A stretch of 64,000 bases of DNA, taken from Linderina pennispora. Taxonomy: Eukaryota; Kickxellomycota; Kickxellomycetes; Kickxellales; Kickxellaceae. The stretch spans positions 16,340-80,339 of the forward strand of contig NW_024468277.1 of NCBI RefSeq assembly GCF_002104995.1, written 5' to 3'. Shown piece by piece: positions 1-64,000 of this stretch; position 1 is the stretch's first letter; the number at the start of each line of letters is the position of its first letter. The position numbers were made by a program, and so were the translations under genes. Below the pieces are notes generated by a model. It saw nothing but the letters and a program-made list of their open reading frames with translations, made no database searches and was not told where the DNA came from.

Positions 1-169
1 AAGATGCAGGTATGCAAACTGAGCGAGACAGGCGAGTATTTACCAAGCAGCAGAAATTTAGGATGGGTGAAATAGCGGTATGCCTTTGTTGGCAGCTGTC
101 CTGCAGTGGATGTGGGACAGTTGCTAATTCTGCCAAGATCCAGGATCAATTCCGATACATGTCTTAGTG
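1..169. other. Window edge, no gene seen
   Basis: I see no open frame with recognisable protein content on either strand and no RNA gene here. It precedes a dispersed repeat and a broken Fanzor gene, so it may be further transposon debris. Confidence 0.4.
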
Positions 170-338
170 GTGTTGCGTAGCTGGTGATGACCGCCATTAT
201 GATACCATAGAAATTATCGGGTCGACCGACAATGAGAGCAGCTCTCACGCTGAACCAATGGAGATATCCAGTGGAGATCTGTGACCACTGCAATAATAGC
301 TTTCCACCCCGGTTTCACCGATGAGGTCAGACACTGCA
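170..338 (+). repeat. Dispersed repeat A, copy 1
   Basis: This stretch of about 169 bp has a close match at 31391-31558 in the same orientation, roughly four fifths identical by eye. Both copies keep one short frame encoding MRAAL, LNQWRY and CDH motifs that ends at the same TGA, so the repeat probably derives from the coding end of an unidentified mobile element. Here it abuts the Fanzor relic directly. At the other locus it lies about 550 bp upstream of the second relic in the opposite relative orientation, so it is not an integral part of the Fanzor gene. Confidence 0.7.
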
Positions 339-340
339 TA

Positions 341-362
341 GCAGCAGCAGCAGCAGCAGCAG
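341..362 (+). repeat. (GCA)n microsatellite at the chimeric junction
   Basis: Seven tandem GCA units separate dispersed repeat A from the first Fanzor-like residues. In frame they encode poly-alanine. The second relic also has an alanine-rich stretch near the point where its catalytic domain was lost. Confidence 0.8.
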
Positions 363-1694
363 ACACTGTTGCAGCACTTAACAATGCATATGCATCAGCA
401 CCCCCAGTCTGTGCACACGACCCAGTCCAAAGGATCACACAATCTGTGTGGGATGTGTGGGGCCGGGTCGCAGATCTAACATCAAAGCCATTTAAGGCGC
501 ATGGTGATAGAAAATTCCACGGAATGGCGACAACAGATGGTGTAACGATATGCATTTTGTTGGAAGACAAGATACCCAAAGCTGATGGTGCCGTAGATGC
601 TGATGCTGCGGGAGGCGATGCTACGGCTGACTGTCGCTATATCCACCAGATCCCACAGCCAGAGCTGCAGAATCTGAAAGGCTGCTGTGTATTCATCGAT
701 CCAGGTCGGGGCGATTTGCTATACATGATGCACGAAAATAGCAGCAATGGGAAAGGGGGTGAAAAAATGCTCTACCGCTACACACGGCAGCAGCACAATA
801 AGGAACTCAAGCTGCGCCACTATGACAGGATTCGTTGGGATACAAAGGATCAAGTCCCAGAAGATGCTGTCCGCAGAGCAGAGGCTGAGCTTTCCAAGCA
901 CTGCTGCCAGACCCTTAGCCCGGTAAAAATTCCGTGCCTATGTTGCTGCCCGTGCATCTGTGCGGTGTGTCCTAGCACCGTTTTATGCCAGCACTGACAG
1001 CGCGAAGGTTACCAGAGCAGCAGCCCACCAAGTCAAACAAGCAGCACCAGAGGCGCTGGAAGGTCCATCCAGGTGTCAGTACCAGTCCCAAGGTGTACCC
1101 GCTTCACCGCAAGCTGCGCCTTGATTCATTCATGAACCAGGCCCGTGCAGACCACAGGCTTGCCGCAAAACCCCGGAGCAAGTTCGGTCCAGACCCAATG
1201 CTGGTCATGGGCAATTGGAGTGCGCCGATGGCCCGACACCATGCGTCGATTCGTGGCAAGGGATGGCGCGACAAGTTCAAGCACCATGGCTTTGAAGTCT
1301 ATCTGATCGACGAATTCCGGACATCGTCGATGTGCCCGTTCTGCTGCGAAAAGTCCCTGCAGACGTTCTGGCATGTTCCCAACCCGCGGCCTACTAGAGA
1401 TCGAAGAACCCAACTGTGAAGTGCCATGGCCTTCTCCGCTGTACAAGCGAGTCATGTAAGCGGGCCATGGCACAATACAGGCGAGCCTATTCGTCTCGGT
1501 TCTTGAACCGCGATCCCGCAGCAGTTCTAAACTTCAGACTCATTTTCCAGTCACTCTGTGATTCAGGCAGTATTCCTGAACGGTTCTGTCGTTCTACGGC
1601 CATTGCTGCCGATGCTTCTGGCACCACCCCTGCAACAAAGAGGCCGCGCAAGAGGCGTGCAGCAGCAGGCTATCAAGATGGGAAATGTCCATGA
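341..1694 (+). pseudogene. Fanzor (eukaryotic TnpB-like) nuclease, catalytic half, frame-broken
   Basis: Fanzors are RNA-guided DNA endonucleases of eukaryotic transposons related to bacterial TnpB. Three consecutive frames together give the C-terminal half. It contains the TDGV segment, RuvC-I as FIDPGRGDLLY (Asp codon 698-700), an arginine-rich RYTRQQHNKE helix, HRKLRLDSF, the KFG and GNWS motifs, RuvC-II as LIDEFRTS (Glu codon 1312-1314), a CPFC then CHGLLRC zinc finger, and RuvC-III as LNRDPAAVLNF (Asp codon 1512-1514). All three catalytic acids are present. The frame breaks near 925 (a five-A run), near 1085 and near 1395. The N-terminal half is missing: upstream lies a (CAG)n tract and dispersed repeat A. 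No intact start is visible, so this is a relic. The family assignment is firm; activity is very unlikely. Confidence 0.9.
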
Positions 1695-1819
1695 TCGCTA
1701 TTGCACTAACAGCCATCCGACACGTTCAAATGACCGGTTCACCGTGATGCTCTTATCGACGTGTCAACCCATGCTGACTACCAGCCGAGCTCGCATCGCA
1801 AGCAGAGTATTTCTAGTAT
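1660..1819 (+). ncRNA. Conserved Fanzor right end, candidate omega RNA region
   Basis: This block is nearly 90 percent identical by eye to the minus-strand block 29573-29740, although the two copies share almost no other retained coding sequence. It begins in the last codons of the nuclease and extends about 125 bp past its stop (1692-1694). Both copies end at CTAGTAT. Foldable elements are visible: GACACGT (1719-1725) pairs with ACGTGTC (1759-1765), CGGT/ACCG (1735-1738, 1741-1744) nests inside, and GCTCGC-ATC-GCAAGC follows at 1789-1803 (perfect in the other copy). In known Fanzors the guide RNA is transcribed from the 3' end of the gene into the element terminus, which fits this position. 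Transcription is inferred. Confidence 0.55.
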
Positions 1820-2172
1820 GGAACGATATCTTCTCAAAAAGTGACTGGGGGGAAGAAGGAAGGCTGGTCGTCTGTCTGGGCCTTTGTACGTATGCGTTTC
1901 GGCCTTGTCTATGGTGGAGCAGGGGGACTCCAGACCTCGAATGTCAGCAGGAGTGACTCGAGAGGTGACTAAATTCCGCTATCTCTACAGATCCTCATCA
2001 GAGCCTTCGTCTCGTGCTGAGGCGCTAGTAGGCTGCATGTTAGGAGCCTGGTCGTCGGTTATCTGCCACTCGGAATCGCCGGAGTTTGCTGCCGTCGGTT
2101 CGGCGCCGGAACAGCTCGGCGAGTCTTCTGACGCGTCTTGCAATCAAAGACTATACCAAATCAATATATTTC
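1820..2172 (-). other. Intergenic; orphan acidic frame downstream of phosphate transporter
   Basis: No complete gene. On the minus strand a frame of about 50 codons without its own ATG ends at a TAG (1985-1987). It encodes a Ser/Glu/Asp-rich tail ending in EGSDEDL, the composition of a protein C-terminus. It could be a small alternative last exon of the transporter, since a TTGCAAG acceptor-like site precedes it near 2137, but I found no convincing phase-matched donor. Confidence 0.3.
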
Positions 2173-4867
2173 CTAAAATCCAAGCAGCGACATGCATGCA
2201 TATCCAACCGAAATAATGATAAAGTAGGCCAGAACACTGGATGGAATACCAGCCTTGAAGAAGTCCATAGTGGTCAGATACGGGTTGCCCAGGGTATCCT
2301 CCAGCATAATGGCGTTCATGTTCGGGAACCCAGACACCGGCAGCCCCATAGCGCCCGAGGCCATCAGCGCAGCACCCATGACCAGCAGACGGCTGTGGGG
2401 CTCGGGCAGCCTGGCGCCGACCTCGGCAACAATCGGAAGGATGATCAGGGCGCCGACCGTGTGCGAGATGAACGTGCAGCACACGAGGATCAGCCCGCAG
2501 AATACGCACAGCACGGTGAAGACCGGGAAGCCATCGACCAGCTGCTCGATGTGGCTGGCCAGCTCGTGCAGCAGGCCGCTCGAATCAACAGCACGGCCCA
2601 GCGCAATTCCGCCCATGGCCAGGATCACAACGGTCCACAGGAAGTTGTTAAAGTCCTCCTTGCTCAGCACCTTGGGGAAGGCAAACAGGAGCACCAGCGG
2701 CAGAATTGCAATGATGCCCATATCGCCAAAGATACCCGAGAGACTCGATTGCATGCACCACAGTACGATGGTGCCGATCGAGACGATGCACACGTAGATC
2801 TGGCGCTTGTTCAGCTTCTCGGGCGTGAACCGCGTCTGGCGGATCGACGGCGTGGTGTGGTGCGGACGGTAGACGGCCAGCAGCAGCACCCAAATGGCCA
2901 GATTGCACAGAATACAGACAGGAATCGATACGGTAAACCATTGGAGCCACGACGGCGACGGCTTCATGGTGTTGAGCGCGATGATATTCTGCGGTGATGC
3001 AATGGGTGAGGCCATGCCGCCCACATTCGATGCCAGCGCAATGCCAATGATCAGACACGGAGCAAAGGTGCTGCCGTTGGGCAGCGTGCGCAGAATGGGC
3101 TTGATCAGGGAGAAGCACAGGACGGGCGCAGCGACATTGCTGATCCACATGCTGGCAAACGTGGCAACAAACATGTTGGCCAGCAGCACCAGCTTTGGGC
3201 TAGTGCCAGCCTTGGACAGGATCCACGACGCAATGATGCGCGCAATATCGTGCTTGCTCAGCGCGGCCGCCAGCGAGAACCCACCAAGCAGCAGCATGAT
3301 GACCGACGAGAACATGGCCGAGAACACCGCCTTGGATGCCTCACCTGCGTCCAGGTGGTGGTGCGACTTGGCTGGCGACCGCATGACGCCGAGCATCACG
3401 GTTAGGAACGGCACCAGCAGCGCAGTAACGTGCAGCGGCAGGGCCTCGGTGGCCCACAGCAGCGACACGTATATCAGCATGGCCCAGCACCGCTGCTGCT
3501 CCCGACCGTCAAACATCGGGATGGCCCACACAATGGCAAACACCGCCGTGCAGAAGGCAATGCGCAGGAGCTGCTTATTGGTGTTGGTCATGCCGCGTGG
3601 CTTCAGCGGCGTCGAAGTGATGTCACCCGTGTGGTCGAGCTCGGGTGACTGAACACCGACGGCATTGACCATGCGCTCGTTGGCAATCATGTCGCGCCAC
3701 ACCGTGTTGCGCTCCCACACGACCTCCTCGCGCAGGCACTTCTTCAGCTCCTTCAGCGCCTGGTCAATCGACGAAAAGTCCGAGGCCACGCCAAACACAA
3801 ACGCCAGCTGCTCCATGTGGTCGCGCAGTGCAGCCTGCGCTTGGGTCGTGAACGGGTATGCCTTGCGCACCGTGTCCTCCAGGTACGTGGAGCGCAGATC
3901 CGAATGGGTGATCTTGTCGTACTTTTTCGTGATCTTGCTGAACCCAGTGTAGTTGAGCTGCGCGTACGAGCGCAGGTCGTGCAGCAGAATAAATAGGTTG
4001 CGCGACTGGTTACGGATCTCGCGCCGAACGCCGTCGACGCCGCTCAGGCTGACCGTGCGCCGGTGCCCGACGCTGGCCCGCTGCTGCTCTGCTGCAGTCA
4101 CCAGATTGCTGCCTTCGCCATTGGCAAAGCTAGGCGTCCGCGTGTCGTCGTCGTGTTCGACCGGAATGTAGGCGTTGGTCACGTTCTCAGGAATCGTCGA
4201 ATCCAGGTCGATCGCCTCCTGCGCATCGGACAGCGACGATGCCGCCGCATTGGCCTGTGCGCCCAACGACGATCCGCCTTCGCTGTCGATCAGCTGCGGC
4301 TGCGTCGTGTGTCTGCCTCGCAGCAGCAATGCTCCAGTCGCTGACTCTGGATCCTCCATATCCACAGCTGACAGCTTGCGGAAGAAGCTGCCTGTCCGCT
4401 GGCGCTCGAATGGCACCGACAGCCTCAGCTGCTCTAGCTCCGATTCGACCTCGCTGGCCTTGCCCAGTAGCTCGCCCTCCTTGCGCCGATAAAAGCTCTC
4501 GATCTTGCTCAGCTCGCTGTCAAGCAGTGGCACAAAGGCTGCATATGCTTGGTTCTGGGGACCTAGCAGCGTCCGGCTCTCGTCGGTGCGCGGCGACTGT
4601 GTCTGTCCGCGCTTGGCGATGATGTCGCGCTCGATGATGTACAGATTCTTCTTCAAGCCCGAATAACTACAGGGCAGTCAGTTAGCGGTAGCCTATCGTG
4701 GATACCAGCGGTATGGTGGGGAGAGTACTGCTACAGCCTTCCCCCCACGGGTGGAGAACGAATGCCTGCGTCCTCTACTGGTGCTGGCATTGAACAAGAT
4801 ACTTACTCTATGTAGTACTGCGCCAGTCGGGCACAGCATTGAATTGCAATGCGCTCGAAAACTTCAT
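2173..4867 (-). CDS. SPX-domain low-affinity phosphate transporter (Pho87/90/91 type)
   Basis: This is a membrane phosphate permease of the SLC13/DASS fold with an N-terminal SPX domain that senses inositol pyrophosphates. Exon 1 (4807-4867) starts MKFSSALQFNAVPDW, the classic SPX start. A 140-bp GT-AG intron (4667-4806) joins it to YSGLKKNLYIIERD in exon 2 (2173-4666). The SPX three-helix region runs to about residue 340. Roughly twelve membrane segments follow from about residue 400, with the SNVGGMASPIASPQN substrate motif and the mirrored SHTVGALIILP motif. The length of about 850 residues is normal for the family. Oddity: exon 1 reads into a stop near 4811 unless one base is restored around 4821 (DWR followed by YYI is expected), so there is a one-base deletion or sequencing error. 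The vacuolar (Pho91) versus plasma-membrane (Pho87/90) subtype is not resolved. Confidence 0.93.
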
Positions 4868-5369
4868 TTACAAGCACTGGAAGTGGGAACAGAAAATAGC
4901 GGAGCTGAGAAACCTGTTGAGTCTAGAATGGCTCGTTCGAAGAAAGAAAGGAAAAAAAGCTGGCAGGGCCCCACCGCCTTTACCGCATCTGTTCACTCAG
5001 TCTATAGGCTGGCGGTCTCCTGATAATCGCGGTATAAAAAGGATATACGTTTTTCCAACAGGGCCTGTGTGGGCCATTGAAAGCAGCGCATGTGCACGAT
5101 GGTAGGGGACGGGGGCGCTGGTTGCTACGAGATACCAGTCACAAGAACCACGTATGCGCACATGTTCTTTCGCTGGTCATGAGAACGGTTTTTGAACAAA
5201 AATAGAGGCATTCACGCCCAAGTGCTGGCAGCTCCCATTTCCCTAGACCCGTGTCGCCGAGTCAGAAATGGCGAGCATTTCGCTTGGGGCTTATCCTGCA
5301 CCACCACCCAATTCCACGTTTTAATACCCAAAAACCCAGTTCCAGTAGCACCAGCAGCACCAACGAGAA
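4868..5369. other. Divergent promoter region
   Basis: This is the shared upstream region of the phosphate transporter (minus) and the methyltransferase (plus). A good TATA box (TATAAAAA, 5033-5040, plus strand) lies about 330 bp before the methyltransferase ATG, too far for most genes in this window, so an unseen 5' UTR or transcript is possible. No coding sequence recognised. Confidence 0.4.
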
Positions 5370-6014
5370 ATGGATACAGCAAAGTGCATCGAGAGCGAAT
5401 ATGGCCTTGCATGTGGAGGTGCATCTGCGATTAAGATCTTGCAGGATCCGACTGGCCAGCTGAAGCTCGGTGTCGGAGCCACCGTGTGGGATGCTGCCTT
5501 TGTCCTCTCCAAATACATTGAAAAGCAGGTCAAGCTGGGCAGCCTGGATCTCTCCGGCAAGACGGTTCTGGAGCTCGGCTCAGGTACCGGTGTGGTCGGT
5601 CTGTCGGTGGCCCTGATCGAACCCACGGCTAAGGTGATCCTGTCCGACAAACAGGAATTGCTTCCGCTGCTGCAGCACAATGTGGATCTGAACAACGCTG
5701 CAGCAAATACATCTGTCCAGTGCATCGACTGGACTGCTCCCGCCGGTATTGCTACGCATCCCGACTATATTCTGGTGTCCGACGGCATCTGGGTGACCGA
5801 TATCCACGAGCCACTGGCAAACACGCTGGGGAAGCTGGCTGGCCCACAGACCAAGGTTCTTATGACGTACGAGTCCCGCAGGTTCGAGGACGAGGCCAAG
5901 TTCATGGCGCTGTGGGGAAATCGCTTCCGCTTCCATGATATTAAACCCGCCGATCAGGACGAGATGTGGCAGAGCGAGGATATATTCTTGTTTGAAGGAG
6001 CGCTGAAGAATTAA
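5370..6014 (+). CDS. METTL21/Efm6-like protein lysine methyltransferase
   Basis: This is a class I SAM-dependent methyltransferase of family 16, which in fungi and animals methylates lysines of elongation factors, chaperones or VCP. The SAM-binding motif I is VLELGSGTGVVGL (about residues 66-78), followed by the acidic ILSDK strand. The post-II motif reads DYILVSDGIW instead of the usual D-x-x-Y form. The N-terminal GATVWDAAFVLSKYIE segment is typical of the family, as is the single-domain length of 214 residues. It is one exon. The TYESR segment resembles yeast Efm6 (eEF1A Lys methyltransferase) and METTL21, but the substrate cannot be read from sequence. Confidence 0.85.
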   Translation: MDTAKCIESEYGLACGGASAIKILQDPTGQLKLGVGATVWDAAFVLSKYIEKQVKLGSLDLSGKTVLELGSGTGVVGLSVALIEPTAKVILSDKQELLPLLQHNVDLNNAAANTSVQCIDWTAPAGIATHPDYILVSDGIWVTDIHEPLANTLGKLAGPQTKVLMTYESRRFEDEAKFMALWGNRFRFHDIKPADQDEMWQSEDIFLFEGALKN

Positions 6015-6243
6015 ATTCTAGAACTCCACGCCCTCTTTGCTATTTTTACAGCCAGAGTCTCTGGAGGACGCTGGAGGGTGAGGTCATCTGTGTTGATGTG
6101 CGGGGTAGAAGGGAAAGGGAGCTGCGTGGGTTAAATATCTCGAAATGCCAGCTCATGTTTTAGCCCACACTAGCAATTCCACCTCCCTTCGCCTCCATTC
6201 CCCTTCCAGAAATACTATATTGCATAGGCTGCTTTTCCACAAT

Positions 6244-6727
6244 ATGACTGTCCCGAAGGAAATTGTGCTTCGAGGTACCGGCGTCGGCACCGGCTGCAAG
6301 GCCGTCTCTGACGTTGATCTCGAGAACGGCGCATCTGAGGCCAAACGGCTACAAGCTGATCTCCGACTTTACCAGCCCGGGCTACATTGGCCACGGCGTC
6401 GGCCACCGCGACCCCAAGACAGGCAAGCCGCTACCAGCATCCGTGCACATCCCGACTGACGGCGAGCTGCACCCCGAGCGCTACATCTCCACGGCCACCG
6501 AGTACGAGGACCCTGCCATGGCACTGCAGCGGCGGCGCAGCGAGTTCCTAAAGAAATACAACGTCAAGAGGGCCAGTCTGGTGCGTGCCACGTACTTTGA
6601 ATGGACTGCCAGCGCACAAAAGCTGGTGGGGAAGAAGTTTGCCGCCGAGGAGTGCTTGGAGAGGGCGGCGTTTGAGCGAGAGGTGCACGCGATTGAGAAT
6701 CCCGATGTCCCGCAGTTTCACGATTAG
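6244..6727 (+). CDS. Small conserved-looking protein of unknown function, one frameshift
   Basis: From ATG 6244 the frame gives MTVPKEIVLRGTGVGTG and continues to about 6340. There the coding signal shifts to the frame that reads GYKLISDFTSPGYIGHGVGHRDP and ends at 6727 with DVPQFHD. Reading the CCAAAC run at about 6340 with two A's instead of three joins the two halves seamlessly, giving about 160 residues. I do not recognise the family. Visible features are a Gly/His-rich loop, a P-x-S-V-H-I-P-T-D segment and a basic amphipathic C-terminal third. There is no signal peptide or membrane segment. The shift at a short homopolymer suggests a sequencing error rather than gene loss. Confidence 0.6.
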
Positions 6728-7060
6728 TCAGGTCTATTTTTACCGGTGTTCATGTAACCTCCACCTGACGTGTTTTCATTTTCGCCTTCAAGAACAACTG
6801 GTGTTTAGGAGACGTAGGCCAATGCAAAGTGACAACGCAGCACAATAACCTCTTCTCACCCGATACGTGTTCTATTTCTGTGCAACACATGACGCTCCCG
6901 AGCAGGCAGCAAGTTTTTTTAGCCAACTCAGGTGTATAAAGCGGTTTGCCATCCCGCATTGCTTCGCTGAGCCATTCTCCTCAACTCCTCCCCAAACTCC
7001 AGACATCCATCCGCTCCCTTCTCTATTAATATCCCACTCCTACTTTCAATATTGAGCTTC
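6728..7060 (+). promoter_or_regulatory. Intergenic region with TATA box for the PfkB kinase gene
   Basis: The region holds TATAAA at 6935-6940 on the plus strand, about 125 bp upstream of the kinase ATG at 7061. This spacing recurs upstream of other genes in the window. A pyrimidine-rich stretch follows. No gene is seen in it. Confidence 0.6.
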
Positions 7061-8524
7061 ATGCCTGCCTCGAAAGCCGTCGCTATGAATTCCGCAGACA
7101 CCCATCGCAGCAATGACATTCTGTGTCTCGGTAAGGAGGGCTGAAAAGCACCACACGCACTCTTTCCTAGAAGCCCTCGTGTTCTCAGCAGCACCCTCGT
7201 ATATCCATCTTGTCGTGTAGCTCCGAACGCTGCGTACCAGCTCACTGTGCTGTTCGACAAGATCACTCTGGGCGATGTGAACCGGGCGTCGATGCAGACC
7301 AACTCGCTCGGCGGCAAGGGTAAGTCATAAAACCCCTGGCTCTCCAGCGAGGAATTGGGCCATTCGCACTGATAACAAACCTCACCCGTGTACTCTGCGT
7401 AGGCCAGAACTTTGCGGTGGCGACAAAGCAGTACTACAAGAACGCGAATCGCGTCACCTTGCTACAGATCCTGGGCGGGCCCACAGGCACGCAGATCGAG
7501 GCCATGGAAGACGAGCAGGGCTTCGACTACATCACAGGTAAGGTTCTCCCAATGCCAGTGCGAAACCGGTCTGCAAGCACAATGCGGGGTGGCATAGCAT
7601 TGCCCTCCATTGTCCAGCATCCGGCTATCTCGCACCATCTAGCGGCTCTACAACCAGAAGCCATGCATCATGTGCCAGCCACCCGGGGAAGCTCCTGCTA
7701 GCATTTTCGCCATCGATTGATTTTATTCTGATAATCACGTAGTCAGGACGTCGCTGCCGACCCGCACCTGCACAACGTGCCTGGACATGTCCACAGGCGA
7801 TATGACAGAAATGGTCGGCGTGTCGGGGCTGATTGACGAGCACGCCGAGGAGGAGTACGAGCAGGTGGCCACGCAGATTCTGCAGTCGGAGAACCCGCCC
7901 AGGGCTCTGGCGCTATGCGGCACATTTCCGCCGGGCCTCCAATCAACCACAGTGTCTCGCATCATCCAGGCGCGCACAGAAAAGACGCTGGTGTTTGTCG
8001 ATGCCGTCAAAGACATACATCCGGTGCTCGAGTCCAAATGCATCGATATCCTCAAGGTGAACTCTGGCGAGGTGCTGAACATCCTGTCGGCGCTCGAGCC
8101 CGCATACCAGGACAAGACGCCCAAGGATGTCGATCTGGCAAAGGTCGCAATGGAGCTCGGCCAGCGGTATTCTATCGGCGCAGTCGCCGTCACTGACGGG
8201 CCGTTCACCGCGTACCTGGCCAATGTGCAGGACAACAAGGCGCATGCGTTCAGCATCCCGGATCTGCTCCAAGACAGGGAGTACTTTTTGGGCTCGGATC
8301 AAGCGCCGCAGGGCCACCTGGTGCTGAACCCGCTGGGCGCCGGCGACACGTGCAGCGCGGTGATGATGAACCACATGCTGGACGACAAGGTCATGGTCGA
8401 GGCGTTTGCAGCGGGACTGGCGGCTGCATCAGCGTCGTGCCTGGTGCCCATGCCCAACTGTGTCTTTGACCGCAAGGTCATGGAGCGCATCCGCGGCAAG
8501 ATGACCGTCAGGGAGATCATGTAG
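7061..8524 (+). CDS. PfkB-family sugar kinase (1-phosphofructokinase/tagatose-6-phosphate kinase-like)
   Basis: This is a ribokinase-fold enzyme that phosphorylates a sugar or sugar phosphate with ATP. Four exons are supported by consensus sites and unbroken phase: 7061-7130, 7221-7319, 7403-7537 and 7743-8524. The translation has the LAPNAAYQ start, the substrate-binding LGDVNRA...GGKGQNFA motif (PfkB signature 1), and the C-terminal LNPLGAGDTCSAVMM signature 2 with the catalytic Asp in GAGDT. The NRA and GGKGxN pattern resembles FruK/LacC-type kinases more than adenosine kinase or ribokinase, so a phosphorylated sugar substrate is likely but inferred. Protein length is about 360 residues. 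Its stop is only 55 bp from the stop of the convergent ketosphinganine reductase gene. Confidence 0.88.
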
Positions 8525-8579
8525 ACTCTGCATTTATGCTTGAAATAAACAGAAAGGCTAGCGTGCTGGCGAGTCGCTG

Positions 8580-9584
8580 CTACTCGACCTTTGGTTTCTC
8601 GTGGCGAAACGACTTGACCATGTAGTCGACATACCAGCGCCAGGGCGGGAACGCAACCCAGCCGATGGCAGCCACAACCGTGTCGATGACATAGTTGTTG
8701 GTGGGCATCGCACCACGCGTGTTGCAGCGGAACAGCAGCGAGATCGGGTCGGTGGTGATCGCGCACTCGCCGCGCCTCAGCCCCTTGAACATACCTCTGG
8801 CGCACTGCTCGGGCGTCAGGCCATCGTCGGCGCCCTCAATGTCCTTTGTGATCTTGGGCTTGGTCAGGTTCTCGGTCTCGTACCCAGGCGTGAAGATGGT
8901 GCCCGGGAAGTAGCAGTGCACGTTGATCTTGTGCATCTGCAGCTCGACGCGCAGCGCCTCCGCCAGCCCGCGCACAGCAAACTTGGACCCGCAGTATCCA
9001 GCGTACCCAATAAGCCCAAACATGCCCAGCGTCGAGCTCACCATGACTATGTGCCCACCAGCAATCTTCTCCTTGACCATGCGACGCGCAATCGCATGGG
9101 CGTTGAACAGAGTGCCAAAGTAGTTCACCTTCATCGTCTGCTCCAGCACGTCGGCGCTCTGCTCGACAAAGAACCCGGGGTTCGACACACCTGCCGACAG
9201 AAACGCATACTCGATCTCTTTGCCCTGCTTCTTCACCGCCTCCCCCACCGCGCGCTCCACGTCATCCTTGCTGGCTACGTCGGCGCACACATAGGCAAAC
9301 TTCTGGTCCTTGTCGCCAGCGTGCTTTTTGATTTCCTCCAGCGCCTCCTTCAGCACCGCCTCGCGGCGTGCGACAATCGTGACATGCGCCCCCTGCCGCG
9401 CAAGATCCTCGGCGATGGACTTGCCCAGGCCCTGGCTGCCGCCCGTCACGTAGCAGTGCTTGCCCTTGACGTTGAATTTTGCCGCATTGACGCGCAGGTA
9501 CAGCTCAGAGATAATGCCCGACACCAGGATCCCGCCCAGAATGCTGCCAATAGTGATAAGCGCTACTTTCCAATCGTCCATCAT
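8580..9584 (-). CDS. TSC10: 3-ketodihydrosphingosine (3-ketosphinganine) reductase
   Basis: This enzyme reduces 3-ketosphinganine to dihydrosphingosine with NADPH, the second step of sphingolipid synthesis at the ER. It is a short-chain dehydrogenase of 334 residues. A membrane segment comes first (about residues 8-28, ALITIGSILGGILVSGIIS). Then come the cofactor motif TGGSQGLGKSIAEDLA (about 47-62), the NADPH-selecting ARR, the active-site Ser (MVSSTLG) and the Y-x-x-x-K pair in YAGYCGSKFA. The segment CYFPGTIFTPGYETENLTKP is characteristic of KDSR/Tsc10. A C-terminal hydrophobic stretch fits membrane association. It is one uninterrupted exon. The gene is convergent with the PfkB kinase. Confidence 0.93.
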   Translation of the reverse strand: MMDDWKVALITIGSILGGILVSGIISELYLRVNAAKFNVKGKHCYVTGGSQGLGKSIAEDLARQGAHVTIVARREAVLKEALEEIKKHAGDKDQKFAYVCADVASKDDVERAVGEAVKKQGKEIEYAFLSAGVSNPGFFVEQSADVLEQTMKVNYFGTLFNAHAIARRMVKEKIAGGHIVMVSSTLGMFGLIGYAGYCGSKFAVRGLAEALRVELQMHKINVHCYFPGTIFTPGYETENLTKPKITKDIEGADDGLTPEQCARGMFKGLRRGECAITTDPISLLFRCNTRGAMPTNNYVIDTVVAAIGWVAFPPWRWYVDYMVKSFRHEKPKVE

Positions 9585-9785
9585 TCACAAGCTCGAAATA
9601 TTTTAGAAAAGGAGCGGATAGTGAAAACAAAAGAAGCGCAGGCAGGCCAGGGACAGATTCCCTGCTGGCCGTTTTTCAACCGCATGACGCGAATCCCTGC
9701 GATCAAAGAATCTCCTGAGCCGTCGGCTTGGACGGGTTGTGCATATTGAGACATAGGCATGCTGCAAGTGCTAGTGTTTACAGTT

Positions 9786-11141
9786 TCAGAAAAGCGTGCC
9801 GTCAGATATGATGTTGATGGGCGGCTCCTTGGTCTCCGGGCGCAGCTCGGCAGCCTTCTCGCGGCCCGCCTTCCACGTACCGCCCTCCAGCACCCGGCCC
9901 AGGAACATCGTGGGCACGTCGCTGCCTGTGAGCCCCGACTTGTCCTTGATAATCTCGGCGACCTTGTCGAGCAGCACTACCGTCATTGCGCGCCACTCGA
10001 CGATGACGTGGTCGCTGCCTTCGAACTGGGGGATGTCGCCCTTGGCATTGAGCAGCCCGCGATCGACGTCGTCCTGGTTGAGCGTCAGAACGCCCATGTC
10101 GACAAAGACGCCGCCATTGCGGTACTCGGGCAGGCCGGTTAGCAGCTCTGTGTCTGTGACAGTCAGGTTGCCGAGCCGGGTAACGACCTCAAGCAGCGAC
10201 CATGTCAGCCACTGCGACAGCTTGTGGAAGGCTACCAGGCAGTCGAGCGACTCGACCTTGCCTTTAGCCAAAACATTCCCAATGTCGTCCTCGTACACGG
10301 GCACTAGGGTGTCGCACGGCCACACGTCGCCCAGCGACACGCCGTTGAACTGTGTGCGCGACTTGGGCCATACCGGATCGAAGCCGACGATGATGACCTC
10401 CCAGATCTTCTCCACCGATACAGCACTGCCAGCACCGGCGTTCCTGACCAGATAGTCAAGCATGCATCCGGGCCGAGCCAGATCCTGGCTGTCGGCACTG
10501 GCAAAGTACTGCGGGCTCAGCTGCAACGCATCCCCGAGGCTGCGCAGCAGCTGCGCGCGGTTCTCGCCGGCCAATAGTGGGTTTGAGTCTGAGACCTGGA
10601 ATCCGTCTAGTAGATCCTTGTCGGTAAGCCTCTGCAATGCAACGGCATCTGCCTGGTACGGGTTCTCCTTGGAGCTCGAGAACACGCCCTTCTCGAACAT
10701 CCGCAATGCAGCTAAGCCCAGCCCCTCGGTGCGCTCGAAAGCACCCAGTGCGTCCTTGTACTTCCACTTGCTGCCAGCGCCAGCGTCGATCAGAACCGAC
10801 ACGACAAACAGATCGATGATCCGACGCGTGCACTCTGACTCACTGATGCCCTGAGCCCTCCATGCATCCACGTGCTCGGCAACCAGATCGCGTGGGGACT
10901 CGGCATCGGTCTTAACCACGTAGGAGCGCCAGCGGCCGTGCGTCGGCACCTTGGCAATGCTGCCGTAGTCGCGCTCAATCAGGGAGATGACGTAGTCGGC
11001 GACCGACTCGATCTTGCTGGCATCGAACGAGAAGTGGCGGAGGTTACTGTGCTCGGCGTGCTGGTACACCTTCTGCGATCGCTCGCGCACGGCCGCCAGC
11101 GACTTGAGGTAGGTGAGGATGTTGGATCCTGAAGCAGCCAT
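9786..11141 (-). CDS. URC4/DUF1688 family protein, uracil catabolism
   Basis: DUF1688 proteins are fungal and bacterial. The Lachancea kluyveri member Urc4 is required for the URC pyrimidine-degradation pathway, but its reaction is not established. The 451-residue frame is full length for the family. It starts NILTYLKSLAAVRERSQKVYQHAEHS, with HFSFDASKIE, the THGRWRSY motif and FVVSVLIDAGAG in the N-terminal half. FDPVWPKSRTQFNGVSLGDVWPC lies in the middle and GGVFVDMGVL, the FEGSDHVIVEWRAMTV segment and FLGRVLEGGTWKAGRE follow. It is one exon with no membrane segment. A TATA box sits about 110 bp upstream (11249-11255). No other URC genes are nearby. Confidence 0.88.
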   Translation of the reverse strand: MAASGSNILTYLKSLAAVRERSQKVYQHAEHSNLRHFSFDASKIESVADYVISLIERDYGSIAKVPTHGRWRSYVVKTDAESPRDLVAEHVDAWRAQGISESECTRRIIDLFVVSVLIDAGAGSKWKYKDALGAFERTEGLGLAALRMFEKGVFSSSKENPYQADAVALQRLTDKDLLDGFQVSDSNPLLAGENRAQLLRSLGDALQLSPQYFASADSQDLARPGCMLDYLVRNAGAGSAVSVEKIWEVIIVGFDPVWPKSRTQFNGVSLGDVWPCDTLVPVYEDDIGNVLAKGKVESLDCLVAFHKLSQWLTWSLLEVVTRLGNLTVTDTELLTGLPEYRNGGVFVDMGVLTLNQDDVDRGLLNAKGDIPQFEGSDHVIVEWRAMTVVLLDKVAEIIKDKSGLTGSDVPTMFLGRVLEGGTWKAGREKAAELRPETKEPPINIISDGTLF

Positions 11142-11786
11142 AGTGGGTAGAATCGGTGCTTGGGGGTGCTGAAAGAGTAGAATATATGCGACAGCTGAAG
11201 AGAAATGAATGCTAACGGCTCAAACCCCTAGGGGCTGTCCTGCTCGTCTTTTATAACCCGAAACACCCCCACGTCTGGCAGAAACCAGGGCATGACTCGG
11301 TGTTCCTGCGTAGTGCATGCATGGAAAGAGCAGCGGCGGGCACGGGGATACGTAGTGGCTCTCTTCTGGTTACTATTCATAGGGCACACGCTCGTAAACA
11401 AACACGCTACACATGCGCTTCTGATGCACGGGCGCGGCACGTGATACACCATGATCTACTCCACGACCCGTCTGCACCTGTGCAATCTGCACGTCCTGGC
11501 TCCCACGGCCCACTTCCGCTGCGCAGGCGACATGGCACCTAAACCCTCCGTCTGCTGTAATTTCCGAGTTGCCAAGCCGCACGGCCTCGCACTACCTGCC
11601 TCTCTTATTACAGCTCGGTGGAAAATGCATTTATTTGCGAAACTGCGTGTTCGTGAATCATACAAGGATACCTATCAAAACGTGCCGTCCGCCATCAAGC
11701 GAGGCGGCACCCATGCAGGCGATAAAGGACAAGTGAGCTATGCATGTGCACTATGCCAGGTGACAGAGCTCGCAATAGAGCAGCTA
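11142..11786. promoter_or_regulatory. Intergenic region with TATA box for the URC4 gene
   Basis: A minus-strand TATA box (TATAAAA, 11249-11255) lies about 110 bp upstream of the URC4-like start. The remaining 500 bp contain open frames in several phases without recognisable protein content, and I see no further gene. Confidence 0.55.
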
Positions 11787-14651
11787 CTACTTGAGGCTTA
11801 GTATGCCCGAGAGCCAGCCAAAGAACTCGGACAGGAATAATGGCCTGCTGCTGGCGAGCTCGCAGTCCTGGCGCCGAGAACTCGATATGGACGGCGCTCG
11901 ATGGCAGTCTGCCCAGATACTGGCCGTACTCAATCATGCTGGAATCCCAGAAAAACTGGGTTATCTGCTGATCTATTTCCTTCCTCTCGAACGCCTGCAC
12001 TAGCAGGGGCATTGCCACCTCGTAGTTGATGTCGGCGCTGTACTGATGCAGTACTGTCGCAGCGCCGCGCATGCCCAGGTCCGTTAGCGACCGGATCATG
12101 GCAGGCAGCAGCTTCTGGAACCACTCAGACGAGGCGCAGCCATCGAGCAGCTCGGGCGAGAACACATCTGTGTGTAGAGACAGGAACTCGATGAACAGCG
12201 GCATCAGGTGTTCGTTGAGCTTGGACTTTTGAGCCTTGCGCGCTGCAGGCAACTGCAGAGAAGAACAGCCAGATGGCAGGGCTCTTGGGCACCAGCTGCA
12301 CCGTGTACCGGAACACAATCAGCGCAATGTCGCGCAGGTGCTTTGCATTCTTGCGGCCATGGTCGTTCTTTCCGTTGACAAACTCACCGACCACCGGCTT
12401 GCCTGGGCCGGCATCACTCGGGTCCTGGTGCGTAATGAGCGCCATCAGATCGCACAGCCCTAGCGGACCGCTGACCGGCTCGCCCGTCTGCAACATTTCA
12501 CTGAGCAGCGCAGCAAATAGAGTCAGGTACACGGGGTCGCCCCACATGCGGCAGAACCGCTCGATTTCGTTCTCCATGCCCGCTCCGACCTGCGGTATGC
12601 TGCCGAGCTCTGTGTGCAACGTTGTCGACTCTGTCGACCGAGATCCAACCGGAATCTTCATCAGCAGCTTTGCGATTTCTGCCACTGACCCGCGCACTTG
12701 CTCCAGCTGCTCCTTTGGAATCGCATCCCTGTCAAAGCGGTAGTTGGGCTCGCCGATGGCCCTGTCGACTTCGACGCCAGTCGTCAACAGCAGTCGCGCA
12801 CCAAAACCAAAAGCGACGCTATCTGCAGTAGTGCGATGTGGATCTCGGGCAGCTGCTGGTACAGCTTCGGACTTGCGGCAATGGCGCCCACCAGGTTGGT
12901 AAACACGTTGTTGTTGCCTTGCCGCAAGCAGATCAGCGACAGGCCTTCAAGGAACTCGAATCGAATCGGCACCTGGTCCTCAATAATGCTGCCGATATCG
13001 TCAGCTACATCTGCAATGTCCGTGCCCTGCTCGAGCTGGTAGAATAGCGCAGCTAGCTTTGCGTGGACAGATACCTGTGCTACCAGCGAAGCCTTTAGCG
13101 CCTCCTCCTTCTCCAGAGCCGCCGCCATGATTGGGTTGGTCGCCTGCGGCGTCGCCGGCACAAATTCTGATATTTCCGCAAGTGCGCGCGAGAACCACAC
13201 CTGCGCCTCCTTGTACTGCTCCTTTTCCAACAGCCGCAGACCAGCCAGGTACCCGCACGACAGTCGCAACAGTGCCAGCTGCGTGGTTGTGACCTGTGCG
13301 CTAACCAACTCATGGCCAGCATTTGGCTCTCGGGGATCGTAGCCTGTTTAGAACGCCAGCTTTCTGCATCGAGCTGCATATTTGTAGCTGCCACTGGCGC
13401 ATATACAGAGCCGTGGCCAGTCAGGAAAGATGCAATCACCCTGGCCTGATTCAAGCATCGGACTCGATCCTCGTCAGCCAGCTGCGCTGCTGCAGCCAGG
13501 CACCTGCCGCATCGACCAGAGCGCTATGTATCGATTCAGTCGCCACAGTAGTCTGCTTGCGCAGAAGCTGACGATCTTTGGATGTATATCAAGCAGCCAC
13601 GCGAAACCATCACTGGACCCGCCCTTTTCCAGGATATCAAGCATACACTCCACCACCGCTGCTGATAATCCGCCACTGTCAACCAGTGACGCGATCTTGT
13701 CCGAGCGCGTCTGTTGGATGTCTTCGGCCATATCGGTGTCGGCATCGCTGTTGAACGCAATTTCCTTGCACGCATCCACATACTCGTCTACGCTGGGCCG
13801 TGTGTTGTGGCTAGATAGCCCAAACTTTTCGGGCTTGCACCGCTGTGGATCAATTGCCTGGCACTGCTGGAACATGCTTAGCGCCTGCTGATACTCGCTC
13901 TGGGCCAGCAGCACGCGTGCGATATCGTAGTATACGCAGAATTTGAGCACCGTGCCAGACGCATCCAGGGACTCGGCGTGTTCCTTGATTTTGTTACAGT
14001 TTAGTGACATTGCTTCGCCCCTCGGCACATCCAGCGTCAGCCCAATGTCCTCCTCGCGGTACGCTGACCGAACCCACCACCGCCTGAACTGAAACTCGCA
14101 CTCCGCAAACCCGCCCTTGCCTTTGCAGGACTCATAAGATACATGTAGTAGACAAACCGCAGAGTCGCGTGCACCGTCCGCTCAATTTCTTCGACGTTAA
14201 ACTGTACAAGCAAGGTCAAGTCCCTTGCCCACGCCTCAGCAACCGGTCCTGCTTAACGCTTAGCGGCGGTAAGGCCGTTCGCTTTAAGCACGTTATGCAA
14301 TGTATCACTCGGTAGCCCTGTTTCGGGTGACACTGCAAACCGGCTGCACTGTCCGATCCGCGCCATATGTGCTATATCGCCTGTGCCGGCACCAGGTCCC
14401 ATGGTTGGCGACATTGGCGTCGATGGTGGTGTGGCCCAGCATATTGCATTGGCTGCTGGCCGTGTGCATCGCGTAATGTCGGGTATGAATTGAGAATGTA
14501 GTCGCGAAAGTTGTTGGTGCCGAACAGGCCCTTCAGCAGCTCATGGGCTGCCGTTCGCCGCTCTGCCTCTGTAGGCCACTGCTTTGCACCGAAATCTTGC
14601 TGAATTTGCTCAGGATGCCAAAAAATATGTGAACCAATCGACTAAAGTCAT
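11787..14651 (-). pseudogene. Integrator complex subunit 8 (INTS8) homologue, frame-broken
   Basis: INTS8 is a TPR/HEAT scaffold subunit of Integrator that links it to PP2A at RNA polymerase II. Coding sequence can be followed over the whole span in changing frames. It starts MTLVDWFTYFLA (compare the WFEFLL start of INTS8). It passes FQFRRWWVRSAYREED, NCNKIKEHAESLDASGTVLKF with CVYYDIARVLL, and IPESQM. It ends with INYEVAMPLL, FFWDSSMIEYGQYL and LSEFFGWLSGILSLK. The last three align with the INTS8 C-terminus. The span of about 955 codons matches the roughly 1,000 residues of animal INTS8. It is broken by about seven single-base shifts (near 14610, 14110, 13500, 13310, 12790, 12240 and possibly 11840) and an in-frame TAA (14253-14255). 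It is either a recent pseudogene or poorly sequenced. The gene call rests on remembered family motifs. Confidence 0.72.
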
Positions 14652-14883
14652 TTTCAAGTAGGAAATGAAGCTGTAAGAAGAGCAAAAGATAATGCACCGC
14701 AGTTAGTGTTGCAGTTTGGCTGTCGTCACCAGAAAATGGCCGGATTTTTGACAATGCAACCTTGTTTGTTTCTTCAAGGGGAGTTATGGAGATTTGCCTT
14801 CTCGGCGCGAAGAGCCAGGGAAACAAGGCATTTATTGCTAAATGTTCAAAGGAGAACAAGGTGCTTTACAGAAATTGCTCTAC

Positions 14884-16504
14884 CTAGAGTAGCGCTCCAC
14901 TTCTCCACCGCAGCAACTGCATGTTTAGGAACCCGACCTTTTTGTGCGAGGGCAAGCAGAGAATATACAAGTGAACCATTGCCATCTGTCCCACCATGTC
15001 AGTATCCTGTGAATGATAGATGCGAAGGTGCTGCAAGGCTATTGAGCGCATCTCTGGGAACATACTTTCGTCTCTATCAGCTAGGTCTGCTTCACTCTGC
15101 CTGACACCCAAGAACCAGGGTCTGGGAAATGCCGGTATGAACGATGCAGCAATATCAAACACGGATTCTCAGCACGTCGATGCTGAATTGTCTCAGACAT
15201 GTCCACCCAATGCCATTCAAGACAGGAAAGCGATATTCGAGGAGCTTGAATTTTGCCTCAACTGCTTGGGCTTGGGATGCCAGTGCTTTGGAAAGGAGCT
15301 TGTCCACCTTGTGCTCGGCCCGCCGGGATAATTGCTGGGTCCAGGCGCAACTGTTCTCGGAGTGAGTAGCAAGGAGATATCGATGCTGTCGATATGTTTA
15401 GGATTCTCACTGAGGTTGACATTCACCAAGGGGTAGGTTAGAGTGTGTGAGGTTAAAAAGTCAGAATATATGTTCGTAGCACCTAGCGTTTGCAGCGACT
15501 GGAGCCTCGGGAATAGCACTTGAAGACTGTCAGTATAGAGTGAACGCGGAGGTTCTCCGTCAATGTCGTGATAAATCGAGAGCTCGCTGAGGTTAGGAAA
15601 CGAGATAGCTCCAGGAGAGCTCTGGACAACCCAATCTCAAGTGATGTACCGGGATGTGGTGAGTGGTGTGGTTCCAAATCCTTATGGTCTTAGGAACCCA
15701 TGGATCAAGACCTTTAGGCCACAATGGCCGGCCATACTATTCTGGGCGACCGGCGCCACTACTTAGACGGGCACCTGCCCTTTCACCTGGCGATTCCTTC
15801 TTCCTTCTTTCATACAGCATATTTCATACGTTCAATATACGTCGTGGAAAGGTGCTTGGAGAGTAAACGTGTTCTAGACAGTTGCAGGAGGCTGTCTATC
15901 TAAGTGTATCGTACCTGAGACACAACAAGTGGCATAGTGCAGAGTTGATCACTGTCTACCCGCGGGAGCCAGCCAATAATTTCAACTGATATACCGCTGT
16001 ACCAAAGTTTGGTTAGACTCTCAGAAAAGGTGCTGCCAGGCTTTTCAGGGAACGGTTTCTCGATCCGTAGGAATTGGAGCTTAGGCAGGAGATGTGTAGC
16101 AACCCTATCAAACAAAGGATCCAATATAATCGTGTCCGATCCGTATGTCGACGGATAGCGGATCTCAGCTATTCCTGGCATGTCGTCGTTAAAGAATGCA
16201 GCCAGAACACCAGCAGCATCGCCTGTCAGCTCTGTATCGTCAACATAATCCCCTAACGAACCGCAATATTGAAACTGAGCGCCAGTCTTCCTTGTTGAAC
16301 CCAAAGCACTGGACAATAGCTGTGCGGTTTAACTGCAAACTCGCATACTGATGCCACGTCCGACATAGTCGCCAACTGTACTGCCTTTTGCAAACCGGCC
16401 ATATCCAACCCCTCGTGAAATACTTCCTTAAGCACTGGCACAACGGTGCGCTTTAAAATGGCATCTCCAGCCAAGCTGCTCAGATGCAAGCTGTGCAAGT
16501 TCAT
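14884..16504 (-). pseudogene. Decayed LRR/F-box-like protein gene
   Basis: Several minus-strand frames in different phases read as one leucine-rich protein. The 5' part starts MNLHSLHLSSLAGDAILKRTVVP at 16504. The next frame holds GDAAGVLAAFFNDDMPGIAEIRYP and LLPKLQFLRIEKPFPEKPG. Further down come LFPRLQSLQTLGATNIYSDFLTSHTL and LRIYHSQDTD. The L-x-x-L-x-x-L spacing resembles the irregular leucine-rich repeats of fungal F-box/LRR proteins. At least three frame changes and stops interrupt it, so it is called a pseudogene. I cannot name the family, and the boundaries are approximate. Confidence 0.5.
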
Positions 16505-17767
16505 TTTGGAATAGCATTCAAAGAGATAGGGATAGTGTGAATAATTAAGGTAAAACTGAAGGTAATTTCCCTATCTATGTGACATTAAGATCCACAAATA
16601 TGCATACCGTTATGTATGAGCAGTGCTATCTGGGTATACATGTGACAATATACGTTTGTACGGCCTACTCGATATTCAGAGGTCTGATGAACTGCTCCCA
16701 GCAGCTTTTCAGTGTTTTCCATATATTCAGTCCATTTCTCTATTGGCCATGAATGTTTGGGCTCTCTAAATTAGAAAATACGCAAGTAATTTGTAGCTGC
16801 CTTTACCGTGGATACAAGAATGCACCTTATCAGCGACTATCATCATTGAAACCAAGGCAACTTTTTGGTGAATATTTTAAATCAAAAGCTGACTAGTGGA
16901 AATACGATAGGTATTTATGATATTGTAAATAGCTAGTGAAGAAATGCCTATTCCTATTTACATGCTTTTCGACCACCAAAGCTCCTAGATCTCATATCTT
17001 AGTGGCTGTGTAAATTTCCAAGAAGATAGCGTGTGTGGTTTCATCATCTCTATCTTGTTCTCACTATTCCCTATGCAGTATGCACTGGGAGACAAGAGGT
17101 GGCAAGAGTGCCGTGTTGTATTAGAGCACATGCACAGTCCACTTGTATAGTTTGCAGAAATGTCTGAAACCATATGCTGCATATCCCAGCACTGTTTATA
17201 CATCCAACAGCTTGTTTCATTTAAAGAGCCCAGAGTACTGTGTTGTATTCGCGCAAAATAGCGGTGCAGTTTTATTTTTGGAATACCACCTATGTGCTTC
17301 ATTTGGTAAAGCAGGGTTTTTTGTCCAACCAATAACGCCATCATACATAGGAGCCAATATCAAGAGAAATGTGCAACACACTTCAAAAAGTGAAAGTGGG
17401 ATTACTGTTTTTGATGTCCGAGATTACATGCAGTATGTGCTATGTTCTGCCATAGTGCACCTTTACTCGTCCACCGAATTTTATGGATTTTAGTCCTCTA
17501 TCTGTTGTAGGAAACAGTGACTGGGCACATCTACTAGTCAAGAATGAAAATACACCCAGTTCAAATGACACTTATTATGACAGTTGTATCGTGTGCGTTC
17601 AGGACTGACATGCCCTTACATAATACGTCTCCTATGATAGCAGCCATGTTGTTGGCTCACGATGCGCTGATACTGCGCAGGTGCTTTTGAAGGCTGTATC
17701 AGGATGTTGGTCGATTGGTGATAAGTACAAGGTGGTAGGAACTGAAAAAGGAATATTGTTGCAAGAT
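16505..17767. other. AT-rich gene desert
   Basis: About 1.26 kb that is noticeably more AT-rich than the neighbouring coding DNA. The short open frames on both strands (for example 16985-17344 minus and 17143-17493 plus) overlap each other and show no recognisable domain. I see no RNA gene, terminal repeat or tandem repeat. Confidence 0.5.
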
Positions 17768-19162
17768 TTATACCGAAAGCTCGCTCGAGGTAGACACAGT
17801 GTCGTCTTCGGAGTCTGCTTTAGAGTTGTCAGACAGAGCGCCAGGCAGCGGCGGCGGTATGCTTTTGGTCAGGAATGGTGTCCATCGCAGCTTCTCAGAG
17901 TCTATCCGGCGCGGATTCTTTTGCTGAGCCCTACCAACGTACTCCTCCAGCTTCGCCACATCCGCGACGATCGTATAGGCGCCCGACGATCCAGGGGCGC
18001 GCTGCAGCATGCCGTCAGTCTGCAGGGTGCTAACAATGTCATCGGGCGTCATCCCGGTCCGCTGGCTGATGTTGGCGATCGAGATTGCCCCTGACTCTGG
18101 TAAGGAGTCGGGGTCAAGCAGTATCTCATAGACTGCACGGCGCCAGTAGCTGCGGTAACTGAGCAGCCCGAAATCCGACAGCGGCTTCTCGGGAGACCCC
18201 GGCACGCCCTCCTTTTTAGACAGCAGGTAGCTGAATTCGATCATCAGCTTTCCGTAGCCCTCGCGCTGCTTGGATGGCAAGATCATGATGCATGAGAGGT
18301 TGTAGCCCTGTGCCGACCGCTTCTCTTTGGAGTAGTACCCAGCAAAGTGGTACCCGAACTGGTCGTACTCGCACAGGATATAGAACAGAAACGGCTCGAC
18401 GTCATAGTACAGCGTCTTTGTGTCTAGGAACATCTTGCCAATCAGGCACAGGTTCTGGCAGTATATCTTGTTTTTGCGCCCGTCGACCTCAAACACCGAC
18501 AGGTTGCCGTCGCGGTAGATTTCGTCGCCTGGCGGATGTCGCAACGGACACTTCAAGCAGTGTCGCTTGTACGTGTACTCGCTCTTGATATATTTCAGGC
18601 AGAATTCGCATATGTACAGCAGCGAGTGGCGGCTGTACTCCTCGGGATATGGCGAAATATACCACGAGTCGATTTCATACCCACCTATGCGGATCTTCTT
18701 CACTTGGTAGCCAACACCTGAGCCTACACTAGGCGTCGATGGCGTACTGGGGTCAACAATGGGCTGAACCCCGGTCTCGCCTGCCTCGACGAGCCCAGCT
18801 TTTGTCTGTGCCTCCTCATAAGCCAGCCGATCCTCGTCCTTTGGGATAAACCGCCCGGTATCTGCAGCGTGTGCGTCGAGGCGGTTGGAGAAGAACACAC
18901 GTGCATCTGGGTCGAGTGGCGGTTGCGGCTTAGGCTTGCGCTTTACGTAGGGGCGACGCCGCTTGGGCGCTCCCTCGTCGTCCGTCCCGTGGCTGCCCGC
19001 TTCAACGGCCGCCTTGGGCGGTCTCCCGAGTCGCCGCCCAGGCGCGCGCGCTGCGCTGGACGGGGGCCGGCCGCGGCTTCGACTGCCCCGAGGTCGCCCG
19101 CGCGGGGCTCGCGGCGGCGACGCTATTGTTGTTTGCTTGTCGGTCTGCAGCGCCTTTGTCAT
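17768..19162 (-). CDS. MYST-family histone acetyltransferase (Sas3/KAT6-7 type, no chromodomain)
   Basis: This enzyme transfers acetyl groups from acetyl-CoA to histone lysines in the nucleus. It has 464 residues. The N-terminus is basic and disordered with AT-hook-like RGRPRGSRSRGRPP and GRPP motifs (about 20-50). The MYST C2HC zinc finger is CEFCLKYIKSEYTYKRHCLKC (about 184-205). The autoacetylation lysine context is LDTKTLYYDVEPFLFY. The catalytic core has SCIMILPSKQREGYGKLMIEF (acetyl-CoA loop, about 288-308) and the catalytic glutamate in SPEKPLSD. There is no chromodomain, which argues against Esa1/Tip60 and for a Sas3/Mst2/KAT6-KAT7 type. The C-terminal tail is Ser/Asp-rich. One exon. 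Confidence 0.93.
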   Translation of the reverse strand: MTKALQTDKQTTIASPPRAPRGRPRGSRSRGRPPSSAARAPGRRLGRPPKAAVEAGSHGTDDEGAPKRRRPYVKRKPKPQPPLDPDARVFFSNRLDAHAADTGRFIPKDEDRLAYEEAQTKAGLVEAGETGVQPIVDPSTPSTPSVGSGVGYQVKKIRIGGYEIDSWYISPYPEEYSRHSLLYICEFCLKYIKSEYTYKRHCLKCPLRHPPGDEIYRDGNLSVFEVDGRKNKIYCQNLCLIGKMFLDTKTLYYDVEPFLFYILCEYDQFGYHFAGYYSKEKRSAQGYNLSCIMILPSKQREGYGKLMIEFSYLLSKKEGVPGSPEKPLSDFGLLSYRSYWRRAVYEILLDPDSLPESGAISIANISQRTGMTPDDIVSTLQTDGMLQRAPGSSGAYTIVADVAKLEEYVGRAQQKNPRRIDSEKLRWTPFLTKSIPPPLPGALSDNSKADSEDDTVSTSSELSV

Positions 19163-19453
19163 TTGGCCTGGTGTCGAGCTGGGGAATGGTGTTCTAGAGG
19201 CAGATTCGTACTCCTGCGCGTACGACCAGGTGCATTAATAGCCGTGGATTCGAGAGGCAGAAAAACAGCGCGACTAGTACTCGCGTAGGAAACGGACAAA
19301 GAGCAGAGCATGCAGCAAGCAAGAGGCGAGAAAGAGCTGCTTGTGTTCTTGCAGGCACACCGAGTGGGACTTGAGCTTTTTTCTTCCTTGGTCAACACCG
19401 CGTTGGAAAAAAGTGTACAAAAATTTTTATTGGCTGCTGCGAAATAATTTTCC

Positions 19454-19735
19454 TCAAGAGCGCGAGGGCGGCGACACCAGAATGACGCCGTCGCCGCGGA
19501 CGAACAGCATGGGCACCTTGCGGTTGACGGTCCGTACTGTCGATGCCGCCGACTCGTCGCTGACCTCGGCAATTGTGATGGTCTCCTCGACCTCGCCCAG
19601 CACCATGTTCAGGTGCTGGTCGTATGCATGCAGCCGCCCACGCAATTCCCGGTCGCCACGGAGTTTGACGTAAATGCGCTCGTCCAGGCTCAGCCGAACC
19701 AGGTCCAGGGGCTCCTCGATGCTCGTGTCCGCCAT
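19454..19735 (-). CDS. LSM3: U6 snRNA-associated Sm-like protein LSm3
   Basis: LSm3 is part of the Lsm1-7 ring (mRNA decapping) and the Lsm2-8 ring (U6 snRNA stability, splicing). The 93-residue frame has Sm1 as [39 protein letters not shown] and Sm2 as [16 protein letters not shown]. Between them lies the longer TITIAEV linker seen in LSm3. RNA-binding residues DQHLN and RGD are intact. Length is normal and there is one exon. It lies downstream of and in the same orientation as nothing obviously related; the MYST gene is 290 bp further on. Confidence 0.93.
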
Positions 19736-20131
19736 GCTGCTGTCTGCGAAACTGGATTGTAATGCTGGGTTATCGTGAAATTAGCAGCGAAACTGGAGTA
19801 GAAAAAGGCAGGCTAGAGTACGAGAGCCGCTTGCGTGCTGTTGTGATCACGCTATAAATCCATTTGCCTTGGGCCGATCAAGCCCCTGCGCTCGGTTCGG
19901 CGGCGAACAGTATAGAGTGTCTGCGCCAGTCAATTGGTACCGGGCTGGGCCAGCAGCATGGCCCATGTGAAGGCACCGCATGCGATACTGTCCCTGGAGT
20001 ATGTGGGTGCTGCATGCCATTACTTATCACTGCCCATTCCCATATCAGCGCAGCTGGTAACGCCAGACTTGCCACATCATGCCATCTGTTGTCACTGCCG
20101 CCAAATATGCAGCATAAACTCTAGCTATACC

Positions 20132-21337
20132 ATGGGAACCCTTAGTGCACAGATAGCGCATATAATCCTTGCTGGCGAACAGTCGATTATCGAGACAGCC
20201 GCATCGTGGACTCCAAAGTATCTGACAGAGACGCTTATCCCCTGGTCGCAACACGTCGATCTCCTGTGGCCGACAATAGATGAGCCCCATGTGCGCAGCA
20301 AGGTTCTGAATCAGGTCGTGTATCTGGTGCGCTCACACAACCCAGAAGTGTCAAAAGAGTACCTGTTGCAAACATACCTGAACCCCAGCCTCGACACGCC
20401 CTGCGAGAAGGAGATACTGTCCAGAATAATTGCCAACCAGTTCACCCCACATAGCGTTCGAATCGCAGCATTGCAGCATTACCCTGGCGCCATCGGATCC
20501 GACAGCGGCAATAACAAAACCGTAGCGTCTTTAGCTAGGGACATCTCAAGGCAATTAGAATCAGCCAGGGAGCAGAGCGCCCTGTCGATGCTAAGCACGA
20601 CGATTGCGTCCGGGCTACTCGAGCAGCAGAGCACATCAGTCAGCAAGGGCGACATGGTTTCGGCTGAGCGACTCAAAATAGAGGTCAATTATCTGACAGG
20701 ATCTGGCGAGCAAAAGGCGCTGGCACTTGGAGAGGCGCTGTGCAGCCAGGCTTCGCATATGGATGATGGGAGTTGCGGTGTGTTGATCGGCCAACTCCTC
20801 CAAAAGACAGACCCGGACTCGTGTCTTGGTCAGTCAGTCAACATGGTTCTGGCGGCAGCATTATCCAATACATCCAACGTCGATCTGACAGATGCGGTTG
20901 TAGCCGAGTTTACTAAGCACGTTCTGCTCCTACGAAACATCGATACCAAGCTATCGAAGCTGGTGCCCGCACATGCACACGCACTAGCCGCTCTTGCAGA
21001 CACGCACAGCAAGTTCCGCTCAACATATATCATGCAGCTAGCCCAGCTGAACAAGCGGTGCCAGATCGCCATGCTACGCGACTATATCGTCTACCGCGGG
21101 GCAATATCGCCGCAATACGACCTTTATGCAGCGGATCCGCAGACGATAGAGAAGATGGTTGAAAAGTGGCAGTCGCTGTTTGTTCAGCCAAACTGTACCC
21201 AGCAGGTCAGAGAGGCGCTTGAGCGGGACAAGTCGCATTTCAGCATCTTGGTCCGCAACCCACAGCCAGGCACAGACATGTCCATGTATGACAGCTTGGT
21301 AAGCTTTTGGAATGTTTTTTACAGTCAATTTGTCTAA
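20132..21337 (+). CDS. Unknown alpha-helical protein (possible HEAT/ARM-type)
   Basis: I do not recognise this 401-residue protein. I start it at 20132 because ACCATGG is a strong context and the preceding in-frame stretch looks non-coding. The sequence is almost entirely helical, with leucine-rich amphipathic stretches (SIIETAASWTPKYLTETLIP, LNQVVYLVRSHNPEVSKEYL, GLLIGQLL-like segments). It has no membrane segment, signal peptide or catalytic motif. This composition resembles HEAT/ARM scaffolds, but no repeat register is clear. A possible TATA (CTATAAAT, about 19850) lies upstream. Its stop is 29 bp from the stop of the convergent hexokinase-like gene. Confidence 0.7.
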   Translation: MGTLSAQIAHIILAGEQSIIETAASWTPKYLTETLIPWSQHVDLLWPTIDEPHVRSKVLNQVVYLVRSHNPEVSKEYLLQTYLNPSLDTPCEKEILSRIIANQFTPHSVRIAALQHYPGAIGSDSGNNKTVASLARDISRQLESAREQSALSMLSTTIASGLLEQQSTSVSKGDMVSAERLKIEVNYLTGSGEQKALALGEALCSQASHMDDGSCGVLIGQLLQKTDPDSCLGQSVNMVLAAALSNTSNVDLTDAVVAEFTKHVLLLRNIDTKLSKLVPAHAHALAALADTHSKFRSTYIMQLAQLNKRCQIAMLRDYIVYRGAISPQYDLYAADPQTIEKMVEKWQSLFVQPNCTQQVREALERDKSHFSILVRNPQPGTDMSMYDSLVSFWNVFYSQFV

Positions 21338-21366
21338 TTCAAGATGGATATTTGAGCCATGGGCTC

Positions 21367-22761
21367 TTAATAGCAGACCGCATCAATAGCAGCACCGATC
21401 AGATCCGAGTCGCGGCGCTGCAGGCTGACCGTGGCCGTTGTGGCTGCCGACCGCTGAAGCTGCTCCTGCAGGGTTGCGATGGTGTGCTCGTAGACCTTGC
21501 GGTTCATGTCAAACAGCGCACCACTGAGAGCAATCGAGGCACAGTCCACATGGGCATTGCTCTTGAGGATCAGGGCAGCCAGCGCGGCACCCGACAGGCG
21601 CGAGGCGCGGGCGGCGACGATTTCGCAAAGAGCACGGACGATCTGGCGGTCGGCCAGCGAGGTCTCGATGCCAAACTCAGCAGCAATAATGCCGTCGACA
21701 TGCTCCAGGTCCCTGGTCTCGTCGTCCATGATGCTGCCAATATAGGCAGTGTGGAACGAGTATTCTGTGCTGATCTCCTTGACCGGGCAGTTGACCGAGA
21801 ACAGCAAATGCTTGTCAATAAAGTCAGTGATCAGATTGCGCACAATCTCACCCAGATACTGGCTAGCAACCAGCTTCTCGAACGAACGCAGACCGGGGTT
21901 GCGCGACTCGCGGTCGATGCGGCGGTCCCACATGGTTTGCGGCAGAACGCCAGAGGAGGAGCCAAACCGGCCAAGCTCAGTGTTAATGGCAACCTTGGCA
22001 TTCCTGGTCACACCCGCAGACGAGAACGTCTCGACATTGCTGACAGGCTCGTAGTACGCAGCATTGACGCCATTGTTGAACGAGGCAGCCACGCGAGTGG
22101 TCTTGTCAGCAAACTGGGCAGCAACCAGGGCGCTGACAGTGTTGTTGGTGACCGAGGTGACCTGCACCGGCAGATGGTGGCGGATGACTACGTCCTGCAG
22201 CAACTGTGTGATATCGGCACCGTCAAGGTCAATCGAGTCCTCCTTGGTCGACTCGCACACGCCGCAGTTGCTCACTGGGAAGCCAATGGTGAAACCAAGA
22301 GGCAGAGGCGACTCGACGGCAATCTCATCAAGGTGGTAGTTGTGGAGGAACTCACGGATGCTGTAGGCAACATGCTCAAATAGACTGTCGACCGAGGCCA
22401 TGCACTGGGTAGGTGTGATGAAGATCTGGGTCTTGGTGTCGGCAATCGACGAATCGGCGTTGAATGTCACAGAGTTCAGACGCACGCGCTTGCCGGAAGA
22501 CTCGATGGCCATGCTGAGGGCAGTGCCCGTCGGGGTCTTCTGGGAGTTGACGAGCGACGGCGACATGTACAGCTCGCACTGCTCGTTGGTCTTGAGGCCG
22601 CGGGCAAGCTCAGACTCGAGCTTGGTGATGATGGTCGAGAGCTGGTCGTCGGATACGTGGAATGAGCCAGCGATCTGGGTCAGGAACTCTTGCTGCTTGG
22701 CAGACAGAGCATAGAGAGAAAGGGCAGAGACCGAAGACTGCATTTTTGGGTTCGAGATCAT
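21367..22761 (-). CDS. Hexokinase-like pseudoenzyme
   Basis: This 464-residue protein has the hexokinase fold from end to end: FLTQIAGSFHVSDDQL at the N-terminus, LPLGFTIGFPVS, TSVTNNTVSALVAA, NNGVNAAYYEP, VAINTELGRFGSSS and FEKLVASQYLGEIVRN. Key residues are lost. The phosphate-binding LDLGGTN is absent (MAIESSGKRVRL in its place). The catalytic Asp of NDTVGT is Asn. The ATP-binding GTGxN reads FNNGVN, the sugar-binding SYP reads GFP, and the DGS motif is missing. It is therefore probably not a glucose kinase. Known fungal counterparts of this kind (Aspergillus XprF/HxkC) are non-catalytic regulators of carbon or protease control; equivalence is inferred. TATA at 22926-22932. One exon. Confidence 0.85.
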   Translation of the reverse strand: MISNPKMQSSVSALSLYALSAKQQEFLTQIAGSFHVSDDQLSTIITKLESELARGLKTNEQCELYMSPSLVNSQKTPTGTALSMAIESSGKRVRLNSVTFNADSSIADTKTQIFITPTQCMASVDSLFEHVAYSIREFLHNYHLDEIAVESPLPLGFTIGFPVSNCGVCESTKEDSIDLDGADITQLLQDVVIRHHLPVQVTSVTNNTVSALVAAQFADKTTRVAASFNNGVNAAYYEPVSNVETFSSAGVTRNAKVAINTELGRFGSSSGVLPQTMWDRRIDRESRNPGLRSFEKLVASQYLGEIVRNLITDFIDKHLLFSVNCPVKEISTEYSFHTAYIGSIMDDETRDLEHVDGIIAAEFGIETSLADRQIVRALCEIVAARASRLSGAALAALILKSNAHVDCASIALSGALFDMNRKVYEHTIATLQEQLQRSAATTATVSLQRRDSDLIGAAIDAVCY

Positions 22762-23812
22762 GAAGATTAGAAAGATATTTTGAGAGTAAGGCTATAGACA
22801 AGGACCACTTGGTTTGTGATTCGTGGAGATTGAGAATGCAGAGTAGTGAGCGTATTGACAGATACTGGTTTGGTTTGGATGTCTGAGTGAATGTTGGAAG
22901 CAACGACACGGCCGCGTGCTGGTCCTTTTATAGCGTGGTGGCTGTCTACTGCCCACGCAGGACTGTTTTCCTGCGGACACTGTAGCCCTGCGTGTCCAAT
23001 GCCGACATCGTCGTGCGCGTAGCGAGTGGGTAATATCGCTTATCGATGGCGTCTGCGATAGCAGCCTGGGGCGGGGGTATTGGGGGCGATGGGGCAGGGG
23101 AAGCGCTATTTCGGGATAAAGGGTAGAGTCAATTACCCAATGTGGCAAGTTCGGAGTAAACAGAGCAATAGAAACGTTGCCTGTCTGTTCGCTCGTTTGG
23201 CCCCTTGCATTCCAGAACTCGCCTTCTCCCTTCCCCAAATCTGCGGGTATCGATTGCATCGCCTCGGGCTATTACGCGGACGGCTCTCCTCAATAGTCCA
23301 CCAAGGCCATTGGACAGTAGTCGCCGCACATTGCGACAGTTATTATTGTAATATTTTGAAACACAGCGTTGTATGGATGGGAGCCCGTTCCTGAAAATAA
23401 AGTTTGCTTGCTCCGCAAAAGCTAGACCTGGTAGCCCAAAGCTGGAGTTCAAAGTGGCAATTCACAGTGGAGCACGGAGTTTATGACCCACACAGCAGCC
23501 CACTGCTGCCAGCTCTTCTTGCACGCTTCTGCCCCCAGTTAGTACCACCCGCTGCCCGCAGTTTTGGCCCGGCACCAATGTGCGAGCTGAGGACACGGAA
23601 ATTAGGATTTTTGGGGAGTAGCAGCAAGCTTGTGCACGCATATATCCGCTTATATCCTTTGCATCCCTAGGTTTTGCACAGATCACAACAGTACTGCTGG
23701 CTGCACCCTCCTCATGCATGTCGTGTTGGTATCGCACATGCAGGACTGTGTCTATCGCAATACGCCCCGCTTTATTAACCACGCAATAGATTACATCGAT
23801 GGCATACCCGCG
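22762..23812 (-). promoter_or_regulatory. Long intergenic region with TATA box for the hexokinase-like gene
   Basis: The minus-strand TATA box (TATAAAA, 22926-22932) lies 165 bp upstream of the hexokinase-like ATG. The remaining roughly 850 bp up to the end of the hydrolase gene contain no recognisable coding frame, repeat or RNA gene. Confidence 0.55.
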
Positions 23813-24754
23813 TCACAGCTTCGGGATGGAGCCAAGCTTCATGGCGAATTTATCCAGCGATCTGATGCAATGTGCAGCAGTCAGATCCGGGTCCTCATGG
23901 AGTAAAAGGTGGCCCCGGCCTTGTGCCACAAAATGCTCGCAGTCCGGCATCGGCGCGATCAGGTCGCGGATAAACTCTGTAGTCACCTTGTCCGACTCGG
24001 ATCCAGTTAGGTACACGCACGGACACTGGATTCGCCACAGATTCCGACCGATAAACGGGGCACCGTAGGCGGTAGCAGCAAAGCCATCGGCCTCAGGACC
24101 TGGCAAGCACTTGAGCATGGACTGGCCATCCCCATGTATGAGGCCATGCTGAATGAACAGCCCAAGCATGCGCTTATTCCATGACTCTGTAAAGGGATGG
24201 TTTTCGAAATGGGCGTGCGCGCCCTCCATCGATTTCCACTGGAACCGCCGCTTGCGCACCACGGCAGCCAGTGACTCGCTCTGCTCTGGGGTGATTTCGG
24301 TCGGAGTCGCAGGCTCAACAAGGAAAAGACCAGCAAAGGTCAATGGCGACATAATCTCAGCCAGCTGCAAGTTCGCCGCTCCCCACGAATGGCCGATGCC
24401 AACCAGGTTCTTTCTGACGCCGAGCTGCCGCACAACTGCCAGGATGTCGCGTGCATAGTCGAACCACCGGGCATGGAGCGGTCCGCCGGGCATATCAGGG
24501 TTCAATGCAGCACTGTCGCCCTGGTTCCACCAGTCCATGGCGATTGCGCGGGTTACATGCCAGGAGCGCGTCGCCTGTGCGGAAAATATCTGCTCAAGAA
24601 CCGGCTCCCACAGCTCCTTGTGGAATCCATTCGCGTGCGTCAGGAGCAGGGTGATTCCATGACCAGTCGTGTCGGGAGCTGTGCTCTGGTAGACGTTGGC
24701 AGCGATTTTCTGGCCGGCACGTGCGCCATCGAATATGTGTCTAGTGTGCTTCAT
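23813..24754 (-). CDS. Alpha/beta hydrolase, Lpx1-like, possible peroxisomal
   Basis: This is an alpha/beta hydrolase-fold esterase or lipase of 313 residues. The oxyanion strand is LLLTHANGFHKELWEPVL (about 36-53). The nucleophile elbow is GIGHSWGA (Ser about residue 123). The catalytic His is in GRGHLLLHEDP near the C-terminus, and an acid lies around ESDK. The protein ends SIPKL, a weak type 1 peroxisomal signal (PKL). Yeast Lpx1, a peroxisomal lipase, has the same architecture. One exon, with a TATA box (TTTATA on the plus strand, 24900-24905) 150 bp upstream. A paralogue with broken frames lies at 62892-63828 in the opposite orientation. Substrate unknown. Confidence 0.85.
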   Translation of the reverse strand: MKHTRHIFDGARAGQKIAANVYQSTAPDTTGHGITLLLTHANGFHKELWEPVLEQIFSAQATRSWHVTRAIAMDWWNQGDSAALNPDMPGGPLHARWFDYARDILAVVRQLGVRKNLVGIGHSWGAANLQLAEIMSPLTFAGLFLVEPATPTEITPEQSESLAAVVRKRRFQWKSMEGAHAHFENHPFTESWNKRMLGLFIQHGLIHGDGQSMLKCLPGPEADGFAATAYGAPFIGRNLWRIQCPCVYLTGSESDKVTTEFIRDLIAPMPDCEHFVAQGRGHLLLHEDPDLTAAHCIRSLDKFAMKLGSIPKL

Positions 24755-25082
24755 TGGGTCTACTGGCCATGAAAAGAGAGTGCAGGGAAAACGTAAGGAT
24801 GTGGGAGCAAGATGCAGCTCCAGGAATAGACAGATTTATTGCAGGCTGCTGACGGACTGGCTTTGCTGGTGCACAGACATTTTCACGCGCGCGTGCATGT
24901 TTATAGACGGTCAATTCCCGCGGATCGGTCACCAGCCCGGATCCGGGCTGATCAAGCACCCCACATCGACTCGAGTCTGAGACTGCACCGAGCCTAGAAA
25001 AGTCAACTGTATTTCATACCAACCCCACTTTAGGCATGTGACGCCATGTGAAGTCAATGCACAAGGCCACAGGCGACTCTAC
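24755..25082 (-). promoter_or_regulatory. Upstream region of hydrolase gene with TATA box
   Basis: The minus-strand TATA-like CTATAAA (plus-strand TTTATAG at 24900-24906) lies about 150 bp before the hydrolase start. Otherwise this is the short spacer to the TAF1 stop. No gene seen. Confidence 0.5.
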
Positions 25083-28000
25083 TCAAGCAGGGTTGAACTC
25101 GTAGTAGCGCGGGCACTTTTTGTTGGTCTTCATATGTCCAAGCTCGCCGCAATTGCCACACCGCCTGATCACCTCCTTCTTGGGCTTGTTTGGCTGTGGC
25201 AGCGAGAAGGTAGTCATGTGGCTCTTCTCATGGGCTCTCGCATCCTCCATTCGGCGCTCGCGCGCCCGCCTCAGCCTCGCCAGATGCGCGCGGGTCTCGC
25301 CAGCCAAGTCCACAGCCACACCTGTGCCGCCATTGAACAAGTCGTCAGCGTCAAACTGGGTCTCGCGGTCGTGGGCGGCATTCTCGATGATTCGCCGCTG
25401 GCGCAGATACGCCTGGATCACTGCCGAGTCCTTGATCACCTCGGTGCGCCACATCAGCTCGCCCGTATACGGCGACTTGACTGCGCGGCGGATGGTCAGG
25501 CTCTTGCGGTTCGGCTGCACAAAGTTGGCATGCGAGGCCGTCTGCGAGCCGCCCAGCGCGTGGGCGAGCTTCAGGCTGACGTCCATGGCGCTGCCCGGCA
25601 CCATGCGCGATGGCATCACCGACGACACATCCTGGCCGTAGGCCGAGTCGCCAAACATGTCGTTGATTTCAGGCACAATGGTGTTCTCGTCCTTGTATGC
25701 GTCGCGCTGGAGCCTGGGCGGCGGCTGCAGGCTCGACAGCTCCGCAAACTGGGTCTTCCAGATCCGCATAATCTCCTCCTTGTAAATCTGCTGCTGCTCG
25801 GCCACATTATACCGGTGGGCACTCTTGGGCCGCGCCTCAATCTCGGCCAGCTTCTCCTGCACACTCTCGCCAGCCCGCAGGAAAATGTCCTTCATGGAGA
25901 CCCGCACAAAGCTGAAGCCATCGCCCTTGCCTGTCGGATCGCCCTCACCGTACAGCTTCAGCATGGCCTTGCCCTGCGTCGCGTTTATGAAGTTGCGTGT
26001 CAGATTCCATGGCGCCAGCAGCTCCTCAATCGAAAGCTTCGACTCGCCGCCCTCGTCATCTTCCTCTTCCTCGCCCAGTTTTCCGGCATCGTGCAGCTGC
26101 TGCTGGCCGACGCGCATGCTCTCAAACACACACAGCATCTCGGGCGTCAGCATCTTGCGCAGATTCTCTTCGTCAGGAATCGGCATGTTGTGCTTGGGCC
26201 GCCAGTACCCGGCGCCCAGCCCCTTGCGCTGGTACTCGCAAAACTCCTTCAGCCGCTGGCGGATCTGCAGGTCGCTGTATTCTGGGAACAGGCGCGCCAG
26301 CTTGCCCATCTGCAGCAGGTGGTACTGGTTGCGGTTCATCAGCCGATACGCGGCCACCTGCAGCCGATGCTTGATTGTGGTGGTGACCTTGCGTGAATGC
26401 GGCGCCGGAACTTCCTGCAGCGGGTACGTTTGGCCAACTAAGTACTGGTACTGGATGCCACGCACGTACCACCGCGACTCGCCCTTGGACACGTGCTTGA
26501 CAACCAGAAAGTCGGTCGGCCGCACCTTGTGCGAAAACAGCGGTGCACGGAACATGTTGTTGTATAGCGCTGGAATGACCTGCCCGGGCTCGACATTGCC
26601 AAAGTTCAGGAACGGCGACACATCCGCCACATCGAGGATAAACAGCTCGCCAAGGTCAACCTTGGGGAATGACTTGTCGTTCATCCCGCGCTTGCGGTAA
26701 TAGTTGACAAACACGCTGCCCATGCCGACGTTTGACAGCACCAGCGGGTACTCTTCCGAATACTCCACCAGCACGCAGTCGGCTGTATCCTTGAGCGTGA
26801 TGTCCTTGGCCGCCCACGGGTTCTCCATCGAGTGCTTCTGCTTGCGCTTCTTGGCTGTCCGCACACGCGCAAACTGCACAGGCTTCTCGATCGGTGCCTG
26901 CAGGAATGGCCGGTGCCATGAGCGCAAGTCATTGCGTGCCAGCCGCATCTTGAAGTACGGCGGCTGCAGACGCAGGGCTGGCAGAGAGTGCGCAATGATC
27001 AGCTGTCCGAATGTCTGCCGCACACGATGCACCTTGCCCTCCTGCAGTGCCTCGTAAAAGTGGTCGTTCGACAGGTTGAACTGGTCCACACCCTCAAGCA
27101 GCCGCAGACGCTCGGCCTCGCGTGCATTTGACTCCTTGATGCTGTTGGCGTCCTCGAACAGCATGTGCGTGTCGTTCATGTTGATCTGCAGCTGCGAGCA
27201 CGGCGCAAACGGCTCCTCTGGGTCCCAGATAATGTGCGACTCGTAGTCCTCGATCATGTTGTTCTTGGGCCGCAGCATGATTTCATTCACATCGACTGGA
27301 TGCGGTACACCCGAAATATCCGGATCCTGCCAGATCACTTGCGACTCCCAGTCCTCCAGGTCCAGCGGATACGGCATTGTCTCAAACAGATGTGATGGCT
27401 GGTCAATGCTCTGTCGTGGTCCAGTTCTCTGCGACGTCACCTGTCCGGTTTCGCCGTCTAACGTGACATACACCCGCGAGTTCTCATCTGCTGCAATTGA
27501 CTGCGAAATGACCTGCCGCAGGAAATCCCGAGGCCGCTCCACAACACTATCTGCCACCAGTAGCTTGCGCGTGTCCAGAGCCGGGCGCTGCGGTACTATT
27601 AGCTGCTGCTGCTGCTCTGCGCTGGAGCTCGACGTTGGCCGTCGAGGCTTCTTGACATGTCTGATGATATGGCACCCAAACAGGTCGGTGAATTGCAGCG
27701 GGCCCGGTGCAATCCGCTTAACCACCCGGGGCACAACTGCCGGGGGCTGCTCCTTTGGCAGCTCAACAGATTCCGTTGACGAGGTATCCGCCAACACAGG
27801 CAGCTCTGGTGTTTGCTCCCTCTTCTCGTCGACGTCCTTATCCTCGCCCCTTTCGCCTGTGCTCTGCGCTGGTGGATTGGCGGGTGAGTCAAACAGATCC
27901 TCCAGGCTCTCTGCGTCGCTCTCCATCGCACCGTTGCCTTGTGCATCCCCCTCCTCTGAATCGTAGTCATCGTCGACCTCTGCCCTGGCCACTGTCGCCT

Positions 28001-28331
28001 GAGGCCGCACACTCAGTGGTATCTGTGATGGCAGCATGTTTGCCCGCCATTTTTTGGGCACCGCGGCGTCGTCTGCGAGCTCGTTAAAATCTGAGAAGTC
28101 AACTGCGTCCGCGTGCGGCTTTATTGATGGCGAGTCGCTCCTGGGTGCGGCTGCTTGCGTTGATGTGGGTTTTTCGGGCGCTTCGTTGAAGAGGCTGGAG
28201 CCGAGGATGCCGGTCAGATAGTTGCTGGCCCCCTCGCCGCCAAGCGTGTCGCGCAGCTCGTCGTCGAGCTCGGTGTCTGACAGCTTCCCGTCTTCGTCGA
28301 CGTTACCAAACAGAAACCCCGTTAATGACAT
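25083..28331 (-). CDS. TAF1: TFIID subunit 1 (TAF1)
   Basis: TAF1 is the largest TFIID subunit and contacts TBP and core promoter DNA. The 1,082-residue frame is uninterrupted. It starts with a TAND-like acidic segment (SLTGFLFGNVDEDGKLSDTELDDELRDTLGG) and a long acidic disordered region (to about 350). The DUF3591 core follows (about 400-900), with LRPKNNMIEDYESHIIW, RLARNDLRSWHRPFLQAP, EYSEEYPLVLSNVGMGSVFVNYYRK and FLVVKHVSKGE. Near the end come the YKEEIMRIWKTQF segment and a CCHC zinc knuckle (CGNCGELGHMKTNKKC) in the last 30 residues. There is no bromodomain, as in yeast Taf1, where Bdf1 supplies it. One exon. Confidence 0.95.
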   Translation of the reverse strand: MSLTGFLFGNVDEDGKLSDTELDDELRDTLGGEGASNYLTGILGSSLFNEAPEKPTSTQAAAPRSDSPSIKPHADAVDFSDFNELADDAAVPKKWRANMLPSQIPLSVRPQATVARAEVDDDYDSEEGDAQGNGAMESDAESLEDLFDSPANPPAQSTGERGEDKDVDEKREQTPELPVLADTSSTESVELPKEQPPAVVPRVVKRIAPGPLQFTDLFGCHIIRHVKKPRRPTSSSSAEQQQQLIVPQRPALDTRKLLVADSVVERPRDFLRQVISQSIAADENSRVYVTLDGETGQVTSQRTGPRQSIDQPSHLFETMPYPLDLEDWESQVIWQDPDISGVPHPVDVNEIMLRPKNNMIEDYESHIIWDPEEPFAPCSQLQINMNDTHMLFEDANSIKESNAREAERLRLLEGVDQFNLSNDHFYEALQEGKVHRVRQTFGQLIIAHSLPALRLQPPYFKMRLARNDLRSWHRPFLQAPIEKPVQFARVRTAKKRKQKHSMENPWAAKDITLKDTADCVLVEYSEEYPLVLSNVGMGSVFVNYYRKRGMNDKSFPKVDLGELFILDVADVSPFLNFGNVEPGQVIPALYNNMFRAPLFSHKVRPTDFLVVKHVSKGESRWYVRGIQYQYLVGQTYPLQEVPAPHSRKVTTTIKHRLQVAAYRLMNRNQYHLLQMGKLARLFPEYSDLQIRQRLKEFCEYQRKGLGAGYWRPKHNMPIPDEENLRKMLTPEMLCVFESMRVGQQQLHDAGKLGEEEEDDEGGESKLSIEELLAPWNLTRNFINATQGKAMLKLYGEGDPTGKGDGFSFVRVSMKDIFLRAGESVQEKLAEIEARPKSAHRYNVAEQQQIYKEEIMRIWKTQFAELSSLQPPPRLQRDAYKDENTIVPEINDMFGDSAYGQDVSSVMPSRMVPGSAMDVSLKLAHALGGSQTASHANFVQPNRKSLTIRRAVKSPYTGELMWRTEVIKDSAVIQAYLRQRRIIENAAHDRETQFDADDLFNGGTGVAVDLAGETRAHLARLRRARERRMEDARAHEKSHMTTFSLPQPNKPKKEVIRRCGNCGELGHMKTNKKCPRYYEFNPA

Positions 28332-28446
28332 GTTTGTATGTGCAAGGAAAATAAGTTCATGTAGGAAATAGTAAGAGAAGTGTGAGTGTAGCTGCCTGTA
28401 AAAATACGCCCGATTGGAATTTACTGCTAGTCATGGGGACAGCTGG

Positions 28447-29388
28447 TTATGGTATCCTGATGACTTTGTCCTTAGCCATCAGAAATGAAACAGGGCACGA
28501 AGACGACACTCTGAGGCCGGTAGCCGTGTTTAAAATAATAAAAGCTGCGAGAAATCTGCTACTAGACCTACCCACCCGCGACTGCTCGTCGCTCCTCAAA
28601 GCGTTAGAAATATTCAGCAAACTTTGTCCATAGCGTCCCCAGTGGTTAGTCCACAGGTGTCCACAGGTGTCCACATTGCACCCAGCAGCATGCGTGTATC
28701 CGCCATAGTACGCCAGGATGCTGCCGTCCAGCTGAAGCTGCTTCCGGAGTGAGAGCAAGAACACCATGTCGACTTTAGGCTCGAATATCTTGTTTTGCAA
28801 GTAGTTTATGTACTTGCTTTGCCTGCCGATCTCACTCCCAATCCTCTCTGCAGAGTCGAAATCAATCACGAACGGCTCGTCGGGGTTGTCACTTTTGACC
28901 ATGATGTTCCCCCGATGAATGTCAGCGTGGACATATCCTTGGGCGTGGATAGCCGCGACAATAGCGCATACGTTGCGAAAGAACTGTTCTTTGTCAAACT
29001 GCATTTTTTGCTCCAGCATTTGGGGCAGGGTCACGTCGTACTTGTCGATGTACAGCCCAAGGATGTATCCGCGGACTACTCTGTACCCGTGTATAGTGGG
29101 GATATTGGGGTGTCTGGTTTCAGTCAAGTTCCGTATCTCCCTCCTCATACTGTTCTTGCAGTTGAAACCCCAGGGGCTATTCATAGGTACGCATGGAACC
29201 TTGAGATATGTCGCAGGCGGAGCCTGTGTCAGCAACGGGTGTGCTCTTAGCTCGGGAACCTCCTCGACTCGGAGAAGCGTTTCATCCAAAGCAACCAGTC
29301 TGTCTCCCTTCTCTTCCCTGACTAATATTCCATCATCGGCTAGATAGAATGCTGTCGTTTCTCTCACTCCCAGACACTCCATATCCAT
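28447..29388 (-). CDS. Protein kinase-like protein, fungal accessory type
   Basis: This 313-residue frame has the C-lobe hallmarks of a kinase. They are HADIHRGNIMV (catalytic-loop HxD...N, about residue 155-165) followed by FVIDFDSAERIG (metal-binding DFD in place of DFG). An N-lobe segment SMRREIRNLTETRHPNIPTIHGY resembles the alpha-C helix region. A clear glycine loop and VAIK lysine are not visible (TYLKVP may supply the lysine). The last 60 residues (after HLWTNHWGRYG) look out of character and may follow an undetected frame break. This resembles lineage-specific expanded kinase families of fungi. Activity and substrate unknown. It borders the transposon-rich stretch, consistent with an accessory gene. 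Confidence 0.6.
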   Translation of the reverse strand: MDMECLGVRETTAFYLADDGILVREEKGDRLVALDETLLRVEEVPELRAHPLLTQAPPATYLKVPCVPMNSPWGFNCKNSMRREIRNLTETRHPNIPTIHGYRVVRGYILGLYIDKYDVTLPQMLEQKMQFDKEQFFRNVCAIVAAIHAQGYVHADIHRGNIMVKSDNPDEPFVIDFDSAERIGSEIGRQSKYINYLQNKIFEPKVDMVFLLSLRKQLQLDGSILAYYGGYTHAAGCNVDTCGHLWTNHWGRYGQSLLNISNALRSDEQSRVGRSSSRFLAAFIILNTATGLRVSSSCPVSFLMAKDKVIRIP

Positions 29389-29572
29389 CCTAGATCTGTG
29401 GAGGTGCCAAGACGTAGGTGAGGGGACGCAATTATTTCAGTCTCAAAGCGAAGGGAAGGAGACGAAAGAAGAGACAACCTGTGCGGATTGCTGGCTGGCC
29501 AATAGCTAGGTAACTGTACTCTACCTGCTGCGCCACATTGTAGTAGGCTGTGCTGTCATTTCCCTTCTCTGG

Positions 29573-29740
29573 ATACTAGAATTGCTCTGCTCGCGATGCG
29601 AGCTCGGCTGCTAATCAGCATAGGTTGGCACGTCGATAAGAGCATCACGGCGAACCGGTCATTTGAACGTGTCGGATGGTTGTTGGTGCAATGGCGGTTA
29701 TGGACATCTCCCACCTTGATGGTCTGCTGCAGCAGCCGAT
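29573..29740 (-). ncRNA. Conserved Fanzor right end, copy 2 (candidate omega RNA)
   Basis: This is the minus-strand counterpart of 1660-1819, ending at the same CTAGTAT terminus (29573-29579 on the plus strand as ATACTAG). It contains a perfect hairpin GCTCGC-GAT-GCGAGC at 29589-29603, while relic 1 has one mismatch there. The differences between copies are mostly transitions. Conservation after the coding sequence has been deleted suggests this end carries the functional or most recently shared part of the element. Confidence 0.5.
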
Positions 29741-30840
29741 GCACCTGCAAGTGAATCAGCCGCTACTGCTGCAGTTGCAACAGTGGCCTCTGTTGCATCC
29801 GATGGCATCTTCGCTGCTTCGTGTGCAGCCTTCTTGGCCAAGTTTTCGCCCTTTTCTGCTGCTTTCCTTGCCTCTGTTGCTGCCCTCTTTGCTGCGTTGG
29901 TCTTGGTAACCTGCTCACGTGTTTTCGAAATAAACACCTGCTTGATTATTTGCTTGTTTAAGCGCACATGGCCTGGGATCCATGATGTTCGCAGAGGCAA
30001 GCATTGGGGGGAGACTTGCCAAGCTGCTCATTCTCGATAAGCTGGCATAGGCGAATATATGCATGCAGATGCTTAAGTGGATTTACCTTGGCATCATAGT
30101 ATCGCCTGTCTTTGGCAAATCTGTACTTGGCATCATAGGCATTAAGGACTGGTGCCAGCTTGTTGTAGATTGCAAGCATCGGTGGGGTGAGCACACTGAG
30201 ATCAGGGTGCCTAGAGGCAACTGCCTGGCGGAGCTTCTGTGCAGGCGTATAAATATACACTTGACATGCATTATTGAACTCAGCCTTGGACACATTGCCA
30301 ATTTTACTGTGCAGTGTGTTTTTGCGGCTGCGAATATCAATCAATTTGGCCAGAATCCGCTGTAGGCAGGTGCCATAGTGCAACACAATGTTGTTCTTGT
30401 ATGCTGTCATCAGCTCGGTATCCACGTATGTCGCTACCTGATTCATTTCGCGTATGCCATGTAGCTCAATATCGCCATTATGTAATAGACAATCATAAAT
30501 ATGGTATCTAACTACATCACCGAAATCTGCGCTCGACAGTTCTGACTTGTCCTTCCGGTTGACGAAATCCTCGGCAGATATGACAGTCTTCGCCTTCAGG
30601 TTGTGGTATATGAATAAATAAATGAAACGAAAAAAACCCCTTTTTCACAAATGTTGCAGGGTCAAAAGCATCATCATCAGCTAGTTGATGGAGTAATATC
30701 CATCGTGCAAGCATGTATGTATGCTCTTTGATGATATTGACGCTGTGTACAAATTGCTCTAGGCGAGGCAACATAGAATCACGGAAGCCAATACCACCAA
30801 GTGATTTCTTTATGGCAGTAGTGCTGCGGGTAATATTCAT
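29573..30840 (-). pseudogene. Fanzor nuclease relic 2: N-terminal half joined to 3' end, catalytic core deleted
   Basis: From ATG 30840 the minus strand gives a typical Fanzor N-terminus: VHSVNIIKEHTYMLARWILL, then NQVATYVDTELMTAYKNNIVLHYG. After that come ACQVYIYTPAQKLRQAV and PLRTSWIPGHVRLNKQIIKQVF with an alanine/lysine-rich helix. At about 29740 it jumps straight into the block shared with relic 1 (1660-1819), so the RuvC-I to RuvC-III region is gone. The frame is broken near 30640 (around an A-run and C-run), again between 30000 and 29958, and near 29750. It cannot encode an active nuclease. Together with relic 1 the two copies cover nearly all of the protein. Confidence 0.85.
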
Positions 30841-31390
30841 TTGAGAAATTCAATATGCAAGAAGAGAAATGATGCTGTTCAGTTTTGCTTTATTGCGTAT
30901 GCATAGCATCAAGAACTTTTTATTAAAGATTTTCTGGCTTGCATGGTTTTGGGGGCCCTTAGCACTGATACAGTCTCTTGAATCAGTCTATACATACTGG
31001 GTCCGTTGTGACCCAAATACTATCGCTTACGCATGTTCATAAGACAAATTAATTTATAAAATAAACCCACAAATATTGCATGACCGCTAGAAGAGCTATA
31101 TGGCCTTATTCAATAGTGTCGCGACCCTATTTAAAGGTCACGAGCTTCGTCTACTCGCCCAGGCACTAATCAATTGATAGGGACAGTTGATATTATTAAA
31201 CAAGAAGAGATGATTCCTCCCGGGTCACTCCTGGAGTGATCCGGTGTCTATTTTATAGCCTTAACTATGTGGCCTCGCCTAGGGTGATGAATCAGTCTCA
31301 TCATCTGTGATCGGCTGAGTCGCATAAGCATTGGCTTTGAGTGACTGTGGTGTGATCACCACAATAGGTGCTCATAGATAAATATCCTAA
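30841..31390. other. Non-coding AT-rich mobile-element debris with palindromes
   Basis: This is the upstream flank of Fanzor relic 2, without a recognisable gene. Two hairpins stand out. The first is an 11-bp arm with a 1-base centre at 31221-31243 (GGTCACTCC / GGAGTGATCC core, one G-T pair). The second is a 7-bp arm TGTGGTG / CACCACA with a TGAT loop at 31346-31363. They may be remnants of element ends or hairpin transcripts. Confidence 0.45.
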
Positions 31391-31558
31391 GTGTTGCGCA
31401 GCCGGTGATGACCACCATGATGGCGCCATGGAAGTTATCAGGCCGACCGAAAATGAGAGCAGCTCTTGCGCTGAACCAATGGAGATATCTAGTAGAGACC
31501 TGTGACCACTACAATAACAACTTGTCACCCTGGTTTCACCGATGAGGTCAAATACCGC
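31391..31558 (+). repeat. Dispersed repeat A, copy 2
   Basis: This is the same-orientation match to 170-338. It starts GTGTTGCGCAG and ends just after GATGAGGTCA. Both copies preserve the short reading frame with MRAAL, LNQWRY and CDH. Downstream of this copy, about 170 bp of AT-rich sequence leads to the stop of the SLP1-like gene. Confidence 0.7.
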
Positions 31559-31732
31559 ACAAGATCAAAAAGGAGTTTACGGAGCAAGCCACCCAAACTC
31601 GCTTTGAGGTTTACGAGTTTTATCTTTTAACCAATTTAAAAGGTTCTAGCGGACGGTCGGACACTTTTTGGACTATAAAATCTTATATATAGGCAAAGAT
31701 TATAAAGATTATCTAGTAATGTCGCGTGTATG

Positions 31733-33844
31733 TCACTTTTCCTTCTTCGTTTCTGGTATCAGAGCCAGCTTCGTTGCAACCTTGTTCAGCGCAATGAGCG
31801 CAACTATAGTCAGCAACAGCATCAGCTGCATCAGGTTCATGCGCTTCTCAAACAGTACCTCCTCGGCCAAGTACTCGAGCCTTCTGGACATGGAGTCCAT
31901 ATCAGACTGCGTCTTCTGCTGGTGCGTTTCAATATCATACAGGATTGCGCGCCAGACCTCCTCGCTCAGCATGGTCAGCGACTGCATTTGCTTCATTGTG
32001 GTATGGTTGAGCTGGCGGATTGCGTGCTGCAGGTGCTCCAGATTGCTCATCTCGACCTGCTGCAGGATCATGTTGAATACCAGGTGCTGCTCCTCCAGGT
32101 AGTGGTATGTCAGGGTGATGTTGCGCTCGACCCGCGAGAGGCGCCGCATAATCGTCTTGAAAATGCTCTCTTGCTGGGGCGGCCCGCGCGGTGCCGGCTG
32201 CTCATACGGCTTCTCGATCCCGTTGTTCTCGACAGGCACACTGGCCGCGGGACCGCTGCCCAGAGGCGGAAGGTTGCGATCTGCGGTTTCCTGGGCAGCG
32301 GGCATGTCAGAGTCGTCAGAGTCGTAGATGCACATGACATTGACGCCGTCACATTCCTCGTCTTCGTCTTCGTCGTCGATGCCTTCGTCGTCGCCCTGGT
32401 CTTGGTCGGCGCCGGTGAGCTCATTCTCGCGCTGGCCCCATGGCAAATCAGGCACCTTGGGGATTGGCACTGCGGTCGGCGTGCTGTCGACCTCGCCGTC
32501 TTCATTTGCCTCATACTCGTCGACAAGCTCCTGGATGTCCTTCAAGTACGCCTTGGCTGCTGAAGTGGCCGGCAGAGCGCCCACGCCGAGCGGCTCTGTT
32601 CGGTACGGCATGCGGAACGGGTAGTCAAACGCAGGCGTAGCCACGGCGTCAACCGTCAACGTCGCTGTCTCCAAAAACTCCTCCTCCTCTTCTTCCTTCC
32701 GGAATTGCTCCATCTGTGTGGCACCATATACCTTAAGCACAGTAACCGGGCAGTAGAACTCTCGGCCGTAGTGCGAGCGGAACTCGACCTTGACGTACCG
32801 TGCCCATAGCTTCGGGTCCACCACTGGGAATACCTGGGCATCCCTGGAGTTGCGCGCCTGGAAGTGGCCCAGCAACGTCCACGTGTTGTTCTTGGGCGGA
32901 TACCGGTCGCTGACATACACCATAGTGTCTTTGAATGTGCTTGAGAAGAACTCGTAATTGCCCAGTACCAGTGTATCGATCAGGATGTCGTCGCACAGCT
33001 CGACAATCACAAACTTGTCGCGCGCAGCACATGTGTTCAGCATGTACTGGTCCTTCTTCGTGTTGAGAATCGCCTTCAGCCCGCGTGCCTCACGGTTGGA
33101 TTTCAGCACTACCGCTGCGCAGTCTGCTGATGCGTAGTTGAACCGGTCTTTCAAAGCTTTGGCGTCACGCCGCAGAGATGGTGGCGGCACTGGCGTCGGT
33201 GAATAGCCAACGGTCGTTGTTGTGCTGTGGTTTTCGGTCTGCTCATGGTCGTCGGCGACAATGGTTGTTGGCAGGGGCTCATTCAGTGGGCGCTCGGGTG
33301 GATTGTCAGCCATGTCTGATTCCCACGAATCCTCTACTGTGTCGACAATAGCTGGGCCCTCCTCCACGTCGTCTGCATTGTCTACAACCTGTGTAGGCAC
33401 ATGCTCATATCCATGCTCATACCCATGCCCGTGCCTATGCTCATGCCTATGCTCATGCACATGGCCATGCTCAGGCACGTGTTCGGAAACCGCTACTACG
33501 TGCTCTGTTGTCTCTGACGACTCTACACCGTCTGTTCGCCGCAATAACAACCCGGTCTCCGGTATCGTATCCAGCGCGTTGATGCCTGTGTAGCCGGCCA
33601 AGCTTGCTATCGGTCGCTCTTTGTGTTCCGTAGAGATCAGCGTGGTATTGGCGACCAAGAGTGTTGTGTCTGCATGTGTGGTGGCCGTGGGTGCCAGTAC
33701 TGCTTGGTCTGGAACCACGCTGTTGGCAGGCTCCGGTACCGTCTGTATGCTGGCTGTGGCTGCGGTTGGTCCTGTGTCGCCCTGTGCTGCGGCAAGGGCC
33801 ACCAGTAAGCGGAAGAGTGTGCCGAGCGTCACTAATCGCTGCAT
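31733..33844 (-). CDS. SLP1-type SUN-domain ER membrane protein
   Basis: Slp1/Osteopotentia-type SUN proteins sit in the ER membrane and assist folding of membrane proteins (Slp1-Emp65 in yeast). The 703-residue frame begins with a signal peptide (MQRLVTLGTLFRLLVALAAAQG). A low-complexity luminal region contains a striking His-Glu/Gly repeat (EHGHVHEHRHEHRHGHGYEHGYEH, about 140-165). The SUN domain occupies about 230-390 (FNYASADCAAVVLKSN, DKFVIVELCDDILIDTLVLGNYEFFSSTFK, YVKVEFRSHYGREFYCPVTVLKVYG). Then come a Glu-rich stretch, an acidic region, a coiled coil and one C-terminal membrane segment (LMQLMLLLTIVALIAL) before a KKEK-like tail. One exon. Confidence 0.9.
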   Translation of the reverse strand: MQRLVTLGTLFRLLVALAAAQGDTGPTAATASIQTVPEPANSVVPDQAVLAPTATTHADTTLLVANTTLISTEHKERPIASLAGYTGINALDTIPETGLLLRRTDGVESSETTEHVVAVSEHVPEHGHVHEHRHEHRHGHGYEHGYEHVPTQVVDNADDVEEGPAIVDTVEDSWESDMADNPPERPLNEPLPTTIVADDHEQTENHSTTTTVGYSPTPVPPPSLRRDAKALKDRFNYASADCAAVVLKSNREARGLKAILNTKKDQYMLNTCAARDKFVIVELCDDILIDTLVLGNYEFFSSTFKDTMVYVSDRYPPKNNTWTLLGHFQARNSRDAQVFPVVDPKLWARYVKVEFRSHYGREFYCPVTVLKVYGATQMEQFRKEEEEEEFLETATLTVDAVATPAFDYPFRMPYRTEPLGVGALPATSAAKAYLKDIQELVDEYEANEDGEVDSTPTAVPIPKVPDLPWGQRENELTGADQDQGDDEGIDDEDEDEECDGVNVMCIYDSDDSDMPAAQETADRNLPPLGSGPAASVPVENNGIEKPYEQPAPRGPPQQESIFKTIMRRLSRVERNITLTYHYLEEQHLVFNMILQQVEMSNLEHLQHAIRQLNHTTMKQMQSLTMLSEEVWRAILYDIETHQQKTQSDMDSMSRRLEYLAEEVLFEKRMNLMQLMLLLTIVALIALNKVATKLALIPETKKEK

Positions 33845-34047
33845 TCTAAAGCGCGTCTAATTGACAAAGGAATGGGAGAGAATATTACAGCAGGGAGGCA
33901 AGAGCGGCGTTCGCTGCATGGGATGAAACTGACACTAAAAATGTATAGTGGGAGTTTTGCGGTGCTGCAAAAGAGTGTCTTTTTTCTTTTTTCTTTTTTT
34001 TTGCTCCAGCTGATCAAACGCCCACGCTGGGCATAAACCAGAAATCT

Positions 34048-35193
34048 TTACTTTAGCAGGTTGAAGACCGAGTCGTCGGTCCCCAGAATGTACTTGCGAC
34101 AGAACTCGAGCCAGACCCCCAGGCACTTGCACGTCAGCGGTGTGGTCCCTGGCTTCTGCCCGCTGCCACAGCTGCACCAGTTGCCCATCATGACATCTCT
34201 CGATATCTCAATTCCCAGGAACCGCGTGCACTGCTCGATCGTCTCGTCGATAAGCGCCTTGTGAATGTGCGGATACTGCTCTTTCAACACACGCCCGTAT
34301 GATATCAAGAATGCTGCCACCGGCGGTGGGCATGGGCTCGAGTTGGGGTTGTAGTCGGCGTTGCCGAGTGCATAGACAGGCAGCAGGTGCGCAACAAAGT
34401 GCGCAACGTCTCCGTAAACAAGCCCGATGTCGGCGAACTCAAAGTCGATAATGTTGATCAGCCTGGCCTGAGCGTCAAACATGACCGACCCAGACCACAT
34501 GTCGCCAAACAGCAACACTCTGTCCTTTGGCCGCACCTCTCCGCTGATTCTGCGGTTCACGGTGGTGCTGAAGTCTTTAACCAGCTGCGAGATCTGGCTC
34601 TTGTCGGCATACTCGGTATACTTGATCCAGCGACTGCTGGTGTCCTCGTACAGCACGTCCTGCAGCATCTCGCGGGCAGGCGTATTTGTCATCAGCGGCT
34701 CCAGTTTGTCGAGGTGCTTGTGCCCAAAGCCGTGCAGATGTGCGATCCACTCGCCGATTTTCCCGCACACGTACTCTATGTCAGCCAGTGGTGGCTTAGT
34801 GGCACACCAGTCTTCGTAGCCCTTGTGATCGCCTATATCCTCGAGCACAACAAACGGCACAGACAGGTCCACGTGCAGAAGCTTTGGGACACGCACGCCC
34901 TCGGTCTTTCTCAAATCTGCTGAGAGCTTGGTCAGTGCCTCGAGCCCACTGTCGCCGGGAACACTATGGAAAAGCGCCAGTCCGCGGGTCTCAAAGTTCA
35001 TGCGTTCGACTGAAAACGGCATCTCGGGGTAGGACGCCAGCAGCTCATCCGCATACTTTACAATCACCGATTTCCCGCTGCTGTCCGCCAAGCGCCAGAC
35101 GTAGTTGACTTGTCCTCCAGTTAGCTTGGCCACTGATGCAGTGTAGTTACGGAACACCGTGTTGGCAACGAGCGCAATGGGATCGACCGGCAT
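34048..35193 (-). CDS. APH/MTR-kinase-fold phosphotransferase
   Basis: This is an aminoglycoside-phosphotransferase-fold small-molecule kinase of 381 residues. The N-lobe has LTGGQVNYVWRL and the ATP lysine in VIVKYADE. The hinge region is VPFVVLEDIGD. The catalytic loop reads LLFGDMWSGSVMFD, where the usual His of HGDxxxxN is Phe and the metal-binding Asn is Ser. The DFG equivalent is IIDFEFADIG. The GDxWxGS pattern and the PHI-type C-terminal helices resemble 5-methylthioribose kinase and related fungal APH proteins, but the substrate cannot be assigned. A C-terminal Cys cluster (WCSCGSG...CKC) is unusual for the family. TATA box at 35300-35306. One exon. Confidence 0.8.
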   Translation of the reverse strand: MPVDPIALVANTVFRNYTASVAKLTGGQVNYVWRLADSSGKSVIVKYADELLASYPEMPFSVERMNFETRGLALFHSVPGDSGLEALTKLSADLRKTEGVRVPKLLHVDLSVPFVVLEDIGDHKGYEDWCATKPPLADIEYVCGKIGEWIAHLHGFGHKHLDKLEPLMTNTPAREMLQDVLYEDTSSRWIKYTEYADKSQISQLVKDFSTTVNRRISGEVRPKDRVLLFGDMWSGSVMFDAQARLINIIDFEFADIGLVYGDVAHFVAHLLPVYALGNADYNPNSSPCPPPVAAFLISYGRVLKEQYPHIHKALIDETIEQCTRFLGIEISRDVMMGNWCSCGSGQKPGTTPLTCKCLGVWLEFCRKYILGTDDSVFNLLK

Positions 35194-35470
35194 GATGCTT
35201 GTGTTTTGTTTGAGCGATTGCGGTTGGTGGGCTAGAACTAAAAATGCGAAGAGCTGGTGAGAGATAGAGTGCTTAGGGCCGTGGCTGTTGGCGTCGTACT
35301 TTTATACCACTCTATAGTGCTGATGGCATAGATATTAATGCAAGCCGTGGCCGCAGCGTGCCGCAGCAGCGTGGCAATCATGGCCTGGGAGCAGGGAGTC
35401 GCACATTGCACTGTGGTGGAAAAAGTTAGCAGGAGACCACCTCTCTCCCGAAACCATGCGACAGGGCAGC
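35194..35470 (-). promoter_or_regulatory. Promoter of the APH-fold kinase gene
   Basis: The minus-strand TATA box (TATAAAA, 35300-35306) is about 105 bp upstream of the kinase ATG. No other feature is seen before the minisatellite. Confidence 0.6.
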
Positions 35471-35568
35471 AGTCCAAACAGTTCAAGCAGCCCAAGCAGT
35501 CCAAGCAGTCCAAGCAGTCCAAGCAGTCCAAGCAGTCCAAGCAGTTCAAGCAGTTCAAGCATTCAAGC
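35471..35568. repeat. 9-bp minisatellite (CAAGCAGTC)n
   Basis: About eleven tandem copies of a 9-bp unit, CAAGCAGTC with CAAGCAGTT and CAAGCAGCC variants. It is open in all frames (Lys-Gln-Ser on plus, Leu-Asp-Cys type on minus) only because of its period, and it is not embedded in a recognisable gene. Confidence 0.9.
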
Positions 35569-36034
35569 CAGGGAGTGAGGGTCACAAGTGGAGCCATGAC
35601 ATGAGGATAACGTGCCCAGGGCAAACAGCCGGCATCCATTGAAGATAAGCTGAAAAGAATAGTTTTCCCGCTTTTGCACAGAAAATAGCCGACTGAAAAG
35701 ACATGCGCCCGCAAAGCAGAAATTCCGCATATGCATTCCTCACGAGGGCTCTATTCGCCACAAAGACTGCGATTAGCCTGCATGCGCTCTTTCAAGGGAA
35801 GCTCCTTGCATGCATGCCAGCACGCATAAAGGAAAGGAACGGGTACGTTTATTTAATTAGAGAAACAGGAGGAAACGATGCGTGAAGATGTAATAGAAAA
35901 CGAGCGGGCGGGCGATAAGAAAAATGCGGATTTAGCAAAGAGATGCGGTCTATAAGGATAAGAATGCGAATAAAAAAGTCTATGGTGAAAGAAGCGGATT
36001 GGACAATGAGGGCGAGTGTGCAAGAGTGGTTTGT
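35569..36034. other. Intergenic region, nothing recognised
   Basis: No coding frame with recognisable content, no RNA gene and no further repeat seen between the minisatellite and the end of the PH-domain gene. Confidence 0.5.
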
Positions 36035-36688
36035 TCAGAGGCCGAGTCTGGCCAGGGCGCTGCCCGAGATTGGCGGAGAAACCACCTTGGCCTCCATCGA
36101 GCCATTCGACACCAGCGTCGCTGTGGACGGCGAGTGGCTCAATGTCGCGCGGTGCTGAGCAATCTGGCTGCGCACCGAGCTCATCGGGCTCTGCATGTTG
36201 CCTGCCCGCTGCAGCAGCGCATCGAAGCTGGTCAGCGGCGATACAAACGACCGCATGTCCATGTTGACTAGGATCTTGGAGATAGTGTCAAGCCATTGGC
36301 TCAGCTGCGCCTCCGACTCGGCATACAGCTCCAGCTCAAAGTTCTCCTTGACCTCGTCGGTCGGGTCCTCAAACACAGAGGACCGCCGGTGTGTCATCAG
36401 AACCAAACCATAGGGGGTCTTGCGCGGATTCGCCACCCGCCGCACGGACCGGAAGTTCGACAGCGCCACCACAGATGTTGTGGATGTCGAGTCAAAGCTC
36501 TCCTTGAAGATATAAAGGCGCTCATCCGACAGCACAACGTACCGCCGCTTCCACGACCGCATAAACGAGCCTGTGCTCTGCTTGTAGAGCCAGCCCTCAT
36601 GTGTTGCCTGCAGCTTGCGCAGCTGAACCGGCGGGCACGAGCCCTCCGAGGAGAGCGAGGATGAGTAGCGAGACGAAGGGGTCTGCAT
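36035..36688 (-). CDS. PH-domain protein
   Basis: This is a 217-residue single-PH-domain protein, probably a phosphoinositide or membrane adaptor. The PH domain spans about residues 30-145. It begins HEGWLYKQSTGSFMRSWKRRYVVLSDERLYIFKES, with the basic K-R-R patch typical of lipid-binding PH domains. It ends with the conserved Trp in EAQLSQWLDTISKIL. The Ser-rich tail (SPMSSVRSQIAQHRATLSHSPSTATL) looks like a phosphorylated disordered region. There is no other domain. One exon, with a TATA-like element (TTATAAAG on minus) near 36850, about 160 bp upstream. Confidence 0.85.
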   Translation of the reverse strand: MQTPSSRYSSSLSSEGSCPPVQLRKLQATHEGWLYKQSTGSFMRSWKRRYVVLSDERLYIFKESFDSTSTTSVVALSNFRSVRRVANPRKTPYGLVLMTHRRSSVFEDPTDEVKENFELELYAESEAQLSQWLDTISKILVNMDMRSFVSPLTSFDALLQRAGNMQSPMSSVRSQIAQHRATLSHSPSTATLVSNGSMEAKVVSPPISGSALARLGL

Positions 36689-37453
36689 TTTTGTGTGTGT
36701 CTGAGGTGCAATAATAGTGGATAGGCAAGGCCGGAAGCTGAATAATTAAAAGTGCAAGGCAAAGTGAATCTCCAAAGAAATAAAAAGAGCGACAAAGGAG
36801 AAGAGGGAAATTTTTTGTCTGTCGTGAGGCTGAAGGATTGGACCTAGTCTTTATAATAGCGCAGTGCAGCTCGATTTCTCTGGCTGGTGTGGCATTTTCC
36901 TTTCGAAACAAAGACAACAAAGAACCATGAATGCCAGGGCGAAAATCAATGCAAACCGCTGTGCATTGGGGCTGCAAGCGCTTCCCTTTTTAGCGTCGTG
37001 CAATCAGCGGTCTGCGGCCTGCCATTGGCGCGGCCCGGGGTGGGGTTCCCAGCCCACCCCCCGCCCGGCAGTTGTGCAACCTAGCTTCCCCGCTTTCATG
37101 CTCGCCGCCACACCTGGCCGTGGCGCTGACTACTGCGCAACAATCTCACACTCGGTGGCCCGAAAATGGCGGGGACCGTTCTGTGCCTTCGGTCTTGCAC
37201 TGCAACAACACGAATGGGCACTAAAAATAGCTGAGGCCGGTTCATTCACTCCTTTGAAAGAGCCGCGGCAGACCATTGTCTGGGACCACGGTTTCGCAAG
37301 ACTTTTTTAATTTCAGTAATGATTCCGAGCCTGCAACAAGCCAAAACAAAGGACCAGGTGTTCTGGGGATGGTGCATGAAAATAATGAACCAGTTCGCTT
37401 TGCAAAAATAAAGCATGGGGCTCTGCAAAGACGTGTGGAAAACGTTTTGATAG
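36689..37453. other. Intergenic region
   Basis: Contains the TATA-like element for the PH-domain gene near 36850 (minus). The rest shows no coding frame I can support. The run CCCACCCCCCGCCCGG near 37055-37070 is a GC-rich island without a recognised role. Confidence 0.45.
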
Positions 37454-38941
37454 CTAGTGCTTCACAAAAAAGGATTCCTCCTGGCGAAGCAGAATGGTCA
37501 GAACCACCGGCACTCCAACAACAACGCACAGCGTCGATAATGCCAGGAAGAACAAGAGCGTCCACCGCCACGACACCGACAGCTTGTGTGGCGACGCGGT
37601 GGAGAAGCTGACTAAAATCGGGTGGAACTGGCGCGCGTACTCCCACGCCAGCTGCTGGCCACGCTCGCCCAGCAGCGACAGCGGTGTCGACCGAGCACCG
37701 TGCTCGGCTATGCCGGCCATTCCTAGAGCATCCCCAAACAAGTGCCCGCCGGGGACAGGGATCGGCTGCTGTGCTCCGTTTGGCCCTGCCTGGGGTGCCA
37801 CTTGCGGGTGGGCATGTGCCGGCGGCTGCATGGTCGGAAGCGGGGGCTGCGTCGGCTGGTGTGTCTGCGATTGCTGGTGCGTCTGCAACTGCGGGTGGTG
37901 GGGCTGCTGCCCATGGGGCTGCTGGTGGGTCGGGTGGGGCTGCTGGCTGATGTGCTGCATGTGCTGCAGACAGTGCAGGTATTGTTGCTGCTGATGCTGC
38001 AGCTGCAGCTGCTGCGTAAAGGCGACCTGGGGTTGCTGCATAAAGGGATTGCCGCCCTTGGCGGCCTTCCCGTGACCGCTGGTGCTGCCATTCGCCGCAA
38101 AACCTGGCGCGCCAGGGCCGCGCCAGACCTGCCAGTCCGCACGGCTGCTGCTCGGCGCATTCCATCCAAGCTCCTCCATCATCGACAGGCTGTCCCAGTC
38201 GATGTGTGCAGCCCGGATCTGGCTGGACGGCGGGTGCTTGCCATACATCGACGTCCGGGATGCCAAAAACGGCTGGTTGAATGACAGCGGTGAGCTGATC
38301 ATCGACGGGATGGAAATCGAATACTGCCCTCCCTGCACTTGCCTCCCAGGAATGTTGCGCCTTGACGACGGTGCGCTGGAGCTGCTCGATGACCCCAGCT
38401 CGTAAAAGTTGTGCAGTGTTTCGGGGATCGACGGTTTGGCGCCAAGTGCTTCTTTGCCTGCGTCTGCCCAATGCCTGCCGGTGCTATTTATACCCGCTCC
38501 GCGGCGATCGCCATCTGCCGCCCGATCACCACACGCTTTCTGCAAATAGTAGTTTGGCGAAATGGGCTGCTGCATTTCGTCCTCTTCTGCCCATGCGTGT
38601 AACGCCAGTTGGCCACGGGACCGACACCCACTGATGGCCCCTGAGGTAGAGCCGCCCACGCTGAATCTCCGTGGGCTGGTCCGCGAACGCACCATCGACT
38701 CCTCAGCCACCGGCCTTCGCTTCTCTGACGAGCTCCACGAGCGCAGGGGCCGGATGTGTCCGTTCTGGCGCATCTGCTGAGTGGACGTTGACTGCTGAGC
38801 GTGCTCCATGCTGGAGCCCGCGGTCGACTCGCCTACCTTTCCCCCAGGTCCCCCACAACACAGCCAGCAAACCGACCCACAGCTGCAGTTGGCTGTCGAG
38901 CTGGTGGTGGTCGCATTGGGTACGCTGCCCTGTCGGCTCAT
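37454..38941 (-). CDS. Gln/His/Pro-rich protein with C-terminal membrane anchor
   Basis: I do not recognise this protein. From ATG 38941 it has 495 residues (MSRQGSVPN start; a longer in-frame start at 39139 looks non-coding). A short Cys-rich segment (NCSCGSVCWLCCGG) is followed by Ser/Arg-rich sequence with RRFSVGG-like phosphosites. Around residues 290-410 there is a Gln/His/Pro low-complexity tract rich in HQQQ, QPHHP and HQQSQTHQ. Near the C-terminus comes one membrane segment (WTLLFFLALSTLCVVVGVPVVLTILL) with a short basic/acid tail, as in tail-anchored proteins. A TATA-like motif inside the frame (GGGTATAAATAG on minus, near 38480) leaves open a shorter protein starting downstream. Confidence 0.55.
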   Translation of the reverse strand: MSRQGSVPNATTTSSTANCSCGSVCWLCCGGPGGKVGESTAGSSMEHAQQSTSTQQMRQNGHIRPLRSWSSSEKRRPVAEESMVRSRTSPRRFSVGGSTSGAISGCRSRGQLALHAWAEEDEMQQPISPNYYLQKACGDRAADGDRRGAGINSTGRHWADAGKEALGAKPSIPETLHNFYELGSSSSSSAPSSRRNIPGRQVQGGQYSISIPSMISSPLSFNQPFLASRTSMYGKHPPSSQIRAAHIDWDSLSMMEELGWNAPSSSRADWQVWRGPGAPGFAANGSTSGHGKAAKGGNPFMQQPQVAFTQQLQLQHQQQQYLHCLQHMQHISQQPHPTHQQPHGQQPHHPQLQTHQQSQTHQPTQPPLPTMQPPAHAHPQVAPQAGPNGAQQPIPVPGGHLFGDALGMAGIAEHGARSTPLSLLGERGQQLAWEYARQFHPILVSFSTASPHKLSVSWRWTLLFFLALSTLCVVVGVPVVLTILLRQEESFFVKH

Positions 38942-39490
38942 CGCAGAGGAAAATCGGGTGAAAATAACTGGTATTGGGATAGGCTGCTCTTGGGAAGTGC
39001 GAGGTTTTGGCAGACTAGTAGTGAAGGGAGCACAGCTCGCGAGACCACTCCCACATCTACACCACAGCTGCAACCCCCTGTTTAGTCGCCCTTGTCTGCT
39101 ATATTTGTGCAATATAACCTGTGGCTTGCAGCTATCCACACAAAACAGGACAGCATGGCATTGTCAGGTGGGTACACTGGCGCCAGAATTGGGACCTGAG
39201 CCGGTACATTGTGCACCCATGGGGCTCGCGTGGCCAGCAACAGGCCCCGGATGGGTCCTTCCGTCCTTGTCCGCCCCTCGGCGTTTCAAACAGAGTCTAA
39301 AGGACCGCTGGGCCTGGTAGACTGTTTCAGGGCCATTGTTCGGTAGTCGCAAACACCGATATAGTGCAAATGCGTGGGCCGTGTGGTGCTCCGGCCAATC
39401 GTTTGCAATATTCGGTGTGCAGGAAATTCATGTATAAGCGTTGAAGCTGTATGAAAGAACAGTGTTTATTAGATTAGTTTAGTGCCGTGT
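38942..39490. other. Intergenic region
   Basis: This is the upstream region of the Gln/His-rich gene and the spacer to the stop of the membrane-protein gene. No recognisable coding, RNA or repeat feature. Confidence 0.45.
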
Positions 39491-41288
39491 TTAAACATTC
39501 CTGTAAACAGGGTGGCGAAATACGCCCGAGTTCCTGAATACAGTGTCGGCGTCGGAAAAGGTATCACTCTGACTCGCCTTTGCCCAAGGCGCCAATGACT
39601 TGCGCGACATCCCGGGCTGCTCATATTGTCGAAGCTGCACTTCATAGCCATTAAGGCGGACTCTGTAGCCATCTATGTGGTTGCCGTCATACTGGAATGC
39701 CACACAAGGGAACGCATCCAGCTTCCCCGGCTCTTCGAGCGATGCAGCAGCGATAATGTCCATGGCGTGTGATGAATACGGGCCGAACCCAGGCACGGTT
39801 ATCTGTATAATAGCAAAGATAGCAGCAAGGCCGGAAATCAGACCGAACACTGCCTTGGCCGCTGCTCCGATATAGATTCCCTCCTTGATGCTGTACTTGT
39901 TCCCCGCTACATGGATCTCGCCAGGTGGTCGGTCGCCCTTGTAGCTCATCACACTCTTGACAAGCGGGTGGTAGTATTGGATGGTTTTAGTGAAGCTCCC
40001 CCAGTCACAGCGCGCAAACGGGTCGTTGAATAGCGCAATTGAGCTACAGAACGAAATTCCTGCAATGTTGTAGCCGTTCTCGTCCATAGTCACAATGCTG
40101 GTGCCAAATTCTGCAGGAGCGACTGTGCCACCACCAGTGGATTCGGTCTGAACGATCTTGTATCTGATTTCCGACTGGTAGTAGTAGGTATCACACATGT
40201 TGCTGCTCATGTAGCCAAGACGCGCGTTCTGCTGGCTGATGCTTGTAAGCGTCACCTTGAACGAGGAATCGGTGTGTTCAAAACCAATGTCGGCAACATG
40301 GCCAGTATAGTTGTGTACTTTGTTGCTGTCAAGCTCGCTGAAGGGCACACCGGCATCGGCAATGTTGGCGTAATGCTCCATAAACATGTCCCCATACGGC
40401 GTGTCCTTGCAATAGGTGGAGTTGTACGCGTGGTGTGTGCTGTTAACCCGAACGTGATAGTACAGGATCATGTCCTTGTCCAGCTGAATGGCGTAGATTC
40501 CTTGCGTCAGGCGGGAGTTGTCACTGTAGTAGTCCACCAGTCCCTTTGGGCCAAGATTGTACTGCGTTGTGGCAAAGATGTTCAGGGCATTGTATACTCC
40601 GCTGTGTGTTCGTCCAGAGATAGGGTACAGACTTTGAACATCAAAATAGGTCATGTTCGTCAGCACAACATGGTCTGGCTCGAATACAGACGACTTGTTC
40701 TGAGGGTATGATCTCGACAGGTCGGGCAGAGCGACAAACGCGCCGTTCTGAAGGTACAATTGAGGAGACACCCATGCGGTCTCAACATCCTCCCTGTCGA
40801 TTGTCCATCCGCGAGACGTGTCGTTGAACATTGTCGAGAACTGCTGGTCCTCCAATGGCAGAATTTGGAATTCGCGTGGGTCGGCGATGGCAGTGCAATT
40901 GTACCAGTGGAGATTGTCTGCGAGGTAGTCTTTGCACTTGCTAGGCGGGACGGTCGCTAGCAGGTTAAAATCGATGGCAACTGTTGCATTCTCTCCAACA
41001 ACATATTCCATTCCGTACCTTCCAAAACGCTCAAGCGCGATAGAGGAGTGGTATGAAAGAAGCACGATGACCAGGCACACAAAATACCCAAGTTTCCTCC
41101 ACGGAGTAAGATGGTTTGTCCACCGCGGGAATGCAGCCAACATCATCATGCCTGACGTTGTGTACTGTGCGAATTGTACCGACTTCATACATGCTGCAAT
41201 AAAGGACATGATAAACGCAGCAATATAGCCAGTCATCAGGCCTGATATTGAAAGGAAGACTTGGAATGCTGTCGGAGTTAAAAAACGT
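39491..41288 (-). CDS. Membrane protein with large glycosylated extracellular loop (unknown family, copy 1)
   Basis: I do not recognise the family, but a paralogue lies 4 kb away (43872-45498), so it is real. The open frame runs from 41236 (581 residues). Homology to the paralogue extends to an upstream ATG at 41288 if one T is removed from the TTTTTT run at about 41277-41282. Membrane segments are at about 2-20 (GYIAAFIMSFIAAC), 49-65 (YFVCLVIVLLSYHSS) and 470-495 (GAAAKAVFGLISGLAAIFAII). The 400-residue loop between the last two has many N-x-S/T sites and paired cysteines (KCKDYL, WYNC, YCKDTPY, NMCDTYY, SFCSSIALF, RCDW). The cytosolic tail starts SSHAMDIIAAASLEE. This suggests a surface receptor-like or adhesion protein, function unknown. 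Confidence 0.75.
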
Positions 41289-42610
41289 CATGGCTACTGT
41301 TTAGGGACCGATGTGTTGGGGGGAGGAGAGGTGAGGTTGAAAACAGCACAAAATTGGCAACAGAGCGGCCCAAGGCCAATTTAACGGGATTGTGGTTGTT
41401 CGCTGTGCAATCCGCATGGCTCCTCCATATATCAGCCGATGAGGTGCTACGCTGACAACCTCTCCCGCCCCACCAAAAATAGAACAACCCGCAAAACTAC
41501 CGTAGAACCAATCCCAAGCCTAGGCGCAAGTACCTGTTAATTTGCTGTCAGCAGAACACACGCATTTTCGGTGCATTGGATCGCTGCGTATCTGACAGCC
41601 CCTCTTTGTGCAGCCCCTTGGTTAATCGCATTCTTGATTACACATAGCAATTTGAAAGCCGCTCAAAGGCACATGTGGGATGGTGATCCAATCAGGCAAA
41701 TATCCCGATGTCAAGTATCTGACAACCTCTGCCCTTGACAGAAACCGAACGTCAGCGTAGCAATGCAAGTGATCTCGCAAAGGGATTCTGACGCATGGAA
41801 TGGCTATCAGGAATCTATTGTCAGGATATGTCTAGCTTTACAAGGAAGATTGGCGGTGCTGGAAATTGACACCCTTTTACAGGTTGTGCCATCATATGAT
41901 TCTACAGAGATATCTGTTTGCTATTAGCACCCTTTTTTGGTGTCGGTGGTGGCCATGTCCATGATGCGGTTGGCTTGTTTTCAATCGGTAGTAATACCAA
42001 TTGTTCTGGTAAGGACACCAGGAACTCGCACTGTTTTCTGTTGTGAGCAGTGTCCGGTATTCTAGTGCCACGTAAGGATTCATATGTCTCTCAATACCTC
42101 TCGATGGTCAAACATCACAATCGAAGCATTGTTCGAATACCGTATATGCGAACTTGAACATACCAGCAGCATAATAAGAAGCAGCCCCTCACCTAGGTAA
42201 GCGTCATATTCATACCAAGTTATGATAATGCGGGGGTGTACGTGACGCATGGTAACCCATCCCCATCAGACAGAAAGGATACCTGGAGCTGCAGACATTC
42301 TGGGATATCACGGTTATGACACCCTTTTCACCAATACCTGCATTCAGCTAGGTTGTTTTGACCACAAGGCTGTGCTCGTGGCTAAAGACGCAATCGAACC
42401 CAGCAATGTGAAAATACCTCTGCTGATTGCAGCACATAGTGCCAGTAAAACATTTAAACACAATAGTACGGTCTCACAACTAAAGGCATTTGCAGGCGAT
42501 TCGTACCAACATTGGAGTTAAATAGTGGATATATTGTGACACCTTGAGAAACCAGCGTTCAAATGAAGTTATCGATGAGCGGCAGGTGTCGCCGTATGGT
42601 ACTGGCAGAT
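41289..42610. other. Gene-poor accessory region
   Basis: About 1.3 kb without a supportable gene. Short open frames at 41892-42083 (minus) and 42249-42521 (plus) have no recognisable features. Confidence 0.45.
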
Positions 42611-42754
42611 TTAGTCGCACGGAAGGCAGCGGCCACCAGAGTAGCCACAGCATTCGCGACCACGCTTGTCAAGGTCGGCCGGGTTAGCGTTAGCGACACC
42701 AACAATCAGGACAAGCGCAAGAAGAGCGCTGGTAGGGACGTTGAAGAAGTTCAT
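42611..42754 (-). CDS. Small secreted cysteine-rich peptide precursor
   Basis: This 47-residue frame starts at ATG 42754 and ends at TAA 42611-42613. The first 24 residues form a textbook signal peptide (MNFFNVPTSALLALVLIVGV, cleavage after Ala-Asn-Ala). A short spacer follows (NPADLDKR), ending in a Lys-Arg Kex2-type processing site. The remaining 16 residues contain four cysteines spaced C-C-x6-C-x2-C, flanked by Gly, Arg and Tyr, implying a two-disulfide mature peptide. A TATA-like element GGTATTTAAA (plus-strand 42861-42870) sits about 107 bp upstream, matching other genes here. The role (pheromone-like signal, antimicrobial or effector) cannot be told from sequence. Confidence 0.75.
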   Translation of the reverse strand: MNFFNVPTSALLALVLIVGVANANPADLDKRGRECCGYSGGRCLPCD

Positions 42755-42860
42755 GATGGAGATCTGGCTTGGAGTTAGTGAAGGAGAAGAGAAATAGTAT
42801 TACTGAGGAACAAGGTAGAGAGGATAAGGAACACCCAGAGACCGTGTGCAAAGTGGGCCA

Positions 42861-42870
42861 TTTAAATACC
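42861..42870 (-). promoter_or_regulatory. TATA-like box of the secreted peptide gene
   Basis: GGTATTTAAA on the minus strand, about 107 bp upstream of the peptide ATG, the same spacing as the TATA boxes of several larger genes in this window. Confidence 0.5.
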
Positions 42871-43871
42871 TCGCCGATTGCATGCCTGCTCCTACCTCCT
42901 CAGGCCATTTGAAGCTGGATGTCGACTATCAAGAATATACTCATACTATTACTTGGACAGAAAAGTGGCAGTCCCCACAAATCCTGTTCTAAGCATGCTT
43001 TTTGCTGCTGCCTACTGGCTCACATCCTGGAAAGCGATTCCCACACCGCAAAATGTAGCATGTGAGGAGGAGGATTCACACAGTCTGTGTATGAGATTGT
43101 GAAGAGAGTGCCCCTCCTTTAGAAATCAAACGGTACATCAGCGATTGGATCTGGCATCACCACATGGGAAATTCGAATGCAGCCTGACTGGATAAAATTC
43201 AAGGGGGCAGATAGTACATGGAGGCTGCCTGGCCCACCGCCCAATGTGCCCAAAAGCTTACCAAATACCTACAGACATGTGCATTCCCTGGGTGTGTTCC
43301 ACACAAAACAGCAACTAGACTAAGATCCAATGTGTTTACCAGAAAAGGCGGCAGCGTGCCCAAACCCTGCCAGTCAGCTCAGAATCCCTGGGCCATGCCA
43401 AGTTTCTTTGTGAGTGAATGCGATTGTATAGATCTGCCTTTTGATTTTCACAAACTCATCCTCAACCTGGTAAAGCTGGCATTCGAACGAACTATTCGAA
43501 ATCAGCTCGGCCCTAGATTTCTTCACAACAAAGTATGCGATTGGTGGGAACTACCAGCAACAGGTGGCAGACGCATAAGCTGGCTGTTGCCGGAAATGCT
43601 CTTGGGGAGGAATCGTATTTGTGGGTCATCTTTGTGCGAATAGAGCGGATCTATAGACAGCCCAGCACTTGCCCACACCCATGACAATGGAGTACCAATC
43701 CACATGTAGCATGAATTGGCTGCACATGGATTGGTCCCATTGGAAGCCATTTTCATTAGTGAGCTTTCGAACGGCTCCCGCTGGTGCGCACACCATGGTG
43801 TTTTCGAGTGGGTACACTTCTGAGTAATAAATACAATTATCTGTGCGGTTGAAGATAGGAACAGGATCCGC
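42871..43871. other. Gene-poor accessory region
   Basis: About 1 kb downstream of a pseudogene. Cys-rich short frames exist on both strands (43218-43643 plus, 43523-43817 minus) and overlap each other. None has a domain I recognise, and either could be decayed coding sequence. Confidence 0.4.
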
Positions 43872-45498
43872 TCATACTACCGTCGGCTCACAAGACAGCC
43901 CGTTCTTGTTCGAACGTATTCCCTTGAGAATAAACCCGTTTACAGCCATATTGTATCCCGAATCGTGGCTTCCGTCATGGTGGTATTCCAGGGTTGAGGA
44001 CTCGCATATACTGAGCTTCTCCTTGAGTGCTGTACTGGCAACAGCGTCCATTGCGTGGTAGGGATAAAGATTCATTATTTTCGTCAGGAATCGAATAAGC
44101 CCCAGCACTGCTGTAGACGCAAGAATGACCGAAAACGCAGCTATCCTGCTCGCGTGGACTACGACACCTTGTATATACTTGTAGTCATGGCCTGGAAGGG
44201 GAATTGGCCCTGATTCAATGAGTCTGTCGGTAGATGCAAAAGCTGAGGCAAACGTGTGGTAGTTGCGGATTGACTTTTTGAATACAGACCAGTTGCATGC
44301 AGTGGGGTTCTGGGTAGGGGTCAGCGATATCGAGCTGCAGAGTGTAATGCCACTAATGATGCTGCCATCCTTATTTGTTGTGGCGATGCTTGTGCTGAGC
44401 GATTCCGGACTGAATTTCCAATAATCACGCACCTTGCCATCGGCTACCAGGAAGCTAATCTCCATTTGGTCGTAAACTGTATTGCACATGTTTCTGGATA
44501 CGTATTCAATATGCATGTACACATCCACCGAACTGAAAAGGGGCAATTGAGTCTTTGGCGTTGGGATCATGCTGTTTAAACATGCCGGTGTACGGTGTGT
44601 CTTTACAATACGTATCAATATAGGCTTTGTGCGTACTATTCACCCGAATGTGGTAGTACAAAGTCATGTCCCTTCTGAGAGAAATAGCGTGAATACTCTC
44701 AACTAAGGGCGTGTTGTTTGTATAAAAATTAACCAGCATATCGTTGGCTAAAGAAAACAAGGTGGTTGTGAACCTATTCAGCGCGCTACCCTCAACCATA
44801 CCGGTAATATTATAATCGGAATCTGGTACGATGTAGTTGAGCAGCTTATCACTGCTCTGGACAATGTGATCAGGCTCGAATACCACCGACGCATTTTCAA
44901 CAAAGGCTTTGGCCAGGTCTGGAAGAGCAGCAAAAGAGCCGTTCTGAAAACAGCCCGTGTTACTGCCTCGTGCCAGCTTAGGGTCATCTCGCTCCATTAT
45001 CCACCCACGAGAACTAGTGTCGAACCTAGTTTTGTGCCGAACAACATCAGCATTTGCAGGCTGGAAGTTGCGAGGATAAGCGATTCCAGTGCAGCTATGC
45101 TAGAGCCAGCTATCTGGAAGGAGGTCATTGCATTTGCCAGAGGGAGTAGCGACCAGATGTTCTGGATTCAGCGTCATGTTGCGGGCCATGCTCTTGCAGT
45201 ACTCAATCCCAGGGATATCAAAGCGTTCCAAGACAACAGAGGAGTGAGATGGGGCTAGCACAATACCAAGCCCGATGAAATAGCCTATCTTCTTCCAGAC
45301 GCTAAGGTGGACAGTCCAGCGGCCAAAATGAAGAAACATTTTTCCACTAGACCTGGTGTACTGCGCGAACTGAACAGAACTAATACTGACGGCAACTGTA
45401 TACATGACACCTGACAGGAGGTAGCCAGAAGCAACATTTGTGAGGTTAAGCATATGCTGAAAAACCGACGAGTTCAAAATTATGCTGGGCATTTTCAA
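43872..45498 (-). pseudogene. Membrane protein with large extracellular loop, copy 2 (pseudogene)
   Basis: This is a clear paralogue of the gene at 39491-41288. Shared segments include SSVQFAQYT, HSSVVLERFDIPGIEY, NGSFAALPDLAKAF, FEPDHIV, YYHIRVNSTHKAY, YCKDTPYTGMF, ITLCSSISL, YPYHAMDAVASTALKEK and HHDGSHDSGYNM. It is disabled by an in-frame TAG (45100-45102), where the intact copy has Trp in LHWYNC. It is also disabled by a deletion plus frame change near 44560-44618 in the extracellular loop. Unlike many breaks in this window, the nonsense codon is not an indel, so this copy is probably a genuine pseudogene. The two copies lie in tandem, suggesting local duplication. Confidence 0.85.
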
Positions 45499-46083
45499 AA
45501 AAGTGACGAAATAGGTTAGAAAAGTTGTGTGAAGTCGATGTGTTAGGACAGCATCGTACGAAATTATCTAAACAAAAGTTAACCTAATTGTGGCCGAGCC
45601 AAGATGCCAACATCATCTGCGATAACCATAGAAGCAACATAGGAATATTGGACCATTCTAAAAATATCTATACTTGACATGCCAGCTTTTATATTCTAGA
45701 ATATATACGACAGGGTTGCAAGTATCCAAAACTCTCTGACAATGTCTGGCGAACCTTTTGCTCATGGGCTGCAGCACAAGATACTAAAATGGTAAGCTGC
45801 ATCCTGTAGACGGCTAAAGTAGACTTGGCAATCTGTCGAAGCGCACTACACGTTGCTTAGCCGGTTGTCTTCCTCTGGTGCTGACGGCACTTTCACATAT
45901 CTGCCCATGGCCAAGCGCTATTTTCAGCAACAAGGTGCTGCTCCCACAGACAATCCCATTTTCCTGGCTTACCCAACAGCAAAGTACAAATCCGGACCGC
46001 AAAAGTGGCAACGATAGCAACTGCCACAGCCTATTTATATCTTTCTAGGTTCCTCATCCATAAAACCTGTGTGAAAAACAGCC
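45499..46083. other. Divergent intergenic region
   Basis: Upstream region of both the pseudogene (minus) and TBCC (plus). It contains AT-rich stretches such as TATATTCTAGAATATATACG near 45690-45710, an imperfect palindrome. No gene seen. Confidence 0.45.
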
Positions 46084-47001
46084 ATGGCATCTGCAGGCAG
46101 CATGGTGAACGCCTCAGCGGCAGGAAAGTTCTACGAGCACTTCCGTGCCGAGTACGCTACGATCAAGTCCACAATCACCAGCGACAGATCCGAAGCAGCC
46201 CAGCGCCTCCGCCAGCTGGATATCGCCTTGCGCGAGGCAAACATATACCTGCCCGCATACGACCAGAAGCACTTGACCAAGGACCTGGAGGAGCTGCGCG
46301 CACTGCTGCACAAGCAAAGCGAAACAAAGCGGTTCGGGTTCAAGTTCAAGAAGGCAACGACTACGAGCAAGGTGCAGCCAAAGAAGGCCGAGAGGCCGCA
46401 GCCAGAGCAGGCGGCGAGTAGCACTGATAGTTCGGATTCGTACGTGTTCAAGGATATTGCCGACCAGTGGGTGGTTGCCGAGCCACGGTCAGCTGCGAAC
46501 GCATCAACTGACGGCGAGCTGCGCGACATCTCCGAGAGTGTTGTGGATCTGCGCAGCATTGGCGGCTCGCTACGCGCACTGAATTGCCGTCGACTCCAAA
46601 ATAGCATCGTTATATGTGGGCCATTTGCGGGCTCGACAACGATCCGCGACTCCAACAATTGCGTTTTCATCATTGGCGTGCGGCAGTTCCGCATGGAGAA
46701 CTCGCGGAATATCGATGTGTATTTGTACTGCGCCAGCCATCCGATCATTGAGAAGTCAACGGAGATCCGGTTTGCGCCATACCCAGAGTTCGGATCGAAG
46801 GCCATGGAGGAGGAGTTTGCAAGGTCAGGGCTGAAAGGCATCCCGAATTCGTTTGACAAGGTGGACGATTTCAACTGGCTCAAACGCCAAGCATCGCCAA
46901 ATTGGTCGCTAAACGACTCGCCGATCGCAGACTGGTCGGCTCTTGATGACGCCTTGCATCCTCGACAAAAGCTACTCGATGTGTTGCCTCAAGCAAAGTA
47001 G
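46084..47001 (+). CDS. Tubulin-specific chaperone C (TBCC)
   Basis: TBCC is the GTPase-activating cofactor that releases folded tubulin heterodimers from the cofactor D/E complex. The 305-residue frame has an N-terminal spectrin-like helical domain (FYEHFRAEYATIKSTI, LRQLDIALREANIYLPAYDQKHLTKDLEELRALL, about 15-85). A charged linker follows, then the C-CAP/TBCC beta-helix (about 165-270). In it, SIGGSLRALNCRRLQNSIVICGPFAGSTTIRDSNNCVFIIGVRQFRMENSRN contains the presumed arginine finger in QFRMENS, and HPIIEKSTEIRFAPY follows. One exon. Its stop is 52 bp from the stop of the convergent RhoGAP gene. Confidence 0.92.
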   Translation: MASAGSMVNASAAGKFYEHFRAEYATIKSTITSDRSEAAQRLRQLDIALREANIYLPAYDQKHLTKDLEELRALLHKQSETKRFGFKFKKATTTSKVQPKKAERPQPEQAASSTDSSDSYVFKDIADQWVVAEPRSAANASTDGELRDISESVVDLRSIGGSLRALNCRRLQNSIVICGPFAGSTTIRDSNNCVFIIGVRQFRMENSRNIDVYLYCASHPIIEKSTEIRFAPYPEFGSKAMEEEFARSGLKGIPNSFDKVDDFNWLKRQASPNWSLNDSPIADWSALDDALHPRQKLLDVLPQAK

Positions 47002-47053
47002 AAAAGAGCTGAATAGACATGTAGTTTGGAAAGAGATAAGAAAAAAGTGTAGT

Positions 47054-47069
47054 TTAAATGTCCTTGTCA

Positions 47070-47108
<39 letters not shown>

Positions 47109-49519
47109 GTACCGTCGGAGTCCTCGTCCTTGAGGAAGTAATCCATGCTCTCTGAGTTGTGGTTGGCATCATTCGTATCCTCCAAGATACTGTCAACAGA
47201 GATTTCGTCATCGTCAAACGACCGCTTTGTCTTTTGGGCATCGTCTGCCGAAAGGGACGCGCGCGGCTTCTCCAGCGATACCCGCGGCGATGCTATAGCT
47301 GATGGCCCAACGACTGCAGCAGCACTGCTGCCAGCAGCACCGGTGTCCATAGAAGCCATGTTGCGGGTGAGCTCGTCTACGTCCTCGTGGGTCTTGATGG
47401 GCTGCTCTGTGGGTTTGGTTGGCCGCTCGATCTGGATGTTGGCCAAAATGACATCGTAGTTTTCGATCAGGTCGCGGGCAAAGTGCTCCGGCAAGCGGTT
47501 GACGGTGACACCGACGATTTCGTGTGCTCGCAAGATAACTGGGCCAAGGCGCTGGCTGACTGCACGCACAAACTCCTCCCGCTCAGGGCTTACATCGCCT
47601 TGGATCTGCTCGTTGATGGTAGCAAACAGGACCTGCAATGTCCTCAGGTGCGCGTAGCTGATGCCCTGCAACAAGTGGCTGATGGACTGCAGTGCGTCAA
47701 GCGAGCTGTCCTTTTCGCTGCGCGAACCGTAGACGGCACGCAGAGGGTCGTAAATCTCGTCAGGACACAGCGGGCGGGGCAGTTCAAGCAGGTAGAGAAC
47801 TAGAGTGTTGGCGGCTACGGCCAGGTCGTACTCGCGTAGCTGCTTCAGTGTGACGCGCGATCCGCGGTTGACGCCGTTGCGCAGCTCGTGGATGTTTTTC
47901 AGCAGCGTGCGAGTGGTCCAGATCTTGTACCGGTCTGCGGGCTCCATGTCCCGTGACGCCTTGCGGATCAGACTCAGGGCCTTAGCTGGGAACAGCGGGA
48001 TGTCCTTGTGTGAGACCACTAGCTGCTCGTCGAGCGGCACGCCAAAGATCTGGTACTCGGCCGGGCTGAGGCTGAAGGGGCGGAACAGAATCGGCCGTGG
48101 GGTGAATCGCCCCGTGCCGTAGTGCTCGATAGCCCACTGGATATCCTGCTGCGGCTTGATGCTCTCCTCATAGACCTCCAGGCGGTCGGCGATCGAGAGC
48201 TCTGCCTGGACTGGCAGCTTGCAGACCTTGCCATAGCTGCTGATGGTGCTCTTCATGTTCATCAGGCGGTTGAGCTCCCAGACCTCCATCGTCTCGAGGT
48301 AGTTTGTCAGGCCCTCTTCGAGGTCCGTGCGCAGGAGCTCTGCGCGCACAGCCGAATCGCGGTAGATCGAGCTGGCCTCGTCAGCCTCGCGCTGCGCCCG
48401 CTCGTACGTCATGACCTTGCCCATGAACGGGCGGCGGTTGCCCAGCGGCTCATCGTCGCTATCATAGTCGTCGTCGCTCTGGAACTCGAGCGCCGGTTTC
48501 TTCCACTGGTAGTAAGCGTTGGAGCGCGACTGGAACTGCGAGCCACGACCCATGAAGCGCAGATACCCCTGATTCATCATGCTCTGGCCGACCGAGATCG
48601 CGTCGACTTCGTTGCGCACCACAGTCGGATAGTTGGTGCACCACCAACCAGCAAGGCTCTCGCCGGAAATCAACCCGCGGAATGTACCAAGGATGCCAAA
48701 TCTGACGTCGTGCTGCTGCACCTCGGTCTGCATGCGCTGCAGCATGACGTGGAATTCGTGCCTGGTCAGGGCGACGTTGCCGAGCACAATGCTGGCCACA
48801 TCTAGCTCACCCTGCACTGGCGGAACCGGCGAGTGGATCACGCCGATATCGCCGCTCGACGACAGCACACGTCCATCCATGGGCGACAGTGGCTCAGCCC
48901 CCGAGCGCGCCACATCGGCCGCATGCGCAGCTGCTGCCTCCGCCGTGGGCAGGTTCATGCTGGGCCGCGGCTTCACCTCGAAGACATCGGACCCAGCCGG
49001 CGGCTGCATCGCCGACGGGCTCTCCTTCAGGCGCATCTGCTCAGCAATGGCGGCCTTCTGCGTATAGACGCGATGGTTCCTGTCGACCTGGTTAATCTCG
49101 GCCGATGCACGCCTGACCGTGTCGTCGATAATCTTCCACGACGAGCGCACGCGGGCGCGGTGCTCGGTGGCGAAATTCCGCAGGGGCATGATCACAGTGT
49201 TGGTCAGCTCCAGCGCCAAATCGGCATGGGTCTCAGAGAGCGCCATGCATTCGGCGACCAGCCCGCGGTACGCTGTCTTGAGCGTGGCGCCCTCGTCGCG
49301 CCCAAAGCCCTTGGGGGACAGCCGCCGCTCGGACAGCTGGCGCAGGCTGTTGGCATACGCTTCCTCGATCATCACGCGGTCACGCAGAAAGGAAAGGAGC
49401 TCGTCGCACTCGCTGGAGCCTTGCTCGAGCTTCTCGTAGAGCCGCTGGGGCCCCCGCTCATATCGGGGCTGCTGTCCTGGCCCTGGATTGTCCCAGAACG
49501 AATTCTCAAACTTTAGCAT
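47054..49519 (-). CDS. Rgd2-type F-BAR/DEP/RhoGAP protein
   Basis: This protein should bind curved plasma membrane and regulate Cdc42/Rho-type GTPases in polarity or cytokinesis. It has 821 residues. The F-BAR N-half (FENSFWDNPGPG, YANSLRQLSERRL, about 1-190) is followed by a DEP domain (GTFRGLISGESLAGWW, QSMMNQGYLRFMGRG, about 270-350). The F-BAR C-half comes next (about 370-450), the inserted-DEP layout of yeast Rgd2. The RhoGAP domain is at about 490-690 (FGVPLDEQL, LRNGVNRGSRVTLKQLREYD, ANTLVLYLLELPRPLCP). The canonical arginine-finger motif (IYRxSG) is not visible; RYKIWTTRTLLKNIHELR stands in its place. The C-terminus is a run of 14 or more Asp encoded by a GTC/ATC repeat (47057-47107). 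Confidence 0.88.
47057..47107. repeat. (GTCATC)n trinucleotide-type repeat encoding poly-Asp
   Basis: Imperfect tandem GTCATC/GTCGTC units on the plus strand encode the acidic C-terminal poly-aspartate run of the RhoGAP protein on the minus strand. Length polymorphism is likely. Confidence 0.85.
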
Positions 49520-49815
49520 TTGCGGGTTTGCGCTGCTCGTGGAAAAAGAAATACGCGGGTGTACTGGCTATAGCGGCAGCTGTGGGGTTCTCTCCTGTGC
49601 TCGGTATACAAGAAAAGCGTGCTATTGCGATTAGAGGGCCAAAAAGTAGAAGAAAAAAGTTTTCCGGGTGGAAACAGGAGAAGAGGTGTGACGTGAAGGG
49701 CACTTTGGCACCCAGACAAGTGCCACCATCGCACACACTGGCGATCAAAACAATTGTGGATATACGCTAGTGGCATTTTGGCAAGAAACATTAGGCGAGC
49801 TATTGAAAGATCCCT
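49520..49815. other. Intergenic region
   Basis: Just under 300 bp between the RhoGAP start and the stop of the mS41 gene. No feature recognised. Confidence 0.4.
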
Positions 49816-50214
49816 TCACTTGCGTCCGCGTCTCTTGGCCCTGGCCAGTCTGTCGACGCGCTTCATCGAGTGCTTCTTGCTGGGCTCAATCAGATACGGA
49901 TCAATGCCCATGCGGTACTTGTTGGTCCACATCAGGATCCATTTCCGCTGCTTGGGTCCGATGCCCAGATCCTTCTTCATGGCCAGCGAGTCGGCGCGGA
50001 ACAAATGGTCCCAGTCGCGGAACTTGTCTGTGAACTTTTCGCACCCGCGTCCGATCGTCTGGAGGAACGTCGCCGGGCTGTCGAACTGCCCGCGCGGCCG
50101 CGGAATGGCAATTTGCCGCCCCACCTTCTCGGTGGCGGCTGCTGCCTCTGTCGACATGCTGCGGGCCATGGTGAAGGCTGCCCGGCCGGTTAAACGCGCA
50201 AGCAACGACGACAT
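49816..50214 (-). CDS. Mitochondrial small ribosomal subunit protein mS41 (Fyv4, IGR motif)
   Basis: mS41/Fyv4 is a fungal mitoribosomal small-subunit protein with the IGR motif domain. The start at MSSLLARLTGRAAF (50214) gives about 132 residues. Its N-terminus is basic and hydroxylated, as in a mitochondrial presequence (ARLTGRAAFTMARSMSTEAAAA). The IGR domain is unmistakable: FDSPATFLQTIGRGCEKFTDKF, DWDHLFRADSLAMKKDLGIGPKQRKWIL, WTNKYRMG. The C-terminal tail is very basic (KKHSMKRVDRLARAKRRGRK). A start four codons upstream (50226) is possible. Confidence 0.9.
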   Translation of the reverse strand: MSSLLARLTGRAAFTMARSMSTEAAAATEKVGRQIAIPRPRGQFDSPATFLQTIGRGCEKFTDKFRDWDHLFRADSLAMKKDLGIGPKQRKWILMWTNKYRMGIDPYLIEPSKKHSMKRVDRLARAKRRGRK

Positions 50215-50628
50215 GATTTCAAACAACTGTGGTGAATTTTTTTTAGAAATGGAACGAGAGGAAATGGAGGCAAGACTAGCTGAAAAATTGCGATGCAGCC
50301 TGGAGATAAATGGAAAATCACGGCGAGCATCGCAGGAATCTGAAAATCAACCGATCAATCCGCATGACTTGCTATTTGTGCCTTGATCTCGGACACCAGG
50401 TATGTACATCACCACAGAAAGCGATATTGGGCAATTGCTTTGTGCAGTTGGCACCAAAGGGGTGCATGCTGTATTAAACTGCCGCTGTGCAAAGCATGCA
50501 CCCGGGAACTGACGTGCAGTCCTGGCGCTTTGACGATTTACTGTCAAAATTTTTATTCGAAACACCTCGCCGCGTTGTTCTTCGCCTTCGCTCCTTGATT
50601 TTTATTTCATTTTACCATTTTTCCTGCC
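50215..50628. other. Divergent promoter region
   Basis: Shared upstream region of mS41 (minus) and the Cys/His-rich protein (plus). AT-rich stretches occur near 50560-50620. No gene recognised. Confidence 0.4.
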
Positions 50629-51123
50629 ATGGGATTCTTTGACAAGCTTTTCGGCAAGCCGGCAACCGCAGCCCACTGCTGCCCCCACTGCGCCGAGCGC
50701 GACAGGCGCTATGGCGAGTACTGGCGCTACAAGACCCCGCTGACCGTCTGCACGCATTGCGACTGTGCGCCTACCAACGGCCACCAGTGCACTGTCAAGT
50801 CGCACTACGACGTATATGAATGTACTACGGCGCGCAAAAAGGACAAGCCCAAGGAGAGGTTCTCGCTGTTCCCGAAATCCGACAGCACTGCGCAACCCAA
50901 GCGGCCTGTGGTCAAGCACTACCATCACCACCACCACCACAGCGAACAGCCTGCCAGAAAGCCCGCAAAGACTGTGGTCAAACACCACCATTACTACGAT
51001 GAACAGCCCACCACGTCATACACCGTGACATTCCCGCCGTCGCCGCCCCCGGGCCCGTCACCGGACAACAAAGTGTACATATACACACCAGGCAACTGGC
51101 GCATCACCAACGTGCATTCATAG
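50629..51123 (+). CDS. Small Cys/His-rich protein with N-myristoylation-like start
   Basis: I do not recognise this 164-residue protein. It starts MGFFDKLFGKP. Gly at position 2 and the following sequence resemble an N-myristoylation signal, although the usual Ser at position 6 is Lys. A cysteine cluster follows (HCCPHCAERD, VCTHCDCAPTNGHQC, about 17-60), consistent with a zinc-binding module. The second half is basic, with two histidine runs (KHYHHHHHHSEQP, KHHHYYDEQP), then PPSPPPGPSP and a terminal VYIYTPGNWRI. There is no membrane segment. A metal-binding, membrane-tethered role is inference only. Its stop is 13 bp from the convergent SRP19 stop. Confidence 0.7.
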   Translation: MGFFDKLFGKPATAAHCCPHCAERDRRYGEYWRYKTPLTVCTHCDCAPTNGHQCTVKSHYDVYECTTARKKDKPKERFSLFPKSDSTAQPKRPVVKHYHHHHHHSEQPARKPAKTVVKHHHYYDEQPTTSYTVTFPPSPPPGPSPDNKVYIYTPGNWRITNVHS

Positions 51124-51136
51124 TCATGTGTATTCT

Positions 51137-51757
51137 TCAAACAAGATGCTTCGCCTTTCCCTTTTTCTTATTTTTCTTTTGCTTGCCAGGCTTGGGCTGC
51201 GCAGCCGGCTCCTCCTCGTCGTTGTTGGCGCCGGGCGGCGGCATGCCAGGCAACACAGGCATGGCACCCGAGTCAATCAGATCCTGCAGCGTCGGCTCCT
51301 TCTCGCGCTCGGCACTGACGTGGGGCATTCTCTCGGCCACATAGCGCATCAGCTTCTTGCGCGTCTGGATGTCATGGCGGACCGGCCGGTGTTCCTCGTC
51401 AAAGAGCTGCACGCGCACGCGCCCGGGGTTGAAGAAATCGCGCGGGTGCATCTTGCCCGGCTCGTAGCACACGTTGAAGCCGACCTCCTTGACCGCGGCT
51501 GCGATCTGCCGCGCAAACGGCTGCTCCACCGCCAACGACTGCGGCACCTTGCGGCCCTGCTCCACTGAGCGCGCCTTGTCAAAGTACAGCGGGTACAGGC
51601 ATACCCACCGCTTGAAGCGCGATTCGTCGTTCACGAACTTCACTCCACCCAGGCTCTGCCCGATACGGATGCCCTCGGCCGGGAACGCGCGCGACTGCTG
51701 CTCTGGCAGTGGGAAGTCCATGTCATCGACGTCCAAATCTACAGCCTTGCCTGCCAT
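51137..51757 (-). CDS. Signal recognition particle 19-kDa subunit (SRP19/Sec65)
   Basis: SRP19 binds helices 6 and 8 of SRP RNA and allows SRP54 to join. The 206-residue frame has the SRP19 fold: RFKRWVCLYPLYFDKARSVEQGRKVPQSLAVEQP (about 46-80), FARQIAAAVKEVGFN, then PGKMHPRDFFNPGRVRVQLFDE. The basic loop and the GRKVP segment are the RNA contacts. The C-terminal extension with a lysine-rich tail (KPGKQKKNKKKGKAKHLV) is typical of fungal Sec65. A run of about seventeen A bases lies immediately upstream of the start (51766-51782), a place where length errors are likely. Confidence 0.92.
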   Translation of the reverse strand: MAGKAVDLDVDDMDFPLPEQQSRAFPAEGIRIGQSLGGVKFVNDESRFKRWVCLYPLYFDKARSVEQGRKVPQSLAVEQPFARQIAAAVKEVGFNVCYEPGKMHPRDFFNPGRVRVQLFDEEHRPVRHDIQTRKKLMRYVAERMPHVSAEREKEPTLQDLIDSGAMPVLPGMPPPGANNDEEEPAAQPKPGKQKKNKKKGKAKHLV

Positions 51758-51904
51758 CTGTATGAAAAAAAAAAAAAAAAAGAAACTGGAATTAGAACGA
51801 GGAAAAAAGTAATGAAAATTTGCAAAGAGAGAAAAGCGGGCTAAAGTGCTTCAAAAGCAGGGCCAGCGAGGTTACAGCGATGATGGGTGACCAGGATTAG
51901 TCCA

Positions 51905-53821
51905 TTACTGCTTGCTGCTGAACTCTGCCAGATCCACGGTATCCAGCAGCTCCTGCGTCGCCTGCGAGATTGCCAGCAACTCGCGATACAGCTCCTTTGC
52001 CTCGCCCAGCGCTAGTCCCTTGCCGTCGTTCGCAATGGCTGCCAGCGACTTCTGCAGCAGCACATTTGCGCTCTTCGCCAATGCCACAGGGCCCGCCGGG
52101 CTCTTGGCCGGGGTCATCGGTGGAATGGCAGCTCTTGGGCCCGGCGACGCGCCCGGCGCCCGCAGTGCCCGGAGACTCCCGGTCTCCGCCACATTCGAGC
52201 GGCTGCGGTTGTGCATGGTGAACGGGAACGCCCTCTGCGCCTCCACGTCCTGGCTCTCGTCGACCGCCGACGTCGAGAGCGGCCGCGGTGAGTTGCTCAG
52301 GCTGTGGAAGAACGGGTTGTTGTTGCTGGGCGAGGGGTGGTCGCTGTGCGAGACTTGTGGGACCGAGCGTGTCGAGTCGAACCGGGCCGCGGGCATTTCG
52401 TAGGTGGTCTTGCTATTGGCCGTCGGGATCGCATATGTGGACACGTTCATGTTGAGGTAGCTGTCGGCATCGTCGTCTGACTGGTCGATGAGGTGGGCAT
52501 CCCTAGCCCTCTCGTATCGCTCCACAAAGGTCTTGAATGCTGAGCTGTCTATGACCGAGCTGTCTCGGCTGTTCTCCATCAGGATCTGGCCAGGCTTCAT
52601 CGATCGCGCGATGTTGTAGTCGCGGCGCAGCACCTCGTCCCAGCGGTTCAGATGCGAGTCAATGACCGACACGCCCCAGCTCCTGAGCGAACTGAACAGG
52701 GCAAACATGTCGTGGTCGCCAAACTTGCTGTATAGCTTGACCCGCAGGGCCAGATCCTCGTGGTTGTTGTCCAGCAGTGCCCCAATCAGCATCAGCGTGT
52801 ATGACATGAACTCGACGATATTCGACTCGGCCACTAGGTCCTTGCCTTGAGCCACACTGTACTCGCCAGCCGCGGTCTCCACGGTCTCCATCCAGGCGAC
52901 AAAGGCCGAGCGCTTATTGTTGGGATCCGACAGGTCGTCGCTGCGGAACAATGCAGCCACCACGGCGTCCGAGCACTCGAGGCTCTGCAGCTGCAGCAGA
53001 TAGCAGACAATGCGCAGGGCCACGGTCGAGCACTGCAGCCAGCGCGGATCGACCGAGTTCAGGATATGGCGCAGGTGCGATGTCCCGTCGGTCACATACT
53101 CGGCACCCGCCTGCACCTTGATCGCACCCAGAATGCACCTCAGCAGCTCATGCTCCTTCATGAGCTCGTCCTGGCGGCGGAGCGCAGTCTTGCGGCTATT
53201 GAGCTGCACCAAATGGCTCAGCAGTACCTTCAGGCCGCCGTCATCGATGAAGCCGCGGATCTGCTGCACGCTCTGGTACGAAATATCCACGCGCAGTTTC
53301 TCCAGCCGCGACCGTGGCAGCGACTGCGTGCCGGCCTTGGTCAGAATCTTCAGGTGCTCCGACAGCGGCGTGATGAGCTTCTGGGCGTGGCTCGTCATCT
53401 TGTGCGTTTGGATCAACTGCAGCTTGCTGTCCACCGGCATCGCCTTCATGCTCATCCGCTGCTCGCCCTCCAGACCCATCTCGTCCATGATCGTATCCAG
53501 CTCCTCCTCAAGCTGCGCCAGCTGCAGATCGTGTGAGGGCGAGTGCAGCTGGTTCGATAGCACGGTGGATATCGGCCGTCCGACGCTGGTCACTGAGAAC
53601 CCGATGCTGCCGTTTGACAGCCCACGCTGCCGGCTGGTCGAGCTGTGCACCGGCTGCCCGGCGGTGTCGTCGAGGTTGGGTTTGGAGGAGTCGCGGGCGG
53701 TCCCGTCATTGGCGATGTCGCTGCCGTCAGAGACGTAGGAGTGTGCATCGTCGCCTGGCAGTTTGTCAAAGGACTCGTTAGGCTTTTTTGACTTTTTGTT
53801 ACGGCTGAACGGCAGACGCAT
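51905..53821 (-). CDS. Formin-like GBD/FH3 protein lacking FH1-FH2
   Basis: The region EGEQRMSMKAMPVDSKLQLIQTHK through QSLPRSRLEKLRVDISYQSVQQIRGFIDDGGLKVLLSHLVQLNSR (about residues 125-225) matches the Rho-GTPase-binding domain of Diaphanous-type formins. The FH3/armadillo-like part follows (about 235-430, ALRIVCYLLQLQSLECSD, AFVAWMETVETAA). The remaining 220 residues are Ser/Pro-rich disorder, ending with a short helix. There is no polyproline FH1 and no actin-assembling FH2. Downstream sequence (before 51905) holds no coding frame for one. I start at MRLPFSRNKKSKK (53821) and treat the upstream hydrophobic in-frame stretch as non-coding. It may be a Rho effector or formin regulator. Confidence 0.8.
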   Translation of the reverse strand: MRLPFSRNKKSKKPNESFDKLPGDDAHSYVSDGSDIANDGTARDSSKPNLDDTAGQPVHSSTSRQRGLSNGSIGFSVTSVGRPISTVLSNQLHSPSHDLQLAQLEEELDTIMDEMGLEGEQRMSMKAMPVDSKLQLIQTHKMTSHAQKLITPLSEHLKILTKAGTQSLPRSRLEKLRVDISYQSVQQIRGFIDDGGLKVLLSHLVQLNSRKTALRRQDELMKEHELLRCILGAIKVQAGAEYVTDGTSHLRHILNSVDPRWLQCSTVALRIVCYLLQLQSLECSDAVVAALFRSDDLSDPNNKRSAFVAWMETVETAAGEYSVAQGKDLVAESNIVEFMSYTLMLIGALLDNNHEDLALRVKLYSKFGDHDMFALFSSLRSWGVSVIDSHLNRWDEVLRRDYNIARSMKPGQILMENSRDSSVIDSSAFKTFVERYERARDAHLIDQSDDDADSYLNMNVSTYAIPTANSKTTYEMPAARFDSTRSVPQVSHSDHPSPSNNNPFFHSLSNSPRPLSTSAVDESQDVEAQRAFPFTMHNRSRSNVAETGSLRALRAPGASPGPRAAIPPMTPAKSPAGPVALAKSANVLLQKSLAAIANDGKGLALGEAKELYRELLAISQATQELLDTVDLAEFSSKQ

Positions 53822-54161
53822 GGTTACAAGTAAGAGCAGGTGGTAGAAAAGAAGTGCATGCAAACAGTGGAGGAGAGAAGGCGTCAGTAGGCCTCCAGGT
53901 GATTTGATAGCGCTGCGTGCCTGTTACTCGGTGATGAAGAGTGTTTATTTTGGCAGATTCATTATTTTTATCGCCAGCAACCCAACACCTCTCGGCAAAA
54001 ATAGAAGGCAGGTCTCACTACATGTGCAAGGAAGCCGACGCATGGCACAGTGCCGATCCGCGGGCTGTATAAAGCAGGGCGGTACTCAATGACGCCTCTG
54101 CTGGAGAGGGAGGATCCGAATCGCATGATTCGGCCAAAAACAGGGGAAACGAAGGCACACG
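53822..54161. other. Intergenic region
   Basis: Spacer of about 340 bp between the GBD/FH3 gene start and the Nudix gene stop. A plus-strand TATAAA at about 54067-54072 faces no recognisable gene. Nothing else seen. Confidence 0.4.
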
Positions 54162-54983
54162 TCAGAGCTTTGGCGCACTCACACCAAGGCGCTTCTGGAG
54201 ATCGCACTGGACGAATCCGCCGGTCTTGGCTCTCTTCATCACCACACGATGCAACGGGCCGTCACAGTCATCCAGACTGGCGCTTGGGGTTCTCTCAGTG
54301 CCTCTCGGATAGGCGCAGTCGCCCGGGAACAGCGACACCATGTTCCCATTGTGCTTAATCAGCAGCGGCTCGATAGGGTTATCGGGGTCGCCCAGCGCCA
54401 GCGGATCCGCACCGAGGTCCTGCCATCTGCGCCACCTGCTCAGCTCGCTGACAATATAGAACTGCGGTGGAAACAGCGGCAGCGTGGCGCCTCTGTTGGT
54501 CTCCAGGATCTCGCCGGGTGTGAGCCAGTCCAGACGCACCAGCTCAGACTCCTGCACGCTGGCGCGCTTGATCTGACCCAGAATCTCCGTATCGGCATCC
54601 CGCACCGACAGCAAAAAGAAGCGTGTGTCGAAGCGCTTCTTTTGCTCGCGCGGCGTCACCCACCGGCCAATCTGGCGGATATCCAGGGGCGTGCGGGTGG
54701 AGCACTGGGAGAAAAAGTCCTGGCCCGGGCTGGCCGTCGATGTGGGCGAGGCGAGCAGAATGCCTGTTTCTTCGAAGGTCTCGCGGAGCGCACAGACCTT
54801 GTGTGGTGACATGTGCCATTGCGAGTCGCTGGGCTCCTCCACGCCGCCGGGAAACACGTAGGCGTTCTCGAAGCTGCCGCTGCTGACGCGCTTGGCCATC
54901 AGGATGCGGTAGTTGTAGGGCGATGCTGCTGCCCGCCAGGGGGCAGTGATGATGAGAGACGACGAGGGGCGTGCTAGGGACAT
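54162..54983 (-). CDS. Nudix hydrolase, NUDT19-like, possible peroxisomal
   Basis: Nudix enzymes cleave nucleoside diphosphates linked to another moiety; the NUDT7/NUDT19 group acts on CoA or acyl-CoA, usually in peroxisomes. The 273-residue frame has AYVFPGGVEEPSD followed after an insertion by ALRETFEETGILL, the catalytic REx2EE helix of the Nudix box. The spacing between PGG and RE is longer than in the minimal box, as in NUDT19. The middle holds RWVTPREQKKRFDTRFFL, typical of the same group. The protein ends VSAPKL, a weak PTS1-like tripeptide. One exon. CoA specificity is inferred from family resemblance. Confidence 0.85.
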   Translation of the reverse strand: MSLARPSSSLIITAPWRAAASPYNYRILMAKRVSSGSFENAYVFPGGVEEPSDSQWHMSPHKVCALRETFEETGILLASPTSTASPGQDFFSQCSTRTPLDIRQIGRWVTPREQKKRFDTRFFLLSVRDADTEILGQIKRASVQESELVRLDWLTPGEILETNRGATLPLFPPQFYIVSELSRWRRWQDLGADPLALGDPDNPIEPLLIKHNGNMVSLFPGDCAYPRGTERTPSASLDDCDGPLHRVVMKRAKTGGFVQCDLQKRLGVSAPKL

Positions 54984-55359
54984 TGTGAGAGCGAGGGCGG
55001 TGAGAGGGTGTGAGCTGGAGGGTGGTGACGGTGCAACAGTGCAGCAGTGCGATAGCGTGAGAGTGTGTTGCCGGCAGTCGACTCAGGATATGCAGCTCGT
55101 GGGAGCAATTGATCACGGGACCGGCTCGCAGGGGCAGTCAGGATGGAGGACAGGGCTGCTATATTTGGGGAGGGGGGCAGGCGCAGCGGGTAAGGCACAC
55201 CCCGGCCTGGTCAGAAAGGACGCCAGCTTTTTTGTGTATTTTCAACACTTATTTTCTAGCGCTTTATAGCAATTTTAATCGAACCCCCCCAGCTACCCCC
55301 CACGGGCACCCGAGGGTTCAGAGCCGAATTAGCCTACCCACCCCTTGCTAATAATTTGC
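54984..55359. other. Divergent promoter region
   Basis: Shared upstream region of the Nudix gene (minus) and the FAR1-type gene (plus). A C-rich run, CCCCCCC, occurs at about 55286. No coding feature recognised. Confidence 0.45.
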
Positions 55360-57633
55360 ATGTCCAACGACAAGTGCACGCTTTTTCCGGAGCAGCTGTT
55401 TGCAACGCAGGACGCGTTTATCCAGCATGTGCGGCAATTCGCGGTAGAGAACGGATTCAATGTGCGACTAGACGACGTGGAGCGCGACAAGGAAGGGACC
55501 ATCCGCAAACGCGACATCGTGTGTTCATCCGAGGGAGTGCCGCGTAGCAAGGACGCGAAGCGCGAGGACAGCGTGGGCCGGTCAGATGCCGAGACACCCG
55601 AGGCCTCGCACAAGTCCCTGGCGCACTCGGGCGCACACCGCCGGAAATCCATGAAGACCGGATGCCGCTGGCTGGCGCGGGCGTCGCGGCAAGCCTCAGG
55701 CATGTGGAAGATCATCATGTTGCGGCTCGAGCACAACCACTCGCTGGCGGCTCGCTACGACGCCCTGGTACCGCAGCCGAACTCGCTGCGGACCGGCGAC
55801 GTGGCCAGCATAACGGCGGCGGCGGCGGCGGCCACGCAAGCGCAGGAAAACGGCAGCTACCGCGGGCCCACCGAGGAGTTCAAGAACCTGTTCCTGCAGC
55901 TGTCGGCCGCGTGCTCGGACCTGTGCTGGTCGGCCGCACGCAATCCAGACGCAGTGGCCGAGGTTCTGAGCGAGATCCGCCGGCTCAACCAGCACCTGGA
56001 GTGGAAAAGCAGCAACTCCGACCGTCCCGCATTGCCGACAATCTCCGAGGGCGGCGCCGATGCCGACGAGAGCGGCCTGGTGCGCATGCGCACAGCACCG
56101 CCGCCGCCGCCCTCGGTGGCAGCGCCGACGCCGGCCCAGTTCCTGCATGTGCCTGCAACGCCCGCACGCACCGAGCCGCCGATCGCCGCGCGCCGCACCG
56201 AACACTCGCCAGAGCTCAACGGCAACGCCGGGGTTGCGCCGATTGCCCCTGCGCCTGCCCCCAAGCAGCCCACTGGCGTGGTGAAGCGGCCGCGCGGCCG
56301 CCCACGCAAAAACCCGGTGGAGCCGAAGCCAAGCAAGAAGAAGCAGCCGCCAGCCCAGGAGCCGACGCCGACGCCTTTGGCTCTGGCCACGTTGTCGCAT
56401 CATATTATTTCGCAGCACGCGGCGTCGTCGCCGGCTATTGCACAGCGCTCGGTCAACACGTCGCTGGCGCTGCCGTCGCAGCCCATGCAGGTGCATTCGC
56501 ATAGCAGGGCGCAGGCCGCTGGCGTGTCGGCTGAGGCCCGCGATCCGTCGGTGTTTCTTAGCACCGAGCCGGCGTACCCTGAGCGAGCAGCGTCGCGGCC
56601 GCCTGGCTATGCCAGGCAGTCGCCGGCGCCCCGGCCAACCGCCATATCGGTGATCTCTGATCCAGCTGCTAATCAGCCTGCGGCGGCCGGGACGGCTGCA
56701 GCTGCGGCTGCACCAGAAGATGATGCTGCGAAGCAGCAGTACGAAAGACAGCAGCATGCAGCTGGCAATGCCAGATTTGACAGGAGCGTTGCTAATACAC
56801 AGAACCGCGAGCAGCAGTTGCAGCAGCAGCAGCAGCAAGCTCAGCAGCAGGCCCAGCAGCAGGCCCAGCAGCAAGCTCAACAGGCCCAGCAGGCTCAGCA
56901 GGCTCAGCAGGCTCAGCAGGCCCAGCAGGTACAGGCCCAACAGGCTCAGCAGGTGCAGGCCCAAGCCCAAGCCCAGCAGATGCAGATGCAGGCCCAGCGG
57001 GCCGTGGATATCCGCATGCGCCAGCCAGCCGCTGTTGCCGCCTCGGCCGCGTCGCCGCAGCTCAGCGTCACCAATCCAATGACGTCGATGCAGGGCCAGG
57101 CGCCCGGCTTCCATCAGTACCAGCAGCAGTACATGCACAATCCGCAGCAGCGCCAGAATCCCGCGTACCGCCAGCCCACGGTCACCGCCACGTCACCGCC
57201 TCTGGGTGCTATCAACAACCTGGTGCTGCCGTCAAATTCGCCGCTGCCCACATACCAGCAGCAGCACCAGTTCTCGCGGCCCCAGGCGAACTCCATTGCC
57301 GCCGTTACCGACGCCAACAGCATCCAGCTGCAGCAGCAGGCTCAGCAAGCCCAGCAGCCGCCGCATCTCCACAATATGTTTGGCACCCAGGGCATCTATG
57401 GCGTCAATCCATTGCTGATGCTCCCTAACCGCACGCACCCGCAGGCCGACGGGCGGTTGCAGCAGCAGCCACACCAGCAGCAGGACCCGGCTGCGCAGCA
57501 ACTGCCGCCGCAGCAGCAGCCGCCGCAGCACCAGGGCACAGTTCCAAATGGTGCCCGTCGCGGAGGACAGCCGCTTGGCGGCAGCTTCCCGCTGAACCAG
57601 TACCAGAACTTCAACAACTGGCAGACCCAATAA
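55360..57633 (+). CDS. FAR1-type (WRKY-GCM1 zinc finger) DNA-binding protein, Gln-rich
   Basis: The N-terminus is a FAR1-like DNA-binding domain, related to the zinc finger of MULE transposases: FATQDAFIQHVRQFAVENGFNVRLDD (about 10-38), DIVCSSEG, KTGCRWLARA (second Cys) and MLRLEHNHSL (His pair, about 125). There is no DDE transposase domain, so this looks like a domesticated transcription factor. It also has an AT-hook-like KRPRGRPRKNP (about 310) and long Gln/Ala tracts (about 485-550, CAG-rich at 56817-56997) typical of activation domains. The protein has 757 residues from ATG 55360. One exon. It converges on DDI1 with 41 bp between stops. Confidence 0.8.
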   Translation: MSNDKCTLFPEQLFATQDAFIQHVRQFAVENGFNVRLDDVERDKEGTIRKRDIVCSSEGVPRSKDAKREDSVGRSDAETPEASHKSLAHSGAHRRKSMKTGCRWLARASRQASGMWKIIMLRLEHNHSLAARYDALVPQPNSLRTGDVASITAAAAAATQAQENGSYRGPTEEFKNLFLQLSAACSDLCWSAARNPDAVAEVLSEIRRLNQHLEWKSSNSDRPALPTISEGGADADESGLVRMRTAPPPPPSVAAPTPAQFLHVPATPARTEPPIAARRTEHSPELNGNAGVAPIAPAPAPKQPTGVVKRPRGRPRKNPVEPKPSKKKQPPAQEPTPTPLALATLSHHIISQHAASSPAIAQRSVNTSLALPSQPMQVHSHSRAQAAGVSAEARDPSVFLSTEPAYPERAASRPPGYARQSPAPRPTAISVISDPAANQPAAAGTAAAAAAPEDDAAKQQYERQQHAAGNARFDRSVANTQNREQQLQQQQQQAQQQAQQQAQQQAQQAQQAQQAQQAQQAQQVQAQQAQQVQAQAQAQQMQMQAQRAVDIRMRQPAAVAASAASPQLSVTNPMTSMQGQAPGFHQYQQQYMHNPQQRQNPAYRQPTVTATSPPLGAINNLVLPSNSPLPTYQQQHQFSRPQANSIAAVTDANSIQLQQQAQQAQQPPHLHNMFGTQGIYGVNPLLMLPNRTHPQADGRLQQQPHQQQDPAAQQLPPQQQPPQHQGTVPNGARRGGQPLGGSFPLNQYQNFNNWQTQ
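56817..56997 (+). repeat. CAG-rich tract encoding Gln/Ala repeats
   Basis: Imperfect tandem CAG and CAGGCTCAG/CAGGCCCAG units give alternating Gln-Ala runs in the FAR1-type protein. The nine-base higher-order unit is repeated several times, so length variation between isolates is expected. Confidence 0.9.
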
Positions 57634-57674
57634 GTTTCTTAGTTATCTAATACCATTTATTTCTAGCTGCAGCC

Positions 57675-58944
57675 TCAAGGGAACAGGAAGCTGGCTGCCA
57701 CGTCCGGGTTGCCGCTGGCTGCGTCCAGGGCGCTGATGGCCTGCTCGCGAGTCACGCCAAACGACATGATCGCCTGGACCGTCTCCTCCGGGTACTTGGC
57801 CTGGCCAGCCCCTGGTTGGGCCGCTGGCTGGACTGCCGGTGCCGCAGCCATGCCACCTGGCGGCACAGCCGGAGCGCCTGCTTGCTCGGCGTGCTCGGCG
57901 TCGTCTATCATCTTGGGCAGCTCGTGCTCGGGCAGGAAGTCTATGCTCTCGTCGCCAATCACCAGCGCGTTGTGCTTCAGGTCAATGCACGCCTGGTGGC
58001 GCTTGAGCATGTCCAGGCCGAACAGCAGATCCACATGCTTCCCCTCCATAACCGTAAACGAGCACAGCAGCATCTGCCCGCCCACCTTCATCTGCGCGTT
58101 ATGCACACGGCCCAGGATCCTGGCCTGCCCGACACCGCGCGCAATGCCTGCGAACCGCGTGTCCAGCAGCCGCATGATTCCGCAGCGCTCTGCGCAGTCC
58201 GGGCTCATAATCGTGGCCTGGGCACCCGAGTCGACAAACGCCTTGACGGGCGTCCCGTTGACCTCCACGTTGATGTACAGCATCGTCACCTGCGCAAACG
58301 ACTCGGGGTTGTGCTCCATCGCAATCTCCATATTGCGCGTCACGTTCTCCTGCCGGATCGCCTCCTCAATGCGTCGCTGCGCCTCCACATTGAACGGGTC
58401 CGCGTTCAGCTCCTCGATTTCTTGCTGCCGCTGCTGCTCCGCCTGCTGCCGCTGCGCCTCAAGCTGCCCCACGAGCCGCGCAAACTCTGCTGGGTTCGAC
58501 CGAGCCGCCCGTTCGATTTCCGGCTGCCCCTGCGACAGCTGCTGCAGGAGCACCGGGTCGTTCAGAAGCCGCTGCCGCAGGGACTCCATCTGCGGGCTGG
58601 TTCCCGCCGCTGGCCCTGCGACTGGTGCTGGTGTTGGCGCCTGCTGCTTGGTGCTGTCAAACAGGTACACCATGTCGTCGTTCTGCAGTCCAAGGTTCTT
58701 GAGCGACGCCTTTGCGTTCGTCAGCGCTTGCCCGTTATGCAGAATCGTCTGGTTCTGCACTGGGATGTCTGCCTACGTAATACCCTGGTTAGTGACGTGT
58801 ACCTTGCTGCACCTGCCCCTGCTGCCTGCCTGCCTGCATACTTGCCTCCATCTCAAGCAGTGCCCTCAGGTTCTCGAGCTCCATGGAGTCGTCGACTTCG
58901 ATGTTGAACGTCGTCGACGGGTGCACTGTAATTGTCAGGCGCAT
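57675..58944 (-). CDS. DDI1: DNA damage-inducible protein 1 homologue (ubiquitin shuttle with retroviral-like protease fold)
   Basis: Ddi1 delivers or cleaves heavily ubiquitinated proteins for the proteasome. Exon 1 (58842-58944) encodes the start of the ubiquitin-like domain (MRLTITVHPSTTFNIEVDD). A 73-bp intron leads to exon 2 (57675-58768), joining LLEMEA to NIPVQNQTILHNG. The aspartyl-protease domain holds the catalytic FVDSGAQATIMS (about residue 220) and LLFGLDMLKRHQACIDL. The C-terminal UBA domain reads ETVQAIMSFGVTREQAISALDAASGNPDVAASFLF. A GC-AG alternative (GAG|GCAAGT joined to TAG|GCAGAC) would give EADIP instead of EANIP, so the exact junction is open. Length of about 398 residues is normal. 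Confidence 0.93.
58769..58841 (-). other. DDI1 intron with two workable splice solutions
   Basis: The GT donor AA|GTATGC with acceptor GGCAG|ACATCC, and a GC donor four bases upstream with an acceptor four bases upstream, both preserve phase. The intron contains a (GCAG)n-like run. Confidence 0.6.
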
Positions 58945-59443
58945 TTGCAAAAAGTGTGGAGGAATAAAAATAAAACAGAAAGCCTGGGAGAGAAGAAAAT
59001 GTGGCTCCGGTGAGGGGTTGCCTGTTCCTCTGAAGCTTGTCTGCCGCCCACCTGATCCGCACTTTATTATTTGGCCACCCGGGCACTGTCTCCACCGTCG
59101 GCTCTCCTGCCTGAGGTCCTCTGCCCTGTGTCACGCTGGACCACCCTTCCGAAAGATGCGCAATTTCGTCTCCAGCCGAGTGGGCGAACCTTGTACTGAC
59201 TGAAGCCTGGCCCACTGATTTTTGGAGTAGGGGTGGTCGGGCCACCTGCCGCACAACCATCTCCATAAGCCGGCCTGCCTCTCACAATCGCCGACCGCAT
59301 AAAAACCGCGTCCACGCGCCGCCAGCAAATCTCCTCCTTAGTTTAAAACAAAAAATTTATTCCGATTTTTACTTTTTCTTCAAGCAAAATCCCTCCTACA
59401 CCCCCCTCAGCACAGCAGGCTTTTATTATCTCTCCTATCACAA
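58945..59443. promoter_or_regulatory. Divergent promoter of DDI1 and FCP1
   Basis: Shared upstream region of about 500 bp. The plus-strand element GCATAAAAAC near 59297-59306 lies about 140 bp before the FCP1 ATG and is the likely TATA box. A T/A-rich stretch (59340-59390) follows. No gene seen. Confidence 0.5.
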
Positions 59444-62373
59444 ATGGAAGCTGTCAACACGATAGTCATTCCGCGGCGACATGAGCCAGCCAAGGTGGTT
59501 GAATTCAAAGTCACAGTAGACGATGTTGTCGACAAGGACACGCCGCTGCTCACCTACGAATACCGCGTCAAAGTCGACCCAAATCAGCCCGTATCATCCG
59601 ACCCTGTTCTCGAGCAGGCCCTGCGAAGGACCATTGACAAAGACGGCTACATGAAGAAGCGCGAGTATCTGCGGTCGCCGCTGGACGGCAAGGTCACGGC
59701 TATTCTGGGCAGGGCCGGCGAGGTCGTCCGCCACGGCGATGCCCTGCTTGAGATTACCCAGCCGTGCGGCCATGACGTAGTCTTCAACGGCCTCTGCTCG
59801 ATTTGCGGCATGGATATGACTCGGTAAGTAAACGAGCGATGGACCTGGATATATGCACATCTGGACTTTCGATGCTAGCTATCCATGTCACGCGCCTCCC
59901 CTCCACCACCTTGCGTGCTAACATCAGATTCGCCGGTATTTATTTAATATAGTGTTGACCAGTCGGGCATTGATGCGTCGAGGGCTAACATCAACATGTC
60001 ACACGACGCCAAGGGCCTGCGTGTCAGCTACGAGGAGGCCAATCGGCTCGAGAGCGAGACCATGCACCGCTTGTGGAAGGCCAAGAAGCTCTCCCTGATC
60101 ATCGACCTCGACCAAACAATCATCCATGCCTTCGCCTCGCAGGACCCGAGCTTTGAAAAGTGGCTCATTGAAAACTACCACGGACCCAACAGCAGTGCCA
60201 GCGAGCCGCCGACTGCCCTGCCCGACGACATTGGCGCGTTTGTATTGCCCGACGGCCCGCACCGCTACTACATCAAGCTACGGCCAAACCTGCGCGAGTT
60301 TCTGGAGAAGATCTCGGATATGTACGAAATGCACATCTACACTATGGGCACACGCCATTACGCCGAGGCTGTTGCCGCCACAATTGATCCCGGGCACAGG
60401 TACTTCAAGGAGCGCATTCTGTCGCGCGACGAGAGCGGGTCGGTCACACACAAGACCTTGCGGCGCCTGTTCCCGTGCGACACAAGCATGGTTGTCGCCC
60501 TCGATGATCGCGCTGATGTCTGGCAGTGGTCGCCGAACCTCATCAAGGTCCAGCCATACGCCTTCTTTAGCGGCGTCGGCGATATCAACTCTGGCATGCT
60601 GCCGCCCACCACACCGATTCCACGCGCCGGACCGGATACCGACGATAACGGCAAGGAAATGGACACTGATCAGCCCGAGGGACGCCCAGAGCCAACGCTC
60701 TCCGACAACGACCATGAGCTTACTCATATGCTCAAGGTGCTGACCCAGCTGCACCAGAACTACTATGCCAAGCTCAAGCCCTCCCTCAGTCCCGCCGCTG
60801 CCTGACGTGACAACTCTGCTGCCGCGCATGAAGAGCAGTGTTCTGAAAGGAATCACTCTGGTGTTCAGTGCAGTGATCCCCATCCACCCTGGTGCTCCGC
60901 CGCCCGAGAAAAGCGATCTTTGGCGGTGGGCTGAGCAGTTTGGTGCGCGCTGCGAGACTGATGTCAGCAAGCGCACCACGCACTATGGTCGCTGGCAAAC
61001 GGGATACAGCCAAAGTGCACAAGGCACGGCGTCTGAAAAACTCCAAGAGCGGAAACATGCGCAGGCACCCGCCAATCGTCGTCACTGTTGCGTGGCTGCT
61101 GGACTCTATGAGCCAGTGGACAAGGCTTGACGAGACACAGTATCTGTGGTACGAGGAGGACAAGGGATATTGTCGATGCGCGCAACAAGCAGCTGGAAGA
61201 GGGAAACGGCGAGCCCAGCGACGAATCGTCGGTTGATGACGACGACGATAGCGGATCGGATCCCCAAAAGGCCAAGCTAGCAGCGAGCACTACCGAGCAG
61301 CCACCAGACAGCGTTATCGAGAGCATGTCGTCGTTTATTGTGCCCGCTGACGACAACCCCGCCAGCGATCCCGCAGCTTTGCCAAGCGCTTCGCCAAGCG
61401 CTTCGCCTGGGTCGCGCAAGCGCAAGTCCGAGGACACGTTGGGCGACCAGAAGAAGCCGAAGCCCGCCGCCCTACAGCGCCTAAAGGCGCAGTCTGCACG
61501 CGATCGACGACTTTAGCGGCAACACCACTGATCTCGAGGAGGAGATTGAGAAGCAGGAGGCGAACTTCCGTATCCGCGAGTCGGAGGTCGAAGACTACCT
61601 TCATCACCTTGATTGGGACGATGTCGAGCGCGAGCTTGACGAGTTTATGAACGAGAGCGACTCTGACAGCGAGCGCCCGCGGACACCAGCAGGCAATTCG
61701 CACAGCAACAGCGGCGTTAATCTGCGCCAGGTCGCGATGAAACAGGCCATGCGGCAGCGCATTGGGATCTAAAGGATGGCGCTGAAGCGCTGGATGAGGC
61801 TCAGGCTGATAGCAGCGATGCGTTTGGCGACAGTAGCACGGACTGAAAGCGAGAAGGGCGGCCAGGACCATGGTGCGAAGCACCGGATGAAGCGGCGCAG
61901 GACACAGCACAAAGCAGCGGATACAGAAGCTGATGGGGATGCGTCGAGCTCGCCAAGACACCGTATGTCGTCACTCGCTCTCGATGTCGATGTCGAGCCA
62001 GGAAATGCCAATGGTGCGAGCCAATGAAGACGGTGACGACGACGAATCGGAGGAGATGGAGGAGGTCACCAGCCTCAGTTCCCGGCAGCGTTTAGCCAGG
62101 TCGCTGGGTATGTCGAACAAGCCGAAGAAGTCTATTCTTGATGACTACCGCGATAGCCGCATGGGCGAGGGCCAGGAAAAGGGCGAGTATGACGAAGACG
62201 GCATTGATGCATCGCTGTTTGAAGGCGCCGAGGAAGGATATCGGGAAGACGACGAAGGCGAGGCAGATGAAGATGACGAGGAGGACGAGGACTGGGGCGA
62301 AGACGACGAGGATGATGATGAAAACTTTGACGACCTCATCAACGAGCTCGAAGAGGGGATCTCTGCCGACTGA
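59444..62373 (+). CDS. FCP1: RNA polymerase II CTD phosphatase FCP1 (3' half frame-broken)
   Basis: Fcp1 dephosphorylates the Rpb1 C-terminal domain to recycle RNA polymerase II. Exon 1 (59444-59823) gives a barrel domain, ending CGHDVVFNGLCSICGMDMT. A 129-bp intron is followed by exon 2 from 59953. The catalytic DLDQT is in LSLIIDLDQTIIHA. TMGTRHYAEAVA, LSRDESGSVTHKTL and VVALDDRADVW complete the FCPH domain. After a stop at about 60805 coding continues in other frames: a BRCT domain (LPRMKSSVLKGITLVFSAVIP, VAWLLDSMSQW, LDETQYLW) and an acidic tail (DYLHHLDWDDVERELDEFM, YDEDGIDASLF, ENFDDLINELEE). At least six frame changes occur between 60.8 and 62.0 kb. Since FCP1 is essential in yeasts, sequencing indels are the likelier explanation. 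Confidence 0.88.
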
Positions 62374-62891
62374 TACAATCCCATTCTTACATGAAAAAAG
62401 GCTCCCTCCTGTACCATTAATGTGTTCGTTGTAATTAAGACAATGTCTACAATACGCTGCTTCTGGCATGATGCACATTATCCAAAGTTGAAGCTACCAC
62501 CGGGGGCTGCTGCGTGCAACTCAGCTAAGCGTAGGTGTAGGGCAGCTGAGCGGCTTGAAACGTCACGGTGTCGGTGCCCTTTCCATCAAACCGAAGCCTG
62601 GATCTTGTGCCGCAACGGAACTTGAAAATGGCGCATCCCTCTCTCTTTTCAACACCACAGCTCCGATAAACTATCTGCACCCGGAGGATTAAGAGCGCCG
62701 CCAGAACCGACGCAGCGGATTAGACCAGAGAAAAAAGTGCGCAGGCGGATTTCGCGATTTGGCCCAATGCCGAATCATGTGGCACGGAACGTGAAAGCCA
62801 GAAACTGCTTATAAATCACGATCTCTCGCCGCATTTCGCAAACGGCTTCATTTTTTCACCGCCATACACTTGTCTTTTCGGTTTCTTTACC
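62374..62891 (+). promoter_or_regulatory. Intergenic region with TATA box for hydrolase paralogue
   Basis: TATAAA at 62810-62815 lies about 80 bp upstream of the candidate ATG at 62892. The remainder holds no recognisable gene. Confidence 0.55.
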
Positions 62892-63828
62892 ATGAATGTT
62901 GCAGGCGTGTGTTTGACGGTGCGCGCAAGGGCCAGCGGATCGTTGCAAATGTTTACCAGTCCTCGACGCCCAAGCCCTCGGGCTACTCCATGACCTTGCT
63001 CTTATCCCACGCCAACGGGTTCCACAAGGAGCTCTGGGAGCCGGTCCTTGAGCAGCTCTTCTCCGCCCAATCGTCGCGGCCCTGGAGCATCAGCCAGGCA
63101 GTCGCGATCGATTCGTACAACCACGGAGACAGCGCCGTTCTGAACCGCGAGTCAGTTGCGATTGAGGAGTTCTCGACCTGGTTCAACAATGCCAGCGACA
63201 TCCTGGCAGTTGTGCGGCAGCTGGGCGTGCGCCAGAACGTAATTGGCATTGGCCACTCGTGGGTGCAGCATCGATGCTTTTGGCGGAGGAAATCTCACCG
63301 CTGACGTTCTCGGGCCTGGTTATTGCCGACCCGGTTCTGTTTAACCAGGTCGAGCTAAACCGCAATTCGGCGATCGTGAAGATGACCATGGGGCGGCGGG
63401 CGGAGTGGAAAGACGAGGAGGCTGCGCGCAAGTACTTTGAGCCGCACCCGTTCTTCAAGATCTGGGATAAGCGCATTCTCGACCTGCACATCAAGCACGG
63501 CCTAGAGAGGTCGGCGGGAAGCTTGTGCTGAAGTGCCGGCCGATTAACGAGGCTGGGGTGTTCGCAGGCGCTATGATTGCATCGCCATATGCAACCTGGA
63601 ATATCTGGAAGGTGCAGTGCCCGACCGTGTTCTTGACTGGCGAGACATCACAGCCGTCGCCGGGAGCATATTCGCAGAGTCATCAAGCCAATTAACGACT
63701 GCGAGCACTATGTCATGAAGGGCAGAGGCCATTTGCTGCTGCATGAGGATCCCGATCAGACTGCGCAGTATTTTGCAAAGTTCTTTGACGGCTTCGCCAC
63801 GAAGCTGAGCCCCAAGGCTAACCTCTAG
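62892..63828 (+). pseudogene. Alpha/beta hydrolase paralogue, frame-broken
   Basis: This is a paralogue of the hydrolase at 23813-24754, sharing RVFDGARKGQRIVANVYQS, LLLSHANGFHKELWEPVLEQLFSAQ, SDILAVVRQLGVRQNVIGIGHSW, SPLTFSGLVIADP, HPFFKIWDKRILDLHIKHGL and NDCEHYVMKGRGHLLLHEDPDQT. The Ser and His of the triad are present. The frame changes near 62905, 63262, 63510 and 63650. The one at 63262 falls in a G-run just after the nucleophile elbow, where the paralogue has one more G. The frame ends SPKANL; KANL is the peroxisomal signal of human catalase. It is either a decaying duplicate or an intact gene with base-calling errors. Its own TATA box is retained. Confidence 0.75.
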
Positions 63829-64000
63829 GTACCCGTCTTTTAATATTGCCATCTATACACACCACCATGCTTTTATGACAGCAGCTTCCCATCTCATCCC
63901 ACGTACTTTAATGGAACCATGACATTACCATGCGAATCTATGTCAAGCCATGCATCGGGTGTATAGCATCGCGCCTCCTCGAACACAGGCAGCTGTAGAG
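63829..64000. other. Window edge, no gene seen
   Basis: Downstream sequence of the hydrolase paralogue; nothing recognised. Confidence 0.4.

Follow-up and report, generated by a model that had tools for sequence, protein, structure and literature searches.

The right end of a Fanzor1-carrying Helitron in Linderina pennispora is a likely source of omega RNA

The window, a stretch of 64,000 nucleotides from the fungus Linderina pennispora, is part of contig C145 (the genome searched comprises 26.17 Mb in 222 contigs) and contains two relics of one mobile element together with a phosphate-transporter gene (Table 1). Relic 1 aligns by blastn with the full genomic copy L050 over 341-624 and 601-1817 at about 91% identity. 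Relic 2, compared with L050 in the same way, consists of element positions 1-332, an insert of about 245 bp, positions 327-1725, a deletion, and positions 3188-3343. The block 1658-1819 of relic 1 matches 29573-29734 (minus strand) of relic 2 at 89% over 162 nt without gaps. A preliminary description of this DNA had regarded the block as the best-conserved part of the two relics; the match is real, but it mostly reflects complementary deletions, since two different deletions left the relics overlapping mainly in the right end, hence the impression of special conservation. As that description had also proposed, the block lies mostly 3' of the stop codon (about 122 nt of element follow the stop of frame 1416-1694) and constitutes a Fanzor right end. 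The element is a Fanzor1 element with a high copy number in the genome. Contig C145 seemingly duplicates part of contig C1 near 2.67-2.70 Mb: the transporter is 99% identical to a protein probably encoded on C1, and relic 2 shares its flank with copy L064. The assembly would therefore hold both haplotypes or duplicates. The window also contains an inverted pair of 85 nt (24382-24466 and 63179-63263, 84% identical).

Table 1 Features of the two relics and their surroundings, in window coordinates
Feature	Position	Strand	Evidence
Element 5'-region piece (142-303), inverted relative to relic 1	170-331	-	86% opposite-strand match
Fanzor1 pseudogene	281-1694	+	Open pieces 281-997, 985-1419 and 1416-1694 with shifted frames (ORF list)
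Relic 1, 3' part of the Fanzor1-carrying Helitron (element 1702-3343)	341-1816	+	blastn to L050
Last ~105 nt of the element (3241-3343): candidate omega RNA scaffold and Helitron 3' end	1714-1816	+	Substitution rates
GACACGT/ACGTGTC stem around CGGTTCACCG; best omega RNA candidate	1719-1765	+	Sequence; no counterpart in the sequenced RepHel end
GACACGT / ACGTGTC arms	1719-1725 / 1759-1765	+	Read in sequence
CGGTTCACCG	1735-1744	+	Read in sequence; enclosed by the GACACGT/ACGTGTC stem
GCTCGCATCGCAAGC (terminal hairpin)	1789-1803	+	Read in sequence
Helitron 3' terminal hairpin	1789-1803	+	Same hairpin, loop and 9-nt spacing in RepHel right ends
CTAGTAT	1813-1819	+	Read in sequence
CTAG, element 3' end	1813-1816	+	Conservation ends at CTAG-TA in the compared right ends
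Target-site TA	1817-1818	+	TA in 38/38 right ends not chosen for TA
Predicted guide stretch of relic 1	1819-1834	+	Flanks past TA all differ (38 freely chosen ends, 15 nt)
Phosphate-transporter gene	2176-4656		99% identical to a Linderina pennispora protein
Relic 2	29576-31699	-	Left end 31699, CTAG 29576-29579; blastn and ends read

Positions 1640-1830 gave at least 62 matching pieces in the genome (40 of 244 candidates scored), the C-terminal Fanzor piece 985-1419 at least 149 matches (150 of 158 candidates scored), and a 30-nt pattern of the element end 96 exact copies genome-wide, with none for the reversed control. The flanks of several right ends recur beside a right end on a different contig, some copies being allelic or duplicated, so the copy numbers overcount insertions. 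The full copy L050 measures 3343 nt (about 3.34 kb) from TCTTTACC to CTAG. A single frame from the first methionine encodes 861 aa in L050, 870 aa in L037 and 876 aa in L035, the stop codon lying about 120-150 nt before the element end, and stop-free stretches of 860-894 aa occur at nine of the 985-1419 matches. An internal deletion of about element positions 1726-2829 is common to L032, L039, L045, L046 and L048 (five of 20 long loci), and relics 1 and 2 likewise break near 1702-1725, within a GCAGCAG stretch; this break region is possibly a deletion hot spot or the mark of a non-autonomous subfamily. Replacement of one element by another was considered for a site with different copies on two contigs; the elements and their flanks diverge alike (92.6-100%), so that allelic divergence is enough and replacement is not needed.

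The encoded protein finds its best solved relative in Parasitella Fanzor1 (PpFz1, PDB ID: 9cf0; E 4.3e-85), with further matches to Fanzor1 from Spizellomyces (SpuFz1, E 1.3e-36) and Guillardia (E 1.6e-5). The Fanzor1 motif D...[TS][TS]xx-C4...RD is present as DPG, DEFRTSS with the C4 finger, and NRD, aligned with the solved Fanzor1 proteins. The magnesium ligands reported for SpuFz1 are D383, N385, E541 and D606; in the alignment with SpuFz1, the positions of the catalytic D, E and D are kept in the L. pennispora protein, and N385 corresponds to G. Relatives of residues 500-830 number 113; identity reaches 48% at best, and many of them belong to Coemansia and Mucorales. The PF07282 profile gave no match in the L. 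pennispora genome at E 1e-3; as copies are present, it is a poor probe for these Fanzors. Pooled over 10 distinct open copies (286 codons), pN/pS equals 0.24, a value somewhat lowered by the choice of open copies, and the nuclease is under purifying selection.

These frames bear on the explanation that nothing functional is left, both window copies being dead relics that resemble each other through recent common descent only. The frameshifts and truncation of relic 1, the missing nuclease half of relic 2, and a block that does not vary less than fourfold sites all agree with decay; yet the nine stop-free copies and the low pN/pS imply that the family was recently functional, so the explanation is true of the two copies rather than of the family, and as an account of the right end it is improbable. 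The protein of relic 1 is broken, and this copy could at most give an RNA.

The element is a Helitron carrying a Fanzor1 nuclease, and its Helitron-type nature was missed in the preliminary description. Its termini are those of canonical Helitrons, 5'-TC (TCTTTACC) and CTAG-3', and the hairpin GCTCGC-ATC-GCGAGC lies 9 nt 5' of CTAG, where Helitrons have theirs (about 10-12 nt from the 3' end); in relic 1 this hairpin contains one C-A mismatch (1792/1800). No terminal inverted repeats were found, the inverted comparison giving matches at 5 of 30 end positions and, at best, eight subterminal bases (E 0.11). The string CTAGTAT, described earlier as the identical end of both relics, is indeed present, but the element stops at CTAG, TA belongs to the target site, and the third T shared after CTAGTA is chance.

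The PF14214 profile (Helitron_like_N) gave 13 matches, seven of them main matches and six pieces of the domain start. Among the 40 of 167 candidates scored, a left end of the Fanzor element lies upstream of six of the seven RepHel loci, in the same orientation and at a distance of 1.7-1.9 kb (C212, C171, C157 twice, C112 and C2, the exception being C68); one RepHel left end is identical by blastn to that of L050 over the first 77 nt and unrelated beyond. Eight RepHel right ends were found, of the form GCTTGC-ATY-GCAAGC followed by 9 nt and CTAG. They share the hairpin form, the ATC/ATT loop and the 9-nt spacing to CTAG with the Fanzor-type right ends. The two kinds differ at the fourth base pair of the hairpin (T-A or C-G), where both partners have changed, within the Helitron terminator. 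The hairpin 1789-1803 and CTAG are thus explained without an omega RNA, as Helitron 3'-end features that are the same in RepHel. The sequenced RepHel right end (L061) contains a perfect 11-bp inverted repeat, and its upstream inverted repeats comprise GTGTGACAAAC-AGC-GTTTGTCACAC as well as CTAGCAGTCTC with GAGACTGCTAG, an outer pair around the terminal hairpin.

All eight RepHel right ends adjoin a Fanzor-type left end. Five junctions carry this left end exactly (C212, C23, C157:1115020, C171 and C2), the left end at C1 is without its first three bases, and those at C112 and C157:14422 are without the first four, with one mismatch in 12. A Fanzor match follows by coordinates at five of the eight (C212, C23, C157 twice and C1), C171 runs to the contig edge, and C2 and C112 are without a Fanzor match.

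At all 57 distinct right ends CTAG is followed by TA; for 19 of them the search pattern itself included TA as well as the exact hairpin, and the other 38 were freely chosen. The freely chosen ends show TA in 38 of 38 cases and then 38 distinct 15-mers, i.e., a variable flank directly past a fixed end, a feature of OMEGA systems, and the flank past the fixed TA is as distinct as a guide would be. Over 52 distinct flanks, the positions past TA carry 0.01-0.61 bit, with a lean to A and T. On the left side, A precedes TC in 12 of the 13 Fanzor-type ends that were verified (T in L037) and in all six of RepHel, and T or C occupies the position before it in 10 of 13 and six of six, respectively. The insertion site is mostly (T/C)A-TA, with the hyphen marking the point of insertion. 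The counts leave aside the left ends of L085, L091 and L092 (3/10, TTTACC missing), those of L034, L036 and L048, with a degraded or ambiguous start, and the bare TCTTTACC strings of L036, L038, L045 and L046, for which a 61-nt left-end search gave no confirmation (those of L038 and L045 are preceded by G). L047 and L087 represent one site on two contigs. The left flanks of L047, L049, L086, L087, L089 and L082 have extra TCTTTA-like units just before the left end, L087 having one more than L047 at what is apparently the same site.

Joined flanks revealed no clean empty site among L046, L047, L049 and L037: the L046 and L047 sites are filled on both contigs, and the joined flanks of L049 gave no continuous match. 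A candidate empty site for L037 on contig C24 (a continuous 81% match) is in addition short of 37 bp of flank, with a GTCAC repeat at the borders of the missing part; this allele is therefore a deletion or a larger insertion.

The resemblance of (T/C)A-TA to the CATA recognized by SpuFz1 as TAM is suggestive; in that system CA stands before the left end and TA duplications are presumed (PMC10432273; PMC3627910). Canonical Helitrons are described as requiring only A-T (PMC4778049). The (T/C)A preference may be the Helitron's own rather than a TAM, because RepHel left flanks show the same.

Variation along the element was measured as substitutions relative to L050 in two sets of copies, 19 selected for similarity of the right end and nine for similarity of the protein. 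In this order, the values are 2.5% and 2.8% for element positions 3241-3300, 1.3% and 3.8% for 3301-3344, 9.4% and 8.2% for the 50 nt before the last ~105 nt, and 12.7% and 12.2% for the ORF tail; the 5' region shows 8.0% (right-end-picked copies only) and the RuvC coding part 3.3-3.9%. The last ~105 nt are thus less variable than the neighbouring non-coding DNA. Constraint on the block is not demonstrated, as it is as variable as fourfold sites among the 10 open copies (10 of 100 versus 9 of 120 sites, p 0.63).

Neither foldability, which the preliminary description had brought forward for an omega RNA, nor covariation backs an RNA. Its nested inverted repeats do have their arms where it placed them, but they are within chance: when 1660-1819 is shuffled with its dinucleotides preserved, 97 of 300 shuffles contain a perfect inverted repeat of at least 7 bp. 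The MFE z-scores of L050 (-0.84 for the last 152 nt, -1.56 for 110 and -2.14 for 75) are ordinary compared with 150-nt windows of the same element (mean -0.41, sd 1.1). Covariation in the block is absent from both the RNAalifold term (~0) and our own pair counts, which cover 52 of 57 rows (L065, L073, L077, L079 and L081, with a partial block only, were omitted). Over these 52 mostly decayed copies, the cells of the 7-bp stem comprise 342 unchanged, seven one-sided, one two-sided and 14 broken. Uncompensated loss of the stems had been named beforehand as evidence against an RNA, and it is partly seen: 10 of the 52 copies are without the full 7-bp stem, which is pairable in the other 42, and one cell is compensated. 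The terminal hairpin can pair in 48 of 52 copies; if the 14 rows selected for its exact sequence are set aside, the figure is 34 of 38. Because most copies are decayed, broken stems are compatible with an omega RNA in the intact ones. Among the 10 open copies, the stem is kept beside the longest open frames (L006, L008, L021, L052, L058 and L060) and lost in two of the remaining four (L057 and L059). The one Rfam match scores 13.4 bits, where the gathering score is 39; it lies outside the block and is due to chance.

The lack of covariation and of unusual folding would suit an explanation in which the whole conserved end is only a Helitron 3' terminus and the 1719-1765 stem a further part of the transposition apparatus, with no omega RNA; the upstream inverted repeats of the sequenced RepHel end would fit it as well. 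Against this, L065 carries no more of the element than its final 40 nt before TA, so 40 nt may suffice as a terminus (a later deletion is also possible), the nuclease is under selection, and the Fanzors studied so far are described as using a right-end RNA (PMC10432273). A purely Helitron role of the end is unlikely, though less so than complete loss of function.

The analysis establishes the type of element, its ends and target preference, the linkage to RepHel and the selection on the nuclease; omega RNA, guide start, TAM and homing are inferred. We consider it fairly probable that the right terminus of this Fanzor1-carrying Helitron combines a terminator with an omega RNA scaffold and serves homing. 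The last ~40 nt (hairpin and CTAG) most likely act as rolling-circle terminator, while the ~60 nt before them, together with the terminator, most likely form the scaffold of an omega RNA that intact copies would make out of the Fanzor transcript's 3' end. The omega RNA proposed in the preliminary description is, by position, likely to come from this right end: in characterised Fanzors the omega RNA originates at the right end and the flank supplies the guide (PMC10432273; PMC10711439), and the same therefore probably holds here, but the terminal hairpin and CTAG that were counted toward it are Helitron features. The scaffold of Fanzor1 RNAs can include bases that are fixed in the target (PMC10432273; PMC10711439). 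Here the fixed TA would be absorbed in this way, and the guide would start after it (at 1819 in relic 1). In that case every insertion would encode a guide directed at the unoccupied form of its site, (T/C)A-TA plus guide; the Fanzor might cut the uninserted homologue, and repair would copy the element there, a use of cleavage that Saito et al. bring up in a general way. The head-to-tail RepHel-Fanzor junctions would fit read-through or circle intermediates.

More tentatively, and with the balance of probability somewhat against it, one sequence might play both roles, as rolling-circle terminator in DNA and as 3' scaffold of the omega RNA. RepHel and Fanzor would then form a linked head-to-tail composite in which the Helitron target equals the TAM and insertions arm guides against their own empty allele. 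If true, this would amount to a eukaryotic peel-and-paste plus cut-and-copy cycle. The family makes the homing idea directly testable in one fungus: it offers open, selected Fanzor frames, a head-to-tail RepHel partner, natural flanks that differ among dozens of copies, and a TAM prediction.

No paper on the Linderina Fanzor-Helitron family was found in the accessible literature, with subscription journals mostly outside its coverage; Fanzor1 on Helitrons is already known from Chlamydomonas (PMC3627910). The best solved relative, the Fanzor1 of Parasitella parasitica, was compared at the level of the protein. Spu-1 of Spizellomyces punctatus, with SpuFz1, likewise encodes a Fanzor1, has its candidate RNA between the stop codon and the right end, uses a TAM (CATA) resembling (T/C)A-TA and includes many copies without the gene; it differs in having terminal inverted repeats, no known transposase in the published account, and a sequenced omega RNA (PMC10432273). 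Helraiser/Helibat1 shares TC and CTAG ends, a hairpin placed about 11 nt inside the 3' terminus and, apparently, insertion at A-T, but is described without a Fanzor; its hairpin, 11 nt from CTAG, is the terminator, and bypass transduces flanking DNA, a read-through of the 3' end resembling that considered here (PMC4778049). A close parallel is found in CRe-1, CRe-2 and CRe-3 of Chlamydomonas reinhardtii, non-autonomous Helitron2 elements that likewise carry Fanzor1 between Helitron ends and have 5'-truncated and internally deleted copies retaining the 3' end (PMC3627910). They are of the Helitron2 type, with a TTTT target preference and often duplications of 7-19 bp (PMC3627910), whereas the Linderina element has canonical TC/CTAG ends, A-TA sites, and a RepHel partner arranged head to tail with the same left end.
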